Shown here in pieces: positions 1-64,000 of a DNA stretch of 64,000 bases. Every line of letters starts with the position of its first letter. Within the stretch, counting starts at the first letter, position 1. Origin of the DNA: Micromonospora sp. NBC_01796 (GTDB lineage Bacteria; Actinomycetota; Actinomycetes; Mycobacteriales; Micromonosporaceae); NCBI RefSeq assembly GCF_035917455.1, contig NZ_CP109078.1, forward strand, positions 6,494,001-6,558,000. The letters run 5' to 3'. Made by a program: the position numbers and the translations under genes. The notes under the pieces were generated by a model that was not told the origin of the DNA, ran no database searches, and saw nothing but the letters and a program-made list of their open reading frames with translations.

Positions 1-1
1 G

Positions 2-481
2 ATCGACGCCGCGCCGTTCCGGGGCGTGCTGCCGTTGCCGATCTCGGCGCTGCGGTCGGCCGCACCGGTGCTCGGCAACCCGGCCAACTGGCACCGTGCC
101 GTGCCACTCACGTACGACCAGTTCCGGTTCGCGTTCGCCAACGCGGTGACCGAGGACGAGGCGCGGCAGCTCTACGACACGTACGCCGTACCGGCGCCGG
201 GGGCACCGCTGTTCCAGGCCGCGGCGGCGAACCTGAACCCGTGGACCGAGGCGAAGGTGGACAGCACCAACCCGGAGCGGGGGCCGCTGCTGGTCGTCTC
301 CGGCGAGCGGGACCACACGGTGCCGAGGGCGATCTCCGAGGCGACGTACGACAAGCAGAAGCGCAACGAGGGCGTGACCGAGTTCGTGGAGATCCCCAAC
401 CGCGGACACGCGCTCACCATCGACAGCGGCTGGCGCGAGGTCGCCGACACCGCTCTGGCCTTCGTCAAGCGGTTCGTCTAG
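2..481 (+). CDS. Alpha/beta hydrolase, C-terminal part (5' end outside window)
   Basis: The reading frame is already open at the left edge and ends at TAG 479-481, so the gene starts upstream of the window. The visible 159 residues are the C-terminal half of an alpha/beta-hydrolase fold. The acid-bearing loop reads VVSGERDHTVP, which supplies the catalytic Asp. The histidine loop reads IPNRGHALTID, which supplies the catalytic His. The nucleophile elbow (GxSxG) would lie in the missing part. The fold is shared by esterases, lipases and haloperoxidase-like enzymes, so the substrate cannot be given. The first internal ATG at 26 is simply a methionine within the open frame. Confidence 0.85.
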   Translation: MDAAPFRGVLPLPISALRSAAPVLGNPANWHRAVPLTYDQFRFAFANAVTEDEARQLYDTYAVPAPGAPLFQAAAANLNPWTEAKVDSTNPERGPLLVVSGERDHTVPRAISEATYDKQKRNEGVTEFVEIPNRGHALTIDSGWREVADTALAFVKRFV

Positions 482-561
482 CGGTTCACCGGCGCGGCCG
501 GCGACGCCCACGGGCACCCGCCGGCCGCACCGCCGCAGGCGAGCGAGGAGCGGGACCCCTG

Positions 562-1113
562 TTGGACGACATCTTCCACGAGTGCGAGCTCCGGCCCGTA
601 CGGCTGGTCCTGCCGGAGCGGACCGGCTGGTCCCTCTGGGGCGGGAACACGCCCGAAGGCCGCGACTACCTGCTGCCGGTCGGGCGGCGGTACGCGCTGT
701 TCGACACACCGGAGGCGCTGTGCCGGTACGTCGGAGGTGACCGGTCCTCGCACGTGCTCGCCCGTACACCGGGCTGGACGCGCCTGGTCGAGGCCATCGC
801 CAGCGGTACGCCCGAGATGTCCGACCCGGACGACTTCCGGCTCGACCGGCTGTTCGCCTGGCGTACGGGAGATGGGCTCGGCGGTCTGCTCGACTGCCTC
901 AATCTCGTGTGGGACCTCGGCGCGCAGTTCGACGATCCGCTGCTGATCGGGTTCAGCCGACCCGGTGGTCCGTTGCGCCGCATGTATGACGCGCTGTGGC
1001 TCGACTGTGACGAGGTCGCCGAGCCGGACCAGGTGCAGCGGGCGTCGCGGCAGGCGGTCCTGCGCGTGGCGGAGCTGGCCGTCTGGAATCCGGCCCACGT
1101 CGACCACTCCTGA
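562..1113 (+). CDS. Hypothetical protein, 183 aa
   Basis: I do not recognise the family. A TTG start at 562 is proposed because GGAG at 547-550 sits about 11 nt upstream and the protein pattern becomes regular there (LDDIFHECELRPVRLVLPER). The frame stays open further upstream only as an overprint of the hydrolase gene. The product is soluble and acidic, has no signal peptide or membrane segment, and contains several Trp and Cys residues in its C-terminal half. It lies 80 bp after the hydrolase on the same strand and could be co-transcribed with it. The start codon is the least certain part. Confidence 0.6.
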   Translation: MDDIFHECELRPVRLVLPERTGWSLWGGNTPEGRDYLLPVGRRYALFDTPEALCRYVGGDRSSHVLARTPGWTRLVEAIASGTPEMSDPDDFRLDRLFAWRTGDGLGGLLDCLNLVWDLGAQFDDPLLIGFSRPGGPLRRMYDALWLDCDEVAEPDQVQRASRQAVLRVAELAVWNPAHVDHS

Positions 1114-1166
1114 CCGGTCCGGGTCCCGGTGGCCCGGCGCGACCTTCGATAGGCTCCGCCGGAGCC

Positions 1167-2354
1167 GTGTCGAAGGGATGTCCGATGACCGGGCGGGCAG
1201 GTGTACCGCGAGTGGAGTGGCCGCAGGTGTGTGCCCGGCGCCTGGAGCGGCACGCACTCGGACCCGTGTCGGTCGACGCGAGCCCGGCCGACGTCGCCGG
1301 GGCGATCTGCGGCGCACACGCCCAGGTCCTCTCCGCGGCCGAACTCTCCCTGGGCCTGCGGCTGCAAGGCGCGACCCGGACCGACGTACGCGACGCGTTG
1401 TGGACCGAACGCAGCCTGGTCAAGACGTACGGGCCGCGCGGGACCGTACACCTCTTGCCGACCCGGGACCTGCCGATGTGGACCGGCGCACTGTCGGCGA
1501 TCCCGTCGACGAACCAGTTCCCGGACGACGTGCGGTTGACGGCCGGGCAGACCGAGGAGGTCGTGGGGGCGATCGGCCAGGCGCTGGAGGACGCCGAGTT
1601 GACCGTCGAGGAGCTGGGTGAGGCGGTGCTGGCGGCCACCGGGACGTGGGCGGGTGACCTCGTCGTACCGGCGTTCCAGGAGAAGTGGCCGCGCTGGCGG
1701 CAGGCGATCACGGTGGCGGCGCACCGGGGCGCGCTCTGCTTCGGACCCAACCGTGGCAGGCGGGTCACGTACACCAATCCGCACCGGTGGTTGCCCGGCT
1801 TCCGGCCCAACCGGGGCAAGACGGCCCTCACGAAGGTCGTACGGCAGTACCTGCACGCGTACGGACCGGCGACGTCGAAGCAGTTCGCCCAGTGGATCGG
1901 GGGACCGCCCGGCTGGGCGGCGGAACTGTTCGACTCGCTCTCCGGCGAGTTGCGCGAGGTCGAGTTCGACGGCTCCCCGGCCTGGTTGGCGGCCGACGAC
2001 AAGGTGCTGCCGGAGATCGAGCCTGGCGGCGTACGGCTGCTCCCGTACTTCGACGCGTACACGGTCGGCAGCCATCCCCGCAAGCGGCTCTTCCCGGGCC
2101 GGGCGGCGGAGCGGGCGCTGAGCCGCACCGGTCAGGCGGGAACCTTCCCGGTGCTGCTGGTCGACGGCACGGTTGCCGGGGTCTGGCACCTACGTCGCGC
2201 CGGGCGCAAGCTCGACGTCACCGTGGAGTCCCTGCACCGGCTCGGCAAGGGCAGGCAGGCCGAGCTCGAGGACGAGGTGGAGCGGGTCGGTCGGATCCTC
2301 GAGGGCACACCCCGGTTGACGATGGGCACCGTGACCGTGGGCGGCCACGCGTAG
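1167..2354 (+). CDS. Winged-helix AlkZ-like protein (HTH_42 family), H-x-Q variant
   Basis: This 395-residue protein belongs to the winged-helix HTH_42 family, which includes the DNA glycosylase AlkZ. The conserved N-terminal part carries CGAHAQVLSAAELSLGLR, then RDALWTERSLVKTYGPRGTVHLL and a long C-terminal part with typical YFDAYTVGSHPRKRLFPG. In AlkZ the catalytic motif is Q-x-Q; here the equivalent reads H51-A-Q53, the variant described for one branch of AlkZ-like proteins. By family, such enzymes remove bulky or cross-linked alkyl adducts by base excision in the cytoplasm. Start: GTG 1167; an ATG at 1185 in the same frame is equally possible. A second, Q-x-Q paralogue lies at 47549-48610. 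Activity is inferred only. Confidence 0.8.
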   Translation: MSKGCPMTGRAGVPRVEWPQVCARRLERHALGPVSVDASPADVAGAICGAHAQVLSAAELSLGLRLQGATRTDVRDALWTERSLVKTYGPRGTVHLLPTRDLPMWTGALSAIPSTNQFPDDVRLTAGQTEEVVGAIGQALEDAELTVEELGEAVLAATGTWAGDLVVPAFQEKWPRWRQAITVAAHRGALCFGPNRGRRVTYTNPHRWLPGFRPNRGKTALTKVVRQYLHAYGPATSKQFAQWIGGPPGWAAELFDSLSGELREVEFDGSPAWLAADDKVLPEIEPGGVRLLPYFDAYTVGSHPRKRLFPGRAAERALSRTGQAGTFPVLLVDGTVAGVWHLRRAGRKLDVTVESLHRLGKGRQAELEDEVERVGRILEGTPRLTMGTVTVGGHA

Positions 2355-2392
2355 GGCGTCACGCGTGCCTGGTGGAGCGCGACGGGATCCGG

Positions 2393-3538
2393 TCAGCGGT
2401 CGGCCAGCCCGGCGAGCCGTCCGACCACCCGGCCCCGGGCGGTCGGGTGGCTGGACAGCAGCCGGAGCGCCGCGTTGCGCAGCGGGCGCAGTGCGGGCGG
2501 GGTGGTGGCGATCCGGGTGAGCCGTTCGGCGAACCCGACCATCTCCCGCGCCACCGACCGGCGGCTCGTCGCGTACGCGTCGAGCACGGTTTCGGGGGCG
2601 CCGGAGAGGACGTCGGCCAGGGCGTCCGCGAGCGCCGCGCCGTCGCGCAGGCCGAGGTTCATGCCCTGTCCGCCAGCGGGGCTGAACACGTGCCCGGAGT
2701 CCCCGGCGAGCAGCACCGGACCGGCCCGGAACGACTCCGCCACCCGGTGGTGCACCCGGAAACGCGAGCCCCAGACCAGTTCGGTCACCGTGCTGCGTCG
2801 TGCGGCCGGGCCGCGGGCGTCGAGCAGTGACTGCGCGTACGCCACGTCGGGGTGTTCCGGCGGGTCGTCGACCTCGGCCACGATCCGGATGCTGCCGTTC
2901 GGCAGTGGTGCCCAGACCAGCAGTCCGGTGTGGGAAAAGAAAAGCACCAGTTCGTCGCGGGGGAGTGTGGTGTCGACCCGGATGTCGGCGAGGACGAACG
3001 ACTTCGCGCTGTCCGTACCGGGGAAGTCGATGCCGGCCTGTTGCCGGACGGTGCTGTGGATGCCGTCCGCGCCGACCACGTAGCGGGCGCGGACGGTCTC
3101 CCCGCCGGCGAAGGTGACCCGGCTGCCGGGTCCGTCGGCCGCCAGGCCCACCACCGGGTACGGCCGGAGCACCCGACCGCCGAGCGCGGTGAGCCGGTCG
3201 AGGAGCACCTTTTCGGTTACCGACTGCGGCACCAGCAGCACGTACGGGAACGGGGTCGGCAGGCCGTCGAAACGCATGGTCAGCAGGGTCCGGTCGTGAT
3301 CTCGGAGGGTGACCCGGGTGGCGGGGACGCCCTGCTCCACCAGTGGTCCGGCGGCACCGAGGGTGGCCAGCACCTCGAGCGTCCGGGCGTGTACCCCGTT
3401 GGCGCGGGAGGTGTTGTGGCCCTCGGCCACCCGGTCGACCACGGTGACGTCGACGCCGCGCCGAGCGAGGGCCACGGCGGTGACCAACCCGGTCGGACCG
3501 GCACCGACAACGAGTACGTCGCAGTTGCTGGGCAGCAT
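2393..3538 (-). CDS. FAD-dependent aromatic monooxygenase (PF01494 type)
   Basis: The 381-residue product is a class A flavoprotein monooxygenase. It begins with the dinucleotide-binding motif VVGAGPTGLVTAVALARRG, has the mid-protein YVVGADGIHSTVRQ motif (DG fingerprint contacting FAD and NADPH), and ends with VLLAGDSGHVFSPAGGQGMNLGLRDG (GD motif for the FAD ribityl). Such enzymes hydroxylate aromatic or polyketide substrates with NAD(P)H and O2. The start at 3538 is chosen because CCGGAGGTAA lies immediately upstream; the frame stays open further up without an RBS. The gene is divergent from a TetR regulator across a 108-bp region, so control by that repressor is likely. The substrate is unknown. 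Confidence 0.85.
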   Translation of the reverse strand: MLPSNCDVLVVGAGPTGLVTAVALARRGVDVTVVDRVAEGHNTSRANGVHARTLEVLATLGAAGPLVEQGVPATRVTLRDHDRTLLTMRFDGLPTPFPYVLLVPQSVTEKVLLDRLTALGGRVLRPYPVVGLAADGPGSRVTFAGGETVRARYVVGADGIHSTVRQQAGIDFPGTDSAKSFVLADIRVDTTLPRDELVLFFSHTGLLVWAPLPNGSIRIVAEVDDPPEHPDVAYAQSLLDARGPAARRSTVTELVWGSRFRVHHRVAESFRAGPVLLAGDSGHVFSPAGGQGMNLGLRDGAALADALADVLSGAPETVLDAYATSRRSVAREMVGFAERLTRIATTPPALRPLRNAALRLLSSHPTARGRVVGRLAGLADR

Positions 3539-3646
3539 CGTTACCTCCGGCAGAGCCAATGCCAACACTTGTTTGCCAACGCCTGTTGACAACGGTAGGT
3601 GTGTGTTGACGTCGATGTCAACGGCCGTTGGCCTACACTCGTTGAC
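3539..3646. promoter_or_regulatory. Divergent promoter/operator between monooxygenase and tetR
   Basis: The 108-bp gap holds a perfect inverted repeat TTGACGTCGATGTCAA (3606-3621), flanked by further GTTGAC/GCCAAC words at 3564-3593 and 3641-3646. A -10-like TACACT (3634-3639) ends 7 nt before the tetR ATG, as in a leaderless actinobacterial promoter. The palindrome lies just upstream of this -10 box and is the best candidate TetR operator. No footprint data are available. Confidence 0.5.
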
Positions 3647-4312
3647 ATGTCTCCGCGTGATCGAGGTGCGGCCTCGGCCGCCGCAGCCCCCGGCGCCGGG
3701 TCCGGGCCGGCGGCGGCTGATCCGGCGGCGCCGCCGCGCCGGTCCGACGCCACCCGTGCGGCGATCCTGCGGGCAGCCCGCGAACGGTTCGCCGCCGACG
3801 GCTACGACCGGGCCACCATCCGGGCGATCGCCACGGACGCGGCGATCGACCCGTCGATGGTGATGCGTTACTACGGCAGCAAGGAACGGCTGTTCGCCGC
3901 CGCCGCCGAGTTCGACCTGCGGCTGCCGGACTTCGGCGACCTACCGGCGGACAGGATCGGGTCCGCGCTCGTCGCGCACTTCCTCGACCGGTGGGAGGAG
4001 GACGAGACGATGATCGCCCTGCTCCGGGCGGGGGCGACCAACCCTGCGGCGGCAGAGCGGATGCGGCAGATCTTCGCCGACCAGGTCGCTCCGGCGATCG
4101 GTGCCTTTGCCGTACGCGTCGGGGTTCCCTCGCCCGGCGGGGATGCGGCGCTGTCAGCCGAGCAGCGGGCCGGCCTGATCACCAGCCAGGTGCTCGGCCT
4201 GGCGCTGACCCGCTATGTTCTCCGGCTGCCGCCGGTGGTCGGGATGGACCGTGCGGTGCTGGTCGACTGGCTCGGCCCCACCATCCAGCGCTACCTGCTC
4301 GGGCGCCCGTAG
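3647..4312 (+). CDS. TetR family transcriptional regulator
   Basis: The N-terminal helix-turn-helix is clear: TRAAILRAARERFAADGYDR followed by ATIRAIATDAAIDPSMVMRYYGSKERLF, the standard TetR recognition helix and YxxSKE motif. The C-terminal ligand domain matches the TetR_C type (DETMIALLRAGATNPAAAERM). Length is 221 residues, normal for the family. ATG 3647 is preferred over a GTG 48 nt upstream: a TACACT -10 box lies 7 nt before it, so the mRNA is probably leaderless. A 38-residue Ala/Pro-rich stretch precedes the HTH. It presumably represses itself and the divergent monooxygenase. Its last 159 bp are overlapped on the other strand by the end of the next gene. Confidence 0.88.
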   Translation: MSPRDRGAASAAAAPGAGSGPAAADPAAPPRRSDATRAAILRAARERFAADGYDRATIRAIATDAAIDPSMVMRYYGSKERLFAAAAEFDLRLPDFGDLPADRIGSALVAHFLDRWEEDETMIALLRAGATNPAAAERMRQIFADQVAPAIGAFAVRVGVPSPGGDAALSAEQRAGLITSQVLGLALTRYVLRLPPVVGMDRAVLVDWLGPTIQRYLLGRP

Positions 4313-5194
4313 CCCGACGGTCGGAAACTTCCCCACGACGGGTACGACGTCGGTGCCGAGTCGTTCGAGCACGTCCAGGCGTGGTAGCTGCGGCACCGCG
4401 CCGATCGCCACGTCGAGCCCGAGTTCGCTGAGCCGGCCGAGTTCGTCGATCAGCTCGCCGGTCTTCTCGCCGTTGTCCCCGATGTCCATGAACTGGTAGA
4501 CGGTCTTGGTGATCTCGTCGTAGTCGCGGCCCTCGTTCTCGCAGTGCTGGCGGAGTACGTCGAGCTTGCGGGGCAGTTCGGGGGTGTTGAACAGGTTGCA
4601 CGCCTGCGCGTACTTCGCCACCAGTCGCAGGGTCTTCTTCTCCCCGCTCCCGCCGACCATGATCGGCGGGTGGGGCCGGGCCAGCGACTGCGGCGAGTTC
4701 AGCAGGCGGGTGGCCTCGATGTGCCGGCCGGAGTAGGGACCGTCGTCGTCCGACCACATACCGAGCACGAACTGGAGGGTCTCCTCCAGCAGCTCGAAGC
4801 GCTCGGCGAGCGGCGGGAATCCGAAACCCAGCCCGCGCGACTCCTCCTCGTTCCAGCCGGCCCCGAGGCCGAGCACCGCTCGCCCCCCGGACAGTACGTC
4901 CAACGTCGTCACGATCTTCGCGAGCAGCCCGGCCGGCCGGTGGTGTACGCCGCTGATCAGGGTCAGGAGTTTGACGCGCTCGGTGTGGGCGGCCAGGAAC
5001 CCGAGCGTCGTGTACGCCTCCAGCATCTCGGCCTCGGTCGGCCCGACGGTCGGGATCTGGAAGAAGTGGTCCATCAGGGCGAGATACTCGAAGCCCGCCT
5101 GGTCCGCCGTACGGGCGACCGCCGCCAGGTCGCTACCGAGACCGGCCGGCCCGTTCGGCCAGGTGAAGGTGGCGATCTGCATACCAAGCAACAT
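4154..5194 (-). CDS. LLM-class F420-dependent oxidoreductase with C-terminal run-on
   Basis: The protein is a luciferase-like TIM-barrel oxidoreductase of the F420-dependent group: MQIATFTWPNG at the start, GFEYLALMDHFFQ, LTLISGVHHRPAGLLAKIVTTLDVLSGGRAVLGLGAGW and PPIMVGGSGEKKTLRLVAKYAQ. These enzymes use reduced coenzyme F420 for hydride transfer. Family members normally stop near the motif seen here as GTDVVPVVGKF. In this gene no stop follows, and the frame continues about 50 codons across the 3' end of the convergent tetR gene before TGA at 4154-4156. The added tail (Arg/Gln/Gly-rich) has no recognisable domain, which suggests loss of the original stop. Start ATG 5194 has GGGAAAG upstream; ATG 5182 is an alternative. 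Confidence 0.85.
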   Translation of the reverse strand: MLLGMQIATFTWPNGPAGLGSDLAAVARTADQAGFEYLALMDHFFQIPTVGPTEAEMLEAYTTLGFLAAHTERVKLLTLISGVHHRPAGLLAKIVTTLDVLSGGRAVLGLGAGWNEEESRGLGFGFPPLAERFELLEETLQFVLGMWSDDDGPYSGRHIEATRLLNSPQSLARPHPPIMVGGSGEKKTLRLVAKYAQACNLFNTPELPRKLDVLRQHCENEGRDYDEITKTVYQFMDIGDNGEKTGELIDELGRLSELGLDVAIGAVPQLPRLDVLERLGTDVVPVVGKFPTVGLRAPEQVALDGGAEPVDQHRTVHPDHRRQPENIAGQRQAEHLAGDQAGPLLG

Positions 5195-5412
5195 GGAGTA
5201 CCACGCTTTCCCTTTTATCCGCTGATTGCTCTCATAGAACACCCGTTGGTGGCTCTCCGTGGTCAGGTGGCGCCCCACCGTCGCGGCGTGTCGCCGACGG
5301 CGGGACGGCAGACGGCCCGGACGGCAGACGGCCCGGAAATGTCCCAGCCGCGTGCGATGCTGGCCCCGCCCCCGATCGGAGCACTCCCACCGCAACCAGT
5401 ACGAGGACGCGC

Positions 5413-6510
5413 ATGCCCACCGCCGACGAACTCATCAGCACAACGACGGTGACCCACCTCGTGCGCGTACTCGCCGACGTGGCGCCGCGGCGCCGTTGGG
5501 ACGGTGTCGCCGCGAGTGGCGCGGCGCTGGTCGGTCTGACCCTCAGTGAACGGGCGCTGGCCATCCGCGACGCCCTGCTGGCCGATCTGCCCGACTCCTA
5601 CCGGTCCTCTGCGGCGATCCTGCGCGACGCCCTGGCCGACCCGTCCTTCACCGGCTGGATGATCTGGCCGGTCACCGAGGCCGTCGCGGTACGCGCACTC
5701 GCCTCACCCGAGGCCGGTGACTTCGAGTCCGGGCTCGGCCTGCTCGCCGAGCTGACCGGCCGGCTCACCGGCGAGTTCGCGCTGCGTACGTTCCTCAACG
5801 CCGACCTCGACCGGACCCTGGCGACCGTCATCGGGTGGACTACCCATCCGGACGAACACGTACGCCGGCTGGCCAGCGAGGGCACCCGGCCCCGGCTGCC
5901 GTGGGCCAAGCGGGTTCCGGAGCTGACCCGGCGCCCCGACGCCACCGTCGCGATCCTCGACGCCCTCTACCGGGACGAGGTCGAGTACGTCCGACGCTCG
6001 GTGGCGAACCACCTCAACGACCTCAGCCGGCTCGATCCGGAGCTGGCGGTCACCACCGCGACGCGCTGGCTGGAGCGACCCGAGCCGTCCACCCCGCGCC
6101 TGGTCCGGCACGCGATGCGCACCCTGGTCAAGGCCGCCGACCCCGACGCCCTGGCGCTGCTGGGCTTCCCGCCCCCGGTCGGGGTCGTGGTCACCGGCCC
6201 GCACCTGGACAGGACGGCCGTACCCCTCGGGGGTGAGGTCGGCTTCGAGATCGTGGTCGGCAACAACGGCGACCGGGACGCCAACCTCGTCGTCGACTAC
6301 GTCGTGCACTTCCGCAAGGCGAACGGGAGCCTGGCGCCGAAGGTCTTCAAGCTGGCCAACCGGGTCCTCGCACCCGGACAGCAGCTCACGCTGAGCCGCC
6401 GGCACTCCTTCAAACCGATCACCACCCGCCGGTACCACCCCGGCCAGCACGCGATCGAGGTCCAGGTCAACGGCGTACGGTCCGGAATGGTCGACTTCGA
6501 CCTCGGCTGA
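5413..6510 (+). CDS. alkC: AlkC-like alkylpurine DNA glycosylase (HEAT repeats plus Ig-like domain)
   Basis: The 365-residue protein has an alpha-helical HEAT-repeat array (about residues 1-250; for example RDALADPSFTGWMIWPVTEAVA, HPDEHVRRLASEGTRPRLPWA and DEVEYVRRSVANHLNDLS) typical of the AlkC/AlkD DNA alkylation-repair family. The segment RRLASEGTRPRLPWA is a family signature. Residues about 255-365 form an Ig-like beta domain (VTGPHLDRTAVPLGGEVGFEIVV... ending QVNGVRSGMVDFDLG), which is characteristic of one AlkC branch and absent from AlkD. By family, it excises cationic lesions such as 3-methyladenine and 3-methylcytosine without base flipping. ATG 5413 follows a GAGGAC element. It is the third probable alkylation-repair protein in the window. 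Confidence 0.82.
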   Translation: MPTADELISTTTVTHLVRVLADVAPRRRWDGVAASGAALVGLTLSERALAIRDALLADLPDSYRSSAAILRDALADPSFTGWMIWPVTEAVAVRALASPEAGDFESGLGLLAELTGRLTGEFALRTFLNADLDRTLATVIGWTTHPDEHVRRLASEGTRPRLPWAKRVPELTRRPDATVAILDALYRDEVEYVRRSVANHLNDLSRLDPELAVTTATRWLERPEPSTPRLVRHAMRTLVKAADPDALALLGFPPPVGVVVTGPHLDRTAVPLGGEVGFEIVVGNNGDRDANLVVDYVVHFRKANGSLAPKVFKLANRVLAPGQQLTLSRRHSFKPITTRRYHPGQHAIEVQVNGVRSGMVDFDLG

Positions 6511-6532
6511 TGCGGCGACTGCCCGGCACCGG

Positions 6533-7861
6533 CTACCGGTTGCTGGGCACCTGGCCCGACGCCTGTCGGACCTCGTCGTCGCCACCGGCCGACTCACCCG
6601 ACCGGGGACGCAACCGGACCTTCGTGATCGCGTGTCCGGTCACCTCGACCACCGCCGCGGTGAACGCCGGCACCTCGATGGTCTCGCCGGGCGCGGTCGG
6701 GATGTGACCGAGGCGGGCCAGTACCAAACCGGCGATGGTGGTGTAGTCGCCGTCGTCGGCCTCGTCCAGGTCGAGCCCGAGATCGGGCAGGTCGTGGATG
6801 GGGAAGGTGCCGGAGAGCAGCAGGGTGCCGCCCGGCTCCCGGATCACCGCCTGGACGTCCCGGTCGGTTTCGTCGTAGATCTCCCCGACGATCTCCTCGA
6901 TCAGGTCCTCCATCGTCACGATGCCGTCGATCGAGCCGCGCTCGTCCACCACCAGGGCGAACTGCTGCCGTTGCTGGCGCATCTGCCGGATAGCGTCGGT
7001 CACGCCCAGGGTCTCCGGCATGAACAGCGCCTCGGACGCGTGGTCGGCCACCACGCCGGTGCCGTCGAGCAGGTCCCGCAGGTGCACCACCCCGACGACG
7101 TTGTCCAGACCGGCCCGGGTGACCACAGGTGCCCGGGACTGACCCGACTTCGCGAGCACCCGCAGCCCCTCGGCGGTCGGCATGTCCGCCGGCAGGGTGG
7201 TCACCTCGCCCCGGGGCACCAGGATCTCCCGCAGGATCCGGTCGGCCACCTCGAAGGCACCGCTGATGATCGTCCGGTGTTCGGCGGTCAGGCTCGGCTG
7301 CGCGGCGACCATGTCCCGCAGCTCCTCGGCGGTGACCTCCTCCCTGCCCCCGTCGGGGTCGGCGCCGGTCAGCCGTACGACCGTGTTCGTGGCCCGGCTG
7401 AGCAGCCACACCGCCGGTCGGGAGAACGTGGAGAGCATGTCCAACGGGCGGGCCACGACCAGCGCCCAACCCTCGGTACGTTGCATCGCGATCCGCTTCG
7501 GGGCCAACTCGCCGAAGACCAGGGTGAGGAAGGTCAGCACGATGGTCACCAGGACGATCGAGACCGGCTCGGCGGCCGACCCGAGAAAGCCCAGCGGCTC
7601 GACCAGCGGCGCGGAGAGCGAGACCGCGGCGGCGGCCGAGGCGAGGAAACCGGCCAGGGTGATGCCGATCTGGATGGTGGCCAGGAACCGGTTCGGATCC
7701 CGGGCCAACCGGGCCAGTACCCGCCCCGTACGCGACCCGCGCTCCAACCGTTGCAGCTGGCTCTCCCGCAACGACACCAGGGCCATCTCGCTACCCGAGA
7801 AGACCGCGTTGACCAGCACCAACACTGCTACCAGCGCCACCTGAAACCCGTAGCCACCCAC
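6533..7861 (-). CDS. CNNM/CBS/CorC_HlyC family membrane protein
   Basis: The 442-residue protein has the three-part architecture of CNNM/hemolysin C-type membrane proteins. An N-terminal DUF21/CNNM transmembrane domain (about 1-190) contains FSGSEMALVSLRE and FGELAPKRIAMQ. A CBS-domain pair follows (about 205-335, with ILVPRGEVTTLPADM and GIVTMEDLIEEIVGEIYDE), then a C-terminal CorC_HlyC domain (about 345-430, FPIHDLPDLGLDL). Related proteins are linked to magnesium or cobalt efflux and membrane protection; the 'hemolysin' name is historical. GTG 7861 is preceded by GAGGAAGG. The gene is convergent with alkC and divergent from the small stress membrane protein gene. Confidence 0.87.
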   Translation of the reverse strand: MGGYGFQVALVAVLVLVNAVFSGSEMALVSLRESQLQRLERGSRTGRVLARLARDPNRFLATIQIGITLAGFLASAAAAVSLSAPLVEPLGFLGSAAEPVSIVLVTIVLTFLTLVFGELAPKRIAMQRTEGWALVVARPLDMLSTFSRPAVWLLSRATNTVVRLTGADPDGGREEVTAEELRDMVAAQPSLTAEHRTIISGAFEVADRILREILVPRGEVTTLPADMPTAEGLRVLAKSGQSRAPVVTRAGLDNVVGVVHLRDLLDGTGVVADHASEALFMPETLGVTDAIRQMRQQRQQFALVVDERGSIDGIVTMEDLIEEIVGEIYDETDRDVQAVIREPGGTLLLSGTFPIHDLPDLGLDLDEADDGDYTTIAGLVLARLGHIPTAPGETIEVPAFTAAVVEVTGHAITKVRLRPRSGESAGGDDEVRQASGQVPSNR

Positions 7862-8062
7862 GCCGCGACGCCTTCCTCACCTGACTGGTCGAAGCACAAA
7901 ACTAACCGGCCGCACCGTCATGCCCAATCCAGCCGGGAACCACGCCCATCGTACGCATCGACGTGGCTCTACTCCGTGCTCGACAGCCCGTTCACACTGG
8001 GATTGAGCTGGCCCGCCGCGCGGGTGGACAGGCGCGGCAGACATCGAAGGGAAGGAACCGAC

Positions 8063-8332
8063 ATGGAGATCAGTGGCATCTTCACCGCCCTCGTCATCGG
8101 CCTCGTCATCGGCGCCCTCGGGCGTCTCGTCGTACCCGGGAGGCAGAGCATCCCGATCTGGCTCACCCTGGTCATCGGCATCCTCGCCGCCCTGCTCGGC
8201 ACGATCATCGCCGGGGCGATCGACGTCGCCGACACCGACGGTGTCGACTGGATCGAGATCGCCCTGCAGGTCGGCCTCGCCGCCGTGGGCGTCGCGCTGG
8301 CCGCGGGTGCGTACGGCCGACGTACGCCGTGA
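8063..8332 (+). CDS. GlsB/YeaQ/YmgE-type small stress membrane protein
   Basis: This 89-residue protein has three hydrophobic segments and the glycine-rich beginning FTALVIGLVIGALGRLVVPG typical of the transglycosylase-associated/GlsB-YeaQ-YmgE family (PF04226). These are inner-membrane proteins induced by general stress; the molecular role is unresolved. ATG 8063 follows GAAGGGAAGGA, a strong ribosome binding site. The family usually has about 80-90 residues, so the gene is full length. It is monocistronic and followed by a strong hairpin. Confidence 0.85.
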   Translation: MEISGIFTALVIGLVIGALGRLVVPGRQSIPIWLTLVIGILAALLGTIIAGAIDVADTDGVDWIEIALQVGLAAVGVALAAGAYGRRTP

Positions 8333-8350
8333 TCGGTAACGACGGACAGC

Positions 8351-8387
8351 ACGCTCCCGGAATGCCCAGCACCGATTCCGGGAGCGT
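8351..8387. terminator. Bidirectional hairpin terminator
   Basis: Perfect 13-bp arms ACGCTCCCGGAAT and ATTCCGGGAGCGT flank an 11-nt loop. The hairpin lies between the convergent stress membrane protein gene (ends 8332) and the flavoprotein gene (ends 8432), so it probably serves both strands. There is no U-tract, as is common in high-GC actinobacteria. Confidence 0.75.
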
Positions 8388-8431
8388 CGCCGCCGCACGC
8401 TTCTCGCGGCCCCTCCGGTCCTACCGGCCGT

Positions 8432-9775
8432 TCACCCTGGAAGGGAACCGCTCGTCCAGGGAAGGAAACGGAGCCGGACCGCGCGCCACAGGGTGCTTGG
8501 CCGGGCAAGCGCGGTCGGGTGGTCGAGCATCGTGGTCACCCGGGCCAGCCGGTCGTTGATCACGCCGTCGGTCATCGACGCGCGGAACAGCAGGTCGGTG
8601 AACCACCTGATCAGCCGGTACCCGCGCGGGTACGGCCCGTCGACGTGCGGCAGGTCGAGGTCGGCGAAGGTGGAGATCTGCCAGGCGGCGTCGACGATCA
8701 CCCGTACCCGGTCGAAGTAGGCTCGCGCCGGCTCGTGCAGTGCCGGATCCGACCGCAGGTACGCCGACAGGCAGGAGGCGTGCAGTGCCGCCGAGGTCAT
8801 GCCCTGACCGTAGATCGGATTGAACGACGCGACCGAGTCCCCGGCGGCGACCAGTCCGGCCGGGAGCCGGTCCAACTCGTGGAAGTCCCGCCGGCGGCTG
8901 TCGGCCTGGTGGTACGTCGCCACGTCGCCGATCCGCTGGCCGTGCTCGGCGATGTCCCGGAACGCCTTCGGGAAGTGTTCCCGGCAGCGGTTGGTGAAAT
9001 CCTCGACGTCGCGGGTGGGTCGGTCGTTGTCGTAACCGGCGACCAGCATGATCCACTGGTCGTTCTCGACCGAGTTGATGCCGCCGATGCGGGCGACCCG
9101 GCCGTCCCCCGGAGTCGTCTGCGCGACCGCCACCCAGGCGTCGCTCACCTGCTCGTCGCGCTTGTAGAGCGCGGTGGCGTAGTTCAGTTTGATCGGCATC
9201 CGGCGCATCGGGGGGCGCGTCCACCCGGAGTTGTCGAGCCAGTCGCCGAGCCGGCTGGAACGCCCCATCGCGTCCACCACCAGATCCGTGGTGACCGTCA
9301 CCGGCTCGGTCCCGCCGTCCGGGACGTACCGGGTAGCGGCGACCCGGTTGCCGTCGAAGACCAGCCCGTCGGCGCGACCGGGCACCATGGTGATGTTTCC
9401 GATGGCCAGGGTGCGTTTCCGGACCAGCGCCTCGAGGAACGGCCGGGTGGTGATCAGCCCCGGGACCTGCGGCCGGGACATCGGCGCCGTACGCAGCACC
9501 CCGTTGAGGAAGACCTTGCCCGTACCCCCGGTCGGCAGCGGCGCGCCTGCCTGGAACGCCTCCTTCGCGAAGCCGGGGAACCACCGCTCCAGTTGCGCCT
9601 GTCCCGCCGGCAGCAGCGCGTGCACCTGACTGCCCTGCGGTACGCCGGGACGCGGCCCCACGTCCACCTCGGACGGATCCCGCTCGATGATCAGGACTTC
9701 CTCGGCGTGGTCGCTGAGCACCCGTGCGGCCATCAACCCGGCGATGCTCCCACCCAACACCACCGCCCGCCGCAT
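8432..9775 (-). CDS. FAD-dependent oxidoreductase/hydroxylase
   Basis: The 447-residue flavoprotein opens with MRRAVVLGGSIAGLMAARVLSD, a GxGxxG-type FAD fold in which the second position reads GGSIAG. It contains VVDAMGRSSRLGDWL in the position of the DG motif and GLVAAGDSVASFNPIYGQGMTSAALHA, the GD motif. This pattern is common in hydroxylases and dehydrogenases annotated in actinobacteria as squalene-monooxygenase or halogenase-like 'FAD-dependent oxidoreductase'. The halogenase WxWxIP motif is not present. ATG 9775 is chosen because the fold begins directly there; the frame remains open 41 codons upstream without matching the family. Substrate unknown. Confidence 0.8.
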   Translation of the reverse strand: MRRAVVLGGSIAGLMAARVLSDHAEEVLIIERDPSEVDVGPRPGVPQGSQVHALLPAGQAQLERWFPGFAKEAFQAGAPLPTGGTGKVFLNGVLRTAPMSRPQVPGLITTRPFLEALVRKRTLAIGNITMVPGRADGLVFDGNRVAATRYVPDGGTEPVTVTTDLVVDAMGRSSRLGDWLDNSGWTRPPMRRMPIKLNYATALYKRDEQVSDAWVAVAQTTPGDGRVARIGGINSVENDQWIMLVAGYDNDRPTRDVEDFTNRCREHFPKAFRDIAEHGQRIGDVATYHQADSRRRDFHELDRLPAGLVAAGDSVASFNPIYGQGMTSAALHASCLSAYLRSDPALHEPARAYFDRVRVIVDAAWQISTFADLDLPHVDGPYPRGYRLIRWFTDLLFRASMTDGVINDRLARVTTMLDHPTALARPSTLWRAVRLRFLPWTSGSLPG

Positions 9776-10040
9776 GATCACTCTGGTGTCGGTGGGCCGT
9801 TCCGACGTTGTTATCTGGGCGAAAAGCCGTGACGCTGAGGGCGGCACTCGGCACTCCTTCTCCGAAGCGGAATCCGCCACCCGGAAGTCGGTTGCCACTG
9901 GCCCGTGCCCCGCCTTCGGTCACAGTGGGTCACCGACTGACCGCGCAGCGGGAACTTGACGGAGACTATCACTGGCTGAACGTCCAGGCGACGTACTGGC
10001 GTCTATGTCGCGCGTCGCGTCGACCCTGCCTATTGCCGGC

Positions 10041-10502
10041 TCAGGAAGCGGCGCTCGCCGCGGCGGCCTGCTGGTTCCACATGGTGATGACCACGCCGAG
10101 GACGAAGATCTGCACCGGAAGCGGCAGACCGGGTAGATCGGCGACGATGTCTCCCCGCAAGGAGCTGGTCCTGCGTACCGACCCGACCCGAACGCCGCCT
10201 GCATGCAGTTCCTGCTCGCTGCCCCAGAACGACGCGCGCCGGAAGTGGTGGGTCCGGCCGCCGGCCCCGACCGTCCACCGCCTGCGGCCCACCCGCTCGG
10301 CCGAGGCGACCGTACGGTCGCCCTCGTCAACCAGGTTGAACCGGCTGCCCCACGTCTTGCCGCGCACCTCGTAGTGCCGGCCGTCGAGATCGAAACCGCC
10401 ACCACTCTTCCAGAACGCACCGTCCCAGGTGGTGACCGCGCGGCCGTCGACGCTGATCTCGTAACGGCTACGCCAGACGCTGGTTTTTTGCGCCTTCAAC
10501 AT
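10041..10502 (-). CDS. Hypothetical LURP-one/tubby-like protein
   Basis: The 153-residue protein begins MLKAQKTSVWRSRYEISVDGR and is rich in short beta strands separated by Trp and Gly (SGGGFDLDGRHYEVRGKTWGSRFNLVD), a pattern like the LURP-one/tubby C-terminal beta-barrel group. It ends with one hydrophobic stretch (LPLPVQIFVLGVVITMW) that could be a tail anchor. Function is unknown; proteins of this fold often bind lipid or membranes. The 265 bp between this gene and the flavoprotein start (9776-10040) contain no convincing gene. The fold assignment rests on pattern resemblance only. Confidence 0.6.
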   Translation of the reverse strand: MLKAQKTSVWRSRYEISVDGRAVTTWDGAFWKSGGGFDLDGRHYEVRGKTWGSRFNLVDEGDRTVASAERVGRRRWTVGAGGRTHHFRRASFWGSEQELHAGGVRVGSVRRTSSLRGDIVADLPGLPLPVQIFVLGVVITMWNQQAAAASAAS

Positions 10503-10640
10503 GTCGCCAGGCTAACCCGACCGGTCATCCTGCCCCGTTCGGTAATCCCTGAACATCAATGACATGGTGGATGCTTACAACTCCTAACGGAATGATGGTG
10601 GGCGTATCCGGTAGGGGGCTGAGGGTCGTTCCTCCTGAAC

Positions 10641-10772
10641 GTGAGGAGGGGTGAGCAGCCGCCGTGGATCGTCGCGGACGAGTTGTGGGCCGAGATCGAA
10701 CCACTGCTGCCACCCCGGTCGCTACGGCGGACCCGGTTCCCGGGTCGTAAGCAGGCGGCTCCGTTGCGTTGA
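10641..10772 (+). pseudogene. IS5-family transposase, 5' remnant
   Basis: A GTG at 10641 opens a 43-codon frame reading PPWIVADELWAEIEPLLPP, then FPGRKQAAPLR and TGA at 10770-10772. The phrase W-I-V-x-D-E-L-W-A-x-I-E-P-L-L-P plus a following PGRK motif is the usual N-terminus of IS5/IS1182-like transposases of 250-280 residues. Nothing of the DDE catalytic core follows, and no terminal inverted repeats are evident. It is an inactive scar in the 463-bp interval 10503-10965. Confidence 0.7.
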
Positions 10773-10965
10773 GCGTCGCCGAGATCGAGGCAGACTTGAG
10801 CTCTGAAGTCATCGACCCGACCTGACCCATGGCTTCCTCCGAAGTCGGCGCTTGACGGGTCGACCCGGCCCGCGAGACTGGTACGGTGATCAAGACGCGG
10901 CGGCCCGAGAGCTACGTCGACGTCTTCTACGTCGGGCACTACGTCTGCGAGGCAACACTGTGGTG

Positions 10966-11142
10966 ATGGACCTGACCAGCATGGTGGGTCCGGTTGCCAC
11001 GCCGTTTGTCGACTTCGCGGCCGGCCTCGTCGTGGCCCGGGGCTGCGCCATGGACCTCGTCGCGCCCGGGATGTTCGTGCTGGTTCCGCCCGGGAAGTCT
11101 GGCCCCAGGACCGCCGGGCACCCGGTCGGCGTGCCGGCCTGA
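10966..11142 (+). CDS. Small hypothetical protein (doubtful)
   Basis: A 58-codon frame starts with ATG at 10966, overlapping the TGA (10964-10966) of a 26-codon frame that begins at GTG 10886. The sequence has hydrophobic middle segments (VATPFVDFAAGLVVARG, LVAPGMFVLVPPG). I do not recognise either piece. The position next to an IS remnant makes gene debris as likely as a real pair of small genes. It stops 10 bp before the next gene, so it may instead act as a leader for it. Confidence 0.3.
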   Translation: MDLTSMVGPVATPFVDFAAGLVVARGCAMDLVAPGMFVLVPPGKSGPRTAGHPVGVPA

Positions 11143-11152
11143 GGACCGAGGC

Positions 11153-11509
11153 ATGGACGCGCGTACGCACGCGGACCGGTGGCTCGCCGCCTGGAACGCG
11201 CACGACCTGGATGCGATCATCGCGTGCTACGCCGAGGACGTGGACTTCGCGGCACCGACAGTGGTCCGCCGGTGGGGCAGGTCGGACGGCCGGTTGGCGG
11301 GTCGGGCCGAGTTGCGCGAGCACTTCGCCCGCGGCCTCGCGCTCGCGCCGGGGCTGCGGTTCGACGAGGAGGCGCTGCTGACCTCGCCGGGCGGCTACGC
11401 CCTGCTCTACCGGCGGGAGAACGGCAACCGCGTGCTCGACGTCGTCGAACTGGACGATCGGGGCGACGCCGCCCGCGTCCGCGCCTTCTACGCGGCCGAG
11501 CAGCCGTAG
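11153..11509 (+). CDS. SnoaL-like/NTF2-family protein
   Basis: This 118-residue protein has the cone-shaped NTF2/SnoaL signature: DRWLAAWNAHDLDAIIACYAEDVDF at the N-terminus and GRAELREHFARGLALAPGLRF in the middle. The W-N-A-H-D and Y-A-x-D-V motifs are standard for SnoaL_2 proteins. Some members are cyclases, isomerases or hydrolases and many have no known role. ATG 11153 follows GAGGACCGAGG. It is full length for the family. A 14-bp copy of its 3' end (11500-11513) reappears at 11567-11580. Confidence 0.8.
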   Translation: MDARTHADRWLAAWNAHDLDAIIACYAEDVDFAAPTVVRRWGRSDGRLAGRAELREHFARGLALAPGLRFDEEALLTSPGGYALLYRRENGNRVLDVVELDDRGDAARVRAFYAAEQP

Positions 11510-11941
11510 CGCTATGCGGCCGGGCGGCCATGTTGCGCTGCGGGCGGTCCTAGCGGGCCGGCGCAGGCAGCCGTAGCGCTGAGTGACCGGGCAAGCCGTC
11601 ACCGGCGCAAACTTCACTCCTGACGCCACCACCGTCACTTTCGATGGTGTACCGGCTCCGGGGAACTGATGCGGGTGCAACCGAGCCGGACGCGTAGCCC
11701 CGTTCGAGCCGTACCGGACCCTGACCTACCGAAAGCTATTTCGACGAAAGCACGTACCGGTACTCGATCTCCTGTCCGGTCGGAGGACGCCTGTGGCGTA
11801 GTTTGGACGAATATGGACAGTTCCCGCGTATCGGCCGCACCTGGACTGCTCCGGTTGGCGGGGTCACAGCGCACGCAGGGGCTCGCGTGACCGGGCGAAC
11901 CATCCCAAGTTACCCTCGTTGCCCATGAGGGGTTGGTGCTC
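11510..11941. other. Intergenic region, 432 bp, no convincing gene
   Basis: It holds a 14-bp direct repeat of the end of the preceding gene (GCAGCCGTAGCGCT at 11500-11513 and 11567-11580) and a short inverted repeat CGAAA-GCTA-TTTCG (11730-11743). Frames here lack family features. Promoter elements for the carboxypeptidase gene should lie in the right half, but I could not place them with confidence. Confidence 0.5.
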
Positions 11942-13246
11942 ATGAAGGGGCGGCGTCTGGCCGCAGCGGTCACCGGTGCCGTGCTCGCCGTATCGGCCAC
12001 GGGGGTCACACCGCAGGAGGCCGCCAGCGCTGCGACGGCGCCGCCGGCCATCGCGACCTCGGCCGCCGCACCGGTGCCCTGCCCGGTGCCGTCGCCACCG
12101 GTGCCCCGCCCGGCCTCACCGCCCCGCCCGTCGCCACCTCCCGGGGACCCCGAGCACCGCGCAATCGGTGGCCCGGAGCTCGCGACGCCGGGACTGGTCG
12201 TCCCGGCCGGGGCGCCGAAGCCGCCGGCCGTGACCGCGACCTCGTGGGTGGTCGCCGACCTGGACACCGGTGCCGTCCTCGGTGGCTGCGGCCCCCACGA
12301 GTACAGCACCCCGGCGAGTGTGCAGAAGCTCCTGCTGGCCGCGACCGCGCTGCCGAAGCTCGATCCGAAGCAGGTGATCACAGTGACCCGCGAGGATCTC
12401 GACATCGAACCGGGCAGTTCCGCGGTGGGCCTGCTGGTGGGCGGACGCTACCCGGTGGAGACGCTCTGGCTGGGGCTGCTGCTCAACTCCGGCAACGACG
12501 CGGCCAACGTCCTTGCCCGGCTGGCCGGTGGAGACACCGGGGTCGAGGGCACCGTCGAGGCGATGAACGAGGAGGCGCACCGGCTGGGCGCGTTGCAGAC
12601 CCATGCCGTCACGCCGTCCGGTCTCGACGGACCGGGGCAGTTCACCAGCGCGTACGACCTGGCGCTGATCGCCCGGGTCTGCTTCGCCAACGAGGCCTTC
12701 CGCCGGTACGCGATGACCGAGCGTACGCAGATCCCGGCGCAGGGGGCGCAGAAGGGCTTCCAGATCCAGAACGAGAACCAGCTGATCTTCCGTTACCGGG
12801 GCGCGCTCGGTGGCAAGACCGGATACACCACCCTGGCCCGGCACAGTTACGTCGGTGCGGCCGAGCGCAACGGCCGACGGTTGGTGGTGACGCTGCTCGG
12901 CGGGGAGGCCCGGCCGTTGCGCGGCTGGCAGCAGGGTGCGGCGCTGCTCGACTGGGGTTTCTCGGTGGCGGGGGACGCGTCGGTCGGCCGCCTGGTCGAC
13001 CCGGGTGAGGCGACCGCCCCCTCCCCGTCACCGGGGTCCGGGGGAGCACCGGGTGAGCGCTCGTCCGCGCGTGCCACCGCCCGCGGCGAGACCTGGTTCG
13101 CGGGCCTCTCCCCGCCGGTGGCCATCGGCGTGGCGGCCGTCCTCACCGTCGCGCTGGTGCTGACGATCGTGGTCCTGCTGGTGTCGGCCCGCCGCCGCCC
13201 GCGCCGCCCGGTCGGGCGGCGCCGTCGGCCGGGACTGCTCGGATAG
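11942..13246 (+). CDS. Serine-type D-Ala-D-Ala carboxypeptidase (PBP5-like, peptidase S11)
   Basis: The 434-residue protein trims the terminal D-Ala of peptidoglycan stem peptides outside the membrane. It has an N-terminal signal (AAAVTGAVLAVSATGVTP), a long Pro/Ala-rich linker (about residues 40-80) and an S11 transpeptidase fold. The three penicillin-binding motifs are intact: S126-V-Q-K129, S183-G-N185 and K292-T-G294. A single C-terminal helix (PVAIGVAAVLTVALVLTIVV) followed by an Arg-rich tail anchors it in the membrane, as in actinobacterial DacB/DacC types. ATG 11942 is chosen for the GAGGGG element 9 nt upstream; the GTG and TTG just before it are less well spaced. Confidence 0.9.
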   Translation: MKGRRLAAAVTGAVLAVSATGVTPQEAASAATAPPAIATSAAAPVPCPVPSPPVPRPASPPRPSPPPGDPEHRAIGGPELATPGLVVPAGAPKPPAVTATSWVVADLDTGAVLGGCGPHEYSTPASVQKLLLAATALPKLDPKQVITVTREDLDIEPGSSAVGLLVGGRYPVETLWLGLLLNSGNDAANVLARLAGGDTGVEGTVEAMNEEAHRLGALQTHAVTPSGLDGPGQFTSAYDLALIARVCFANEAFRRYAMTERTQIPAQGAQKGFQIQNENQLIFRYRGALGGKTGYTTLARHSYVGAAERNGRRLVVTLLGGEARPLRGWQQGAALLDWGFSVAGDASVGRLVDPGEATAPSPSPGSGGAPGERSSARATARGETWFAGLSPPVAIGVAAVLTVALVLTIVVLLVSARRRPRRPVGRRRRPGLLG

Positions 13247-13325
13247 CGGTCGGTCCGTCACCGGGCGGTCACACGGCCGGCGGCCCACCGGCCATGATGG
13301 ACGGACCGCAACCGCAGGAGGATCC

Positions 13326-14600
13326 GTGGAAGCTGTTCCGACCGACGAAACCGATCACGTACGGCCACGGGCGACGATCGACCTCGACCATCACTCGTCC
13401 GACTACCAGCGCCGCTGGCGCGAGATCTCCGACGACAACGTCACCCGGTGCCCGGTCGCGTACACGCCCGCGCACGGCGGGACCTGGGTGGTGTCCGGCT
13501 ACGAACACCTGGTCGAGGCGCTGCGCGACTACTCGACGTTCTCGTCCTTCTACGACCACAGCGATGCCGACAGCCCGATGCGCGGTACGAGCAACCCGCC
13601 GACGCCGTACCTGAACGTGCCCCAGGAGCTGGACCCGCCGGAGTTCTTCACCTACCGGCGGTTGCTGAATCCGCCGCTGTCCCCGGAACGGTCCCGGCGG
13701 AGGGAACCGTTCATCCGCCAGGTGACCGCCGCCTGTCTGGACCGGGTGACCCCGACCGGGAGCGCCGACCTGGTGGACGCGCTGACCAATCCGGTGCCGG
13801 CGATCGTCACCATGAGCATTCTCGGCATCCCGCTGGCCGACTTCGAGCGCTACGCGCAGCCGATCCACCGGATCGTGTACAGCCCGCCGGGAAGTCCCGA
13901 GGCGGCGCAGGCCATGGTGGGCCTGGCCGAGATGATGGGGCTCATCGCGCAGTTGGTCGGTCAGCGCCGAGCCGAGCCCGCGGACGACCTGATCAGCGTG
14001 CTCGCCACCGCGACCGACGACAACGGCGCGCTGCTCCCGCTGGATCATGTCATTTCCGCGTCCGGACTGGTCATCGCCGGGGGAGTGGACACCACGACCG
14101 CGCTGGTCTCGCACGCGCTGCACTGGCTCTACCGCAACCCGGCCGAGCGGGCCCGCCTGGTGGCCGACCCGGCGCTGATCCCGGCCGCGGTCGAGGAGTT
14201 CCTGCGGGTGCTGGCCCCGGTGCAGTTCATGTCGCGTACCGCGACCCGGGACGTCGAGCTCGGCGGGCAGCACATCGCGGCCGGCGAGCGGGTCATGCTG
14301 GCCTTCGCGGCGGCGAACCGCGACCCGGCGGCCTTCGACGACCCGACCGAGGTACGCCTCGACCGGACCCCGAACCGGCACGTGGCGTTCGGTTCCGGCA
14401 TCCACCGCTGCGTCGGCGCTCATCTGGCGAAGGTCCAGGCCGTGGTGATGCTGGAGGAGGTGTTGCGCCGGATTCCCGACTACGTGGTGGACGAGGAGCG
14501 GCTGCGGCCGTACCCCTCGATCAGGGCGATCAACGGCTACATCAACCTGCCCGCGACCTTCACCCCGTCGCCGGCGGTAGGTGCCACGTTCCCCGAGTGA
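13326..14600 (+). CDS. Cytochrome P450
   Basis: The 424-residue protein is a soluble bacterial P450. The I-helix reads LVIAGGVDTTTALVSHAL (oxygen-activation A-G-G-x-D-T), the ExxR motif is in VEEFLRVLAPVQ, and the heme loop FGSGIHRCVGAHLA provides the proximal ligand C362. These enzymes need ferredoxin and a reductase, and neither gene is nearby. The GTG start at 13326 has an ideal AGGAGG at 13316-13321. The early phrase CPVAYTPAHGGTWVVSGYEHLVEALRDYSTFSS is typical of actinobacterial P450s that act on terpenoid, steroid or polyketide substrates, but the substrate cannot be predicted here. Confidence 0.93.
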   Translation: MEAVPTDETDHVRPRATIDLDHHSSDYQRRWREISDDNVTRCPVAYTPAHGGTWVVSGYEHLVEALRDYSTFSSFYDHSDADSPMRGTSNPPTPYLNVPQELDPPEFFTYRRLLNPPLSPERSRRREPFIRQVTAACLDRVTPTGSADLVDALTNPVPAIVTMSILGIPLADFERYAQPIHRIVYSPPGSPEAAQAMVGLAEMMGLIAQLVGQRRAEPADDLISVLATATDDNGALLPLDHVISASGLVIAGGVDTTTALVSHALHWLYRNPAERARLVADPALIPAAVEEFLRVLAPVQFMSRTATRDVELGGQHIAAGERVMLAFAAANRDPAAFDDPTEVRLDRTPNRHVAFGSGIHRCVGAHLAKVQAVVMLEEVLRRIPDYVVDEERLRPYPSIRAINGYINLPATFTPSPAVGATFPE

Positions 14601-14654
14601 CCCACCGTCGCCGGGCGGACAATTCGGTTGTCCCCGTCGACTCGGGGCAGTACC

Positions 14655-15149
14655 GTGCCGGCCGTGCTGATCAGGGAGTTCGTCGAGGTCGACTGGTCGA
14701 TGGTGTGGCCGATCGTGCGGGAGGTCGTACGGGAGCAGGAGACGTTCCCGTACGACCCGGGGCTGACCGCCGAGCAGGCGTACGGCATGTGGGTCGAGAC
14801 ACCGCCGGGGCTCACGGTCGTCGCGGTCGACGGTGACCGGGTGCTCGGTACGGCGAAGATGGGGACCAACCGCCCCGGACCGGGCGCACACGTGTCGACC
14901 GCGAGTTTCATGGTCGCCGCGGATGCCCGGGGCCGGGGCGTCGGCACGGCCCTGTGCCGGTACGCGTTGGCCTGGGCCCGGCAGCGTGGCTACGCCGGCA
15001 TGCAGTTCAACGCCGTGGTGGAGTCGAACACCACCGCCGTCGAGCTGTACCGGCGGCACGGTTTCGAGGTGATCGGGACGGTTCCCCGCGCGTTCGCCCA
15101 CCCGGCCCTGGGACGGGTCGGCCTGCACCTGATGTACCAGGAGTTCTGA
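14655..15149 (+). CDS. GNAT family N-acetyltransferase
   Basis: This 164-residue protein has the acetyl-CoA binding motif A of GNAT enzymes, FMVAADARGRGVGTALCRYAL (R-G-x-G-x-G/A pattern RGRGVG). It is followed by QFNAVVESNTTAVELYRRHGFEVIGTVPRAF, which is motif B with N-x-x-A-x-x-L-Y-x-x-x-G-F. It resembles the phosphinothricin/L-amino-acid acetyltransferase branch. The acceptor is unknown. GTG 14655 is favoured because GGGG lies about 8 nt upstream; GTG 14664 and 14628 are alternatives. It follows the P450 gene by 54 bp. Confidence 0.87.
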   Translation: MPAVLIREFVEVDWSMVWPIVREVVREQETFPYDPGLTAEQAYGMWVETPPGLTVVAVDGDRVLGTAKMGTNRPGPGAHVSTASFMVAADARGRGVGTALCRYALAWARQRGYAGMQFNAVVESNTTAVELYRRHGFEVIGTVPRAFAHPALGRVGLHLMYQEF

Positions 15150-15160
15150 CCGGTCCCGCC

Positions 15161-15874
15161 CTACGCCGAGCCGAGCTGGAGCAGTGCCGCCGGCAGATCG
15201 AAGATCGAGTCGAGCCGCCGGTCGGCGGGTACGGGGGTCCGGCGGTCCGGGTCGATGAGAAACGATCGGATGCCGGCCCGTTCCGGCCCTTCGAAGTCCG
15301 CCCGGTACGAGTCGCCGACGAATACCGCCTCGTCGGGCCGGATGCCGAGTTCGCCCAGCGTCGACTCGTAGATCACCGGGTGCGGCTTGCGCCAGCCGAC
15401 CTCGACGGAGAGGACAACCGCGGTCATCAGGGACCGTACGCCCAGGGCGTCGAGATGGTCGGGCACGAGCCGGAGATCGTGGGTGTTCGACACGACCGCG
15501 AGCCGATGGTCCCGGCCGAGTACGGCGAGCAGCTCGACCAGCCCGTCGAGATACCGGACCCCCGTGTTCCACTCCGTGATGTACGCGGCCAGGAAGCTCC
15601 GCGTCTCCTCGGTCGTCGGCTCCCGTCCCAGGGTCGACCGGAGGTAGGCCGTGCCCACGTCGGTGACCGAGAACTCGTGGTCGTCAACGTCACTGAGCAG
15701 GTCGAACTCGGCCCAGGTGGCCGACCATCCGGTGAGGAACCCGGCGTAGTCCACGCGCGCGCCGAAGTCGAGCAACCGGTCGTACGTTCCTCGGTGGTCG
15801 AGTGCCGTACGGCTGTCGGAGTAGGCGACCAGGGTGCCGAAGAAGTCCAGCAGGATGTGCGTCGGCCGGGGCAT
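15161..15874 (-). CDS. HAD family hydrolase (haloacid dehalogenase-like)
   Basis: The 237-residue protein contains HAD motif I as LLDFFGTLVAYSD, motif II as LAVVSNTHD, motif III Lys in VGWRKPHPVIYE and motif IV VFVGDSYRADFEGPERAG. Motif I reads D-F-F-G-T: the nucleophile Asp is kept, but the second Asp (acid/base in phosphatases) is Phe. That resembles dehalogenase-type and some YjjG-like members more than classical phosphatases. A four-helix cap lies between motifs I and II. ATG 15874 is the only start that gives the usual short N-terminus. It is convergent with the GNAT gene, 11 bp apart. Confidence 0.85.
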   Translation of the reverse strand: MPRPTHILLDFFGTLVAYSDSRTALDHRGTYDRLLDFGARVDYAGFLTGWSATWAEFDLLSDVDDHEFSVTDVGTAYLRSTLGREPTTEETRSFLAAYITEWNTGVRYLDGLVELLAVLGRDHRLAVVSNTHDLRLVPDHLDALGVRSLMTAVVLSVEVGWRKPHPVIYESTLGELGIRPDEAVFVGDSYRADFEGPERAGIRSFLIDPDRRTPVPADRRLDSIFDLPAALLQLGSA

Positions 15875-16026
15875 CGGTGGATGATGCCAGACCGCGCCGA
15901 GGCTCCGGGTACCCGCCCTCGACCCGACCCGACCCTTCACCTGCGCCGACCCGGTCGGACGGACGATAGGCTCTACCAGCCGGCCAGCGACGACCGGTAT
16001 GCGACGGATATCCGAAGACAACCGGA

Positions 16027-16965
16027 ATGCGACGGGAGATCCGAACCTTGACCGCGGGACACGAGGATGCCCGGGACGCGTCGGGCGGGGCACGCCCCGA
16101 GCTACGAGCAGACTGCACCCGATGTTTCGGGTTGTGCTGTGTCGCACCGGCCTTCGCCGCGTCGGCGGACTTCGCCATCGACAAGGCTGCCGGGCAGGCC
16201 TGCCCGAACCTGCACCAGGACTTCCGCTGCGGCATCCATCAGGACCTGCGACAGCAGGGCTTCGTCGGCTGCACCGTCTTCGACTGCTTCGGGGCCGGTC
16301 AGCGGGTCGCCCAGGTCACCTTCGGTGGCCGGGACTGGCGGCAGGCGCCGGAGACCGCGAAGCAGATGTTCGACGTGTTCGCCGTGATGCGGCAGCTCCA
16401 CGAGCTGCTCTGGTATCTCACCGAGGCGCTGAACCTGGCACCGGCCCGTCCGATCCACCGGGACCTCCGTACGCTGCTCGACCGGACCGAAGCGCTCACC
16501 CGGTACGCCCCCGAGGCGGTCCTCGAACTGGACGTGGCGGCACACCGGCAGGACGTCGACGTGCTGCTGAAACGGACCAGCGAGCTGGTCCGGGCGCCGG
16601 TTCGGGGACGCCGGACCGACCGGCGGGGCGCCGACCTGATCGGGGCCAGGCTGCGCGGCGCCGACCTGCGGGGCGCGAACCTGCGGGGCGCGTACCTGAT
16701 CGGGGCGGACCTCGGCCGGGCCGACCTCGGACTGGCCGATCTCATCGGTGCCGACCTGCGGGGCGCCGACCTGCGCGGTGCCGATCTCGGCGACAGCATC
16801 TTCCTCACCCAGTTCCAGGTCAACGCGGCCAGGGGCGACGAGAACACCCGGTTGCCGGCCGCGCTCGCCCGACCGCCGCACTGGACCGCCGCGGGCCCGC
16901 CGCCGGGACGGGCGTTGCTGCCGATATCCCAGCGGCGCGGTGGAGTCAGGCCCCGACGGCGGTGA
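16027..16965 (+). CDS. Pentapeptide-repeat protein with Cys-rich N-terminal module
   Basis: This 312-residue protein has an N-terminal Cys-rich module (CTRCFGLCCVAP, then ACPNLHQDFRCGIHQ and GCTVFDCFGAG), likely a metal or Fe-S site. A helical middle region follows. Residues about 200-260 form a run of pentapeptide repeats (GADLIGARLRGADLRGANLR...) of the A(D/N)LxG type that builds a right-handed beta helix. The combination is known in actinobacteria, but its function is not. Pentapeptide helices can mimic DNA in gyrase-protecting proteins; nothing here proves that role. ATG 16027 is used; TTG 16048 with GGGAG upstream is equally plausible. Its stop is 61 bp from the convergent fmdA. Confidence 0.82.
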   Translation: MRREIRTLTAGHEDARDASGGARPELRADCTRCFGLCCVAPAFAASADFAIDKAAGQACPNLHQDFRCGIHQDLRQQGFVGCTVFDCFGAGQRVAQVTFGGRDWRQAPETAKQMFDVFAVMRQLHELLWYLTEALNLAPARPIHRDLRTLLDRTEALTRYAPEAVLELDVAAHRQDVDVLLKRTSELVRAPVRGRRTDRRGADLIGARLRGADLRGANLRGAYLIGADLGRADLGLADLIGADLRGADLRGADLGDSIFLTQFQVNAARGDENTRLPAALARPPHWTAAGPPPGRALLPISQRRGGVRPRRR

Positions 16966-17026
16966 ATGTCCGGTATCCGACCGCAGATGACTCCGAAAGG
17001 ATGGGACGCCGCCGGTTGGCGTACGT

Positions 17027-18283
17027 CTACTGGAAGCTCGCCCTCGGCGCGCCCTTGCCCGGCTTGATCCTGACCGGACCGCCGGCCGACGGGCGTACGT
17101 CGAAGTCGAAGATGGCGGTCGGGAGGTAGACGGTGGCGCAGGAGTTCGGGATGTCCACCACGCCGGAGAACCGTCCCTCGATCGGCGCGGCACCGAGGAT
17201 CAGATACGCCTGCTCCGGGGTGTAGCCGAACTTCGTCAGGTAGTCGATGGCGTGCAGGCAGGCCCGCTGGTACGCCAACTGCGAGTCCAGGTAGCGCTGT
17301 TCCCCGTCCAGGGTGACCGAGGTGCCGGAAAAGGCCAGCCACTGGCTGTACTGGGGGCTGACGTTACCGGGCATGAAGATCGCGTTCTCGGCGACGCCGT
17401 ACGTCTCCATCCCGCCCTTGATCAGGTCGACGTGCAGGTCGAGGATCCCGCCCATCTCGATCGCCCCGCAGAAGGTGATCTCACCATCGCCCTGGGAGAA
17501 GTGCAGGTCGCCCACGGAGAGGTTCGCGCCCGGTACGAAGACCGGGTAGAACACCCGGCTTCCCTTGGTGAGGTTCTTGATGTCCTGGTTGCCACCGTTC
17601 TCGCGGGGTGGTGCCGTACGCGCCGCTTCGGCCGCCACCCGGTCGAAGTCGGCGCCGGTCAGCGTGCCGAGGATCGCGTCCTGCGGCTCGGGTGGCAGGG
17701 CGAGCGGCGGCACCCGGTCCGGGTCGGTCGCCCGCAGTGCCCCTTCCCGCGCGTTCCACCTGGTCAGCAGGTCGGCGGAGGGGGCGGTGCCCATCATGCC
17801 GGGGTGGGTGATGCCGACGAAGGACACTCCCGGGATGTGCCGGGAGGTGGCCTGCTGCCCGCTGAAGTCCCAGATCGCCTTGTACGCGTCCGGGAACTGG
17901 TCGGTGAGGAAACCGCCGCCGTTCTGCTTCGCGAAGACACCGGTGTAGCCCCAGCCCTGGCCGGCGAGCGGACCGGAGTCCTCCTGCGGCAGCGGGGCGA
18001 CGTCCAGGATGTCGACGATGAGCAGGTCACCCGGTTCGGCGCCGTGCACCGCGAACGGTCCGCTGAGCGCGTGCACGGTGGTCAGCGGTGCGTCCCGGAT
18101 GTCCTCGGCCGAGTCGTCGTTGTGGATCGCGCCGTCGAACCACTCCCTGCAGTACACCCGGAACGTCTGGCCCGGCCGTACGGTCGCCACCGGCGGAATG
18201 TCGGGGTGCCACCTGTTGTGACCGACCTTCTCCTGGTCGGTGAACCTCTTCGTCGAGTCCAGCGGAAAGATGACCTCGGGCAT
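17027..18283 (-). CDS. fmdA: Formamidase
   Basis: The 418-residue protein is a full-length FmdA/AmdA amidase: PEVIFPLDSTKRFTDQEKVGHNRWHPDIPP, GDLLIVDILDV, FVGITHPGMMGTAPS, PPRENGGNQDIKNLTKGS and GDLHFSQGDGEITFCGAIEMGG are family hallmarks. Formamidase hydrolyses formamide to formate and ammonia in the cytoplasm and lets the cell use formamide as nitrogen source. ATG 18283 follows GAAGGGAAAACACG. fmdB lies directly upstream on the same strand with a 73-bp gap, so the two are probably one operon. A formate dehydrogenase operon 12 kb away could consume the formate. Confidence 0.92.
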   Translation of the reverse strand: MPEVIFPLDSTKRFTDQEKVGHNRWHPDIPPVATVRPGQTFRVYCREWFDGAIHNDDSAEDIRDAPLTTVHALSGPFAVHGAEPGDLLIVDILDVAPLPQEDSGPLAGQGWGYTGVFAKQNGGGFLTDQFPDAYKAIWDFSGQQATSRHIPGVSFVGITHPGMMGTAPSADLLTRWNAREGALRATDPDRVPPLALPPEPQDAILGTLTGADFDRVAAEAARTAPPRENGGNQDIKNLTKGSRVFYPVFVPGANLSVGDLHFSQGDGEITFCGAIEMGGILDLHVDLIKGGMETYGVAENAIFMPGNVSPQYSQWLAFSGTSVTLDGEQRYLDSQLAYQRACLHAIDYLTKFGYTPEQAYLILGAAPIEGRFSGVVDIPNSCATVYLPTAIFDFDVRPSAGGPVRIKPGKGAPRASFQ

Positions 18284-18356
18284 CGTGTTTTCCCTTCACC
18301 CCGGAGCAAGCCGTAACTGTGTGTAGCGACCTGACCCGTGCCGTCGCGCCCGGTGT

Positions 18357-18656
18357 TCAGGGTCGGGGCAGGCGGAGGTGGGCCGGGTTGGTCGACCCGC
18401 GCCCACCGGGGCCCCGAACGGCCGCCGGACGGTGTCCGGGAATCCGGGACACCACCTCGGGCGCCTCCGCGCTCCGTCCGGTCCGGTCGACGGCCGCGAC
18501 CAGCGGCCGGGCGATGGCGTTGACCAGTGGCGCGGTGAAGATCCTGGTGGACTCGCCGCGGCAGACGGCACAGTGGACGCTCGCCGTGGCGGTACCGATC
18601 GGGAACCGCACCTCGAACTCGCCGTCACGCGGGCAGCGATATCCGTACGTGGCCAA
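18357..18656 (-). CDS. fmdB: FmdB family zinc-ribbon protein
   Basis: This small protein (99 residues) begins with ATYGYRCPRDGEFEVRFPIG and continues SVHCAVCRGESTRIFTAPLVN, which is the FmdB regulatory protein pattern. The first zinc knuckle keeps one Cys (CPRDG) and the second is C-A-V-C, a variant common in actinobacteria. FmdB-type proteins accompany formamidase/acetamidase genes and were named as putative regulators; the mechanism is not established. A TTG start at 18656 is selected because GGAGAGGAG lies 7 nt upstream. The last 50 residues are Pro/Gly/Arg-rich and not conserved. Order on this strand is fmdB then fmdA. Confidence 0.85.
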   Translation of the reverse strand: MATYGYRCPRDGEFEVRFPIGTATASVHCAVCRGESTRIFTAPLVNAIARPLVAAVDRTGRSAEAPEVVSRIPGHRPAAVRGPGGRGSTNPAHLRLPRP

Positions 18657-19026
18657 GCGGGTCTCCTCTCCGGGCGCCGGAGTCCGTCCGGCCCTCAGCA
18701 TCGGCCGGCCCCGTGTGGGTGCGCAGGACAACGGCGCAAGTCGTGAACCCTGATGCTCCAGTGGCCCCTGTTACCCGCGCCCCGGAGCCGGGCTCTCGAA
18801 CCGGGCAAGGCCCAGTCGAAAATTTTCTGGGTTCCGATGGATTCTTGCAACCATCGGCGCTAATCTATCGCTCAACACACCGCCGAAACATGACCGCAAC
18901 ACCCGCGCAGCGGGGGTGGTCGCGGTCCTCGCCTAACACCCGATGCGGGCACCGCCATGGCACCACGGTCCAGCCGAGCCGATGGCGCCTGTCCCGGTGC
19001 CGCCACCGGGAAAGGAGACCCCCCGA
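18657..19026. promoter_or_regulatory. Control region between fmdBA and the giant secreted protein gene
   Basis: These 370 bp between divergent genes contain a 10-bp palindrome GAAAATTTTC (18818-18827) and, 6 bp further on, a perfect inverted repeat CCGATGG-N10-CCATCGG (18834-18857). Both lie about 170-210 bp before the giant gene's start and are unusually AT-rich for this genome. They are candidate operators for a LacI-type or other saccharide-responsive regulator. An RBS AAAGGAG (19011-19017) precedes the ATG at 19027. Exact -35/-10 boxes could not be assigned. Confidence 0.5.
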
Positions 19027-22000
19027 ATGTTCCGGTCCCCCCACCGCTCCCCGCGCCCGTCGGCGCAACGAAGACTCGCCCGACTGCTCACCGGGCTCGT
19101 CGCCGCGGCGACGGCCACGGTCACCGCGCTCAGCGCGGCGGCCCCGCCCGCCACCGCGACGCCGCCCGGACCAGCCGCCGCGAACGCCGAGAGCACCCAG
19201 AACGGTACGGGTGCCCGGAACAACGGGAACACCCGCGACGCCGCAGCCGGGCAGGCCCAGGCCGCCGCGGCGGCGTACTCGGTGCTGGTGTTCTCGAAGA
19301 CGGCCGGGTTCCGCCACGAGTCGATCCCGGCCGGGATCACCGCCATCCAGCAACTCGGCGCGGCGAACGACTTCACCGTCGACGCGACCGAGGACGCGAC
19401 CGCGTTCACCGACGCCAACCTGGCCCGCTACCGGGCGGTCATCTGGCTCTCCACCACCGGTGACGTGCTCGACCCGACCCAACAGGCCGCGTTCGAGCGG
19501 TTCATCCGGGCCGGCGGCGGTTACGTCGGCGTCCACGCCGCGGCCGACACCGAGTACGACTGGTCCTGGTACGGCAACCTGGTCGGCGCGTACTTCACCA
19601 GCCACCCGGCCAACCAGCAGGCCACGGTGAAGGTCGAGGACCCGGCGCACCCGTCCACGGCGGCCCTGCCGTCGCGGTGGAGCCGGTTCGACGAGTGGTA
19701 CAACTTCCGGACCAACCCGCGGGGTTCGGCGCACGTGCTGGCCAGCCTCGACGAGACCACCTACACCCCCGGTACGGGCGCGATGGGTGCGGACCACCCG
19801 ACCGCCTGGTGCAAGAACTACGACGGGGGCCGGTCCTGGTACACCGGCGGCGGCCACACCAACGAGTCGTACGCGGATCCGCAGTTCCGGTCCCACCTGC
19901 TCGGCGGCATCCAGACGGCGGCCGGGGTGGTCGGTGCCGACTGTGGTGCGACGCAGACCAGCGGTTTCGAGAAGGTGACCCTGGACAGCAATACGAGCAA
20001 CCCGATGGAGCTGGACATCGCGCCGGACGGCCGGGTCTTCTACCTCGAACGTGACGGCCGGTTGCGGATCATCAAGCCGGACACCCAGACCACCGTCACC
20101 GCCGCGACGCTGAACGTCTTCACCGGCAACGAGGACGGGCTGCTCGGTCTCACCCTCGACCCGAACTTCGCCACCAACCGGTGGGTCTACCTGTACTACT
20201 CGCCCAACGGTGGGGCGGCGCGCAACCTGCTGTCCCGGTTCACCATGAACGGCGACACCCTCGACCTGGCCAGCGAGCGGGTCGTCCTCCAGGTCGACAC
20301 CCAGCGCAACACCTGCTGCCACTCCGGCGGCACGATGACCTTCGACAGCGCGGGCAACCTCTACCTCGCCACCGGCGACAACACCAACCCGTTCGAGTCC
20401 GGCGGCTTCACGCCCATCGACGAGCGGTCCGGCCGGCAGGACTTCGACGCCCAGCGCAGCTCCGGCAACACCAACGACCTGCGCGGAAAGGTGATCCGGA
20501 TTCGCCCGGAGGCGAACGGCACCTACACCGTGCCGACCGGCAACCTCTTCACGCCCGGCACCGCGCAGACCCGTCCCGAGATCTACGCGATGGGCTTCCG
20601 CAACCCGTTCCGGATCGGCGTCGACCCGAGGACGAACGTGCTCTACGTGGCCGACTACGGCCCCGACGGGCAGGCCAACGCCGACCGGGGACCCGGCAAC
20701 ACGGTGGAGTGGAACATCGTCGGCCAGGCCGGCAACTACGGCTGGCCGTACTGCGTGGGCAGGAACGCGGCCTACCGGGACTACACCTTCCCGAACGGGC
20801 CGAGCGGAGCGGCGTTCAACTGCGCCGCGCCGGTCAACAACTCGCCGAACAACACCGGGCTGACCACCCTGCCGCCGGTGGTTCCGGCCACGGTCGACTA
20901 CGACTACGACGCCAACCCGCTCTTCCCCGAACTCGGCGGGGGTGGCGCCCCGATGGCCGGGCCGGTCTACCGGTACGACCCGGCCCTCGCCTCCAGCCGC
21001 AAGTGGCCGGCGTACTACGACGGCAAGGCGATCTTCGGCGAGTGGAACCAGAACAAGCTGTACACAATGCAGGTCACCGCCGACGGGAAGTCGCTGGTGG
21101 ACATCAACCAGCTGCTGACCGGGATGTCGACGATCCGGCCGATGGACTTCGACTTCGGCCCGGACGGCGCGCTCTACCTGATCGAGTGGGGCAGCGGTTT
21201 CGGCGGCAACAACGACGACTCCGGCATCTACCGGATCGACTACCGGTCCGTCGACCCGGCACCCATCGCCGCCGCGACCGCGCAACCGGTCAACGGGCGG
21301 GCGCCGCTCACCGTGGCGTTCAGCAGCGCCGGGTCGCGGGACCCGGAGGGACAACCGATCACGTACGCGTGGCGCTTCGGTGACGGAGGCACCTCGACCC
21401 AGGCGAACCCGACCTACACGTACACCACCAACGGCAACTTCACCGCCCAGTTGACGGTGACCGATCCCGGTGGCCGCAGCGCGGTGGCGAACGTGCCGAT
21501 CACGGTCGGCAACACCGCACCCGTGGTGACCCTGACCCTGCCCCCGAACGGCGGGTTCTTCGACTGGGGCGCCCAGGTGAACTACGCGGTGACCGTCACC
21601 GACCCCGACGGCGGCACCATCGACTGCTCCCGCGTGACCTTGCAGTACCTGCTCGGGCACGACGAGCACGCGCACCCGTTGCAGCAGAAGACCGGCTGCT
21701 CGGGCTCCGTACAGACCTCGCTGGACAGCGGGCACGGCGGTGACGCGAACATCTTCGCCGTACTGGAGGCGACCTACACCGATCTGGGCGGACCCGGCGG
21801 GGCCGCGCCGCTGACCGGCCGTTCGCTGGTCCAGTTGCAGCCCAAGCGGAAGCAGGCCGAGTACTTCACCGGCACCGGTCGGATCGCCGGTGCACCCACC
21901 GGCGGTACGCCGGGCGTGCAGCGGGAGGCCACCACCGACCCGCAGGGCGGCTTCCAGAACATCGCCTTCGTCGAGAACGGCGACTGGTGGTCGTACACGC

Positions 22001-24996
22001 CGACCAACCTCACCGGGATCCAGTCGCTGCGGCTGCGGGCGTCCTCCGGTGGCACCGGCGGCACGGTCGAGGTGCGTACCGGTTCGGCCACCGGAACACT
22101 GCTCGGCTCGGTGGTCGTACCGGGGACCGGCGGGTGGCAGAACTTCACCGACCTGACCGTACCGCTGGCCGCCAGCGCCACGACCGGGCCGCTGTTCTTC
22201 GTGGCGAAGGCCGCGTCGGGCACCGCGGCGGGGACCTCCCTGCTCAACGTCAACTGGGTGGACTTCGTCGGGGCGGGCGTGGGCGGCAACACCCCGCCGC
22301 AGGTGACCGCGGCGGCGACACCCACCTCCGGCGCCGCGCCGCTGCCGGTGACCTTCACCGGCAGTGCCACCGACGCCGAGGGCGACACCCCGCTGACGTA
22401 CGCCTGGGACTTCGGCGACGGCGGTACGGCGACCACCGCCAACACCACCCACACGTACGCCAGCGCCGGCACCTTCACCGCGACGCTGACCGTGACCGAC
22501 GCGCGTGGTGCCCGGAGCACCGCCACCGTCGTGATCACCGTGACCGGCGGCCCGGCACCCACCGGATCGTCGAACGTGCACCTGTTCTACTACCCCTGGT
22601 ACGGCAGCCCGACCGGACCCAACGGCGGCTGGCGGCACTGGCAGCAGGGTGGGCGCACCCCGCCGAACGACGTCGGGGCGGACTTCTACCCGACCCTGGG
22701 CGCGTACGACTCGGGTGACCCGGCGGTGCTCGCGCAGCACATGGCCTGGGTGAAGCAGTCCGGTGCGAACACGCTCGTCTACTCCTGGTGGGGCCAGGGC
22801 TCGTACGAGGACAACCTGGTCACCACCGTGATGAACGCGGCGGCCCAGCAGGGCATCAAGATCGCCTGGCACCTGGAGCCGTACAGCGGTCGCACCGCCG
22901 CCTCGACCGTCGCCGACATCAACTACATCAACACCCGGTACGGCAGCCACCCGGCCTTCTACCGGGCAGCGGACCAGGGCAACCGGCCGGCGTTCTACGT
23001 CTTCGAGAGCCTGCTCATCCCGGACTGGTCGGCGCTGAGCCAGGTCAACGCGAACAACATCATCCTGGCCCAGACCACCGACACCTCGAAGATCGCCGGC
23101 TTCTCCGGCATGTACACCTACGACGCGATCGCCGCGACGACCGCACCCGGCTGGGCCAACGCCAGCGCGTACGCGAAGGCGAACAACCTGATCTGGGCAC
23201 CGTCGATCGGCCCCGGCTACATCGACGACCGGGCCGTGCCCGGCAACACCACCCCCACCCTGGCCCGCAACAACGGCGCCACCTACGACCAGGTGTGGAA
23301 CAACGCCCTGGGTACGGCAACCGGTGGCCTGCCCACCTGGGTGTCGATCACCTCGTTCAACGAGTGGCACGAGGGCTCGACCATCGAGCCGGCCCGGAGC
23401 ACGCCCCCGTCCGGGTTCAACTACCAGACCTACTCCGGCGCGTACGGGCGCACCGGGGCGTCGGCGGAGACGGCGTACCTCGACCGGACCGCGTACTGGG
23501 CGGCCGAGTTCGAACGGCTGCGCGGCGGCACCGGCGGTGGACTGGTCGCACAGCCGACCAGCGTCACCTTCGGCGCGCAGAACGTCAACACCAGCAGCGC
23601 AGCCCAGGCCGTCACCGTACGCAACACCGGCACCACCGCGGTGGCGCTGACCGGTGTGGTCACCGGCGGTGACTTCAGCCAGACCAACACCTGCGGATCG
23701 TCGCTGGCCCCGGGCGCCACCTGCACCGTCAACGTCACGTTCCGACCGACCGCCGCCGGGACCCGCACCGGCTCGTTGACGGTCACCCCGGCGACCGGGA
23801 CCGCGCTGACCGTGCCGCTGTCCGGCACCGGGGTCAACCCGAGCAGCAACCTGGCCGCCGGTCGCCCGGTCACCGCCACCAGCGCCAACCAAGGGTACGC
23901 ACCGGGCAACACGGTCGACGGCAACGGGTCGAGCTACTGGGAGAGCGCCAACAACGCGTTCCCGCAGTCGCTGACGGTCGACCTCGGTGCGGCGGTGACG
24001 GTCAACCGGGCGGTGCTCAAGCTGCCGCCGGGCTGGGGAACCCGTAACCAGACGTTGTCCGTACTCGGCTCCACGGACGGCACGTCGTACTCGACCGTGC
24101 TCGGCTCGGCCAGCTACACCTTCAACCCGGCCAGCGCGAACACGGTCACCCTCAACCTGCCGGCCGGGGCCCGCCGCTACCTGCGGCTGACCTTCACCGG
24201 CAACACCGGTTGGCCGGCGGCCCAACTGTCGGAGTTCGAGGTGTACGCCGGCGGCGGCACCGGGGGACCGGTGCTGTCGGTCTCGCCCGGCACCCTGTCG
24301 TTCGGCAGCCGTACGGTCGGATCGCCCAGTCCGGCCAGTGCGGTGACGGTCTCCAACTCCGGTACGGCGGCGGCGACCATCACCGGCGTCACCGCCACCG
24401 GGGACTTCGCCCAGTCCAACACCTGCGGTTCGAGTCTCGCGGCGGGGGTGTCCTGCACGGTCAACGTGACGTTCACCCCCACCGCCACCGGAGCCCGTAC
24501 GGGCACCCTGTCGGTGGCCTCGAACGCGCCGGGCAGCCCGCTCACCGTGGGGCTGTCCGGCACCGGCACCGCCACCAACGCCAACCTGGCGGCGGGTCGG
24601 CCGGTCACCGCGACCAGCACCAGCCAGAACTACGGTGCCGGCAACACGGTCGACGGCAATCCGTCGAGTTACTGGGAGAGCGCCAACAACGCGTTCCCGC
24701 AGTCGCTGACGGTCGACCTCGGCTCGGCGGTGACGGTGTCCCGGCTGGTGCTCAAGCTGCCACCGGCGACGGACTGGGGGACCCGTACCCAGACCCTGTC
24801 GGTGCTCGGCTCCACCAACGGGTCGACGTACTCGACCGTCGTGGGCTCGGCCGGCTACACCTTCAACCCGGCCTCCGGTAACACCGCGACGATCACCTTC
24901 CAGGGCACGTCACAGCGTTACCTGCGGCTGACCTTCACCGCCAACACGGGTTGGCCCGCCGGCCAACTTTCCGAGTTCGAGGCGTACGCCTCCTGA
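19027..24996 (+). CDS. Secreted multidomain ThuA / sorbosone dehydrogenase-like / GH99 protein, 1989 aa
   Basis: This is a very large exported protein. After a signal (RLARLLTGLVAAATATVTAL) come: a ThuA-like domain (about 84-305, VLVFSKTAGFRHESIPAG); a sorbosone/glucose dehydrogenase-like beta-propeller (312-741, LDIAPDGRVFYLERDGRLRII, GFRNPFRIGVDP); a PKD domain (743-828); an Ig-like segment; CBM6 (940-1080, ENGDWWSYTP); a second PKD domain; a GH99-type catalytic domain (1181-1501, YYPWYG and SFNEWHEGSTIEP); then two ASH + F5/8C units (1507-1742 and 1749-1989). In GH99 enzymes the E-W-H-E pair is catalytic; here E1446 and E1449. Family members cleave alpha-mannosides internally. ATG 19027 is chosen for AAAGGAG 9 nt upstream. 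Probable role: binding and breaking extracellular mannan-like glycans. Confidence 0.9.
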   Translation: MFRSPHRSPRPSAQRRLARLLTGLVAAATATVTALSAAAPPATATPPGPAAANAESTQNGTGARNNGNTRDAAAGQAQAAAAAYSVLVFSKTAGFRHESIPAGITAIQQLGAANDFTVDATEDATAFTDANLARYRAVIWLSTTGDVLDPTQQAAFERFIRAGGGYVGVHAAADTEYDWSWYGNLVGAYFTSHPANQQATVKVEDPAHPSTAALPSRWSRFDEWYNFRTNPRGSAHVLASLDETTYTPGTGAMGADHPTAWCKNYDGGRSWYTGGGHTNESYADPQFRSHLLGGIQTAAGVVGADCGATQTSGFEKVTLDSNTSNPMELDIAPDGRVFYLERDGRLRIIKPDTQTTVTAATLNVFTGNEDGLLGLTLDPNFATNRWVYLYYSPNGGAARNLLSRFTMNGDTLDLASERVVLQVDTQRNTCCHSGGTMTFDSAGNLYLATGDNTNPFESGGFTPIDERSGRQDFDAQRSSGNTNDLRGKVIRIRPEANGTYTVPTGNLFTPGTAQTRPEIYAMGFRNPFRIGVDPRTNVLYVADYGPDGQANADRGPGNTVEWNIVGQAGNYGWPYCVGRNAAYRDYTFPNGPSGAAFNCAAPVNNSPNNTGLTTLPPVVPATVDYDYDANPLFPELGGGGAPMAGPVYRYDPALASSRKWPAYYDGKAIFGEWNQNKLYTMQVTADGKSLVDINQLLTGMSTIRPMDFDFGPDGALYLIEWGSGFGGNNDDSGIYRIDYRSVDPAPIAAATAQPVNGRAPLTVAFSSAGSRDPEGQPITYAWRFGDGGTSTQANPTYTYTTNGNFTAQLTVTDPGGRSAVANVPITVGNTAPVVTLTLPPNGGFFDWGAQVNYAVTVTDPDGGTIDCSRVTLQYLLGHDEHAHPLQQKTGCSGSVQTSLDSGHGGDANIFAVLEATYTDLGGPGGAAPLTGRSLVQLQPKRKQAEYFTGTGRIAGAPTGGTPGVQREATTDPQGGFQNIAFVENGDWWSYTPTNLTGIQSLRLRASSGGTGGTVEVRTGSATGTLLGSVVVPGTGGWQNFTDLTVPLAASATTGPLFFVAKAASGTAAGTSLLNVNWVDFVGAGVGGNTPPQVTAAATPTSGAAPLPVTFTGSATDAEGDTPLTYAWDFGDGGTATTANTTHTYASAGTFTATLTVTDARGARSTATVVITVTGGPAPTGSSNVHLFYYPWYGSPTGPNGGWRHWQQGGRTPPNDVGADFYPTLGAYDSGDPAVLAQHMAWVKQSGANTLVYSWWGQGSYEDNLVTTVMNAAAQQGIKIAWHLEPYSGRTAASTVADINYINTRYGSHPAFYRAADQGNRPAFYVFESLLIPDWSALSQVNANNIILAQTTDTSKIAGFSGMYTYDAIAATTAPGWANASAYAKANNLIWAPSIGPGYIDDRAVPGNTTPTLARNNGATYDQVWNNALGTATGGLPTWVSITSFNEWHEGSTIEPARSTPPSGFNYQTYSGAYGRTGASAETAYLDRTAYWAAEFERLRGGTGGGLVAQPTSVTFGAQNVNTSSAAQAVTVRNTGTTAVALTGVVTGGDFSQTNTCGSSLAPGATCTVNVTFRPTAAGTRTGSLTVTPATGTALTVPLSGTGVNPSSNLAAGRPVTATSANQGYAPGNTVDGNGSSYWESANNAFPQSLTVDLGAAVTVNRAVLKLPPGWGTRNQTLSVLGSTDGTSYSTVLGSASYTFNPASANTVTLNLPAGARRYLRLTFTGNTGWPAAQLSEFEVYAGGGTGGPVLSVSPGTLSFGSRTVGSPSPASAVTVSNSGTAAATITGVTATGDFAQSNTCGSSLAAGVSCTVNVTFTPTATGARTGTLSVASNAPGSPLTVGLSGTGTATNANLAAGRPVTATSTSQNYGAGNTVDGNPSSYWESANNAFPQSLTVDLGSAVTVSRLVLKLPPATDWGTRTQTLSVLGSTNGSTYSTVVGSAGYTFNPASGNTATITFQGTSQRYLRLTFTANTGWPAGQLSEFEAYAS

Positions 24997-25018
24997 CGTA
25001 CCACCACCGGTAAACGCT

Positions 25019-25058
25019 GCGGCGGTCTACTGCCCCTCCAGGGGTAGTAGACCGCCGC
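25019..25058 (+). terminator. Terminator after the giant gene
   Basis: A perfect 13-bp stem, GCGGCGGTCTACT (25019-25031) with AGTAGACCGCCGC (25046-25058), closes over an inner CCCCT/AGGGG pairing. It lies 23 bp after the stop of the giant gene. No T-run follows. Confidence 0.8.
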
Positions 25059-25153
25059 ACGCCATGTTGGCCGGTCGTGTTCGCGAGATCGCTCAGGGGA
25101 CCTTGGTGATCTAGTCTGGCTTACTCATCGCAACGAGTGAAGCAAAGGGCGGT

Positions 25154-25870
25154 ATGAGTTACGCGGCGTTGATCCGGCCGGTGATTGACCGGGTGTACGT
25201 GGGCCTCCGGAACACGGCACGGGAGCGACTACGGGCGGTCTACGATCGGTACGGGGTTCGGCCCGGGTTCGAGAGCAGCTTCTACTTCGGATTGTTGGCC
25301 CGCCCGATGGCCGCTGACAGTTTCGCGGCAGCCACGATCTATTCCGGCTCCGATATGACCGTCGAGCTCGAACAGGGCATCGCGGAGATCGACGCCGACG
25401 GCGCGTGGCGATTGACCGATCGGGGCCGAGAGGTGGCGCTGGCCGTACAGCGTTGTGTGGGCGACTGGGCCGAGGAGCTCTGGGATCGCAAACCGATTGA
25501 GACGATGCCGGGGCTGGCCGTTGTTCCCCGGCTGGCGGACGTAGTTGGGCGCCTCTTGGAGGTGGGCCAGGCCAGCGGCGGGCCGGCCTTCCGAGCGATG
25601 GCCCCGGTGTACGAGCCACCCGACGCCACCGCTGCCCTTCGCCTGAGCTCACGGCTCGGGGCTTTACGCCACCACCGGGCCGATGCGCACCGGGCCGCCT
25701 GGGCCGGCGCCGGGCTCACTCTGGCGCAGCTAAGGGTGCTTTCTCCGCAGGACCCGCAACGGCACACCATCGAGAGTTCGACCAACCGGCTGGACGAACC
25801 CATCTACCTGGGAGTGTCAGCACGTGAGAGAGACGAGTTACTCGCCGGCCTGGGAGCACTGCCCGGCTGA
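25154..25870 (+). CDS. Hypothetical protein, 238 aa, possible winged-helix
   Basis: I do not recognise a named family with certainty. The protein is soluble and mostly helical. Residues about 60-100 (GIAEIDADGAWRLTDRGREVALAV) look like the beta-wing and following helix of a MarR-type winged helix. The segment SRLGALRHHRADAHRAAWAGAGLT recurs in actinobacterial proteins of similar size. ATG 25154 follows AAAGGGCGG. Base composition around it (25080-25150 and 25870-26040) is less GC-rich than its neighbours, so this gene and the next may have been acquired together. The 169 bp to the next gene show no feature. Confidence 0.6.
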   Translation: MSYAALIRPVIDRVYVGLRNTARERLRAVYDRYGVRPGFESSFYFGLLARPMAADSFAAATIYSGSDMTVELEQGIAEIDADGAWRLTDRGREVALAVQRCVGDWAEELWDRKPIETMPGLAVVPRLADVVGRLLEVGQASGGPAFRAMAPVYEPPDATAALRLSSRLGALRHHRADAHRAAWAGAGLTLAQLRVLSPQDPQRHTIESSTNRLDEPIYLGVSARERDELLAGLGALPG

Positions 25871-26039
25871 CGTCGTCAGTACACGGGGAGTTCCGCTGAC
25901 TTGGTCATGTGTCCCGGCAATCACCTGACCGCCAACCTGACCGCAGCCACGCTGCGACTATCCGACCAACCCGACCGGCTGCATCGGCGAACCAATTTAT
26001 CCGCATTGGCTCTGCCCCGTCCCGGCGTATGCCTCGACG

Positions 26040-27158
26040 ATGTGCACCATGACCGCCTTCACGCCGAGCCCCATGAGCGCTCTGATCGACCTTCCGGTTC
26101 GCTATGACCTGGCGGAGAGCACATGTCCGCCGCTGAACTTCGGCGACATCGCCGATGCGGCTACGCTCGCCGCTGTCCCGTTGGGCTACGGCACCTCGCG
26201 CGGAGATGCCCGTCTGCGCGCCCTGATCGCCGAGGACACCGGGGTGGATGCCGAGCAGATCCTGGTGACGGTCGGCGCGATCGAAGCGATGTTCCTCCTG
26301 GCCCAGTCCACCTGTGCCCCTGACGACCGGGTTCTGGTGGCAACACCGTGCTTTCCGCCGGCTCGAACGGTCCCGGAAGGGCTGGGAGCACAGGTGGACC
26401 TGGTGCCCTTGTCGTTCGACGAGGGCTACCGGTTGCCGTTGGACCGGATCTCCGCGCAGCTCGGCCCACGCACACGCCTGGTGTCCCTGGCCTCGCCACA
26501 GAACCCGTCCGGTGTGCGATTCACCGAACAGGAGTTGGGCGCGTTGCTCGCGACGGTACGGGAGCGCGCACCGGACGCAGTCGTTCTGGTCGACGAGACC
26601 TACCGGGAGTCCACCTACGGCGACGCGGTGACACCGCCCTCGACGGCGACGCTGTCGACGCAACTTGTCACCTGCTCCTCTCTGTCCAAGGCCCACGGCG
26701 CGCCCGGCCTACGCGTCGGCTGGTTGACCACGACCAACCCCGCGCTCTACGACCAACTGCGTGAGGCCAAGTTCCTGACCACAATCGCCTGCTCCACCGT
26801 CGACGAATTCCTTGCCGCGCAGGTACTTCGGCAGCGGACCGAGATCCTCGTGCCTCGCGCGAAGCGACTCCGGGAGGCGCTCGACGAGCTACTGCACTGG
26901 ACTCGGGAACAGCAGGTCGAATTGGTCCTCCCGGACGGCGGAGCCATGTGCTGCCTGCGCCTGCCCAAAGACCGGTTCTCCGACGACGCGGTCCGGACCT
27001 TCTACGCCCGCCTCGCCGCGCGCGAGACCCGAGTCGCGCCGGGGTCCTGGTTCGGCGAGCATGACCGGGTCTTCCGGCTCGGGTTCGGCCACCTGCCAGC
27101 CAGCGACTTCACCGCGGCCCTCGAACGCCTCGCAGAGGCCCTCGTCCCGAGTAGCTGA
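26040..27158 (+). CDS. PLP-dependent class I/II aminotransferase
   Basis: The 372-residue protein has fold type I aminotransferase features: LVTVGAIEAMFLLAQSTCAPDDRVLVATPCFPP (phosphate-binding and substrate loop), SLASPQNPSGVRF (N-P-x-G region), VVLVDETYRESTY (Asp for pyridine N) and SSLSKAHGAPGLRVGW with the PLP lysine K217. The C-terminal Arg region is FRLGFGHLPASDF. It resembles the group containing capreomycidine synthase and other specialised aminotransferases, but the substrate is not predictable. ATG 26040 is used; ATG 26049 is possible. It ends 10 bp before an isolated RBS-GTG, so a downstream partner gene may have been lost. Confidence 0.85.
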   Translation: MCTMTAFTPSPMSALIDLPVRYDLAESTCPPLNFGDIADAATLAAVPLGYGTSRGDARLRALIAEDTGVDAEQILVTVGAIEAMFLLAQSTCAPDDRVLVATPCFPPARTVPEGLGAQVDLVPLSFDEGYRLPLDRISAQLGPRTRLVSLASPQNPSGVRFTEQELGALLATVRERAPDAVVLVDETYRESTYGDAVTPPSTATLSTQLVTCSSLSKAHGAPGLRVGWLTTTNPALYDQLREAKFLTTIACSTVDEFLAAQVLRQRTEILVPRAKRLREALDELLHWTREQQVELVLPDGGAMCCLRLPKDRFSDDAVRTFYARLAARETRVAPGSWFGEHDRVFRLGFGHLPASDFTAALERLAEALVPSS

Positions 27159-27167
27159 AAGGAACTC

Positions 27168-27203
27168 GTGATCCGCGCCGTCGCGCCCCGCCCGGTGACG
27201 TGA
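27168..27203 (+). pseudogene. Possible gene stub after the aminotransferase
   Basis: AAAGGAACTC is followed by GTG 27168 and an 11-codon frame (MIRAVAPRPVT) ending at TGA 27201-27203. A good RBS and start spacing directly after the aminotransferase stop suggest the beginning of a lost operon partner. The remaining sequence has been replaced by the 3' end of the convergent amylase gene. It may also be chance. Confidence 0.25.
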
Positions 27204-27266
27204 CTCCAGAGCCGCCGCCGGGGCTGACCGCGTGGCCAGGCCCCGACGGCACCTCACGCGGGACGC

Positions 27267-30038
27267 TCAGCGCCCGGCGGGTGGGCTGGAGTAGACCGTC
27301 GGGTCGCCCTGGACGATCCAGACCTGGGGGCGGTCGATCGGCACGAACGAGCGGTCGCCGCCCGGTTCGCGGGTCGACGGCACGCTGTCGCCGTTCGGCA
27401 GGTGCATGATGAAGTTGACCGGACTGGTGTCCGCGACCAGCGGGATGTCGTACTCGGCCCAGCCGTTCTCGATCCGGGTCGGCGGCAGCGGACGGTCCCA
27501 GCCGATCGTGGCCAGGGTCGCCGGGTCGACCGCGTCACCCCAGAGGTGCAGCCCCCACTGGCCGTAGTCGCCCGCCGGCCGCAGGTAGTGCAGGGTGGCC
27601 GTGGGGATCGGCGGTCCGGCAGCGCGTACCCGCCGGGTGGCGCTGGTGACCCGCGTCCCGTTCGGCTCGGTGAGGATCGCCCGGTACTCGACCACCGTGT
27701 CGGCGGCCAGGTTCAGCGGCGTCAGGTCGTCGAAGACGGTGTAGACCGGTGCGGACGCGTCGGTGCCGATCCGCTGCCACGCACCGCCGGCAACGCGGCG
27801 TTCGACCCCCACCACGTGCGTCGCCCGGTCCGGGTCCGCGGTGGTACGCACCTCGACCCGCCCCCGTACGCCACTGCTCTCCGCCGGTGCGGCGATCGTC
27901 AGCGCGGGCGGCGGAACCACGGCGGAACGTACGCCGGTCTGGGCGGTGTGCCGGTTGTTGTCGAGCACCACCGCCCGGTACTGCACCGGCGTGCCCGGAG
28001 CCAGCCCGGACACGTCGTGGAACACCCGGTACGGGACGGTGTCGTCGGTGCCGATCGACTCCCACCGGCCGTTTTTGCCGACCCGGGCCTGGAAGGTGAC
28101 CTCGTTGAACGAGGAGCCGGCCAACTCGGCGGCGATCCGGATCCGTCCCGGCGTCTCGGGGGTGGGGACCGGTGCGGCGAGCGAGATCGCGGGTGCCGCC
28201 TTGGACCGGGGGAGTTGTCCGGTCGACTGGTAGACCAGGGTGCTCAGCGGCGGCACGGTCAGCGTCAGTTTCCGGTCGCCGCCGGTGCGTACGCGGTGGG
28301 TGCCGTCGCCGTACACGGAGGTGAAGGTGTGTCCGGCGAGGTAGGTCGGGATGGCCGCGGTCTGCGGCTGCTCGCTGTTGTTGGTCGCGACCACGTACTC
28401 GCGCTGCTCGGTCCGGTCGAGCCGGGAGTAGGCGTAGATGCCCGGACCGTCGGTGGCGTAGCGGTGCTGGTGGGTGCCGTCGCGCAGGGCAGGGTGGCTG
28501 CGGGTGAGCGCGGCGAGCCGGCTGATCGACCGGTAGAGCGGGTGTCCGGGTACGAAGTTGTCCTGCCCGTGGGTGGCGTCGGTGCCGATCAGGTCGTCGT
28601 CGAGGTACGCCGGCACCTGGCTGGCGAACATCGTCTGCCGGGCGGCCTGGTCCCCGCCGGGGCCGGTGAAGCCCTGCTCGTCGCCGTAGTAGACGACCGG
28701 GTTGCCCCGGGACAGGTACATCAGCTCGTGCGCCAGCCGGTCGCGGGCCAGCAACTCGGTGTCGTCGGCGCCCGGGTTGTCCGCGGCGACGAAGCTGCCG
28801 ATCCGGCCCATGTCGTGGTTACCGAGGAAGGTCGGCATCTGATAGACGTTCGAATCTCGATCGGTGTACCAGTCGTCGTCGGTGAAGAAGGTGGCGAGCT
28901 GGCTGGTCGGTTGGCCGCGTGAGGCGAAGTTGCGAGCCGCCTCCTGGAACGGGAAGTCGAGCACCGCCTGCATTCGGTCACGGGTGGTGAACTGCGAGGT
29001 GAACGCGCGGGTGGTGTCGAACACCTCGCCGAACATGAAGAACTCGGACTTTCCCTGGCGGTGTGCGTACCGCAGGACCTCGGGGCCGAAGCGTTGCCAG
29101 AACTCGTCGTTGACGTGCTTCATCGTGTCGATCCGGAAGCCGTCGATGCCGAAGTCGCCGATCCACCGCTGGTAGATGTCGATCATCCCGTCGACCACCC
29201 GGGGGTTCTCGGTGAACAGGTCGTCCAGCCCGAAGAAGTCGCCGTAGTACGAGTCCTCGCCGGTGAACGTCGTGTCACCCCGGTTGTGGTAGAGCGTGAC
29301 GTCGTTGAGCCAGGCCGGCACCTTCAGATCCCGCTCGGCCGGATCCAACACCGGCGTGTACGGGAACGACCTCTCCGGGCTCAGCGTCGGGAAGCTCGGC
29401 TTGCCCGCGCTGTCCCGGTCGTCGAACGGCACCCCGGCGGCGGTCCGGTACGGCACCGCGTCCTTGCCGGTGTACGCCATCCGGGCGCCCTGCTGGTAGC
29501 CGATGACGTCGGCGGTGTGGTTGGTGATGATGTCGAAGTAGACCTTCATCTCCCGGTCGTGTGCGGCGTCCACCAGGGCCCGCAGGTCCGCGTTGCTGCC
29601 CAGGTGCGGGTCGATCTGGGTGAAGTCGGTGATCCAGTAACCGTGGTAACCGGCGGACGGCCCGTCCTCGAGCTGGACGGCCTTGTTCTTGAAGCTGGGG
29701 GTCAGCCAGATCGCACTGGTGCCGAGCCCCCGGATGTAGTCGATCCGGTTCAGCAGTCCCTTGAGGTCACCGCCGTTGTAGAAGCCGGTCCGGGTCGGGT
29801 CGAAACCGGACACGAGGGGGTCGTCGCCGAGGCCGCCCCGGTCGTTGCCCGGATCACCGTTGGCGAACCGGTCGGCCATCACGAAGTAGAACGACTCGTC
29901 GGTGACCGGTGCGCGCAGCGAGTGCAGGGCCTGCGGATCGTGCCCGGAGCCCTTCCCGCTGGCGCTGGCCGGGACGGCGGGCAAGGCCATCGCCAGCATC
30001 ACCGACAGCAGCGCGGCGGTACGGGAACGGATCGACAT
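27267..30038 (-). CDS. Secreted GH13 alpha-amylase/pullulanase-type enzyme
   Basis: This 923-residue exported alpha-glucanase starts with a signal peptide (TAALLSVMLAMALPAVPASA). The GH13 barrel occupies about residues 45-600. Its catalytic set is visible: nucleophile D304 in GFRIDTMKHV, acid/base E338 in FFMFGEVFD and transition-state stabiliser D409 in FLGNHDMGR. D-I-I-T-N-H marks conserved region I. The C-terminal part has two Ig-like segments and a pullulanase-associated starch-binding type domain (ATLHYLRPAGDYGQWGLHLWGDAV, ending near residue 920). It probably cuts starch, glycogen or pullulan outside the cell. ATG 30038 follows AGGAGGAG. It is divergent from the formate dehydrogenase operon. 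Confidence 0.92.
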   Translation of the reverse strand: MSIRSRTAALLSVMLAMALPAVPASASGKGSGHDPQALHSLRAPVTDESFYFVMADRFANGDPGNDRGGLGDDPLVSGFDPTRTGFYNGGDLKGLLNRIDYIRGLGTSAIWLTPSFKNKAVQLEDGPSAGYHGYWITDFTQIDPHLGSNADLRALVDAAHDREMKVYFDIITNHTADVIGYQQGARMAYTGKDAVPYRTAAGVPFDDRDSAGKPSFPTLSPERSFPYTPVLDPAERDLKVPAWLNDVTLYHNRGDTTFTGEDSYYGDFFGLDDLFTENPRVVDGMIDIYQRWIGDFGIDGFRIDTMKHVNDEFWQRFGPEVLRYAHRQGKSEFFMFGEVFDTTRAFTSQFTTRDRMQAVLDFPFQEAARNFASRGQPTSQLATFFTDDDWYTDRDSNVYQMPTFLGNHDMGRIGSFVAADNPGADDTELLARDRLAHELMYLSRGNPVVYYGDEQGFTGPGGDQAARQTMFASQVPAYLDDDLIGTDATHGQDNFVPGHPLYRSISRLAALTRSHPALRDGTHQHRYATDGPGIYAYSRLDRTEQREYVVATNNSEQPQTAAIPTYLAGHTFTSVYGDGTHRVRTGGDRKLTLTVPPLSTLVYQSTGQLPRSKAAPAISLAAPVPTPETPGRIRIAAELAGSSFNEVTFQARVGKNGRWESIGTDDTVPYRVFHDVSGLAPGTPVQYRAVVLDNNRHTAQTGVRSAVVPPPALTIAAPAESSGVRGRVEVRTTADPDRATHVVGVERRVAGGAWQRIGTDASAPVYTVFDDLTPLNLAADTVVEYRAILTEPNGTRVTSATRRVRAAGPPIPTATLHYLRPAGDYGQWGLHLWGDAVDPATLATIGWDRPLPPTRIENGWAEYDIPLVADTSPVNFIMHLPNGDSVPSTREPGGDRSFVPIDRPQVWIVQGDPTVYSSPPAGR

Positions 30039-30229
30039 GTTCGACTCCTCCTGGGCGGCGGTCGCGGGTGGTGGTCGCGGTGGTGGTGAACGCCCAGTAC
30101 AGGTTGCCGTACGTCATCGATGGACGCCAGACGATGCCGCGCACCACCGATCGGCGGCCCGGCGTCGCCCCCGGCGTCCCGCCGCCCGCGCTCCGGCGTG
30201 TGATGGCCACCCGACCGGGCTGAGTCGTT

Positions 30230-30253
30230 CCGCCCACCGGGTGGGCGGCTTTT
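30230..30253 (+). terminator. Terminator-like hairpin in the leader of the formate dehydrogenase operon
   Basis: An 8-bp stem CCGCCCAC / GTGGGCGG with a 3-nt loop is followed directly by CTTTTCG. It has the form of a rho-independent terminator on the plus strand. No plus-strand gene precedes it, since the gene to the left is divergent. It therefore sits inside the 5' leader of the next operon, 60 bp before the first start codon, and may act as an attenuator or stop stray antisense transcription. Confidence 0.55.
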
Positions 30254-30312
30254 CGCGTTTCCGGACCGCCGGTGGGGCGAAATGCGAAACTTGTCGGCAA
30301 GTGGAGGTTCGC

Positions 30313-30606
30313 ATGGTCAGCAAGCAACAGGTACTGCATCTGGTTGACCTCGGCCACGGTTACTCCGAGATCGGCCGGCTGCTCGGCATCCCGGCCGGTC
30401 AGGCGTACCTCGTCGCGACCGGCATCCCGGCCGACGGGGGAGACACCGTGACCGGGCGGCAGCGGCAACGGCCCGGCATGCTGCCGTCGCACTCGCAACG
30501 TCTGGTGAACCCGAGGGAGATGAACCCGAGCTACTCCGAACGGGTGCACGAGTGGATCCGGACCCGCGCGATGCGGGACCGGGGCCCGGACAGCGGCTCC
30601 CGCTGA
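30313..30606 (+). CDS. Small HTH-like protein at head of formate dehydrogenase operon
   Basis: This 97-residue protein begins MVSKQQVLHLVDLGHGYSEIGRLLGIPAGQAYLVATGIPADG. The first 40 residues form a helix-turn-helix-like unit (LGHGYSEIGRLLGIPAGQAY), then a Gln/Arg-rich linker and a conserved-looking tail (NPSYSERVHEWIRTRAM). Similar small proteins precede formate dehydrogenase genes in actinobacteria, and their role is not established. ATG 30313 follows GTGGAGG. The large subunit gene starts 101 bp downstream on the same strand. A regulatory or maturation role is an inference from position only. Confidence 0.7.
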   Translation: MVSKQQVLHLVDLGHGYSEIGRLLGIPAGQAYLVATGIPADGGDTVTGRQRQRPGMLPSHSQRLVNPREMNPSYSERVHEWIRTRAMRDRGPDSGSR

Positions 30607-30707
30607 CCGTTGACGGGCCGGTTCGGGGGTCCCTCCGGGAGGGCCAGTTGGGCGGCACCGCCTCCGGGCCGGGCCGCGACCGTACGCGTGAAGGAGGGCC
30701 GGAACCG

Positions 30708-33700
30708 GTGCGACAACCCATCTCGATCGGAAAGTGGCCGGTCTGGCGCCAGTTGACCGGCCCGGACGGTTTCGGCCGCGCCGAGGCGGCGAAGTCCGGA
30801 CAGAGTGCGACCCTCCAGGCCCGGACCGCCACCGCCGACCGCGTGGTGAAGTCGATCTGCCCGTACTGCGCGGTGGGGTGCGCGCAGAACGTGTACGTCC
30901 GCGACGAGCGGGTGGTGCAGATCGAGGGCGACCCGGACTCCCCGATCAGCCGGGGCCGCCTCTGCCCCAAGGGCGCCGCCACCCTGCAACTCACCACCGG
31001 CTCCGGCCGCCTGGACAAGGTCCTCTACCGGCCGCCGTACGGGCGTGACTGGAAGGAACTGGACCTGGACACCGCCATGGACATGATCGCCGAACGGGTG
31101 ATCCGGACCCGGCGGGAGACCTGGCAGTGGGAGATCGACGGGGAGCGGTTGGCCCGCACCATGGGCATCGCCAGCCTGGGCGGGGCGACCCTGGACAACG
31201 AGGAGAACTACCTGATCAAGAAGCTGTTCACCGGGCTCGGCGTGGTGCAGGTCGAGAACCAGGCCCGGGTCTGCCACAGCTCCACCGTGATCGGGCTCGG
31301 CACCTCGTTCGGCCGGGGTGGGGCGACGACCTTCATGCAGGACCTGCAGCATGCGGACTGCATAGTGATCGAGGGGTCGAACTTCGCCGAGGCGCACCCG
31401 GTCGGCTTCCAGTGGGTGATGGAGGCCAAGGCGCGCGGCGCCACGGTGATCCACGTCGACCCGAGGTTCACCCGTACCAGCGCGCTGGCCGACCTGCACG
31501 TGCCGCTGCGGGCCGGCACCGATGTCGCCTTCCTCGGCGGGATCGTCAACTACGTGCTCACGCAGGAGAAGGACTTCCGCGAGTACGTGCTGGCGTACAC
31601 GAACGCGTCGACCATCATCAACGACAAGTTCCGTGACACCGAGGACCTCGACGGGCTGTTCTCCGGCTTCGACCCCGAGGTGCACCAGTACGCCAGCGAG
31701 ACCTGGCAGTACGAGGGCACCCAGGAGGCCACCGCGTCCGGCGACCGCGACGAGGCGTACGAGCGGCGGCTGGCGACCCGGCACCACTCGCACGGCACCG
31801 GGCAGGGGGAGAAGCACGGCTCCGGCACCGCCGCGCTCGACGGCGACCCCCGGCAGGACCCCACCCTGAGCGACCCGCTCTGCGTCTACCAGATCCTCAA
31901 ACGGCATTTCTCCCGCTACACCCCGGAGATGGTCGAGCGGATCTGCGGCATCCCGCAGGACGTGTTCGCCCGGGTCTGCGAGCACCTGGTCGAGGCGTCG
32001 GGTCCGGAGCGGACCAGCGCGTTCGTCTACGCGGTGGGGTGGACCCAGCACACCGACGGGTCGCAGTTCATCCGTACCGCGAGCATCCTGCAACTGCTGC
32101 TCGGCAACATCGGCCGCCCCGGCGGCGGCATCCAGGCCCTGCGCGGCCACGCCAGCATCCAGGGCTCGACCGACATCCCCACCCTGTTCAACCTGCTGCC
32201 CGGCTACCTCCCGATGCCGCACGCCCACCGACACGGGAGCCTCGACGACTTCATCGCCGGCGACGCCGCCCGCAAGGGCTTCTGGGCGAACATGCGGGCC
32301 TACACGGTCAGCCTGCTCAAGGCGTACTGGGGTCCGTCGGCACAGCCCGAGAACGACTTCCGGTTCGACTACCTGCCCCGGATCAACGGCAGCCACTCGG
32401 CCTACGACACCACCCTCGAACAGATCGAGGGCAACTGCAAGGGGTACTTCCTGCTCGGCGAGAACCCGGCGGTGGGCTCCGCGAACGCCCGGATGCAGCG
32501 ACTCGGCATGGCCAACCTGGACTGGCTCGTGGTCCGGGACTTCAGCCTGATCGAGAGCGCCACCTGGTGGAAGGACGGACCCGAGATCGAGTCCGGTGAG
32601 CTGTCCACCGAGCAGATCGGCACCGAGGTCTTCTTCATGCCGGCCGCCACCCACACCGAGAAGTCCGGCAGCTTCACCAACACCAACCGGATGTTGCAGT
32701 GGCACCACCAGGCGGTCGAACCGGCCGGGGACCAGCGCAGCGAACTGTGGTTCATGTACCACCTCGGGCGCCTCATCCGGGCCAAGCTGGCCGGGTCGAC
32801 CGACCCGATGGACCAACCGATCCTCGACCTGACCTGGGACTACCCGACCGAGGGGCGGACCGACGAGCCGATGGCGGAGGCGGTCCTCGCCGAGATCAAC
32901 GGCTGGAACGCCGAGGGCAGGCCGCTGTCGGGGTACACCGAGATGCGCGACGACGGCTCCACCACCAGCGGCTGCTGGATCTACTGCGGTGTGTACGCCG
33001 ACGGGATCAACCAGGCGGCCCGGCGCCGGCCCGGCGAGGAGCAGAACTGGGTGGGCGCCGAGTGGACCTGGTCCTGGCCGGCGAACCGACGCATGCTCTA
33101 CAACCGGGCCTCCGCACGCCCCGACGGGCAGCCCTGGAGCGAACGCAAGCGGATGGTCTGGTGGGACGAGGAAGCCGGCCGGTGGACCGGGTACGACGTA
33201 CCGGACTTCGAACCGACCAAGCGCCCGGACTACCAGCCGCCCGAAGGCGCCAGCGGGGTGGCGGCCCTGCGCGGCACGGACGCGTTCATCATGCAGGCCG
33301 ACGGTCTCGGCTGGCTGTACGTGCCCAGCGGTGTCCTCGACGGGCCGCTGCCCGCCCACTACGAGCCGCAGGACTCACCGGTGCAGAATCCGCTCTACGG
33401 TCAGCAGCGCAATCCCGCCCGGCTGCTGCGACCGCACGCCGAGAACCGGTACCACCCGAGCGGATCCGAACCCGGTGCCGAGATCTTCCCGTACGTGGTG
33501 ACCACGTACCGGCTGACCGAACACTTCACCGCCGGGGCGATGAGCCGCAACGTGCCGTACCTGGCGGAGTTGCAGCCGGAGTTCTTCTGCGAGGTCTCAC
33601 CCGAACTGGCGACCGAGCGGGGACTGGAACACACCGGGTGGGCCACCATCGTCACCGCCCGCAACGTGATCGAGGCGCGGGTCCTGGTGACCGCGCGGAT

Positions 33701-33962
33701 GGCGCCGCTGCGGGTCGACGGGCGGGTGATCCACCAGATCGGACTGCCGTTCCACTGGGGACCGAACGGTCTGAGTCGGGGTGACGCGGCGAACGAACTC
33801 TCCGCGATCTCGTTGGACCCGAACTCGCACATCCAGGAGGTCAAGGCGTTCAGCGCGGACATCCGACCGGGCCGGCGTCCACGGGGACCGGCCCGTCCCG
33901 CGATGGTCCGGGACTACCAGCGGCGGGCCGGCGTCACCGGGCGCACCGGAACGGGGGTGTAG
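30708..33962 (+). CDS. fdhA: Formate dehydrogenase catalytic subunit (molybdopterin, Cys type)
   Basis: The 1084-residue protein is an FDH-N/O-like molybdopterin oxidoreductase. An N-terminal [4Fe-4S] site is formed by C51, C54, C58 and C86 (ICPYCAVGCAQN, RLCPKGAA). The active site reads NQARVC189HSST: the metal ligand that is selenocysteine in the E. coli enzymes is Cys here. Pterin-binding regions follow (VIEGSNFAEAHPVGFQWV, GNIGRPGGGIQALRGHASIQGSTD), and the C-terminal domain binds molybdopterin (GPNGLSRGDAANELS). It oxidises formate to CO2. GTG 30708 has AAGGAGGG 9 nt upstream; the frame opens earlier but without signal. No Tat motif is evident at this start, so the side of the membrane is uncertain. 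Confidence 0.93.
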   Translation: MRQPISIGKWPVWRQLTGPDGFGRAEAAKSGQSATLQARTATADRVVKSICPYCAVGCAQNVYVRDERVVQIEGDPDSPISRGRLCPKGAATLQLTTGSGRLDKVLYRPPYGRDWKELDLDTAMDMIAERVIRTRRETWQWEIDGERLARTMGIASLGGATLDNEENYLIKKLFTGLGVVQVENQARVCHSSTVIGLGTSFGRGGATTFMQDLQHADCIVIEGSNFAEAHPVGFQWVMEAKARGATVIHVDPRFTRTSALADLHVPLRAGTDVAFLGGIVNYVLTQEKDFREYVLAYTNASTIINDKFRDTEDLDGLFSGFDPEVHQYASETWQYEGTQEATASGDRDEAYERRLATRHHSHGTGQGEKHGSGTAALDGDPRQDPTLSDPLCVYQILKRHFSRYTPEMVERICGIPQDVFARVCEHLVEASGPERTSAFVYAVGWTQHTDGSQFIRTASILQLLLGNIGRPGGGIQALRGHASIQGSTDIPTLFNLLPGYLPMPHAHRHGSLDDFIAGDAARKGFWANMRAYTVSLLKAYWGPSAQPENDFRFDYLPRINGSHSAYDTTLEQIEGNCKGYFLLGENPAVGSANARMQRLGMANLDWLVVRDFSLIESATWWKDGPEIESGELSTEQIGTEVFFMPAATHTEKSGSFTNTNRMLQWHHQAVEPAGDQRSELWFMYHLGRLIRAKLAGSTDPMDQPILDLTWDYPTEGRTDEPMAEAVLAEINGWNAEGRPLSGYTEMRDDGSTTSGCWIYCGVYADGINQAARRRPGEEQNWVGAEWTWSWPANRRMLYNRASARPDGQPWSERKRMVWWDEEAGRWTGYDVPDFEPTKRPDYQPPEGASGVAALRGTDAFIMQADGLGWLYVPSGVLDGPLPAHYEPQDSPVQNPLYGQQRNPARLLRPHAENRYHPSGSEPGAEIFPYVVTTYRLTEHFTAGAMSRNVPYLAELQPEFFCEVSPELATERGLEHTGWATIVTARNVIEARVLVTARMAPLRVDGRVIHQIGLPFHWGPNGLSRGDAANELSAISLDPNSHIQEVKAFSADIRPGRRPRGPARPAMVRDYQRRAGVTGRTGTGV

Positions 33963-33966
33963 GGCG

Positions 33967-34956
33967 ATGGGCTTCGACCTGCGTGAGGCGGCCACCGGCA
34001 TGGCCGACCCGGCGACCGTCGGCGGCTACGGCGCACATCCGGAACGGGTCGGCTTCTTCACCGACACCAGCGTCTGCATCGGCTGCAAGGCCTGCGAGGT
34101 GGCCTGCAAGGAGTGGAACACCCTCGCCGAGGACGGCCTGAACTTCACCGGCATGTCGTACGACAACAGCATCGGGCTCGGCGCCGACACCTGGCGGCAC
34201 GTCGCGTTCATCGAACAGCCCCGCCAACTGGGCCGGCAGGAGACGTACCTGGCCCCGACCGAGCTGCCCGGCGAGCTGAAGCAGGTGGCGGCCGGACGCA
34301 CCCCGGTCTCGCTCGGACTGCCGGCGTCGGCCCCGCCGGACGGGGTGGTCGGCACCGTACGGGAGATGGACTTCCGCTGGCTGATGTCCTCGGACGTGTG
34401 CAAGCACTGCACCCACGCCGCCTGCCTGGACGTCTGCCCCACCGGCTCGCTGTTCCGTACCGAGTTCGGCACGGTCGTGGTGCAGGAGGACATCTGCAAC
34501 GGCTGCGGCTACTGCGTGCCCGCCTGCCCGTACGGCGTGATCGACAAACGGCCGACGGACGGCCGGGTGGCGAAGTGCACCATGTGTTACGACCGACTCT
34601 CGGTCGGCCAGGAGCCGGCGTGCGCCAAGAGCTGCCCGACCGACTCCATCCAGTTCGGCGAGCTCGACGAGCTGCGGGAGCGCGCCGCCGCACGGGTGCT
34701 CGCCCTACAGGCGGACGGGGTGACCAGTGCCCGGCTCTACGGCGCCGACCCGAACGACGGCGTCGGCGGTGCTGGCGCGTTCTTCCTGCTGCTCGACGAG
34801 CCCGAGGTCTACGGACTGCCGCCGGATCCGGTGGTGACCACCCGCGACCTGCCCGCCATGTGGCGGCGGGTCGGACTGGCGGCAGCGGGCCTCCTGGTCG
34901 GCCTGATCGCGGTCACCGTCTCCGGCGCCAGCGCCCCGACGGGAGCACGACGATGA
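33967..34956 (+). CDS. fdhB: Formate dehydrogenase iron-sulfur subunit
   Basis: This 329-residue protein carries four [4Fe-4S] cluster motifs: CIGCKACEVACKEWN, CKHCTHAACLDVCP, CNGCGYCVPACPYG and CTMCYDRLSVGQEPACAKSCP. That is the standard ferredoxin-like beta subunit of formate dehydrogenases. A hydrophobic helix near the C-terminus (VGLAAAGLLVGLIAVTVSG) would anchor it in the membrane. It starts 4 bp after the stop of the catalytic subunit gene. Its TGA (34954-34956) overlaps an ATG at 34953 belonging to a 12-codon frame created by a short duplication before the next gene. It relays electrons from the molybdenum site to the membrane subunit. Confidence 0.93.
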   Translation: MGFDLREAATGMADPATVGGYGAHPERVGFFTDTSVCIGCKACEVACKEWNTLAEDGLNFTGMSYDNSIGLGADTWRHVAFIEQPRQLGRQETYLAPTELPGELKQVAAGRTPVSLGLPASAPPDGVVGTVREMDFRWLMSSDVCKHCTHAACLDVCPTGSLFRTEFGTVVVQEDICNGCGYCVPACPYGVIDKRPTDGRVAKCTMCYDRLSVGQEPACAKSCPTDSIQFGELDELRERAAARVLALQADGVTSARLYGADPNDGVGGAGAFFLLLDEPEVYGLPPDPVVTTRDLPAMWRRVGLAAAGLLVGLIAVTVSGASAPTGARR

Positions 34957-34996
34957 ACCGTACAAGCCTTCGGGTGGGAGCACGACGATGAACCGT
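34941..34996 (+). repeat. Tandem duplication of RBS/start region, with 12-codon cistron
   Basis: A 21-bp block containing GGGAG and ATGAACCGT occurs identically at 34941-34961 and 34976-34996, 35 bp apart. The first copy opens a 12-codon frame (MNRTSLRVGARR, 34953-34991). Its ATG overlaps the fdhB stop, and its TGA (34989-34991) overlaps the ATG of the nrfD-type gene at 34988. The repeat is therefore a decoy start that still passes ribosomes on by ATGA overlap at both ends. Confidence 0.75.
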
Positions 34997-36043
34997 CCCG
35001 ACGTTCCGGCGGGAGCCGCGACGCTGACCGACGTACGACTCGACCGCGCGCCGGACCTGCCCGCCGAGCGGGACGCGGTGGTCGGGTCGGCCGGACGCCC
35101 CGGACGGCGCCAGCGCGGCGAGCGGCTGATGGTGCCGAAGGCGGACTTCCGCTCGTACTACGGGCGACCGGTGCTCAACGCACCGACCTGGGAGGCGCCC
35201 GACATCGCCGGTTACCTGTTCCTCGGCGGTCTGGCCGGCGCCTCCTCCACCCTCGCCGCGGCAGCCGAACTCACCGGCCGGCCGGCACTCGCCCGAGGGC
35301 TGAAGGCCGGCGCCGCCACCGCCATCGCCGGATCGCTCTACACCCTGGTCCACGACCTCGGCCGTCCGGAACGGTTCATCAACATGCTCCGGGTGGTCAA
35401 GGTGACCTCGCCGATGAGCATCGGGTCGTGGCTGCTCGCCGGCTACGCACCGATGGCGATCACCGCAGCCGCCAGCGCGGTCACCGGTCGGCTGTCCGTA
35501 CCCGGCCGGCTGGCCACCATCGGCGCGGCCCTGCTCGGGCCGGCGGTCGCCGCGTACACCGGGGCCCTGATCTCGAACACGGCGGTGCCGGCCTGGCACG
35601 AGGGCCACCGGGAGATGCCGCTGCTCTTCGTCGGCTCGGCCGCCGCGTCGGCCGGCGGACTCGGCCTGCTGGTCGGATCCGGCGCCGAGTCCGCACCGGC
35701 CCGCCGGGCGGCGATGCTCGGCGCCGTCGCCGAGCTGACCATGACCCGCCGGCTGGAGCAACGGCTCGGCCCGCTCGCCGAACCACTGCAACAGGACCTC
35801 GGAGGGGCGCTGATCCGAGCCGGCAAGGTCCTCAGCGCCACCGCCGCGCTGACCCTGGCGCTCGCCGGACGCAACCGGAAGGCCGGCGTCGCGGCCGGGG
35901 TGGCACTGCTCGCCGGCTCCCTCTGCACCCGGTTCGGCATCTTCCACGCCGGCCTCGCCTCGGCCCGCGACCCGAAGTACACCGTGGGACCGCAGCGCGA
36001 ACGGCTCGCCGCCCGCGACCGGGCCGCGAAGGAGTCGACATGA
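34988..36043 (+). CDS. NrfD-family membrane subunit of formate dehydrogenase
   Basis: This 351-residue integral membrane protein is of the NrfD/polysulfide-reductase type, with about eight hydrophobic helices from residue 70 onward (IAGYLFLGGLAGASSTLAAAAEL, SIGSWLLAGYAPMAITAAAS, LGPAVAAYTGALISNTAVPAWHEG). It would transfer electrons from the Fe-S subunit to menaquinone. The N-terminal 60 residues are hydrophilic and end with PKADFRSYYGRPVLNAPTWE, a common NrfD lead-in. Its ATG overlaps the TGA of the 12-codon cistron, and its own TGA overlaps the next ATG, so translation is likely coupled throughout. Confidence 0.88.
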   Translation: MNRPDVPAGAATLTDVRLDRAPDLPAERDAVVGSAGRPGRRQRGERLMVPKADFRSYYGRPVLNAPTWEAPDIAGYLFLGGLAGASSTLAAAAELTGRPALARGLKAGAATAIAGSLYTLVHDLGRPERFINMLRVVKVTSPMSIGSWLLAGYAPMAITAAASAVTGRLSVPGRLATIGAALLGPAVAAYTGALISNTAVPAWHEGHREMPLLFVGSAAASAGGLGLLVGSGAESAPARRAAMLGAVAELTMTRRLEQRLGPLAEPLQQDLGGALIRAGKVLSATAALTLALAGRNRKAGVAAGVALLAGSLCTRFGIFHAGLASARDPKYTVGPQRERLAARDRAAKEST

Positions 36044-36222
36044 GTACGCTGCGCAAGCATCTTCCGCTGGCCGGGATCGTGGTCACCACCTGCGTCGCGG
36101 CCTACCTCGCGGCCCGGCGCGACCCCACCGGACCGGGTACGTCCCGGCGCGCCCTGGACGCACTGCGCCCGGCCACCGGCATCGCCGCCATGACCGCCGC
36201 CCTGCGCAACCGCGCCTCCTGA
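36040..36222 (+). CDS. Small membrane protein ending the formate dehydrogenase operon
   Basis: This 60-residue protein (MSTLRKHLPLAGIVVTTCVAAYLAARRDP...) has one hydrophobic helix near the N-terminus and a basic tail. Its ATG overlaps the nrfD-type stop codon (ATGA). I do not know a family. Its position suggests an accessory or assembly factor of the membrane-bound dehydrogenase. Its stop codon lies inside the first of three short direct repeats. Confidence 0.65.
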   Translation: MSTLRKHLPLAGIVVTTCVAAYLAARRDPTGPGTSRRALDALRPATGIAAMTAALRNRAS

Positions 36223-36296
36223 GCGGTCGGTCGGTCGGACCACCCAACCGCCTCTTGAGCGGTCACTCCAACAACCCGGCCGTTTCCTGAGCGGTC
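36219..36296. repeat. Three direct repeats, (C/T)TGAGCGGTC
   Basis: Copies lie at 36219-36228 (CTGAGCGGTC), 36255-36264 (TTGAGCGGTC) and 36287-36296 (CTGAGCGGTC), spaced 36 and 32 bp. The first includes the TGA stop of the small membrane protein gene. The rest of the 314-bp interval to the next start (36223-36536) contains no gene; an RBS CGGAGG lies at 36525-36530. Confidence 0.6.
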
Positions 36297-36536
36297 AGTC
36301 GACCCCGGCCACCTCCCGGGTGCGGCGGTGAAACCCGGTAACCGCCTGTGCGAATCCGTCGAACCCGCGGTTCCATCGATCGTGCCCGGACCGTGGGCCG
36401 ATCCGCTGCGTCACGATCTTGAATCGGTGTGTGTTCGGACGCTACATTCATCGAAGTGATCACTACCGTCGATGTGATCGCTGTCGTCGTCCGTACCTAC
36501 GTCGCCGGGCCGCCCCGGCCGCACCGGAGGTCTTCT

Positions 36537-37979
36537 GTGGACACCAGCGCCGACCCGTCCCCCTCGCCCGACAACTCCCCGTCAGGCTCGGCCTTGTCCC
36601 GACGCCGCGCCCTGGCCATCGGCCTTGGTGGCGCCGCCGGTCTCGCCATAGCGTCACCCGCCTGGGCCGTGACCGACCATCGGCCGGGAGCGCACCGCCC
36701 GCCCACGCTCAACCCGGGCGACCGCCTCGTTGCCGGACGGGTCTCGGCTCGGCGGGCCATCGACCACCTGCGGGTCCTCTCCGAGCGGATCGGCCCGCGC
36801 ATCGGCGGCACCCCATCGGAACGCGCCGCCGCGAACTACCTGGAAGACGTGCTGGACGACCTCGGCTACCGGACCACGCTCCAGCCGTTCCCGGTCGCGG
36901 ACAAGTTCCTGGCCCAGCTCAGCTCCCGCCCGGGGCTGCCCGACGACCTGAACTGGCAGGTCGGCGCGTCACCGCACGCCGCCCTGAACACCCGGGTCAG
37001 CGGTCGGGTGGTCGACGTGGCGGCCGGCGCACCGGCCAACTACCCCGAGGACGTCACCGGCAAGGTGGTACTCGTCGACTACGTGGCGGCACAGCGCGAG
37101 ACGCTCGTCGCGACCGCCGTGGCGCGGGGGGCGGCGGCCGTGGTGTTCCTCCCGGCCGACCTGGTGGAGCCGCGACGGGCCTCGGCCTTCGCACCGACCC
37201 TGCCCGGCTCGGCCACCACGCCGGTGCCGATCCCGGTCGTCGGTGTGGCTCAGGCACAGAAGCACCGGCTCCGGGAACGCCTCGCCGCCCGCCCGTTCAC
37301 GCTCACCGTCGCCACCACCGCACACCGTGGCCTCACCTCCCACAACGTGCTCGCCGAGCGGGCACCGCGACGGGACGCGAGCACCAGCCCGGTGGTGATG
37401 GTGAGCGCCCACTACGACACCGTGATCGGTGCGCCGGGCGCCAACGACGACGGCTCGGGCACCGTACTCTGCCTCGAACTGGCCCGGGTGCTGCGCTCCC
37501 TGCCGACCGACGCGACCATCCGCTTCGGACTGTGGGGCTCGGAGGAGCAGGGCCTGATCGGCTCGCGGTACTACGTGGCCCAGTTGCCCCAGGCCGAACG
37601 CGACCGGATCGTGGCGGTCTACCAGAACGACATGGTGGCGACGAGCTGGGATCCGGCGACCCGCTACTGGCTGCTTTCCTTCGACGGACTGGCGAACCGG
37701 GCGACCACCGAGGTCGCCGCCGCCGCCACCCGACTCGGCTACGAGCCGCGCATCTCCCCGGTGACCCTGCGCGGCTCCAGTGACCACCAGTCGTTCCAGG
37801 AGGTCGGCATCGCCAGCGCCAACTTCTCCTGGCGTGGGGAGGAGTCCCCGGCACTGCTCGAACCGCCGTACCACAGCCCCGAGGACACCATCGCCAAGAA
37901 CGTCAGCGCCGAACGCCTCCAGGTCTCCCTGGAACTGATCGGCTGCGCCGCCTACGCCACCGCCCGCAACCCCACCTAA
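36537..37979 (+). CDS. Tat-exported M28 family zinc aminopeptidase
   Basis: This 480-residue protein has a twin-arginine signal (LSRRRALAIGLGGAAGLAIASPAWA), so it is exported folded. A protease-associated (PA) insert occupies about residues 140-250. The M28 catalytic core shows H292 (VSAHYDTV), D304 (GANDDGSG, bridging), E336-E337 (GSEEQGLIGS, catalytic base and ligand), D in YQNDMV and a C-terminal His in PYHSPEDT. These bind two zinc ions. Family enzymes release N-terminal amino acids from peptides. GTG 36537 is chosen for CGGAGG 7 nt upstream; an ATG 108 nt earlier gives an unlikely leader. It is preceded by a 314-bp non-coding region. Confidence 0.9.
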   Translation: MDTSADPSPSPDNSPSGSALSRRRALAIGLGGAAGLAIASPAWAVTDHRPGAHRPPTLNPGDRLVAGRVSARRAIDHLRVLSERIGPRIGGTPSERAAANYLEDVLDDLGYRTTLQPFPVADKFLAQLSSRPGLPDDLNWQVGASPHAALNTRVSGRVVDVAAGAPANYPEDVTGKVVLVDYVAAQRETLVATAVARGAAAVVFLPADLVEPRRASAFAPTLPGSATTPVPIPVVGVAQAQKHRLRERLAARPFTLTVATTAHRGLTSHNVLAERAPRRDASTSPVVMVSAHYDTVIGAPGANDDGSGTVLCLELARVLRSLPTDATIRFGLWGSEEQGLIGSRYYVAQLPQAERDRIVAVYQNDMVATSWDPATRYWLLSFDGLANRATTEVAAAATRLGYEPRISPVTLRGSSDHQSFQEVGIASANFSWRGEESPALLEPPYHSPEDTIAKNVSAERLQVSLELIGCAAYATARNPT

Positions 37980-37998
37980 ACCTCCACGCTTCGACTTC

Positions 37999-38079
37999 GG
38001 CTCCCCATGATCATTGCTCGCTCAGGCACGTAACCGTCGGGTTGTGGCGTGCTCCAGTGCTCAATGATCATGGGGAGCC
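37999..38079. repeat. 18-bp perfect inverted repeat with 45-nt spacer
   Basis: GGCTCCCCATGATCATTG at 37999-38016 is the exact reverse complement of 38062-38079. The spacer contains no gene. The arms include the palindrome TGATCA. It could be a REP/MITE-like element or fold into a long-armed hairpin after the peptidase gene. Confidence 0.8.
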
Positions 38080-38108
38080 CATAGCAGATCGTGGGGCAGG
38101 TGGGGTGA

Positions 38109-38135
38109 TTTCCACAGGCGTCGCGCTCATCCACA
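38109..38135. other. Two DnaA-box-like words before the DUF559 gene
   Basis: TTTCCACAG (38109-38117) and TCATCCACA (38127-38135) each resemble the DnaA box TTATCCACA; the second differs at one base. They lie 52-78 bp before the DUF559 gene. With only two copies and no dnaA/dnaN nearby this is not an origin. Confidence 0.3.
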
Positions 38136-38186
38136 GTTGCGCGGGCGTCGGTTGACCGCGAGTCGGAGGACGTCGACATTCGCGGG

Positions 38187-39131
38187 GTGAACGAAGCTCT
38201 GCGGTTGTTGGTCGAGCGCGGCGAGGGCCTGGTGACGTGGCGATCGGCGCGCCGGGCGGTGTCACGGCGATCGCTGGGATGGGCAGTTCGGTCCGGTCGG
38301 CTGTATCGGGTGCTACCCGAGATCTACGCGGACGCGCGACTCGTGGCCGCCGACCCACCGGGTGCCGTCGCCTCCCCGCTCACCGGTCTGGCACCCGCGC
38401 TGCGTCGACGAGCGGTGCTGATGTACGCGGACGGGCGCGGGGCATTGAGCCACACCACCGCGCTCGACGTATGGGCCCTACGGCGACAGCCCGCTGACGA
38501 ACCGCTGCATCTGAGCATTCCCCAGGGGGTCGCCCTACGGAGTAGGTCCGGCCTTGTGGTTCATCGCCGAATCGGGTTCGAGGTGGCACCTCCGCAGGCG
38601 ATGATCCGTGGGAACCTGCGGGTGGTCCGGATCGAGCGGGCCCTTGTCGAGGCGTGGCCACTGCTGGCGCCGGCCGAACGACCCGAGTCGGTAATCGGTG
38701 CGGTCAACCAGAGGCTGACCACGCCCGACCGGATCGGCGTCGCTCTGATGGCGCTGCCTCGATTGTCGGGCCGGGCCGAACTGCGGGTGTTGCTCGATCG
38801 GCTGGCTGCGGGGTGCCGGAGCGCGTTGGAGATCTGGGGACACGACCATGTCTTCACCGGTCCGGGAATGCCGCGGTTCCAGCGCCAGGTCCGTATCCAG
38901 GTCGCGAACCGGACGATGTACCTCGACGTGTACGCCGAACGGGAGCGGGTCGCCTTCGAACTCGACGGAGCGGCAACCCATGGCGATCCCCGTCAACGGG
39001 AGATCGACCTGCGACGCGACGCCCTGCTCGCCACGGTCGGCATCATGGTCGTCCGGTTCAGCCACCGACGACTGGTTCACGACACTGCGCAGGTACGCCG
39101 CGAGATCATCGCCATCCTGGCCACGCGCTGA
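38187..39131 (+). CDS. DUF559 (Vsr-like endonuclease fold) protein with AbiEi-like N-terminus
   Basis: The 314-residue protein has two parts. The N-terminus (LLVERGEGLVTWRSARRAVSRRSLGWAVRSGRLYRVLPEIY) is a winged-helix module like those in AbiEi-type antitoxins. The C-terminus (YLDVYAERERVAFELDGAATHGDPRQREIDLRRDALLATVGIMVVRFSHRRL) matches the DUF559/Vsr nuclease-like fold, with the D/E-x-D and R-D-x-x-L pattern. The architecture is frequent in actinobacteria, often as single genes without a toxin partner. No partner is seen here. GTG 38187 follows GCGGG, so the RBS is weak. Function is unknown; a DNA repair or phage-defence role is only a possibility. Confidence 0.8.
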   Translation: MNEALRLLVERGEGLVTWRSARRAVSRRSLGWAVRSGRLYRVLPEIYADARLVAADPPGAVASPLTGLAPALRRRAVLMYADGRGALSHTTALDVWALRRQPADEPLHLSIPQGVALRSRSGLVVHRRIGFEVAPPQAMIRGNLRVVRIERALVEAWPLLAPAERPESVIGAVNQRLTTPDRIGVALMALPRLSGRAELRVLLDRLAAGCRSALEIWGHDHVFTGPGMPRFQRQVRIQVANRTMYLDVYAERERVAFELDGAATHGDPRQREIDLRRDALLATVGIMVVRFSHRRLVHDTAQVRREIIAILATR

Positions 39132-39152
39132 CTCCGTCAGGGACATGCTCGG

Positions 39153-39473
39153 TCAGCCGTGATGCCGGCCGGGGAGGGGCGCCCCTCCCAGGAACGCCTC
39201 GTACACCTCACGGACGTCGTCGTCGATCTGTGGTCGGACGTTGCTGTAGCGGACGTCGGCCCGGTCGCGGTGCGGTCCCGACAGCCAGTACTCCTCGTGA
39301 GTCTCGACGTTGTAGAAGTTGGCGTCGGCCATGCCCTGTCCGCGGCGGAGCGTGTGACCGTGCCAGTAGGCGGTCTGCCAGCTCTTGGAGAAGCGCACCC
39401 GGCTGATCCAGGCCGGGCCACGGTCGGTGTTGTGCCCGGTCTTCAGCTGCACGAACATGATCCGCTCCGGCAT
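39153..39473 (-). CDS. Conserved hypothetical protein, 106 aa
   Basis: The protein reads MPERIMFVQLKTGHNTDRGPAW, then ISRVRFSKSWQTAYWHGHTLRR and GMADANFYNVETHEEYWLSG, a compact basic/aromatic sequence. I recall similar short proteins in actinobacteria without a function. It has no membrane segment. ATG 39473 is the only sensible start. The gene is convergent with the DUF559 gene (21 bp between stops). The 263 bp to the next gene contain a strong hairpin and nothing else recognised. Confidence 0.75.
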   Translation of the reverse strand: MPERIMFVQLKTGHNTDRGPAWISRVRFSKSWQTAYWHGHTLRRGQGMADANFYNVETHEEYWLSGPHRDRADVRYSNVRPQIDDDVREVYEAFLGGAPLPGRHHG

Positions 39474-39635
39474 CGGGCCAGTGTGTCAGGCCCCTCGATC
39501 GCCTCGACACCAGTTTTCCGGAACCCGGGTCCGAAGTGTGGCTGCCCTCGTGCGAACAGCGGTTGTCACGGGTGGGCGCCGCCGTACTGGAAGTAGCCAG
39601 AAGCTGCCATGGACCACCGGTTGACGCGGAAGCGG

Positions 39636-39672
39636 CGATACGGCCGGATCGTTGGTCGACCCGGCCGTATCG
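39636..39672 (-). terminator. Terminator hairpin after the NmrA-type gene
   Basis: Perfect 12-bp arms CGATACGGCCGG (39636-39647) and CCGGCCGTATCG (39661-39672) enclose 13 nt. The hairpin lies 65 bp beyond the stop of the minus-strand NmrA-type gene. No T-run is present. Confidence 0.65.
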
Positions 39673-39736
39673 AGAGCCGACGGCGGTCAGGCGCCCGAGG
39701 GCACCGGAAGGCGCACCGGTGTCGCGCTTCGATTGG

Positions 39737-40678
39737 TTATCCGGCGGTCAGCTCGTTGCGGTGGGCGGTCAGGAACTGCTCCAGCGTCTGCACCGACGGG
39801 TTGACCGTACGGGTGAACCCGAGGTCGCGCCGCCCGAGGAAGGCCTCCGGGAACTCGGCGTAGTACTGGAACATGTTGCCGTACTCGACGGCGGCGGGGA
39901 AGCCGAGGGCGCGGTACGCGTCGTGCGTGAGCGGCCGGTAGACGACCTCCTCACCGAGGACCCTGCTGTACGTCGCGGCGATCTCGGTGCCGGTCAGGAA
40001 CTCACCGGCGATGCCCACCGTACGGTCCACCAGGTCGGTGCCGCTCTTGAGGATCCCGAGTACGGACTTGCCGATGTCCTCGGCGGTGATCCCGGCGATC
40101 CGGCTGTCCAGCATCGGCAGTCCGAGGACGAGTTGCCCGCTCTCGTCGCGTTGCGGACCGACCCCGGACAGCAGGTTGTCCCAGTAGAACGTGGTACGCA
40201 GGTAGGTGGTCGGCACTCCGGCGGTGGCGAAGAAGCTGTCGGCCTCCGCCTTGGCGTCGAAGTGCGGCACCTTGAAGCGACCGTCGAGGGTCGGCATCCG
40301 GTCGTCGGTCAGCGGGATCGACTCACGGGTGTCCTCGAGGGTGGACCAGACCACGTGCCGCAGGTCGGCGAACTTCGCCGCCTCGGCCAGGTTTCTCGCC
40401 TCGGTCAGTTCCCGCTCGGCCGACATGTGCGCCCAGAAGAAGGTGACGGCGAAGGCGCCGTACGCCCCGTCGAACGCTTTTTCCAGGCTGGCCCGGTCGT
40501 AGAGGTCGGCCTCGACCACCTCCGCGCCGAGGTCGGCCAGTACCCGGGCCTGTTCCGAATCCGGGTTCCGGGTGATCGCGCGGACCGCGAACTCACCGTC
40601 GGCGAGGATCGCGCGAGCCGCTGCGCCGCCCTGTGCGCCGGTCGCGCCCACCACTGCGATTACCTTCTTCTCGGTCAT
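39737..40678 (-). CDS. NmrA-type NAD(P)-binding protein (atypical SDR)
   Basis: The 313-residue protein starts MTEKKVIAVVGATGAQGGAAARAIL, an NmrA-family Rossmann motif (GATGxQG). It continues with AITRNPDSEQARVLADLGAEVVEADLYDRASLEKAF (cofactor discrimination and ADLYD region) and LRTTFYWDN. NmrA-like proteins either sense NADP/NAD ratio or are isoflavone reductase-like enzymes. The typical SDR catalytic YxxxK is not obvious, favouring a sensor or atypical reductase. ATG 40678 follows GGGAGCCGGAG. A palindrome resembling CsoR-family operators lies about 100 bp upstream. Confidence 0.87.
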   Translation of the reverse strand: MTEKKVIAVVGATGAQGGAAARAILADGEFAVRAITRNPDSEQARVLADLGAEVVEADLYDRASLEKAFDGAYGAFAVTFFWAHMSAERELTEARNLAEAAKFADLRHVVWSTLEDTRESIPLTDDRMPTLDGRFKVPHFDAKAEADSFFATAGVPTTYLRTTFYWDNLLSGVGPQRDESGQLVLGLPMLDSRIAGITAEDIGKSVLGILKSGTDLVDRTVGIAGEFLTGTEIAATYSRVLGEEVVYRPLTHDAYRALGFPAAVEYGNMFQYYAEFPEAFLGRRDLGFTRTVNPSVQTLEQFLTAHRNELTAG

Positions 40679-41012
40679 CTCCGGCTCCCAAGTCAATCGA
40701 TGTTTGGCGATGCTTGCTTACAGCCGGCACAACGTGGGCATCGACGCTCTTCGTCCCGATCGGAGAGTGGCGTTCGTCATACCCCCCATGGGTATCAGAA
40801 GGGTCGCCGGGCGGGGTGCGGACGAGCTAGCTGGTCCACAAGGGATGACCGCGGGACAGCGACGCGGGGCCGTGACGTAGTTGGATCTATCCATGGCCCG
40901 GTTCCGACGCCTATCGTCTGATCATCCGCTCGGGTGATCACCGGGGCGGACCTGGGTGTGAAGACGGCGCCGATCTCCATCGGGCCGGCGCCCGAGTCCC
41001 AAGGAGACAGAG
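40679..41012. promoter_or_regulatory. Divergent control region with CsoR-like operator
   Basis: In this 334-bp gap between the NmrA-type gene and the protease gene, ATACCCCCCATGGGTAT (40779-40795) is an inverted repeat ATACCC-N5-GGGTAT. It has the form of operators for CsoR/CstR-type copper or persulfide repressors. Further right, GGTGATCACC (40931-40940) is a perfect palindrome, and a second TGATCA lies 16 bp to its left (40917-40922). AAGGAG (41001-41006) is the protease RBS. No regulator gene of these families is in the window. Confidence 0.5.
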
Positions 41013-44000
41013 TTGACGATCCCCTCGTTGTCGCCGATCCGTGACCGGGCCGCGCCCCGACCACGGCTGACCGCACTGGTGGTGGCCGCCCTGGCCGCCG
41101 CGCTGCTTCCGGTACTGGTCAACACCGCCCCCGCTGCCGCCGCTCCGGCCCAGCCCGGGACGCCGTGGACGAAAATCGGTGGCAACCTCGCCGCCGCCCG
41201 TTCCAGCAAGCCGATCGACATCCAGGCGAAGCGCCTCGCCGGCTTCAGCCTGGACCGGACGCTGCTCGAATCCGACCTGGACCGGGCACCCCGGGAACGC
41301 GCCGCCCGCACGGCCAGGGTGCAGCCGCTGGTCGTCTCGCTGCCGACCCCGGAGGGCACCCTCCAGCGCTTCGAACTGGTCGATTCCCCGGTAATGGAGG
41401 CCGGGCTCGCGGCAGAACACCCCGAGATCCGGACGTACGCCGGTCGGGGCCTGGACGACACCACCGCGACCGTACGCGCGGACCTCACCCCGCTGGGCTT
41501 CCACGCCTCGGTCCGCTCCGAGCGGGGCGTCTGGTTCGTCGACCCGTACTACCACCTCGACCAGAGCGTCTACGCCAGCTACTACGGCCACGACCTCGTC
41601 AATCCGGACGAGCTGCCCGCCGAGTTGGAGGACGAGGAGCCGGCGGTCGCGGTGACCGAGCAGGCCGAGCCCGCCGTGGCGGGGCCGGCGGTCACCCTGC
41701 GCACCTACCGGCTGGCCCTGGTCACCGACCCGTCGTACGCCACCTTCTTCGGCGCGGAGAACGTCACCGCGGCCAAGGTGACGCTGGTCAACCGGGTCAC
41801 CCAGGTCTACGAGGACGAGACCGCGATCCGGCTCGTCCTGGTCAACGACACCGACAAGACCAACCTCAACACCGCCGCACTGGCCACCGAGCCCAACGGT
41901 CCCTGCGGCGCGGCCGCCTGTTTCACCCCGGCCCAGGTCGCCACCTGCGGCAGCGGAACGCTGAGCCGCAACCAGATCGTCCTCGGCCAGCTCGTCGGCG
42001 CCGGCAACTACGACGTCGGCCACATCGGTCTCGGCGTCAACGGCGGCGGCGTGGCCGGCCTCGGTGTGGTCGGCGGCGCGACCAAGGCGCGCGGCTGCAC
42101 GGGCCTGCCGACCCCGGTCGGTGACTTCTACGCGGTGGACTACGTGGCGCACGAGATCGGTCACCAGTTCGCCGGCAACCACACCTTCAACGGCACCCAG
42201 TACAACTGCTCGGGTGGCAACCGCAGTCCCGCGAACTCGTACGAGCCGGGCAGCGGTTCGTCGATCATGGCGTACGCCGGCATCTGCCAGCAGGACAACC
42301 TCCAGCCGCACAGTGACCCGTACTGGTCGCAGCGCAGCTACACCGAGATCACCACGTTCGTCGGCTCCGCCCGTCCGGCGATCAACGAGGTGCAGACCGC
42401 CGCGCTGCGCGGCTTCGACACCGACGGCGACTCGTTCACGATCAGCTACGCGGGCCGGGAGTCGGCGCCGATCGTACGGGGTGCCAACTACACCACCGCC
42501 GGGATCAAGGCCGCGATCGAGGCGATCCCGGACTGGCCGGCAGGTGCGACGGTGACCGTCGCGGCGTTCGGCGGTACCGGCACCCTGGACGACACCGGTT
42601 TCCAGGTCACCTTCAACGCCGGCCTGCTCGCCGCAGTCAACGTCGAAGCGCTCACCATCACCGCGGCCACCGGCGCGTCCGGCTCGGTCGGGGAGACGGT
42701 CAAGGGCGGTGCGGTGGACAACGGCGGGTGGCTGGTCGAGCAGACCACCAACCGGGCACCCGTGGTCACCGTGGCGACCTCGTACACCATTCCCGCCCGT
42801 ACGCCGTTCACCCTCACCGGCGGCGCGACCGACGCGGACGGCGACACCGTCACGTACATGTGGGAGCAGAACGACCGGGGCGGCCTCAGCGGTGGCAGCA
42901 CCGCCGGCACCGCGCTGGTCAACAACACCAAGACCAACGGCCCGCTGTTCCGGCAGTTCGGCACCGCGGCCGTGGTCAGCCCCACCGACACCCTGGAGTA
43001 CTACTCGCCGGGCCTGAACGCGGTGGACACGAACCCCACCCGCGACTTCCCGGATCTGGCGCAGATCGCGGCGAACAACACCAACGCCAAGACCGGCACC
43101 TGCCCGGCCGCACCGCCCGCACCGCCGACCGGCTGGGCGACCAACGTGCCGGCCGCCACGATCGACTGCTACTCGGAGTTCCTGCCGACCGGCGACTGGG
43201 TCGGTTTCGACAACAACCGGACCATGCACTTCCGGCTCACCGCCCGGGACGGGCACCCGGGCGCTGGCGGCATCGGCAGCGCGGACACCGCCCTGGTCGT
43301 CACACCGACCGCCGGACCGTTCCTGGTCACCTCGCAGGGCGTCGCGGGCACCGCCGTCGGGGGATCGGCGCAGGCCGTCACCTGGGACGTGGCCGGCACC
43401 GACGTGGCGCCGATCGGCGTGACCGAGGTGAAGATCTCGCTCTCCACCGACGACGGGGCGACCTTCCCGTACGTGCTGGCCGAGCGGACGGCCAACGACG
43501 GCACCGCGACGGTGGCCGTGCCGAACGTCGCCACCACGACCGCGCGGATCAGGGTCGAGGCGGTCGGCAACGTCTTCTTCGACCTGAACGACGACAAGTT
43601 CACCATCACGGCCGGGCCGGAGGTGTCCAACGACGCACCGGCCGGCGGCGCGACCGTGCAGTACAGCGACGGCCTGTCGCCGGAGGTGCACGTCCGGGCC
43701 ACCGACCCGGACAGCGACGGCGGTTCGCTGACGGCGACCGCGACCGGGCTGCCCGCCGGGCTGTCCCTGGCGCCCGGCGCGCCGTCCGAGCCGGGAACCC
43801 GTCCGGGCACCCGGCAGTGGACCGTGGCCGGGAACACCACCGGCGCACCGGGCGACTATCCGGTCACCGTCACCGTGACGGACGAGACCGGCGGAGTCGG
43901 CACCACCACGTTCACCATCCGGGTGGTCCGGGAGAACGCCGAGGTGACGTACACCGGCGACACGCTGGCGTACGGGCGCAACGGTGGCGGAAGCACCGTG

Positions 44001-44735
44001 TCGCTGCGGGCGACCGTCCGGGACGGTGCGGTGGCGGGCGCCCCGGCCGACTCCCGACCGGGTGACGTCCGTACGGCGACGGTGACGTTCGCGGCCGGCG
44101 GCCGGACGCTCTGCACCGGAGTGGTCGGGTTGGTCGACCCGGCGAACACCACCGTGGCCTCGGCGAGTTGCGAGGCCACCCTGCCGGTCGGAAACCACCA
44201 GGTCACGGCGACGGTCGGCGGCAACTACACGGGTACGGCCACGGCCCGGGTCGAGATCACCCGGGCGGAGAACCGGGCGGTGATCGGGGCGGGCACGCTC
44301 ACCCCGACCCGGTCGGCCGGGGCGTACGCGCTCGACCGGGGCTCGCGGGCGGACTTCACGCTGCTCGTGGCCCAGGCCCGGACCGGTGGGGGAGCCACCG
44401 GGCTCGCCACGGTGACGTTCCAGTCCGGCGGCCGGCGCTACGAGGTCCGGAGCACCGACATCAGGTCGTTCGGCGCGCGTACCGGCGCCGGTGCCGACGT
44501 ACTGGAGTGGCGGAGCCGGGCCAGCCTGTTTGACGTCACCGATCCGCGCCGGGCGGTCGCCGTCGGCACCGGACTCACCCTCCGGTTGACCGCGACCGAC
44601 CGTGGGCTGCTCAGCTCCAGGGACGGACTGGGCATCACCCTCACCGACGGTGAGCGGCTGCTGCTCTCCTCCGACTGGAACGGTGCGCGGACCGGGGAGA
44701 TCAACGTGTCCGGCGGGACGATCCTGATCCTGTAA
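41013..44735 (+). CDS. Secreted metzincin-type zinc protease with C-terminal Ig-like domains, 1240 aa
   Basis: The TTG start at 41013 is set by AAGGAG 6 nt upstream. A signal peptide (LTALVVAALAAALLPVLVNTAPAAA) is followed by a propeptide (to about residue 220) and a reprolysin-like catalytic domain. The zinc site reads H380-E-I-G-H384-Q-F-A-G-N-H390, and the Met-turn lies in SSIMAYAG (M419). The usual Gly of HExxHxxGxxH is Ala at position 8, followed directly by Gly. From about residue 470 on come a PA/Ig-like segment, repeated Ig/cadherin-like domains and a final beta-rich domain. The protein is exported and probably degrades extracellular protein. A strong terminator follows. Confidence 0.9.
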   Translation: MTIPSLSPIRDRAAPRPRLTALVVAALAAALLPVLVNTAPAAAAPAQPGTPWTKIGGNLAAARSSKPIDIQAKRLAGFSLDRTLLESDLDRAPRERAARTARVQPLVVSLPTPEGTLQRFELVDSPVMEAGLAAEHPEIRTYAGRGLDDTTATVRADLTPLGFHASVRSERGVWFVDPYYHLDQSVYASYYGHDLVNPDELPAELEDEEPAVAVTEQAEPAVAGPAVTLRTYRLALVTDPSYATFFGAENVTAAKVTLVNRVTQVYEDETAIRLVLVNDTDKTNLNTAALATEPNGPCGAAACFTPAQVATCGSGTLSRNQIVLGQLVGAGNYDVGHIGLGVNGGGVAGLGVVGGATKARGCTGLPTPVGDFYAVDYVAHEIGHQFAGNHTFNGTQYNCSGGNRSPANSYEPGSGSSIMAYAGICQQDNLQPHSDPYWSQRSYTEITTFVGSARPAINEVQTAALRGFDTDGDSFTISYAGRESAPIVRGANYTTAGIKAAIEAIPDWPAGATVTVAAFGGTGTLDDTGFQVTFNAGLLAAVNVEALTITAATGASGSVGETVKGGAVDNGGWLVEQTTNRAPVVTVATSYTIPARTPFTLTGGATDADGDTVTYMWEQNDRGGLSGGSTAGTALVNNTKTNGPLFRQFGTAAVVSPTDTLEYYSPGLNAVDTNPTRDFPDLAQIAANNTNAKTGTCPAAPPAPPTGWATNVPAATIDCYSEFLPTGDWVGFDNNRTMHFRLTARDGHPGAGGIGSADTALVVTPTAGPFLVTSQGVAGTAVGGSAQAVTWDVAGTDVAPIGVTEVKISLSTDDGATFPYVLAERTANDGTATVAVPNVATTTARIRVEAVGNVFFDLNDDKFTITAGPEVSNDAPAGGATVQYSDGLSPEVHVRATDPDSDGGSLTATATGLPAGLSLAPGAPSEPGTRPGTRQWTVAGNTTGAPGDYPVTVTVTDETGGVGTTTFTIRVVRENAEVTYTGDTLAYGRNGGGSTVSLRATVRDGAVAGAPADSRPGDVRTATVTFAAGGRTLCTGVVGLVDPANTTVASASCEATLPVGNHQVTATVGGNYTGTATARVEITRAENRAVIGAGTLTPTRSAGAYALDRGSRADFTLLVAQARTGGGATGLATVTFQSGGRRYEVRSTDIRSFGARTGAGADVLEWRSRASLFDVTDPRRAVAVGTGLTLRLTATDRGLLSSRDGLGITLTDGERLLLSSDWNGARTGEINVSGGTILIL

Positions 44736-44757
44736 CCGCACCTGCGTACGCGGAAGA

Positions 44758-44789
44758 CAAGGGTGGCCGACCTCGGTCGGCCACCCTTG
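44758..44789 (+). terminator. Terminator after the protease gene
   Basis: Perfect 14-bp arms CAAGGGTGGCCGAC (44758-44771) and GTCGGCCACCCTTG (44776-44789) enclose the tetraloop CTCG and are followed by TTCGT. It starts 23 bp after the protease stop. Confidence 0.9.
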
Positions 44790-44980
44790 TTCGTGCCCGG
44801 CGGCACTCGTCGGTGGACGGTTGGTTGCGGGTGAACAGCCTCGATCCGGTTAACACTCGGTAACGGCACTACAACGGTCGGGTGGCCGCCGGGTATCCGA
44901 ACCGGGTTTCTCATGTTCGATGGATACATTCCCGCGATGTCCGATCCATCGACCTCGGCACCCGTCGTCCGGATGGACCG

Positions 44981-45775
44981 ATGATGAGGCTCATCGTGCC
45001 CACCGGCCGTACGCTGCGGCTGTTACTGGTGATCGTGGCCGTGCTGCACGCGCTGAGTCTCACGGTCAACGTCCTGCACCGAGGGCTGGAGCCGACGTTC
45101 GCCCACTTCGACTGGGTGTACGCCTTCCTCGACGTCGACCAGGAGCACAACCTGCCGACCTGGTTCTCGTCGTCGTTGCTGCTGCTCAGCGCGCTGGTGC
45201 TGGCCGAGATCGGGATCACCGCCGGTCGGGTGGGGGACCGGTTCGCCCGGCACTGGAAGCTGCTGGCGCTGGTCTTCGTCTTCCTGGCGCTCGACGAGGC
45301 GACCCAGATCCACGAGGCGGCCAACGTGCTGCGGGACGCGTTCGACCTCACCGGGGTGCTCTACCTGTCCTGGATCCTGGTGGCAGCACCCCTGGTCGTC
45401 CTCTTCGCCCTGGCCTACCTGCGGTTCCTCGGGCACCTGCCCGGGCCGGTACGGCTGCTCGTCCTCGGCGGCGGCGCGCTCTACGTGGGCGGCGCGATCG
45501 GCATGGAGGTGGTCGGCAGTCTGCTCTGGGACAACGGTCCCGGTTACGACTCGATGGCGTACGCGTACAGCACCGCCGTGGAGGAACTCCTGGAGATGCT
45601 GGGCACCGTCAGCTTCATGTACGGCGTCGCCACGTACCTGCACCGGTACCCGCCGTCCGGCGACACCACCCCGGCGCGGGAGGCCCTGACGCCACGAACT
45701 GGCGGGATCTTGGCGGGTAGTGGCCGGCACACCACTGGTCCGGGCTTTCCGGGGCAGCCACGATCGGTCCCATGA
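44981..45775 (+). CDS. Hypothetical multi-pass membrane protein
   Basis: The 264-residue protein has about six hydrophobic segments (LLLVIVAVLHALSLTVNVL, SSSLLLLSALVLAEIGITA, LLALVFVFLALDEATQIHEA, WILVAAPLVVLFALAYL, LLVLGGGALYVGGAIGMEVVG, LLEMLGTVSFMYGVATYL). Acidic and His residues inside two helices (DEATQIHE and AVEELLE) could bind a metal or serve catalysis, but I do not recognise a family. ATG 44981 or 44984 may be the start. The C-terminal 45 residues are hydrophilic. The stop overlaps the start of the rhodanese gene (ATGA), so the two are translated together. Confidence 0.72.
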   Translation: MMRLIVPTGRTLRLLLVIVAVLHALSLTVNVLHRGLEPTFAHFDWVYAFLDVDQEHNLPTWFSSSLLLLSALVLAEIGITAGRVGDRFARHWKLLALVFVFLALDEATQIHEAANVLRDAFDLTGVLYLSWILVAAPLVVLFALAYLRFLGHLPGPVRLLVLGGGALYVGGAIGMEVVGSLLWDNGPGYDSMAYAYSTAVEELLEMLGTVSFMYGVATYLHRYPPSGDTTPAREALTPRTGGILAGSGRHTTGPGFPGQPRSVP

Positions 45776-46305
45776 CGAACCTGCTTCCCCGGACCAAACC
45801 ACTTCCCGATACGGACCCGCACCACGGGACGGACCCGAGTCCCGAGACCTCGAACGTGCTTCGTACCCCGCCCGGACCGCCGGCCGACGCGGTCGCCCAC
45901 TTTGCCGCCCGGCTGGCGTTCGAGACCGATGTCAGTGACGTCCACGCCGACCTGGAGGCCGGCGTGTCCCGGCTGGTGGTGGTCGACTCGCGCGACGAGA
46001 CGGCGTGGCGGCAGGGGCACCTGCCCGGTGCCGTCCACCTGCCCCGGGCCGAGATCGCGCGCCGGGCGCCGGACGTGATCCCGCCCGGCACCGCCGTGGT
46101 CACCTACTGCTGGGGGCCGGGGTGCAACGGCGCGACCCGGGCGGCGCTGGAGTTCGCCCGGCTCGGCTACCCCGTCAAGGAGATGCTCGGCGGCTACGAG
46201 TACTGGGTCCGGGAGGGCTTCGCGGTGCAGAGCGCGACCGGTCCGGTACGCCGCCCGGTCGACGACCTGACCGCACCCGTGCTCGGCGACGCCTGCGGCT
46301 GCTGA
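45772..46305 (+). CDS. Rhodanese-like sulfurtransferase
   Basis: The 177-residue protein has a single rhodanese domain: LVVVDSRDETAWRQGHLPGAVHLPRAEI, then VVTYC113WGPGC118NGATRAALEFARLGY and MLGGYEYWVREGF. C113 is the likely persulfide-carrying residue, with an active-site loop CWGPGC. The first 45 residues are a Pro-rich extension. It ends with GDACGC, extra cysteines at the C-terminus. It is coupled by a 4-nt overlap to the membrane protein upstream, so a joint role such as membrane-associated sulfur transfer is possible. The 159 bp after it hold no gene. Confidence 0.88.
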   Translation: MTNLLPRTKPLPDTDPHHGTDPSPETSNVLRTPPGPPADAVAHFAARLAFETDVSDVHADLEAGVSRLVVVDSRDETAWRQGHLPGAVHLPRAEIARRAPDVIPPGTAVVTYCWGPGCNGATRAALEFARLGYPVKEMLGGYEYWVREGFAVQSATGPVRRPVDDLTAPVLGDACGC

Positions 46306-46464
46306 ACGCCGGGTCCGGCCGGAATTTCCTGGCGCCGCTCCCGTTCGGTGCGTGCGTCACCAGCCGACGATGCGTAGGGTGAGATCGGCGCCGTCCTGCG
46401 CCCTACCTCCGTTCCGGTGCTCACGCCGCCGGCCTCGTGAAGGCAAAGAGGACCCTGCGTCCTC

Positions 46465-47064
46465 TTGCTCGACCGGGCCGACCGCCAGGTGCCGCCCGCC
46501 CCGAGCACCGCCCCGACCGCCGGGGCGCAACCGATCGCGGACGAGACCGTACGCGAGCGCACCGGGCGGGGCCGCGACGACTGGTTCGCCCTGCTCGACA
46601 CCTGGGGGGCCACCGGACGTACGCACACCGAGATCGCCCGTTGGCTGGTGCACGAGCACGAGGTCCCCGGGTCGTGGTCGCAACACCTCACCGTCGCGTA
46701 CGAGCACGCCAGGGGGATGCGCGCACCCGGTCAGCAGCACGACGGCGGCTTCGCGGCCAGCGTCACCAAGATCGTGTCGGTGCCGGTGGACCGGCTCTTC
46801 GCCGCCTTCGCCGACGACACGATCCGGGGGCGGTGGCTGCCCGACGCCACCATCCGGGTCCGTACGGCCACCGCACCGAAGTCGTTACGGGCGGACTGGG
46901 CGGATGGTGGCGCCCGGATCGTGGTCGGCTTCACCGCCAGGGGTGAGACCAAGGCGCAGGTGGCCGTGCTGCACGAGAAGTTGCCCGACAGCGAGTCGAC
47001 GGTACGGCTCAAGGCGTACTGGCGGGAGCGGTTGGCCGTACTCAAACAGGTGCTCGAAAGCTGA
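46465..47064 (+). CDS. DUF4287 + SRPBCC fusion protein
   Basis: The 199-residue protein joins a DUF4287-like helical domain (about residues 28-85, GRGRDDWFALLDTWGATGRTHTEIARWLVHEHEVPG) to a START/AHSA1-like SRPBCC domain (about 95-199, AASVTKIVSVPVDRLFAAFAD, then WADGGARIVVGFTARGETKAQVAVLHEKL). The combination is common in actinobacteria and has no assigned function; SRPBCC folds bind hydrophobic ligands. A TTG start at 46465 with GAGGA about 13 nt upstream is used; other starts are possible. It is followed 49 bp later by the VOC gene on the same strand. Confidence 0.8.
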   Translation: MLDRADRQVPPAPSTAPTAGAQPIADETVRERTGRGRDDWFALLDTWGATGRTHTEIARWLVHEHEVPGSWSQHLTVAYEHARGMRAPGQQHDGGFAASVTKIVSVPVDRLFAAFADDTIRGRWLPDATIRVRTATAPKSLRADWADGGARIVVGFTARGETKAQVAVLHEKLPDSESTVRLKAYWRERLAVLKQVLES

Positions 47065-47113
47065 GCGGAGCATGCGTTACCCACACGATCCAGACGAGAG
47101 GGGATCCACGACG

Positions 47114-47527
47114 ATGACCAGGAAGACGTTCGTCAACCTGCCGGTGAAGGACCTGCGGCGAACCGTCGAGTTCTTCGGTGCGCTCGGCTTCACCTTCGAC
47201 CCGACGTCCAGTGACGGAAACAGCACCCGGATGATCGTCAGCGACGACGTTTCCGTGCTGCTCCAGGTGGCACCGTCCTTCGAGGGCTTCACCGGGAGGG
47301 CCGTCACCGACACCGCGACGAGCGCCGAGGTGATCATCGGGCTGTCGGCGGAGAGCCGGGACGAGGTCGACGACCTTGCCGACCGGGTGCTCGCCGCCGG
47401 TGGGCAGGTCCTGGGTGAGCCCGTCGACCAGGGCTTCATGTACATGCGGGGTTTTCTCGACCCCGACGGACACCAGTGGTCCTTCCTCTACCTCGACGCT
47501 GCCCCGATCGGAGCGCCCCAGCCGTGA
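47114..47527 (+). CDS. VOC (glyoxalase/bleomycin-resistance fold) protein
   Basis: This 137-residue protein begins with FVNLPVKDLRRTVEFFGALGFTF and ends with VDQGFMYMRGFLDPDGHQWSFLYLD, the two beta-alpha-beta-beta-beta units of the VOC fold. The last strand keeps the G-H-x-W/E region used for metal binding. The fold occurs in glyoxalase I, dioxygenases and antibiotic-binding resistance proteins, and the sequence does not decide between them. ATG 47114 follows GAGAGGGG. It is convergent with the AlkZ-like gene (21 bp apart). Confidence 0.87.
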   Translation: MTRKTFVNLPVKDLRRTVEFFGALGFTFDPTSSDGNSTRMIVSDDVSVLLQVAPSFEGFTGRAVTDTATSAEVIIGLSAESRDEVDDLADRVLAAGGQVLGEPVDQGFMYMRGFLDPDGHQWSFLYLDAAPIGAPQP

Positions 47528-47548
47528 CCCGAGCGCCGATCGTGCCGG

Positions 47549-48610
47549 TCAGGGCAGGGTGGCGTGCACCCGGGGGATGGCCTCGGCAACCGGAGGCGGA
47601 AACTCGCGAAACGGTGTCGCGGTGATCGTCCGGTTCGCGCCCCGGCCGGTGTGCGCCCAGGTGCCGAGCACCTGACCGTCGCTGACCACGGTGGGTCGGA
47701 ACATCCCGTTGTTGCCCGGCACGATGTGCCCGGCGAACTCCGCCGGCAGCACCGCCCCACGGTCCAGGTAGCCGAGGATGAACTCGTCGAAGCCGGGCAG
47801 GAGGAAGACCCCTCGGGCCAGCTTCCGGTCGGTGTCGAGCCGCTCCGGGGTGCGCGGATCCATCAGGTATTCGACGCCGTCGACCTCGATCCGGACGAGG
47901 GCGGGTCGGGCCAGCGCGAGCCCGACCCGTACGTCGGCGGCGACCAGGTTCGTCCACCTGGTGAAGTCCTTGACCGTGGCTGGGCCGTGGCTGCGGAAGT
48001 AACGCAGGGCCAGCTCGCCGAGCGCCTCCTCGCGAACGAGTCGGCGCGGTCGGGTTATCCACTCGTCCACCAGCACGATCAGTTGCTCGCGGTCGTGCAT
48101 GGGGCCGAAGCAGAGGACACCGGTCTGCGCCAGGTACCAGAGCAGGTGGTAGCCGCGTTGGCCGGTTGTCACCAGCCCGGCGGCGTTCCAGACCCCGAGC
48201 AGGTCGTCACGACGCAGCCGCCGACCGCCGGCCAGCGCGTCCACCGCGAGGTCCCGGGCCCGGACCAGGGTGGCCGGGTCGAGCCCGAGCTGGGCCTGCC
48301 GCCCGACCGCGCGGGCCACCATCCGGGGTGTGGTGAGCCCCAGGATCCAGGGCAGGTCGTCGGCCGTCACCAGGTGCAGGGTGCCGCGCATCGGCCAGGA
48401 CCGGACGATCTCGCCGCGATCGAGCGCGGCCTCTACCATCTGCCGGGTGCCACCCGCCGTACGCAGGACAACCGAGGTGACCGCGCCGGGGAAGTCCTGC
48501 GCCTGGGCGGCGGTCAGCCAGGCCACCGCCTCGGTCGCGCTCGTCAGCCCCGGGCCGGCGAGATGCTGTGCCGCCAACCGGAGCAGGCCGATCTCCTGAC
48601 GTGTTGTCAT
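47549..48610 (-). CDS. AlkZ-like winged-helix DNA glycosylase, Q-x-Q type
   Basis: The 353-residue protein belongs to the HTH_42/AlkZ family and keeps the catalytic motif Q36-A-Q38 (AWLTAAQAQDFPGAV). It also has the family phrases VRSWPMRGTLHLVTADDLPWILGL, GVLCFGPMHDREQLIVLVDEWI and FLLPGFDEFILGYLDRGAVL. AlkZ itself, from the azinomycin B producer, unhooks DNA cross-links and protects the host. Related Q-x-Q proteins have been tied to other genotoxin gene clusters. Here the gene is divergent from a two-gene NRPS unit across 315 bp. ATG 48610 is chosen because the protein matches from its first helix. The enzymatic role is inferred, not shown. Confidence 0.85.
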   Translation of the reverse strand: MTTRQEIGLLRLAAQHLAGPGLTSATEAVAWLTAAQAQDFPGAVTSVVLRTAGGTRQMVEAALDRGEIVRSWPMRGTLHLVTADDLPWILGLTTPRMVARAVGRQAQLGLDPATLVRARDLAVDALAGGRRLRRDDLLGVWNAAGLVTTGQRGYHLLWYLAQTGVLCFGPMHDREQLIVLVDEWITRPRRLVREEALGELALRYFRSHGPATVKDFTRWTNLVAADVRVGLALARPALVRIEVDGVEYLMDPRTPERLDTDRKLARGVFLLPGFDEFILGYLDRGAVLPAEFAGHIVPGNNGMFRPTVVSDGQVLGTWAHTGRGANRTITATPFREFPPPVAEAIPRVHATLP

Positions 48611-48925
48611 GATCGCCCGCGCCCGGCGGTCGGCCACGGGTCCGGCAGCGCGACGTTCGTCCACGGGCCCGACGACCGTGGGTGGGGCAGGTTCATCCCC
48701 CGAGGATGCCAGACCCGTCGGACAGTTTCGGGGTGACACGGGGGCCGGCCCGTTACCCGCCCGGTCCCGTCGTCCGGCTCGCGGGATCGGCCAATCGGTC
48801 ACAGGAAAACGCTTTCTTGAGGGATGTTCGAAGGCCGCCCCGATCAACGGATACTTGTCTGATCGAGCTGTCCCGATCGGTGGTGGCCGCCGCGAGCACT
48901 GTCGACAATGGAGTGGAGAGGCGCC
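48611..48925. promoter_or_regulatory. Divergent region between AlkZ-like gene and NRPS genes
   Basis: These 315 bp contain AGGAAAACGCTTTCTT (48803-48818), a near-palindrome centred on CG that resembles LacI-family operators. It lies about 110 bp before the condensation-protein ATG. The left half, from 48611 on, carries the upstream region of the AlkZ-like gene. A shared promoter region would allow co-regulation of both directions. Confidence 0.4.
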
Positions 48926-50419
48926 ATGGCGGTACGCCCGGACGCGGTCCAGCCTCCCCCGGTGACCCCGGCCCGACCCGTCACCACGGCCCCACCGGTC
49001 CCGCCCGCCCCCTCGGTCGCGGGGGCGAGGACGGAGTGGACCCGTACCGGCTTCGTCGGTGCCGAGGAGACGCCCGCACCACTGACCTGGGGACAGCGGG
49101 CGCTCTGGATCGCCATCGAGCGGCACGGTCCGGGATACGTGATGATCAGCCTGCGGCGCACCCTGTCGGTGCCCCGTCGGGCGCCGGCCGACCCGGTCGA
49201 CGTGCTGCGGTCGGTCGGCGCGTGGATCGGCCGGCACGGCTCGCTGCGTACCCGGCTGCGGCTGGTCGACAGGGAGCGGTGCCAGGTCGTGGCGGACCGG
49301 GGCGAGCTGCCCGTGCTGCTGGTGCACGCCGACGCCGGATCGCAGCAGGGGACCGGATCGGACGCGGGGGACCACGACGGGGCCGCGCTCGCCCGTACGG
49401 TGGCCGAGCAGTTGGCCGACCACCAGTTCGACCACGCGCTGGAGTGGCCGCAACGGGTGGCGCTGGTCCTGGTCGGCGGGCAGGTCCGGCAGGTGGCGGT
49501 GGTCTTCAGCCACACCACGGTCGACTTCCAGGCGGCCGAGATGGCGCTGCGGGACCTGCGGCTACTGCTGCTGCGCGGGGCCATCGCCACCCCGGCCGGG
49601 CTCCAGTCGGCCGACATCGCCCGCCGGGAGCAGGACGTCGACCAGCGCCGCCGGGCCGAACGCGCGGTCGCACACTGGGTGGAGAGCTTCGGCCGCCTGC
49701 CCGTGGACACCCTGCCCCGTCTCGGCCCGCCGCTCACACCCCGATGGGTACGGGCGGTGCTGACCTCCCCGGCCGCGGACACCGCGATCCGGCTGGTCGC
49801 CGACCGGCACCGGGTCACCAGCTCCACCGTCCTGCTGGCGGCCACGGCGGTTGTCTGCGCCGCCTGGTCCGGCAACGACGTCGTCGGCATCCACACGATG
49901 GCCAACAACCGGGCCATGGACGGCTACCGGGACGCGATCGCGAAGCTCAACCAGCTCGGGCTGGTCGTGGTGGACCTGGCCGACCGGCCCGACTTCACGG
50001 ACCTCCTGCCTCGGGTGTGGCGGGCCGCGCTCGACGCCTACCGGCACGCGTACTACGACCCGACCCGGATGCGGGAGGCGTTCCGGGCCGCCGGATACCC
50101 GTACGCGGTGGGGGTGAGTCCGCACCTCTACCTGAACGACATCCGGCTCTCCACCGACGTCGACCTGTTCGGCCGGGCCACCGGCGAAGCCGAGGTACGG
50201 GCGGCAATGGCCCACTCGTCGTTCGACCGGACCCACGGACTCGACACCTTCACCTGGCGTACCCGGATCGAGGTTGTCGACCGTCCCGGCGCGGTGGGTC
50301 TGGCCCTCACCGCGGACACCGCGCACCTGCCCCCGGACGCGATCGAGCGCTTCCTGCGCGACCTGGAACGGCTGCTGGTCGACGCGGCGTTCGGGAACGT
50401 GCCGTGGCCGTGGCGGTAA
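48926..50419 (+). CDS. Free-standing condensation-domain protein
   Basis: The 497-residue protein has a single NRPS-type condensation/acyltransferase fold (LTWGQRALWIAIERHGPG, SLRTRLRLVDRERCQVV, VAVVFSHTTVDFQAAEMAL, VVGIHTMANNRAMDGYRDAI). The motif HHxxxDG reads S195-H196-T-T-V-D200-F201: the second His and the Asp are kept, while the first His and the Gly are replaced. Many stand-alone condensation enzymes have such variants and may join a carrier-bound acyl group to an amine or alcohol, but loss of activity is also possible. The first 45 residues are Pro-rich. It starts the NRPS pair, with 64 bp to the next gene. Confidence 0.82.
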   Translation: MAVRPDAVQPPPVTPARPVTTAPPVPPAPSVAGARTEWTRTGFVGAEETPAPLTWGQRALWIAIERHGPGYVMISLRRTLSVPRRAPADPVDVLRSVGAWIGRHGSLRTRLRLVDRERCQVVADRGELPVLLVHADAGSQQGTGSDAGDHDGAALARTVAEQLADHQFDHALEWPQRVALVLVGGQVRQVAVVFSHTTVDFQAAEMALRDLRLLLLRGAIATPAGLQSADIARREQDVDQRRRAERAVAHWVESFGRLPVDTLPRLGPPLTPRWVRAVLTSPAADTAIRLVADRHRVTSSTVLLAATAVVCAAWSGNDVVGIHTMANNRAMDGYRDAIAKLNQLGLVVVDLADRPDFTDLLPRVWRAALDAYRHAYYDPTRMREAFRAAGYPYAVGVSPHLYLNDIRLSTDVDLFGRATGEAEVRAAMAHSSFDRTHGLDTFTWRTRIEVVDRPGAVGLALTADTAHLPPDAIERFLRDLERLLVDAAFGNVPWPWR

Positions 50420-50483
50420 CCAGCGGCCGTGACGGCGGCCAGTTGTCAACCGAACCGACGTGTGTGTCGATGGGGAGTGTGGC

Positions 50484-53400
50484 GTGACCATGACCGAGGT
50501 GCCGCTGTCGCCTGCGCAGGAACGACTCTGGTTCCTCGACCGGTTCGATCCGGGACAGCCGAACAACATCGCCTTCGCCCGGCGCCTGCGCGGACCGGTC
50601 GACTCCGACCTGCTCGCCCGGGCGTTCACCGTGGTCACCTCCCGGCACCAGGCGCTGCGGGCGACGTTCCTCGACCGTGCCGGTGTGCCGGTCCAGGTGA
50701 TCGCCGACCCGTGCGCGTTCGACCTCGAACGGCTGGACCTGACCGGGGAGCCGGAGTCGCTGCGCGAGGAGCGGGCCCGCGAGATCGGCCGCCAACTCTT
50801 CGACACCCGGTTCGACCTGGCCCGTGGACCGCTGATCCGGGCGACCCTGCTGACCCTGGCCCCCGACGACCGGGTGCTCGTCGTGGTCGTCCACCACGTG
50901 ATCTTCGACGGCAGCTCGCAGTCGATCCTGCTCGACGAACTCGGTACGGCCTACGGCGCCCTGGTCGACGGTGGCGTACCGGACCTGCCGGCGTTGCCCG
51001 TCGGTTGGGCGGACTACGTACGTGAGCAGGCGGATCAGCCGGCGGGGAAGGTGGAGCAGGATCTCGCGTACTGGCGGGAACGGCTCGCCGACGTACCCAC
51101 CCTCAACCTGCCGACCGACCTGCCCCGGCCCCTGTTCAAGACCCCGCGTACGGCCCGGGTACGGCACAACCTCGACGGTGAACTCACGAACAGCCTGCAA
51201 CGGCTGGCCCGGGTCCAGCGGTGCACGTTGTTCATGGTGTTGCTCGCCGGCTACCAGGTCCTGCTGGGGCGGCACGCCGGTCAGGACGATGTCTGTGTCG
51301 GTACGGCCAGCGCCGGGCGTTCCCGCGCCGAGCTGGAACCGCTCGTCGGGTACTTCGTGCACACCCTGGTCCTGCGGGGTGACCTCTCCGGCGACCCCAC
51401 CGTACGCGAACTACTCCGGCGCACTCGGAGCACCGCCCTGGAGGCGTACGCCCACCAGGAGGTCCTGTTCGAGCGGTTGGTCAGCGAGCTGGACGTGACC
51501 CGCGACGTGAGTCGTACGCCGTTGTTCGAGACCATGTTCGTCCTGCACACCCAGGGCCAGTCGAAGGTCTCCATCCTGCCCAACGTGTCCGGCGGCCCGT
51601 TCACCGTCGGCGTGGTGCAGACCCTGTTCGACCTGGTGGTGGACGCCTGGATCACACCGACCGGGCTGGCGATGACGGCGCGTTACGACACCGGACTGTT
51701 CACCGAGGAGACCGTCAGCGCGATGTTGCGTCGGTTCGAGGTGTTGTTGCGGGCGTGTACGGAGGATGTGGATCGGCGGGTGTCGGAGCTGCCGATGGAT
51801 GACGCGGTCGGGTTGCGGTCGGTTCTGGCGCGGGGTCAGGGTCCGCGTCGTCCGTACTCGGGGACGGTTCTGTCGTTGTTCGGGCCGCGGGTCGCGGCTG
51901 CTCCGGGCGCGTTGGCGGTGGATTCCTGGACGTACCGCTCCTTGGACGAGCGGGCCAATCGGATCGCCCGGTATCTGCGGCGATCGGGGGTCGAGCCGGG
52001 TTCGGTGGTCGGCGTCTGTCTGCACCGGACACCGGACGTGTTGGCGGTGTTGCTGGCGGTGTGGCGGTGTGGTGCGGCGTACCTGCCGTTGGACCCGGGG
52101 TTGCCGCCGGCCAGGATGTCGTGGCTGCTCACCGACTCCCGCGCCGGCTTCGTGGTGACACAACGGAACGTCGCCATGGATGACGCCGATCCGGGCCGAA
52201 TCCTCTGGTTGGACCGGGACGCGGTGGAGATCGAGGCGGAGTCGGCCGAGCCCATTGTGGAGTCGGTTGATCCGGGTGCGTTGGCGTATTTGTTGTATAC
52301 GTCGGGGTCGACGGGGTGGCCGAAGGGTGTGGGGGTGCCGCATTCGGCGTTGACGAACCTGTTGTTGTCGATGCGGGACGCGTTGGGTTCTGGTTCGTCG
52401 GATGTGTGGTTGGGGTTGACGTCGTTGTCGTTTGACATCAGTGGGTTGGAGTTGTTCCTTCCGTTGGTGGTCGGTGCCCGTCTGGTGTTGGTCCCGGAGG
52501 AGCGGGTGAAGGATGGTGCGGCGATTGTGCGGTTGGTGCGGGCGGAGGGGGTGTCGTTTGTGCAGGCGACGCCGTCGGGGTGGCGGATGTTGCTTGATGC
52601 GGGTTTCGATTTCCCGGGTGTGGTGGGGTTGACCGGTGGTGAGGAGTTGCCGGTGGGGTTGGGTCGGGAGTTGCGGTCGCGGGTGTCGCGGTTGGTGAAT
52701 GTGTACGGGCCGACGGAGACGACGATCTGGTCGACGTTGGCGGAGGTACCGGTCGGGGTGGGTGGGGTGTCGTTGGGTGCGCCGATCGGTAACACCCAGG
52801 TGTACGTGGTGGATCGGGGGTTGCGGCCGGTGCCGGTCGGGGTGCCGGGTGAGTTGGTCATCGGCGGGGCGGGTGTGGCGTGGGGGTACGTGGGGCGGGC
52901 GGGTTTGACCGCTGGCCGGTTCGTTCCTGATCCGTACGGGGCGCCGGGTGGGCGGTTGTATCGGACGGGGGACCGGGTCCGGTGGTTGCGGGGTGGGGGG
53001 TTGGAGTTCCTGGGTCGGGTGGACCATCAGGTGAAGGTGCGGGGGTACCGGATCGAGTTGGGTGAGGTCGAGGCCCGTCTCGTGGAGCATCCTCTCGTCG
53101 GTCAGGCGGCGGTGGTGGTGGCGGGTAAGGGGGAGGATGCCCGTCTGGTGGGTTACGTGTCGCCTGCGGCGTCGGGTGAGTCACCGTCGGGGCGGCAGTT
53201 GCGGTCGTATCTGGCGGAGGCATTGCCGGGGTACATGGTTCCGGGGCAGGTGATGGTGTTGGACGCGTTGCCGTTGAACACCGCCGGCAAGATCGACCGA
53301 CGCAACCTACCCACCGGAGAGCTCGACGACCCCGAGGTGCACGACTACGTCGCACCGCGTACGGAGATCGAGGAACTGGTGGCGGCGACCTGGGGTGAGG

Positions 53401-53612
53401 TGCTCGGACGGGAGCGCGTCGGGGCACTGGACGACTTCTTCGACCTCGGCGGCCACTCCCTGCTCGCCACCAAGGCGGTCGCCCGACTCGGCGCCGCACT
53501 GGAACGGGACGTACCGATCCGCATCCTGTTCGTACGGCCGACCCTGGAGGGCTTCGCCGAGGCGATCGAGGACCTGCTCCACGGGGAGGGCGGGTCAGCC
53601 CTTTCCGCGTGA
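50484..53612 (+). CDS. Nonribosomal peptide synthetase module C-A-T, predicted glycine
   Basis: The 1042-residue protein contains a condensation domain (about 1-440; VVHHVIFDGSS with H137-H138 and D142-G143 intact), an adenylation domain (about 450-950; AYLLYTSGSTGWPKGV, NVYGPTETTIWS, YRTGDRVRW, and LPLNTAGKIDRR with the A10 lysine) and a carrier domain (DDFFDLGGHSLLATK, phosphopantetheine Ser992). By hand alignment with GrsA the specificity residues read D-I-L-Q-L-G-V-I-W-K, one change from the code recorded for glycine. There is no thioesterase, epimerase or reductase domain. GTG 50484 follows GGGGAG; ATG 50490 is possible. Codon use shifts strongly to G-ending codons over about 51720-53270, the adenylation part. 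Confidence 0.93.
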   Translation: MTMTEVPLSPAQERLWFLDRFDPGQPNNIAFARRLRGPVDSDLLARAFTVVTSRHQALRATFLDRAGVPVQVIADPCAFDLERLDLTGEPESLREERAREIGRQLFDTRFDLARGPLIRATLLTLAPDDRVLVVVVHHVIFDGSSQSILLDELGTAYGALVDGGVPDLPALPVGWADYVREQADQPAGKVEQDLAYWRERLADVPTLNLPTDLPRPLFKTPRTARVRHNLDGELTNSLQRLARVQRCTLFMVLLAGYQVLLGRHAGQDDVCVGTASAGRSRAELEPLVGYFVHTLVLRGDLSGDPTVRELLRRTRSTALEAYAHQEVLFERLVSELDVTRDVSRTPLFETMFVLHTQGQSKVSILPNVSGGPFTVGVVQTLFDLVVDAWITPTGLAMTARYDTGLFTEETVSAMLRRFEVLLRACTEDVDRRVSELPMDDAVGLRSVLARGQGPRRPYSGTVLSLFGPRVAAAPGALAVDSWTYRSLDERANRIARYLRRSGVEPGSVVGVCLHRTPDVLAVLLAVWRCGAAYLPLDPGLPPARMSWLLTDSRAGFVVTQRNVAMDDADPGRILWLDRDAVEIEAESAEPIVESVDPGALAYLLYTSGSTGWPKGVGVPHSALTNLLLSMRDALGSGSSDVWLGLTSLSFDISGLELFLPLVVGARLVLVPEERVKDGAAIVRLVRAEGVSFVQATPSGWRMLLDAGFDFPGVVGLTGGEELPVGLGRELRSRVSRLVNVYGPTETTIWSTLAEVPVGVGGVSLGAPIGNTQVYVVDRGLRPVPVGVPGELVIGGAGVAWGYVGRAGLTAGRFVPDPYGAPGGRLYRTGDRVRWLRGGGLEFLGRVDHQVKVRGYRIELGEVEARLVEHPLVGQAAVVVAGKGEDARLVGYVSPAASGESPSGRQLRSYLAEALPGYMVPGQVMVLDALPLNTAGKIDRRNLPTGELDDPEVHDYVAPRTEIEELVAATWGEVLGRERVGALDDFFDLGGHSLLATKAVARLGAALERDVPIRILFVRPTLEGFAEAIEDLLHGEGGSALSA

Positions 53613-53993
53613 GGTCCCCTCCGGGCGCATGCCGGTCTCCTCCTCGATCGGGTTGTCGGCCAGGGAGCCGGTCGAACTCTCGTCCGGGAAAGAGTGACGC
53701 CCCGGCGTGTCGGGGGTCAGGCCCGGTCCGCCCTCGTGGAACGGGGTCGGCTCGACCGTACCGAGGCCGTCGCCGCCCGCGGCGGCCGGCTCGCCGGCCC
53801 GGCGTTCGCCCCGCCGTCCCTCGCTGACCGCAGTCGGCTCGCTGCCCTCGTCGATCGGGGAGTCCTCCTCGACCCCCCAGGGCGCGTCCTGGCCGAGGCC
53901 ACGGGTCGTGCCCCACGGGCCGACCGACTCCGGCCCGCCCTCCCCGGCGTTCACCGCCTCGCCGTTCGTCGTGGACTGCTTCTTCGCGGCCAT
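53595..53993 (-). CDS. Small acidic Gly/Pro/Glu-rich hypothetical protein
   Basis: This 132-residue protein begins MAAKKQSTTNGEAVNAGEGGPE, is acidic and probably disordered, and ends STGSLADNPIEEETGMRPEG. It has no membrane segment, no Cys and no known domain. ATG 53993 follows GAGGTGAGAG, a good RBS, which makes it a likely real gene. Its last codons overlap the NRPS stop by 18 bp on the other strand. The 258 bp to the divergent permease gene hold its promoter. Function unknown. Confidence 0.65.
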   Translation of the reverse strand: MAAKKQSTTNGEAVNAGEGGPESVGPWGTTRGLGQDAPWGVEEDSPIDEGSEPTAVSEGRRGERRAGEPAAAGGDGLGTVEPTPFHEGGPGLTPDTPGRHSFPDESSTGSLADNPIEEETGMRPEGTSRGKG

Positions 53994-54251
53994 GACTCTC
54001 ACCTCGCTGACGGGTCTGTAGCGGTGCCCGTGTGTGTGCCCACTCCCACCCCGGTCATGCGAACGACACCGGAGCAGCCTCGACGTTTGCCAGCCCCCGA
54101 AACGGGTACCGGCCGCCCGGTCCCGAGCGCCCGTAGGGCCGATCCTGCCGCCCCGTGCCCCCGGATGGTCGGTTTCTCCACGGCGGCGGTCCGAGCCGGG
54201 TGACGATGGCTCGCGGCGGGGCGATTGGCCGCCCGAGCGGGGGAAAACGAC

Positions 54252-56210
54252 GTGGCGGGTCAGACGATGGAGGAGCCGGGAGCGGGGCGGCCCGTTGGTG
54301 GGCTGCGCCGCTGGCTGCTGCACGGTCTGCAACCGGGGAGGGCCAGCGGGCCGTACACCACCGAGAGCGTCGAGCACCAACGGCCGTGGTGGCGCGTCAT
54401 GTGCCTGACCGGCCTGGACTACTTCTCCACCCTCGGTTACCAGCCCGGCATCGCCGCCCTGGCCGCCGGGGTGATCTCGCCGATCGCCACCCTGGTGCTG
54501 GTGGCACTGACCCTGTTCGGCGCCCTGCCGGTCTACCGGCGGGTGGCCCGGGAGAGTCCGCACGGTCAGGGGTCGATCGCCATGCTGGAGCGCCTCCTGC
54601 CGCGCTGGAACGGCAAGCTGCTCGTCCTGGCCCTGCTCGGGTTCGCCGCCACCGATTTCATCATCACGATCACGCTCTCCGCGGCCGACGCCAGCGCGCA
54701 CATCATGGAGAACCCGTACCTGCCGGAGTCGCTGGGCGGCCTGCAGGTCGAGATCACCCTGGTGCTGATCGCCCTGCTCGGGGCGGTCTTCCTCAAGGGC
54801 TTCAAGGAGGCCATCGGGATCGCGGTGGTGCTGGTCGGCGTCTACCTGCTGCTGAACCTCGTCGTGATCGTCGTGTCGTTCGGGCACCTGCTGGCCAACC
54901 CCGGTCTGGTCTCGGACTGGCGGCGGCTGCTGTTCAACGAACATCCCGACGTGCTCGGCATCCTGGTGGTCGCCCTGCTGGTCTTCCCCCGGCTGGCCCT
55001 CGGCCTGTCCGGCTTCGAGACCGGGGTGGCCGTCATGCCGTTGATCAAGGGACACCCCAGCGACATCCCGCGCCGGCCGGAGGCGCGGATCCGGGGCGCA
55101 CACCGGCTGCTCACCACCGCCGCGATCATCATGAGCGTCTTTCTCATCACCAGCAGCTTCGTCACCACCGTGCTCATCCCGCACCGGGAGTTCGAAGCCG
55201 GCGGTGAGGCCAACGGGCGGGCGCTGGCCTTCCTCGCCCACCAGTACGTCGGCAACGGGTTCGGCACCATCTACGACATCAGCACGGTGCTGATCCTCTG
55301 GTTCGCCGGCGCGTCGGCCATGGCCGGGCTGCTCAACCTCGTACCCCGGTATCTGCCCCGGTACGGCATGGCGCCCGACTGGAGCCGCGCGGTACGCCCG
55401 CTGGTGCTGGTCTTCACCCTGATCGCGTTCCTGATCACGGTGGTCTTCGAGGCCGACGTCACCGCCCAGGGCGGCGCGTACGCGACCGGGGTCCTGGTGC
55501 TGATCACCTCGGCCGCGCTCGCCGTCACCCTGTCCTCGCGCCGTCGCCGCCGCCGTGCGGCGACCGTGGCGTTCGCGCTGATCACGGTGGTGCTCGGCTA
55601 CACCACGGTCGCGAACGTGATCGAACGTCCCGACGGTGTTCGGATCGCCTCGCTGTTCATCGCCGCGATCATCGCCACCTCCATCCTGTCCCGGGTGTTC
55701 CGGGCGACCGAGTTGCGGGTCACCGGTGTGCACCTGGACCCGGTGGCGCAACAGTTCCTCGCCGACGTGGTCGAGCGTGGGGAGATCCACATCATCGCGA
55801 ACGAGCCGAACGAGCGCGACGAGACCGAGTACCGGGAGAAGGAGGCCGAGCAGCGTCACGACAACCACATCCCGGCCGGCGAGCCGGTCCTCTTCCTCGA
55901 GGTGACCGTCCGCGACCCGTCCGAGTTCGAATCGGAACTGATCGTCACCGGCGAGGAGCGGTTCGGGTACCGGATCCTTCGGATCGAGGGCGCCAGCATC
56001 GCCAACGCCATCGCCGGCCTTCTGCTGCACATCCGGGACACGACCGGGAAGCTGCCGCACATCTACTTTGCCTGGACCGAGGGAAACCCGCTGATGTACC
56101 TGCTCCGGTACCTCTTCTTCGGTGACGGCGAGGTTGCCCCGCTGACCCGTGAGGTGCTCCGTCAGGCCGAACCGGACCGGCGTCGCCGCCCCCTGGTCCA
56201 CGTCGGCTGA
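54252..56210 (+). CDS. APC-type amino acid permease-like protein with cytosolic tail
   Basis: The 652-residue membrane protein has about 12 hydrophobic helices from residue 50 to 480, beginning [43 protein letters not shown]. This is the transporter core of a KUP/APC-related group found in actinobacteria. A soluble C-terminal part of about 160 residues follows ([29 protein letters not shown]... ending [18 protein letters not shown]). The substrate is unknown; the related families transport amino acids or potassium. GTG 54252 is chosen for GCGGGGGA 8 nt upstream; an earlier TTG at 54225 lacks a signal. It is divergent from the small acidic protein gene. Confidence 0.82.
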
Positions 56211-56232
56211 CCGACGGGCATGCGGGACCTAT

Positions 56233-56252
56233 GTCCGCCCCGCCCGGCGGAC
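56233..56252. terminator. Hairpin between convergent permease and propeller genes
   Basis: GTCCGCC and GGCGGAC (7-bp arms) enclose 6 nt in the 87-bp convergent gap. It is short but well placed to stop both transcripts. Confidence 0.45.
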
Positions 56253-56297
56253 CGGAATCGGTCCACCAGGCGGGTACCCGGGTTCGACGTACGGCGG

Positions 56298-57602
56298 TCA
56301 GGGCACCTCCGGTGGGTCGACGTAGCTCCACTGCATGCCGTCCGGGGACAGCCACGCCCCGCTCGACCAGGGCCAGCCGGGCTGGGCGTATCCGCCGGGG
56401 ACCAGGACGGCGGACGCGCCCGGTCCGGCCGGGATCGGCCGGACGGTCGCGCCGCCGTCGACGCTCTCGAACAACAGCGGGGGTTGGTCGCCCTCCGGTC
56501 CGGCCTGGATCACCAGCCGACCACCCGGCCCGAGCGCGGCCCGGATGGTCAGGTCGCCCACCTCCTGCCGGGCGGCGGTCCGCTGCCAGTGCCGTCCGCC
56601 GTCGACGCTGCGGTAGACGCCCAGCATCCCGGCTACCCGGCCGACCGCGTACACGGTCTGGCCGTCCTCGGTGGCGATCGCTGCCGCCGCGAGGTCGCCC
56701 TCGGAGCTGGCGACCAGTTCCTCCGGGAAGACCTGCCGCTCCCAGGTGCGTCCACCGTCCCGGCTGACCGCCACCGCGCTGCCGGTGCCGGTGGTCCGGC
56801 CGTACCCCACGCCGCCGGTGTTGTCGGTCGTCTGGGTCGTCACCGTGTCGACGTAGCCGCTCACCCACAGTCCGGCCTCGGGCGGCAACCCGCTCACCGC
56901 CCTGGACATCTCCAGCGGGCTGCTGGGCAGGGACGCGACGGCACCGGTGACCGGGTCCACCGCGGTGACCCCGCCGTGCAGGAACTCGAAGTCGTCCAGT
57001 ACGCGCCAACCCGGCGGGAACACGTCCACCGTTGCCGGGGACACGTCGTGCCAGGTCGCGCCTGCGTCGGTGCTCGCGTGCCAGGTCTGGCCGGGTGACC
57101 CCTCGTTGCCCTGATCGTCCTGCGCCCAGGCGACCAGGACGCGCGGTGCGACCGCGCGCAGGTCCACCATCGCGTTGCGCCCGACCGGCAGCGGATGGCT
57201 GCGCCAGGTCGTGCCGCCGTCCTCGGTGGCCGCGACCATCAGCGCGCAGTCGTCGGCCGACCGGCAGTCCTGCCAACGTACGTAGAGGTGGTCGAGGTCG
57301 CCGACCACCACCGGCCCGGCATTCGACCGGACCTCCCCGGGAGCGGGTGTGCCGCCGGGGGTGGGGACGAAGTCGGGAGTCCGGGGTGGTTCGAGGGCCG
57401 ACCCGCCGATCCACGTACGGTCCGGGCCGGGCAGCCCGACCGTGGCGAAGCCGGCCAGCGTGACGGCCGCGGCGCTCAGCGTGGCACCCGCCAGGCGTAC
57501 GGTTCGCCGCCGCCGGGCCGCTCGCCGTACCACCTCGGCGAACTGTGGCCGGAATGCTGCTCGGGCGGCCTCGGAGAGACCGGTGAAGTCCAGGTCAGGC
57601 AT
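56298..57602 (-). CDS. Membrane-anchored Asp-box (BNR) propeller protein, sigma-factor partner
   Basis: The 434-residue protein has a short basic cytoplasmic N-terminus (about 1-35, FAEVVRRAARRRR), one membrane helix (about 36-56, LAGATLSAAAVTLAGFATVGL) and an extracellular beta-propeller with at least five Asp-box-like turns (ATEDGGTTW, STDAGATW, SRDGGRTW, SVDGGRHW, SVDGGATV). Asp-box propellers occur in sialidases and many glycan- or surface-binding proteins; sialidase catalytic residues are not evident. Its ATG overlaps the end of the SigE-family sigma factor gene by 8 bp. By position it may be the signal-sensing partner of that sigma factor, although no zinc-binding anti-sigma motif is present. 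Confidence 0.75.
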   Translation of the reverse strand: MPDLDFTGLSEAARAAFRPQFAEVVRRAARRRRTVRLAGATLSAAAVTLAGFATVGLPGPDRTWIGGSALEPPRTPDFVPTPGGTPAPGEVRSNAGPVVVGDLDHLYVRWQDCRSADDCALMVAATEDGGTTWRSHPLPVGRNAMVDLRAVAPRVLVAWAQDDQGNEGSPGQTWHASTDAGATWHDVSPATVDVFPPGWRVLDDFEFLHGGVTAVDPVTGAVASLPSSPLEMSRAVSGLPPEAGLWVSGYVDTVTTQTTDNTGGVGYGRTTGTGSAVAVSRDGGRTWERQVFPEELVASSEGDLAAAAIATEDGQTVYAVGRVAGMLGVYRSVDGGRHWQRTAARQEVGDLTIRAALGPGGRLVIQAGPEGDQPPLLFESVDGGATVRPIPAGPGASAVLVPGGYAQPGWPWSSGAWLSPDGMQWSYVDPPEVP

Positions 57603-58182
57603 GACGATTCTCCGATTTCCCGATCCGGGTGGTAGCGGGTTGCAGCGGCTGGGCGGGCAACGGTGGGTCCGGCTCGGGAGTCGGCCCGGTCGGCTGGTCG
57701 CCGAGGTGGCCGGCGAGCGCGCGCCGGCCGCGTACCAGGCGGGTCTTCACCGCCTCGACCGAGCAGCTCATCGCCTCGGCCACGTCGGCCACCGGCAGGT
57801 CGGCGATGTGGTACAGCACCACGGTCTTGCGGATGTCCGGTGGCAGCCGTTGCAGTGCGGCGACCAGCGCCACGTGGTCGGCGGACATGCCGGGTGTGGA
57901 CCGGTCGGGCTGGGTCACCCGGCCGGTGCGGACCAACCGGTCGAACAGCGCCCGGCGCCGGTGGCGGGAGCGGGCCAGGTTCATCGCCACCGTGCGCAGC
58001 CACGCCTCCGGGTTGTCGACCTTCAACAGCCGGTTCGGCCGGGCCAGTGCCCGGACGAATGCCTCCTGGACCACGTCCTGCGCCTCGGCGAAGTCGCCGG
58101 TCATGCCGAAGAGCTGGGCCACCAGCCGTCCGGCCGAGGCGGCGTACACCTCACGTACCTGTTCTCGTTCGTCCACACTCAC
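57595..58182 (-). CDS. SigE-family RNA polymerase sigma factor (ECF)
   Basis: The 195-residue protein has sigma region 2 (VYAASAGRLVAQLFGMTGDFAEAQDVVQEAFVRALAR and NPEAWLRTVAMNLARSRHRR) and region 4 (LVAALQRLPPDIRKTVVLYHIADLPVADVAEAMSCSVEAVKTRLVRGRRAL). It matches the actinobacterial SigE-like subfamily of group IV sigma factors. The final 40 residues are a Pro-rich tail. GTG 58182 follows ACAGGG. It is translated just ahead of the propeller protein, with an 8-bp overlap. The regulon is unknown; such sigma factors usually respond to envelope or oxidative signals. Confidence 0.92.
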   Translation of the reverse strand: MSVDEREQVREVYAASAGRLVAQLFGMTGDFAEAQDVVQEAFVRALARPNRLLKVDNPEAWLRTVAMNLARSRHRRRALFDRLVRTGRVTQPDRSTPGMSADHVALVAALQRLPPDIRKTVVLYHIADLPVADVAEAMSCSVEAVKTRLVRGRRALAGHLGDQPTGPTPEPDPPLPAQPLQPATTRIGKSENRHA

Positions 58183-58446
58183 CCCTGTTCATGGCTGCCG
58201 TCACGGATACGACCCACGAGCCGGCCCCCCGGTGACAATCCCGGACGGTTTCGGGTGAGGGTGGTGACCGGCAGGGCGACGGCGGCCATGGGCGCGGCCA
58301 CGGCGAGTCGGCGCAACGGGGTACGAACTAACCCGGTCGGGACAGCGGCGTGGCGTAATGATCGAGCGATCGGGGCAGGAAGGATCCTGTGCGCGACCGT
58401 GTCCGATGGGCGGACCGGTTGCCGGCACCGGGACTCGGGAGGACGC

Positions 58447-58782
58447 GTGGATTCGTGGGCTGTTGTGGCGCTGGTGGTGGTGGCCGCCGCGACACTCGTT
58501 GTCGCGATCGTGCTCGTCGTCAGGCTGCTCAGGATGAGGGCGTTGATCCGGAGCAGCCGGATGCCACTACCGGGCAAGTTCGCCTTCTGGGCGGCGGTGG
58601 TTTACAGCATCTCGCCGGTGGACGTCCTGCCCGATCCGATCTACCTGGACGACATCGGGATCCTGCTCGGCGCGATCACCTATCTCGGGCATCTCGCCAG
58701 ACGGCACGGCATCATCGGAGGTCGGTCCACCGCAGGCCAGCTCGAGCAGCCGGCGGTCAAGAAGGTCGGGACGAAACCCTAG
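58447..58782 (+). CDS. DUF1232 (YkvA-like) membrane protein
   Basis: This 111-residue protein begins with a hydrophobic helix (VVALVVVAAATLVVAIVLVVRLL) and then carries the DUF1232 motif FWAAVVYSISPVDVLPDPIYLDDIGILLGA, where S-P-x-D-x-x-P-D is the signature. Function is unknown. GTG 58447 is preceded by GGGAGG. The tail is hydrophilic and basic. Its stop overlaps by 4 bp with the stop of the small gene on the other strand. Confidence 0.85.
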   Translation: MDSWAVVALVVVAAATLVVAIVLVVRLLRMRALIRSSRMPLPGKFAFWAAVVYSISPVDVLPDPIYLDDIGILLGAITYLGHLARRHGIIGGRSTAGQLEQPAVKKVGTKP

Positions 58783-58952
58783 TCGCGGTCGTCGTCCGGC
58801 GAGTGCACGTCGCCGTCGACCTCGAACGGGGTACGCAGGCGTGTCATCGCGGCCAGGCTCACGTCCACGGTCGGCCGCTGGTCGACCGAGGGGTCGCCCT
58901 TCGGCAGGTCACCGAACGGGTTGGGGTCATGGGTGGTCACGTCGGTCAACAT
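58779..58952 (-). CDS. Small hypothetical protein, 57 aa
   Basis: The sequence MLTDVTTHDPNPFGDLPKGD continues acidic and ends EVDGDVHSPDDDRD. ATG 58952 has TTGGAGCAG directly upstream, which supports this start. A longer version from ATG 59090 would give 103 residues and would include a 15-bp tandem repeat translated as DRIHP twice. No domain is recognised. Composition and the RBS argue for a real gene, but the evidence is limited. Confidence 0.45.
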   Translation of the reverse strand: MLTDVTTHDPNPFGDLPKGDPSVDQRPTVDVSLAAMTRLRTPFEVDGDVHSPDDDRD

Positions 58953-59030
58953 CTGCTCCAATGCTTGCGCGCCGGTGCTCGGCTCACCCGATGGCAGGCG
59001 CGAGTCGGGTGCGGAAGGGAAAGAACGAGC

Positions 59031-59060
59031 GGGGTGGATCCGGTCGGGGTGGATCCGGTC
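59031..59060. repeat. Perfect 15-bp tandem repeat (two copies)
   Basis: GGGGTGGATCCGGTC is present twice head to tail (59031-59045 and 59046-59060). It lies in the 324-bp gap (58953-59276) before the helicase gene, which otherwise contains only the helicase RBS GGAGACACTCC and no second gene. If the small minus-strand gene begins at 59090 the repeat is coding. Confidence 0.8.
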
Positions 59061-59276
59061 ATGCCGGAAGATGCATCCCATTCGTGCCATGAGCGTACCC
59101 GTAGCCTGCGACACGACTTTGGCGTACGGTCGTCGTCCGTTCCCGGGCGGCGGGTAGAGTGGTACGTGCAGCCCGCTGGTCTCGACCGCTACCTGCGCTG
59201 ATGTCGACCACCACGCGCCGCGACCGGAACGGTCAGCGCCGTGCAGGGCGATTCCTTCCACGTTCGGAGACACTCC

Positions 59277-60869
59277 ATGGCGGCACGCCGCCCCAGTAAG
59301 ACGCTCGATTCCGTACCCAGCTCCTTCGCCGAACTCGGCGTGCCCGCCCCGCTCGTCGCCGCGCTCGATCAGGTGGGCATCACCAGCCCGTTCCCGATCC
59401 AGACCGCGACCCTGCCGGACGCGCTGTCCGGGCGCGACGTGCTCGGCCGAGGCAGGACCGGGTCCGGCAAGACGTACGCCTTCGCCATCCCGCTGCTCGC
59501 CCGGCTGACCGCCAGCCGCCCGACCCGGCGGCCCGGTCGTCCGCGATCGCTGATTCTGGCGCCGACCCGTGAGCTGGCCACCCAGATCGAGGCGACGATC
59601 GCCCCGCTGGCCGCCGCCCTGTCGCTGCGCACGATGACCGTTTTCGGTGGGGTCGGCGCACGGCCCCAGGTGAACGCCCTGCGCGCCGGGGTCGACATCG
59701 TGATCGCCTGCCCCGGCCGGCTGGCCGACCACGTGTCGACCGGCGAGGCGGTTCTCGACGCGGTCGAGATCACCGTCCTGGACGAGGCCGACCACATGGC
59801 CGATCTCGGCTTCCTGCCGGTGGTGAAGCGGCTGCTCGACCGTACGCCGGCCGCGTCCCAGCGGCTGCTGTTCTCGGCGACCCTGGACGCCGGGGTCGAC
59901 GTGCTGGTCCGGCGGTACCTGACCAACCCGGTCACGCACAGCGTCGACTCCGCGACGTCCCCGGTCGCCGCGATGACCCACCACGTGCTCCGGGTACGCC
60001 ATGACGACCGGTTGCCGGTCCTGATCGACCTGGCCGCCGCACCCGGTCGGACGCTCGTGTTCACCCGTACCAAGCGGGGGGCGAAGAAGCTGACCAGCCA
60101 GTTGGTCGCCTCGGGCGTGTCGGCCGTGGAGTTGCACGGCAACCTGGCGCAGAACGTCCGTACGCGCAATCTGGCGGCGTTCTCCACCGGCGACGCCCGT
60201 ACGCTGGTCGCCACCGACATCGCCGCCCGCGGCATCCACGTCGACGACGTGACCCTGGTGATCCACGCCGACCCGCCGGCCGAGCACAAGGCCTACCTGC
60301 ACCGCTCGGGGCGGACCGCCCGGGCCGGAGCCAGCGGCACGGTGGTCACCCTGATGACCGAGGACCAGGTCGCCGACGTCCGTGACCTCACCCGTCAGGC
60401 CGGCATCAACCCGACGATCACCCCGCTGCGGCCCGGTCACGCGTTGCTCGCCGAACTCGCCCCGGGTGAGCGGCTGTTCACCGCGCCGCCAGCGCAGCGC
60501 CCGGCGTCGTCCGGGTCCTCGACCCGCAGCACCTCCGCCTCCGGCGGTACGGGTCGCGGCGGGTCGGCCCCCGGTGGCGGAGCCCGTGGCGGCTCTGGCG
60601 GCGGTGGATCGGCCCGTGGTGGCGCTGGGGGTGGGGCGGCCCGTGGTGGCGCCGGCGGTGGGGGATCAGCCCGTGGGGGCTCTGCCGGTGGCGGGGCGGC
60701 CCGTGGTGGTTCGGCGCGCGGGGGCTCGAAGCGCGGTGGATCTTCTCGTAACGGGACAGAACAGCACGAATCCACCCGAGATACTGCAAATCACGCTGCC
60801 TCGGCCCCGGCGGGCAGTGCGGCGGCGTTCTCCGCCGGCAGCCGGGTGGGTAGCCGCGGCCGGCGCTGA
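59277..60869 (+). CDS. DEAD-box RNA helicase with RGG-like tail
   Basis: The 530-residue protein is a DEAD-box ATPase. Visible motifs: Q motif region (FAELGVPAPLVAALDQVGITSPFPIQ), Walker A GRTGSGKT (59-66), PTRELA (96-101), DEAD (D169-D172, VLDEADHM), SAT (200-202), and in domain 2 VFTRTKRGAKKL, VATDIAARGIHVDDV and HRSGRTARAG. Residues about 415-490 are Gly/Ser/Ala/Arg repeats (ARGGSGGGGSARGGAGG), an RNA-binding tail of RGG type. By family it unwinds short RNA duplexes in ribosome assembly or mRNA turnover and is often cold-induced. ATG 59277 follows GGAGACACTCC. It is followed by a strong terminator. Confidence 0.93.
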   Translation: MAARRPSKTLDSVPSSFAELGVPAPLVAALDQVGITSPFPIQTATLPDALSGRDVLGRGRTGSGKTYAFAIPLLARLTASRPTRRPGRPRSLILAPTRELATQIEATIAPLAAALSLRTMTVFGGVGARPQVNALRAGVDIVIACPGRLADHVSTGEAVLDAVEITVLDEADHMADLGFLPVVKRLLDRTPAASQRLLFSATLDAGVDVLVRRYLTNPVTHSVDSATSPVAAMTHHVLRVRHDDRLPVLIDLAAAPGRTLVFTRTKRGAKKLTSQLVASGVSAVELHGNLAQNVRTRNLAAFSTGDARTLVATDIAARGIHVDDVTLVIHADPPAEHKAYLHRSGRTARAGASGTVVTLMTEDQVADVRDLTRQAGINPTITPLRPGHALLAELAPGERLFTAPPAQRPASSGSSTRSTSASGGTGRGGSAPGGGARGGSGGGGSARGGAGGGAARGGAGGGGSARGGSAGGGAARGGSARGGSKRGGSSRNGTEQHESTRDTANHAASAPAGSAAAFSAGSRVGSRGRR

Positions 60870-60986
60870 CCGCACGCCTGAGCGTACGGCCGACGCCGGC
60901 CGGGGCGAAGGGGAAGAGGGTATGACCAGCGGTGAGGGCCGCTGGCCGTGGTCCGGCACGGGGGTAAGTGCCGTCATGATCGAGTA

Positions 60987-61015
60987 GCGCGGGGCGATGT
61001 TCGGTCGCCCCGCGC
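60987..61015. terminator. Bidirectional terminator after helicase
   Basis: Perfect 11-bp arms GCGCGGGGCGA (60987-60997) and TCGCCCCGCGC (61005-61015) with a 7-nt loop sit between the helicase gene and the convergent small gene at 61033. Confidence 0.8.
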
Positions 61016-61032
61016 CGGCCGGCTGCCGGGCC

Positions 61033-61305
61033 TCAGGCCCGCGGCGGCCCGTCGTAGTCCGGTGCCACGTAGACCGGGAGGCGTTCGCCGCCCCCGCGGG
61101 CGTAGCGACGGGTGTAGGTGACGTGCCCGCGTGGCTGCGGCAGCCGTGAAGCCGCCGTGGCCGGGTCAGCGGACTCGCCGCCCTCAACCGCCGTTACCGG
61201 AACTTTCAGGTACATCGGCAGCGAGCGCGCCGCAGCCACAGATCGAGCGGGAGTCACCTCGTGGCGTTGGTCGTGCCACGGACCGCCAAGGAATAGGACC
61301 TTCAT
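61033..61305 (-). CDS. Small hypothetical protein, 90 aa
   Basis: The protein reads MKVLFLGGPWHDQRHEVTPA near the start and GHVTYTRRYARGGGERLPVYVAPDY near the end. The opening M-K-V-L-F-L-G-G-P-x-H-D-Q/G is shared by short actinobacterial and phage proteins of unknown function. ATG 61305 is chosen for that match, although the frame stays open further upstream. An imperfect palindrome GCGGTAAATACCGC (61390-61403) lies upstream and could be an operator. The 213 bp to the next gene hold nothing else. Confidence 0.6.
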   Translation of the reverse strand: MKVLFLGGPWHDQRHEVTPARSVAAARSLPMYLKVPVTAVEGGESADPATAASRLPQPRGHVTYTRRYARGGGERLPVYVAPDYDGPPRA

Positions 61306-61518
61306 CCGCTTATCGTCCCCTGTCCAGGGCTCCAATGCCTCATCCGTCGGCCCTTGAATCCGTGGGACGCCCGAAAATCGTCCGATCAGGCGGTAAATAC
61401 CGCACCACCGCCGGACGACAGAGGGTCTATCGTCCTGGCGGTGGCGGGTATTCGAGCGGTCGGGCGCTTCACCTTCCGAAGGTGTCTTCCGGCAGGTCAA
61501 CGGTGAGTGGTCGGACAG

Positions 61519-61900
61519 TTACCCGCCGATCAGGTCGAATCGTTCCCATGCTCCGATCGCACCTCTGTTCGCGATCAGAGGCGCGGCGCCGCTGTTTTCC
61601 GCGGCAACGTACTGGTTGTTCCCGATGGAGCGGAGACTGACGCTGCCGTCGGTGTTACGGACGAGCTGGAACGTCTCCCAGGTGCCGATGGTGGTTTTGT
61701 TGGCGATCAGGGGAGCGGTGCCGCTGGCGGCGGTGACGATCAGCCCGTTGGCCTTCGACCTCAGCGCGATGTTGCCGTTGCCGGCGTCGAGGCGGTCGAA
61801 CTGCTCCCAGGGGCCGATCGCGGCCCGGTTGGCGATCAGGGGCGCCGCCCCGGCGTTGTCGGCGGACACGTACTGGCTGTTCACCCGGGCCCGCAGGCTC
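61519..61900 (-). repeat. Fascin-like coding block repeated at 63083-63464
   Basis: The 382 bp coding the C-terminal domain of the GH99 gene align without gaps to 63083-63464 in the next gene (constant offset 1564 bp). Most of the right two-thirds is identical at nucleotide level. This indicates recent duplication or gene conversion between the two neighbouring genes. Confidence 0.8.
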
Positions 61901-63003
61901 ACCACCGGAGCCGTCGGCGCGCTCGGGTTGAACCGTTCGGCCCAGTAGCGGGTCCGGTCCAGGTACGCCGTCTGCGCCGCCGCCCCGGTCAGCCCGTACG
62001 CGCCGGAATAGGTCAGGTAGCCGTGTCCGGCCGGCGGGGTGGAACTCGCCGGCTCGATCGTCGAGCCCTCGTGCCACTCGTTGAACGACGTGATCGACAC
62101 CCAGTCCGGCGGGGTCGGCGTACCCAGGGCGTTGGTCCACTGCCGGTCGTACGCGGCCCCGTTGTCCCGGCCGAGCGTGGGCGTGGTGTTGCCCGGCACC
62201 GCCCGGTCGTCCAGGTAACCGGGCGCCACCGAGGGTGCCCAGACCAGCCCGTTCGCCCGGCAGTACGCCGCCGCGTTCGCCCAGCCCGGCGCGGTCGCCC
62301 CGGCGATGCCGTCATAGGTGTACATGCCGCCGAAGTTGGCCACCTTCGAGGTGTCCGTCGTCTGGGCCAGGACGATGTTGTTCGCCCGCACCTGGGCCAG
62401 CGGGGACCAGTCGGTGATCCGCAGGCTCTCGAAGACGTAGAACGCCGGGCGGTTGCCGTGCGCGGCGTCCCGGTAGAAGGCCGGGCTGGATCCGTACCGG
62501 GAGTTGATGTAGTTGATGTCGGCGACCGTGCTGGCCGCGGTCCGCCCGCTGTACGGCTCCAGGTGCCAGGCGACCTTGATGCCGTACTGGGCGGCGGCGG
62601 TCATGACCCGGGCGGTCAGGTTGTCCTCGTACGAGCCCTGCCCCCACCAGCTGTAGACGATCGTGCCCACCCCGGCCTGGCTGATCCAGGCCATGTGCTG
62701 GTTGATCGTGGCGACGTCGCCGGAGTCGTACGCACCCCGGGTCGGGTAGTAGTCCGCGCCGATGTCCTGCGGCGGGGTGTGGTTGCCCTGCTGCCAGTGC
62801 CGGTAGCTGCCGGCGACGGTCGGGTTGCCGTACCAGGAGTAGTAGAAGATGTGGACGTTGGACGCCGGTGCGGCCAGCGCCCGGACGGGTTCCTCTGCTC
62901 GCGGCGCCGCCTGCGGCGCCGGGCCGGGTGCGCCGACGAGCCCGACCGCGGTCAGCAGCAGGGTCGCCAGGGCGGTGCGCCCCCAGCGGGAGATCCGGTG
63001 CAT
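61519..63003 (-). CDS. Secreted GH99-type glycosidase with fascin-like C-terminal domain
   Basis: The 494-residue exported protein has a signal peptide (TALATLLLTAVGLVGAPG). A GH99-type domain (about 48-365) follows, with FYYSWYG near its start, VYSWWGQGSYEDNLT, VAWHLEPYSGRTAAS and SFNEWHEGSTIEP, where E309 and E312 are the expected catalytic pair. A fascin-like beta-trefoil domain (about 372-494, VSLRARVNSQYVSADN, NGLIVTA, SIGNNQYVAAE) probably binds carbohydrate. ATG 63003 follows GGAGGAAACAC. The GH99 part closely resembles residues 1181-1501 of the 1989-residue protein at 19027. The upstream gene on this strand ends 79 bp away, so they probably form an operon. Confidence 0.9.
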   Translation of the reverse strand: MHRISRWGRTALATLLLTAVGLVGAPGPAPQAAPRAEEPVRALAAPASNVHIFYYSWYGNPTVAGSYRHWQQGNHTPPQDIGADYYPTRGAYDSGDVATINQHMAWISQAGVGTIVYSWWGQGSYEDNLTARVMTAAAQYGIKVAWHLEPYSGRTAASTVADINYINSRYGSSPAFYRDAAHGNRPAFYVFESLRITDWSPLAQVRANNIVLAQTTDTSKVANFGGMYTYDGIAGATAPGWANAAAYCRANGLVWAPSVAPGYLDDRAVPGNTTPTLGRDNGAAYDRQWTNALGTPTPPDWVSITSFNEWHEGSTIEPASSTPPAGHGYLTYSGAYGLTGAAAQTAYLDRTRYWAERFNPSAPTAPVVSLRARVNSQYVSADNAGAAPLIANRAAIGPWEQFDRLDAGNGNIALRSKANGLIVTAASGTAPLIANKTTIGTWETFQLVRNTDGSVSLRSIGNNQYVAAENSGAAPLIANRGAIGAWERFDLIGG

Positions 63004-63082
63004 GTGTTTCCTCCGTGGTTGCCGAGCCTGGCCCTGACCGGTGCGGGCGGTGGCACGCCCGCACCGGTCACGGGTGCGGCGA

Positions 63083-64000
63083 TCAGCCGCCGATAAGGTC
63101 GAAGCGTTCCCAGGCACCGATCGCCGCTCGGTTGGCGATCAGCGCCTGGGCGCCGCCGCCTTCGGCGGCGACGTACTGGTTGTTCCCGATGGAGCGCAGG
63201 CTCACGCTGCCGTCGGTGTTACGGACGAGTTGGAACGTCTCCCAGGTGCCGATGGTGGTTTTGTTGGCGATCAGGGGAGCGGTGCCGTTGGCGGCGGTGA
63301 CGATCAGCCCGTTGGCCTTGGCCCGCAGGGCGATGTTGCCGTTGCCGGCGTCGAGGCGGTCGAACTGCTCCCAGGGGCCGATCGCGGCCCGGTTGGCGAT
63401 CAGCGGTGCCGCCCCGCCGTTGTCGGCGGACACGTACTGGCTGTTCACCCGGGCCCGCAGGCTGATCACCGCGGGCGTGCTGGTGGTGCCCGTGGTGAAG
63501 GTGAACGCGTCCACGTCGAACAGGTTCCCCTGCCCGGTCACGCCCTTGAACACCAGGTAGAGCGTGGTGCTGCCGGTCGGCGCGTTGGACAGGTTGGCGG
63601 TCACGTTCGTGAACGTCTCCCAGCCGCCGGTCGGCGCGACCGCGACGCTACCGAGCAGGGTGCCGGTGGCGGAGCCGGTACGCACCTCGATGGTGCCGCC
63701 GACACCGCCGGAGGAGACCCGGGCGGTGAACTGGGTCGCGTTGCCCAGCAGGTACGGCTGGTACGAGATCCAGTCGCCGTTGTCGACGAAGCCGGCCGTA
63801 CGGCCACCCTCGGCGGCGGCGTGGTCGGCCGTCTGGATGCCGGACTGGGCGCCGAAGTGCTCGCCCTGCCGGTGCTTCGGCTGGAGCGTCCGGGTGCTGC
63901 GCGAGGTCAGACCACCGTTGTCGGTGTACGAGGCGTCGAAGACCCCGAAGATGTTCGCGGCCGAGTCGTGCTCCCCGTCGACCGGGATGGTGATCGTCCC
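63083..64000 (-). CDS. Secreted CBM6 + fascin-like protein, C-terminal part (5' end outside window)
   Basis: The frame is open to the right edge and stops at 63083. From the edge it reads: the end of an Ig-like segment (TITIPVDGEHDSAANIFGVFDASYTDNGG), a linker LQPKHRQGEHF, a CBM6 domain (GRTAGFVDNGDWISYQPY, GGTIEVRTGSATGTLLGSV) and a fascin-like domain (VISLRARVNSQYVSADNGG, ending AWERFDLIGG). The Ig-linker-CBM6 order and wording match residues about 910-1080 of the 1989-residue protein. The missing N-terminal part is therefore likely to hold ThuA and sorbosone-dehydrogenase-like domains. It precedes the GH99 gene on the same strand. Confidence 0.87.
   Translation of the reverse strand, partial: GTITIPVDGEHDSAANIFGVFDASYTDNGGLTSRSTRTLQPKHRQGEHFGAQSGIQTADHAAAEGGRTAGFVDNGDWISYQPYLLGNATQFTARVSSGGVGGTIEVRTGSATGTLLGSVAVAPTGGWETFTNVTANLSNAPTGSTTLYLVFKGVTGQGNLFDVDAFTFTTGTTSTPAVISLRARVNSQYVSADNGGAAPLIANRAAIGPWEQFDRLDAGNGNIALRAKANGLIVTAANGTAPLIANKTTIGTWETFQLVRNTDGSVSLRSIGNNQYVAAEGGGAQALIANRAAIGAWERFDLIGG

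Follow-up and report, generated by a model that had tools for sequence, protein, structure and literature searches.

The window analysed here is a stretch of 64,000 nucleotides from Micromonospora sp. NBC_01796, whose 8.56-Mb genome consists of one contig. One long plus-strand gene in the window combines a ThuA domain, a GSDH-type beta-propeller and a GH99 catalytic domain, and genes with the same parts lie at and beyond the right edge of the window on the minus strand. The features are as follows, in window numbering.

19027-24996, plus strand: giant secreted protein of 1989 residues, in the order ThuA-GSDH-PKD-CBM6-PKD-GH99-ASH-F5/8C-ASH-F5/8C
19282-19914, plus strand: ThuA domain of the giant, residues 86-296 (PF06283, E = 3.1e-83; PDB 4jqs by fold, Z 23.5)
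19984-21246, plus strand: GSDH-type beta-propeller, residues about 320-740 (PF07995, E = 2.7e-44; fold match 2ism, Z 39.0)
21913-22269, plus strand: CBM6, residues 963-1081 (PF03422; closest PDB entry 1w9s)
22573-23514, plus strand: GH99 catalytic domain, residues 1183-1496 (PF16317, E = 1.7e-61; PDB 4acy, 6zdc and 4ad1)
23557-24978, plus strand: C-terminal ASH-type and F5/8C repeats (PF15780, PF00754 and others)
61519-63003, minus strand: split GH99-CBM92 gene; translation from the ATG at 63003 gives 494 residues, and the longest open reading frame starts at 63117
61519-61914, minus strand: fascin-like, CBM92-type module of the split GH99 gene (7zoh, E = 2.7e-19; three WExF motifs in the translation)
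63083-64000, minus strand: 3' part of the split GSDH-PKD-CBM6-CBM92 gene; the whole gene reaches 65926 and encodes 947 residues
65977-68106, minus strand, outside the window: ThuA, 3-keto-disaccharide hydrolase and two F5/8C domains, 709 residues
68266-71490, minus strand, outside the window: GH95-like and fascin-like gene, upstream of the split ThuA gene

The frame of the giant starts at the ATG at 19027, and an alternative in-frame ATG at 18943 would give 2017 residues. The first-pass annotation had described a multi-domain fusion of 1989 residues. The Pfam scan recovered its ThuA domain, propeller (GSDH span, residues 324-584), two PKD domains, CBM6 and GH99, whereas the part called Ig, between the first PKD domain and CBM6, had no match of its own at E ≤ 1e-3. 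The 3-keto-disaccharide hydrolase family (PF06439) was absent among the 17 Pfam families matched in the giant at this threshold, and the same scan found no CBM92. A protein of 923 residues with alpha-amylase and pullulanase-associated domains (27267-30038, minus strand) is encoded 2.3 kb downstream of the giant on the opposite strand.

We then extended the sequence to the right of position 64000. Four minus-strand genes are transcribed towards the window, encoding in turn the GH95-like protein, ThuA with the 3-keto hydrolase domain, GSDH-PKD-CBM6 with a fascin-like tail, and GH99 with a fascin-like tail. The gaps between them are 159, 50 and 79 bases, taking the starts judged likely. In the split ThuA protein PF06439 scored 135.4 bits against a cut-off of 26.8. 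ThuA, propeller and GH99 are therefore encoded by three consecutive genes, and the giant corresponds to these three genes in unchanged order. The identity between the giant and the split proteins is 67% for ThuA, 49% from GSDH to CBM6, and 75% for GH99. The first-pass annotation was right about a GH99 and fascin-like gene (61519-63117, minus strand) and about a CBM6 and fascin-like gene crossing the edge. It had further read the parts of the giant as two neighbouring genes; separate genes in the same order are indeed present, but they are three with a fourth, GH95-like partner, not two. It had also named the lack of ThuA and propeller domains in the gene cut by the window edge as a refuting outcome. 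This gene (63083-65926) carries the propeller and lacks ThuA, which is in the next gene, and half of that outcome is therefore observed.

The GH95-like protein with its CBM92-type tail (L009:10266-13490:-) accompanies the split GH99 operon as a conserved partner. It scored only 53.9 bits against GH95_cat and may belong to a distinct glycosidase group. The mean pLDDT of its predicted structure was 38.5.

The GH99 assignment was examined in both window copies, which matched PF16317 with 208.7 and 216.3 bits (curated cut-off, 33) and aligned along most of the domain with the solved structures of human MANEA and of GH99 enzymes from Bacteroides. The motif NEWHE, which holds the catalytic Glu pair, was found in all 122 GH99 domain copies taken from overlapping samples. 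At the position of MANEA residue 189, 119 of these 122 overlapping copies have Trp, one has Leu, and two have no readable motif; both window copies have the Trp. According to the available part of one report, the Glu pair in EW[H/G]E is catalytic and the Trp is typical of mannan-digesting bacterial enzymes (PMC11025385). Thus the domain match, the EWHE pair and the mannanase-type Trp are shared with the known endo-alpha-1,2-mannanases and endomannosidases (Bacteroides 4acy and 4ad1; human 6zdc). However, these structures are matched over the GH99 domain only, and the GH99 described here has ThuA and a propeller in the same protein or in neighbouring genes. We predict that the GH99 domain is an endo-alpha-mannanase, with fungal alpha-mannan as its likely target; it would cut the alpha-mannan side chains of fungal wall mannoprotein.

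Both fascin-like copies of the window have three WExF motifs. All 103 fascin-like tails that we collected have two or three, in a count where locus samples overlap and some sequences are counted twice. In the accessible text of one paper, the former fascin-like domains are classed as CBM92, binders of beta-1,6-glucan with WExF at each site, and GH99 alpha-mannanases are named among their partners (PMC11039641). With this motif and the match of the split GH99 protein to 7zoh, the tails can be assigned to CBM92 as predicted binders. The split gene has the C-terminal WExF beta-trefoil on GH99 in common with the published combination, while the giant lacks CBM92, and the portion of that text available to us mentions no ThuA or propeller partner. 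In the giant, CBM6 is closest to PDB 1w9s and the last F5/8C unit is closest to glucanase and chitosanase modules such as 4zz5. The 1w9s module is a beta-1,3-glucan binder, and modules such as 4zz5 bind chitosan. These carbohydrate-binding modules may hold the proteins on the glucan of fungal walls.

To see how general the arrangement is, we surveyed GH99 loci with profiles made from the domains of the host genome. A search of 300 genomes of the family gave a match in 52. We kept all 39 strong places outside the host genome, with flanks of up to about 9.5 kb, and dropped places of 70 bits or less. ThuA and/or GSDH was fused to GH99 or lay within about 10 kb of it at 33 of these 39 loci, and neither was found at 6. 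A second sample from GTDB consisted of 79 loci. It is a biased sample, because the relatives were ordered by how closely they resembled the query and the top-scoring 80 of at least 495 were taken. Such a partner was present at 60 of these best 79 loci and absent at 19. Outside the Micromonosporaceae, a count that removes the overlap with the family sample, 44 of 58 of these best-scoring loci had a partner, fused or near. Some partnerless loci sit at contig ends or on short contigs. For comparison, about 4.3% of the host genome lies equally close to a ThuA or GSDH gene.

The domain orders in related genomes, whose survey had been proposed in the first-pass annotation, show the association recurring as an operon, as partial fusions and as the full fusion. 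In Streptomycetaceae, ThuA is fused to GH99 with GSDH nearby at 26 of 28 loci. The full fusion also occurs in Actinophytocola, Dactylosporangium and Phytohabitans, and one Micromonospora has a GSDH-GH99 fusion. Separate adjoining genes were found in Catellatospora, Microbispora, Micromonospora, Nonomuraea, Phytohabitans, Plantactinospora and Sphaerisporangium. A sample of 396 genomes across the phylum yielded 24 with a GH99 match, and we examined the seven places that scored at least 134 bits and were not from the host genome. Both places from the same class are ThuA-CBM6-GH99 beside GSDH, and none of the five places from other classes has a ThuA or GSDH partner. Thus the link belongs to one GH99 lineage and not to GH99 at large.

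Because the parts recur side by side or joined in various ways, they probably work together on one sugar polymer, perhaps fungal mannan. These counts support the earlier proposal of a single functional unit made up of the ThuA/propeller half and the GH99 half. It might be argued that the parts were shuffled by chance in genomes rich in ThuA and propellers and have no common substrate. ThuA and propeller loci are indeed numerous in the host genome, and the ThuA-propeller part is matched widely across plasmid-collection records (249 records, none of which spans 80% of the giant). However, 33 of 39 family loci and 44 of 58 of the best-scoring GTDB loci, in several unlike arrangements, are far from the 4.3% level, and we consider chance shuffling very unlikely.

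We next asked how the fused and split forms are related. In the GH99 tree of 92 rows, separate groups were formed by the fusions, whose fork has a support of 88, by the operon form with CBM92 (97, a group with one row lacking CBM92), and by the Streptomyces-type ThuA-GH99 proteins with their kin (84). In a more careful tree of 35 rows, a single clade for the giant and operon copies of the host's own genus was rejected (AU test, p = 0.0004), and a single clade for the nine full fusions was not (p = 0.379). The GSDH tree, with 90 rows, unites the nine full fusions (84) and adds to them, with a support of 100, a ThuA-GSDH protein of the host genome that has no GH99; the operon propellers stand elsewhere in this tree. 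Support is only middling at many forks of the quick GH99 and GSDH trees, and the ThuA tree carries a long-branch warning and was used loosely.

The first-pass annotation had regarded the two window loci as a fusion or fission pair of each other. Their identical parts in identical order, 36 kb apart, invite this explanation, and in the three genomes of the genus that had matches the two GH99 copies are on opposite strands with about 34 to 39 kb between them. However, the AU test contradicts it, as do the GH99 tree and the GSDH tree, the latter placing the propeller of the giant as sister to that of a ThuA-propeller protein of the host genome without GH99, and so does the low identity of the propeller part (49%). 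A direct pair is thus left with a near-negligible probability, and the AU test and the GSDH tree reject a recent fusion or fission linking the two window loci. The giant would be neither derived from the split genes nor ancestral to them; rather, a ThuA-propeller protein probably gained a GH99 domain. Micromonospora sp. HM5-17 has an operon-type propeller fused to a GH99 of the fusion group, which is an independent joining. The GH99 of Actinophytocola xinjiangensis stands beside a Streptomyces GH99 in the 35-row tree (97/93).

The host genome also holds many other ThuA and/or GSDH loci with varied carbohydrate-binding tails (loci L010-L021 and the window), an expansion of these families. The paralogues in L010-L014 and L018 have the ThuA-GSDH-PKD-CBM6 core of the giant, up to 73% identical, but lack GH99. 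We scanned ten proteins, eight of them neighbours of four paralogues. At L013:197-3427 beside L013:3526-7188, a ThuA-propeller-CBM6-ricin paralogue is next to the permease of a sugar importer, a binding protein and a TIM-barrel protein of the AP_endonuc_2 family.

The propeller half had been called an oxidoreductase. We modelled the ThuA-propeller didomain (mean pLDDT 84.2, pTM 0.86), and the relative placement of the two domains was confident. Its fold matches were 2ism (Z 39.0), 1qbi (Z 34.7), AA12 (Z about 30) and the hedgehog-interacting protein (Z 32.0), which is a binding protein and not an enzyme. The catalytic residues His144, Arg228 and Asn229 were retained in all 90 aligned propellers. 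The positions of Lys377 and Arg408 were retained in none and are non-basic in all 90, with the Lys377 column being the least sure of the alignment (79 of 90 have Arg at the following residue, where the giant has Gln). Arg406 was retained in only 10 of 90, among them the nine full fusions, the giant included. On these propellers the only NCBIfam match was TIGR03606, far under its cut-off (70.8 and 51.1 against 434.55 bits). Canonical pqqC and pqqE were missing in 19 of 22 module-bearing genomes, that of the host among them; these 22 are a subset of the 31 family genomes with a strong GH99 place, and PqqC and PqqE scored above cut-off in the same three genomes. The oxidoreductase label is accordingly doubtful: the catalytic residues are invariant, but two positions of the PQQ clamp are lost and most of these genomes lack canonical pqqC and pqqE. 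Thus the oxidation step may not exist.

Two alternatives bear on these residues. The propeller could be an ordinary PQQ aldose dehydrogenase, which oxidizes C1 of the reducing ends released by GH99 with scavenged PQQ and passes the electrons to other secreted redox enzymes. The module propellers share the six-bladed fold and the catalytic His, Arg and Asn with the soluble PQQ sugar dehydrogenases (2ism, 1cq1, 3das) and fungal AA12 (6jt5, 6h7t), and sugar dehydrogenases are the closest fold matches of the modelled didomain; the module propellers differ in the altered Lys377 and Arg408 positions and in a host without canonical PQQ synthesis. The accessible text on fungal AA12 states that it lacks Lys377 and has another residue at Arg408 and nevertheless binds PQQ, and that E. 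coli depends on external PQQ (PMC6881789). PQQ binding despite an altered clamp, together with uptake from outside, makes PQQ use by the propeller possible in a host without canonical pqqC and pqqE. The changed clamp, the rarity of Arg406 and the missing synthesis genes speak against ordinary C1 oxidation, which would also leave ThuA and the 3-keto hydrolase domain unexplained, and we regard it as unlikely. Somewhat less probable again is a role without catalysis, in which ThuA and the propeller serve the GH99 enzyme only for binding or as spacers. The close match to the hedgehog-interacting protein and the altered clamp agree with such a role, but the active-site triad is invariant, and the same ThuA and propeller parts occur in many proteins without GH99.

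To our knowledge, ThuA is a widespread domain whose reaction is not settled. In the giant the ThuA profile scored 279.6 bits against a cut-off of 33.4. The 3-keto hydrolase domain was present at 24 of 39 family GH99 loci and at 19 of the 79 best-scoring GTDB loci, and one Streptomyces protein has the order ThuA-3KH-CBM6-GH99. In the available parts of the literature, DUF1080 enzymes are described as 3-keto-glycoside hydrolases (PMC9007349), and levoglucosan and phlorizin are degraded by oxidation-elimination pathways (PMC7676230, PMC10628242). A hydrolase domain of this 3-keto type likewise adjoins ThuA in the split cluster, whereas the proteins of the module look secreted and carry carbohydrate-binding modules. 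As far as is known, those pathways do not use GSDH-type propellers as their dehydrogenases. Their eliminases, named sugar phosphate isomerases, presumably belong to the AP_endonuc_2 family.

Taking these results together, we consider it probable (roughly 0.6) that a secreted three-part unit for glycan degradation is conserved in Actinomycetes and that the giant is one of its fused forms. In this unit GH99 would act on alpha-mannan and the ThuA/propeller half would process sugar units of the same polymer. Against this reading stand the partnerless loci (6 of 39, 19 of the best 79, and all five in distant classes) and the giant itself, which has neither the 3-keto hydrolase nor CBM92. The most likely route for the ThuA/propeller half would be oxidation followed by cleavage through a 3-keto sugar. 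We put this route forward tentatively, because a 3-keto hydrolase domain accompanies ThuA both in the split genes and in the Streptomyces protein, and because of the known DUF1080 enzymes and the oxidation-elimination pathways. A bolder and rather improbable version is that one polysaccharide is broken by two chemistries on one chain, GH99 making the endo-cut and the propeller oxidizing in place to the 3-keto form, followed by cleavage involving ThuA; the propeller would then use another cofactor or bind PQQ in a non-classical mode.

The GH99-CBM92 combination is already in print, according to the available text (PMC11039641), and the ThuA-propeller part is widespread. We searched the titles and abstract openings of the literature, a search with subscription journals mostly outside it, and among the matches listed none had ThuA or a propeller together with GH99. 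The repeated joining to a predicted endo-mannanase suggests a concrete substrate class for ThuA and the propeller and offers good constructs for learning their roles. Propellers of this kind are annotated as PQQ dehydrogenases, a label that may be mistaken for the present group.

Two records among the surveyed loci are unusual. The giant of Phytohabitans flavus (L088 6037-11501, the same as L108) is divided between two reading frames within the GH99 domain, which reflects a broken gene or a sequencing error. The record of Rhodococcus rhodnii NRRL B-16535 (JOAA01000025.1 and JOAA01000001.1; L148 and L161) holds two GH99 loci that fall into a tight group with Kibdelosporangium aridum in the GH99 tree, and this assembly is probably mislabelled or contaminated.
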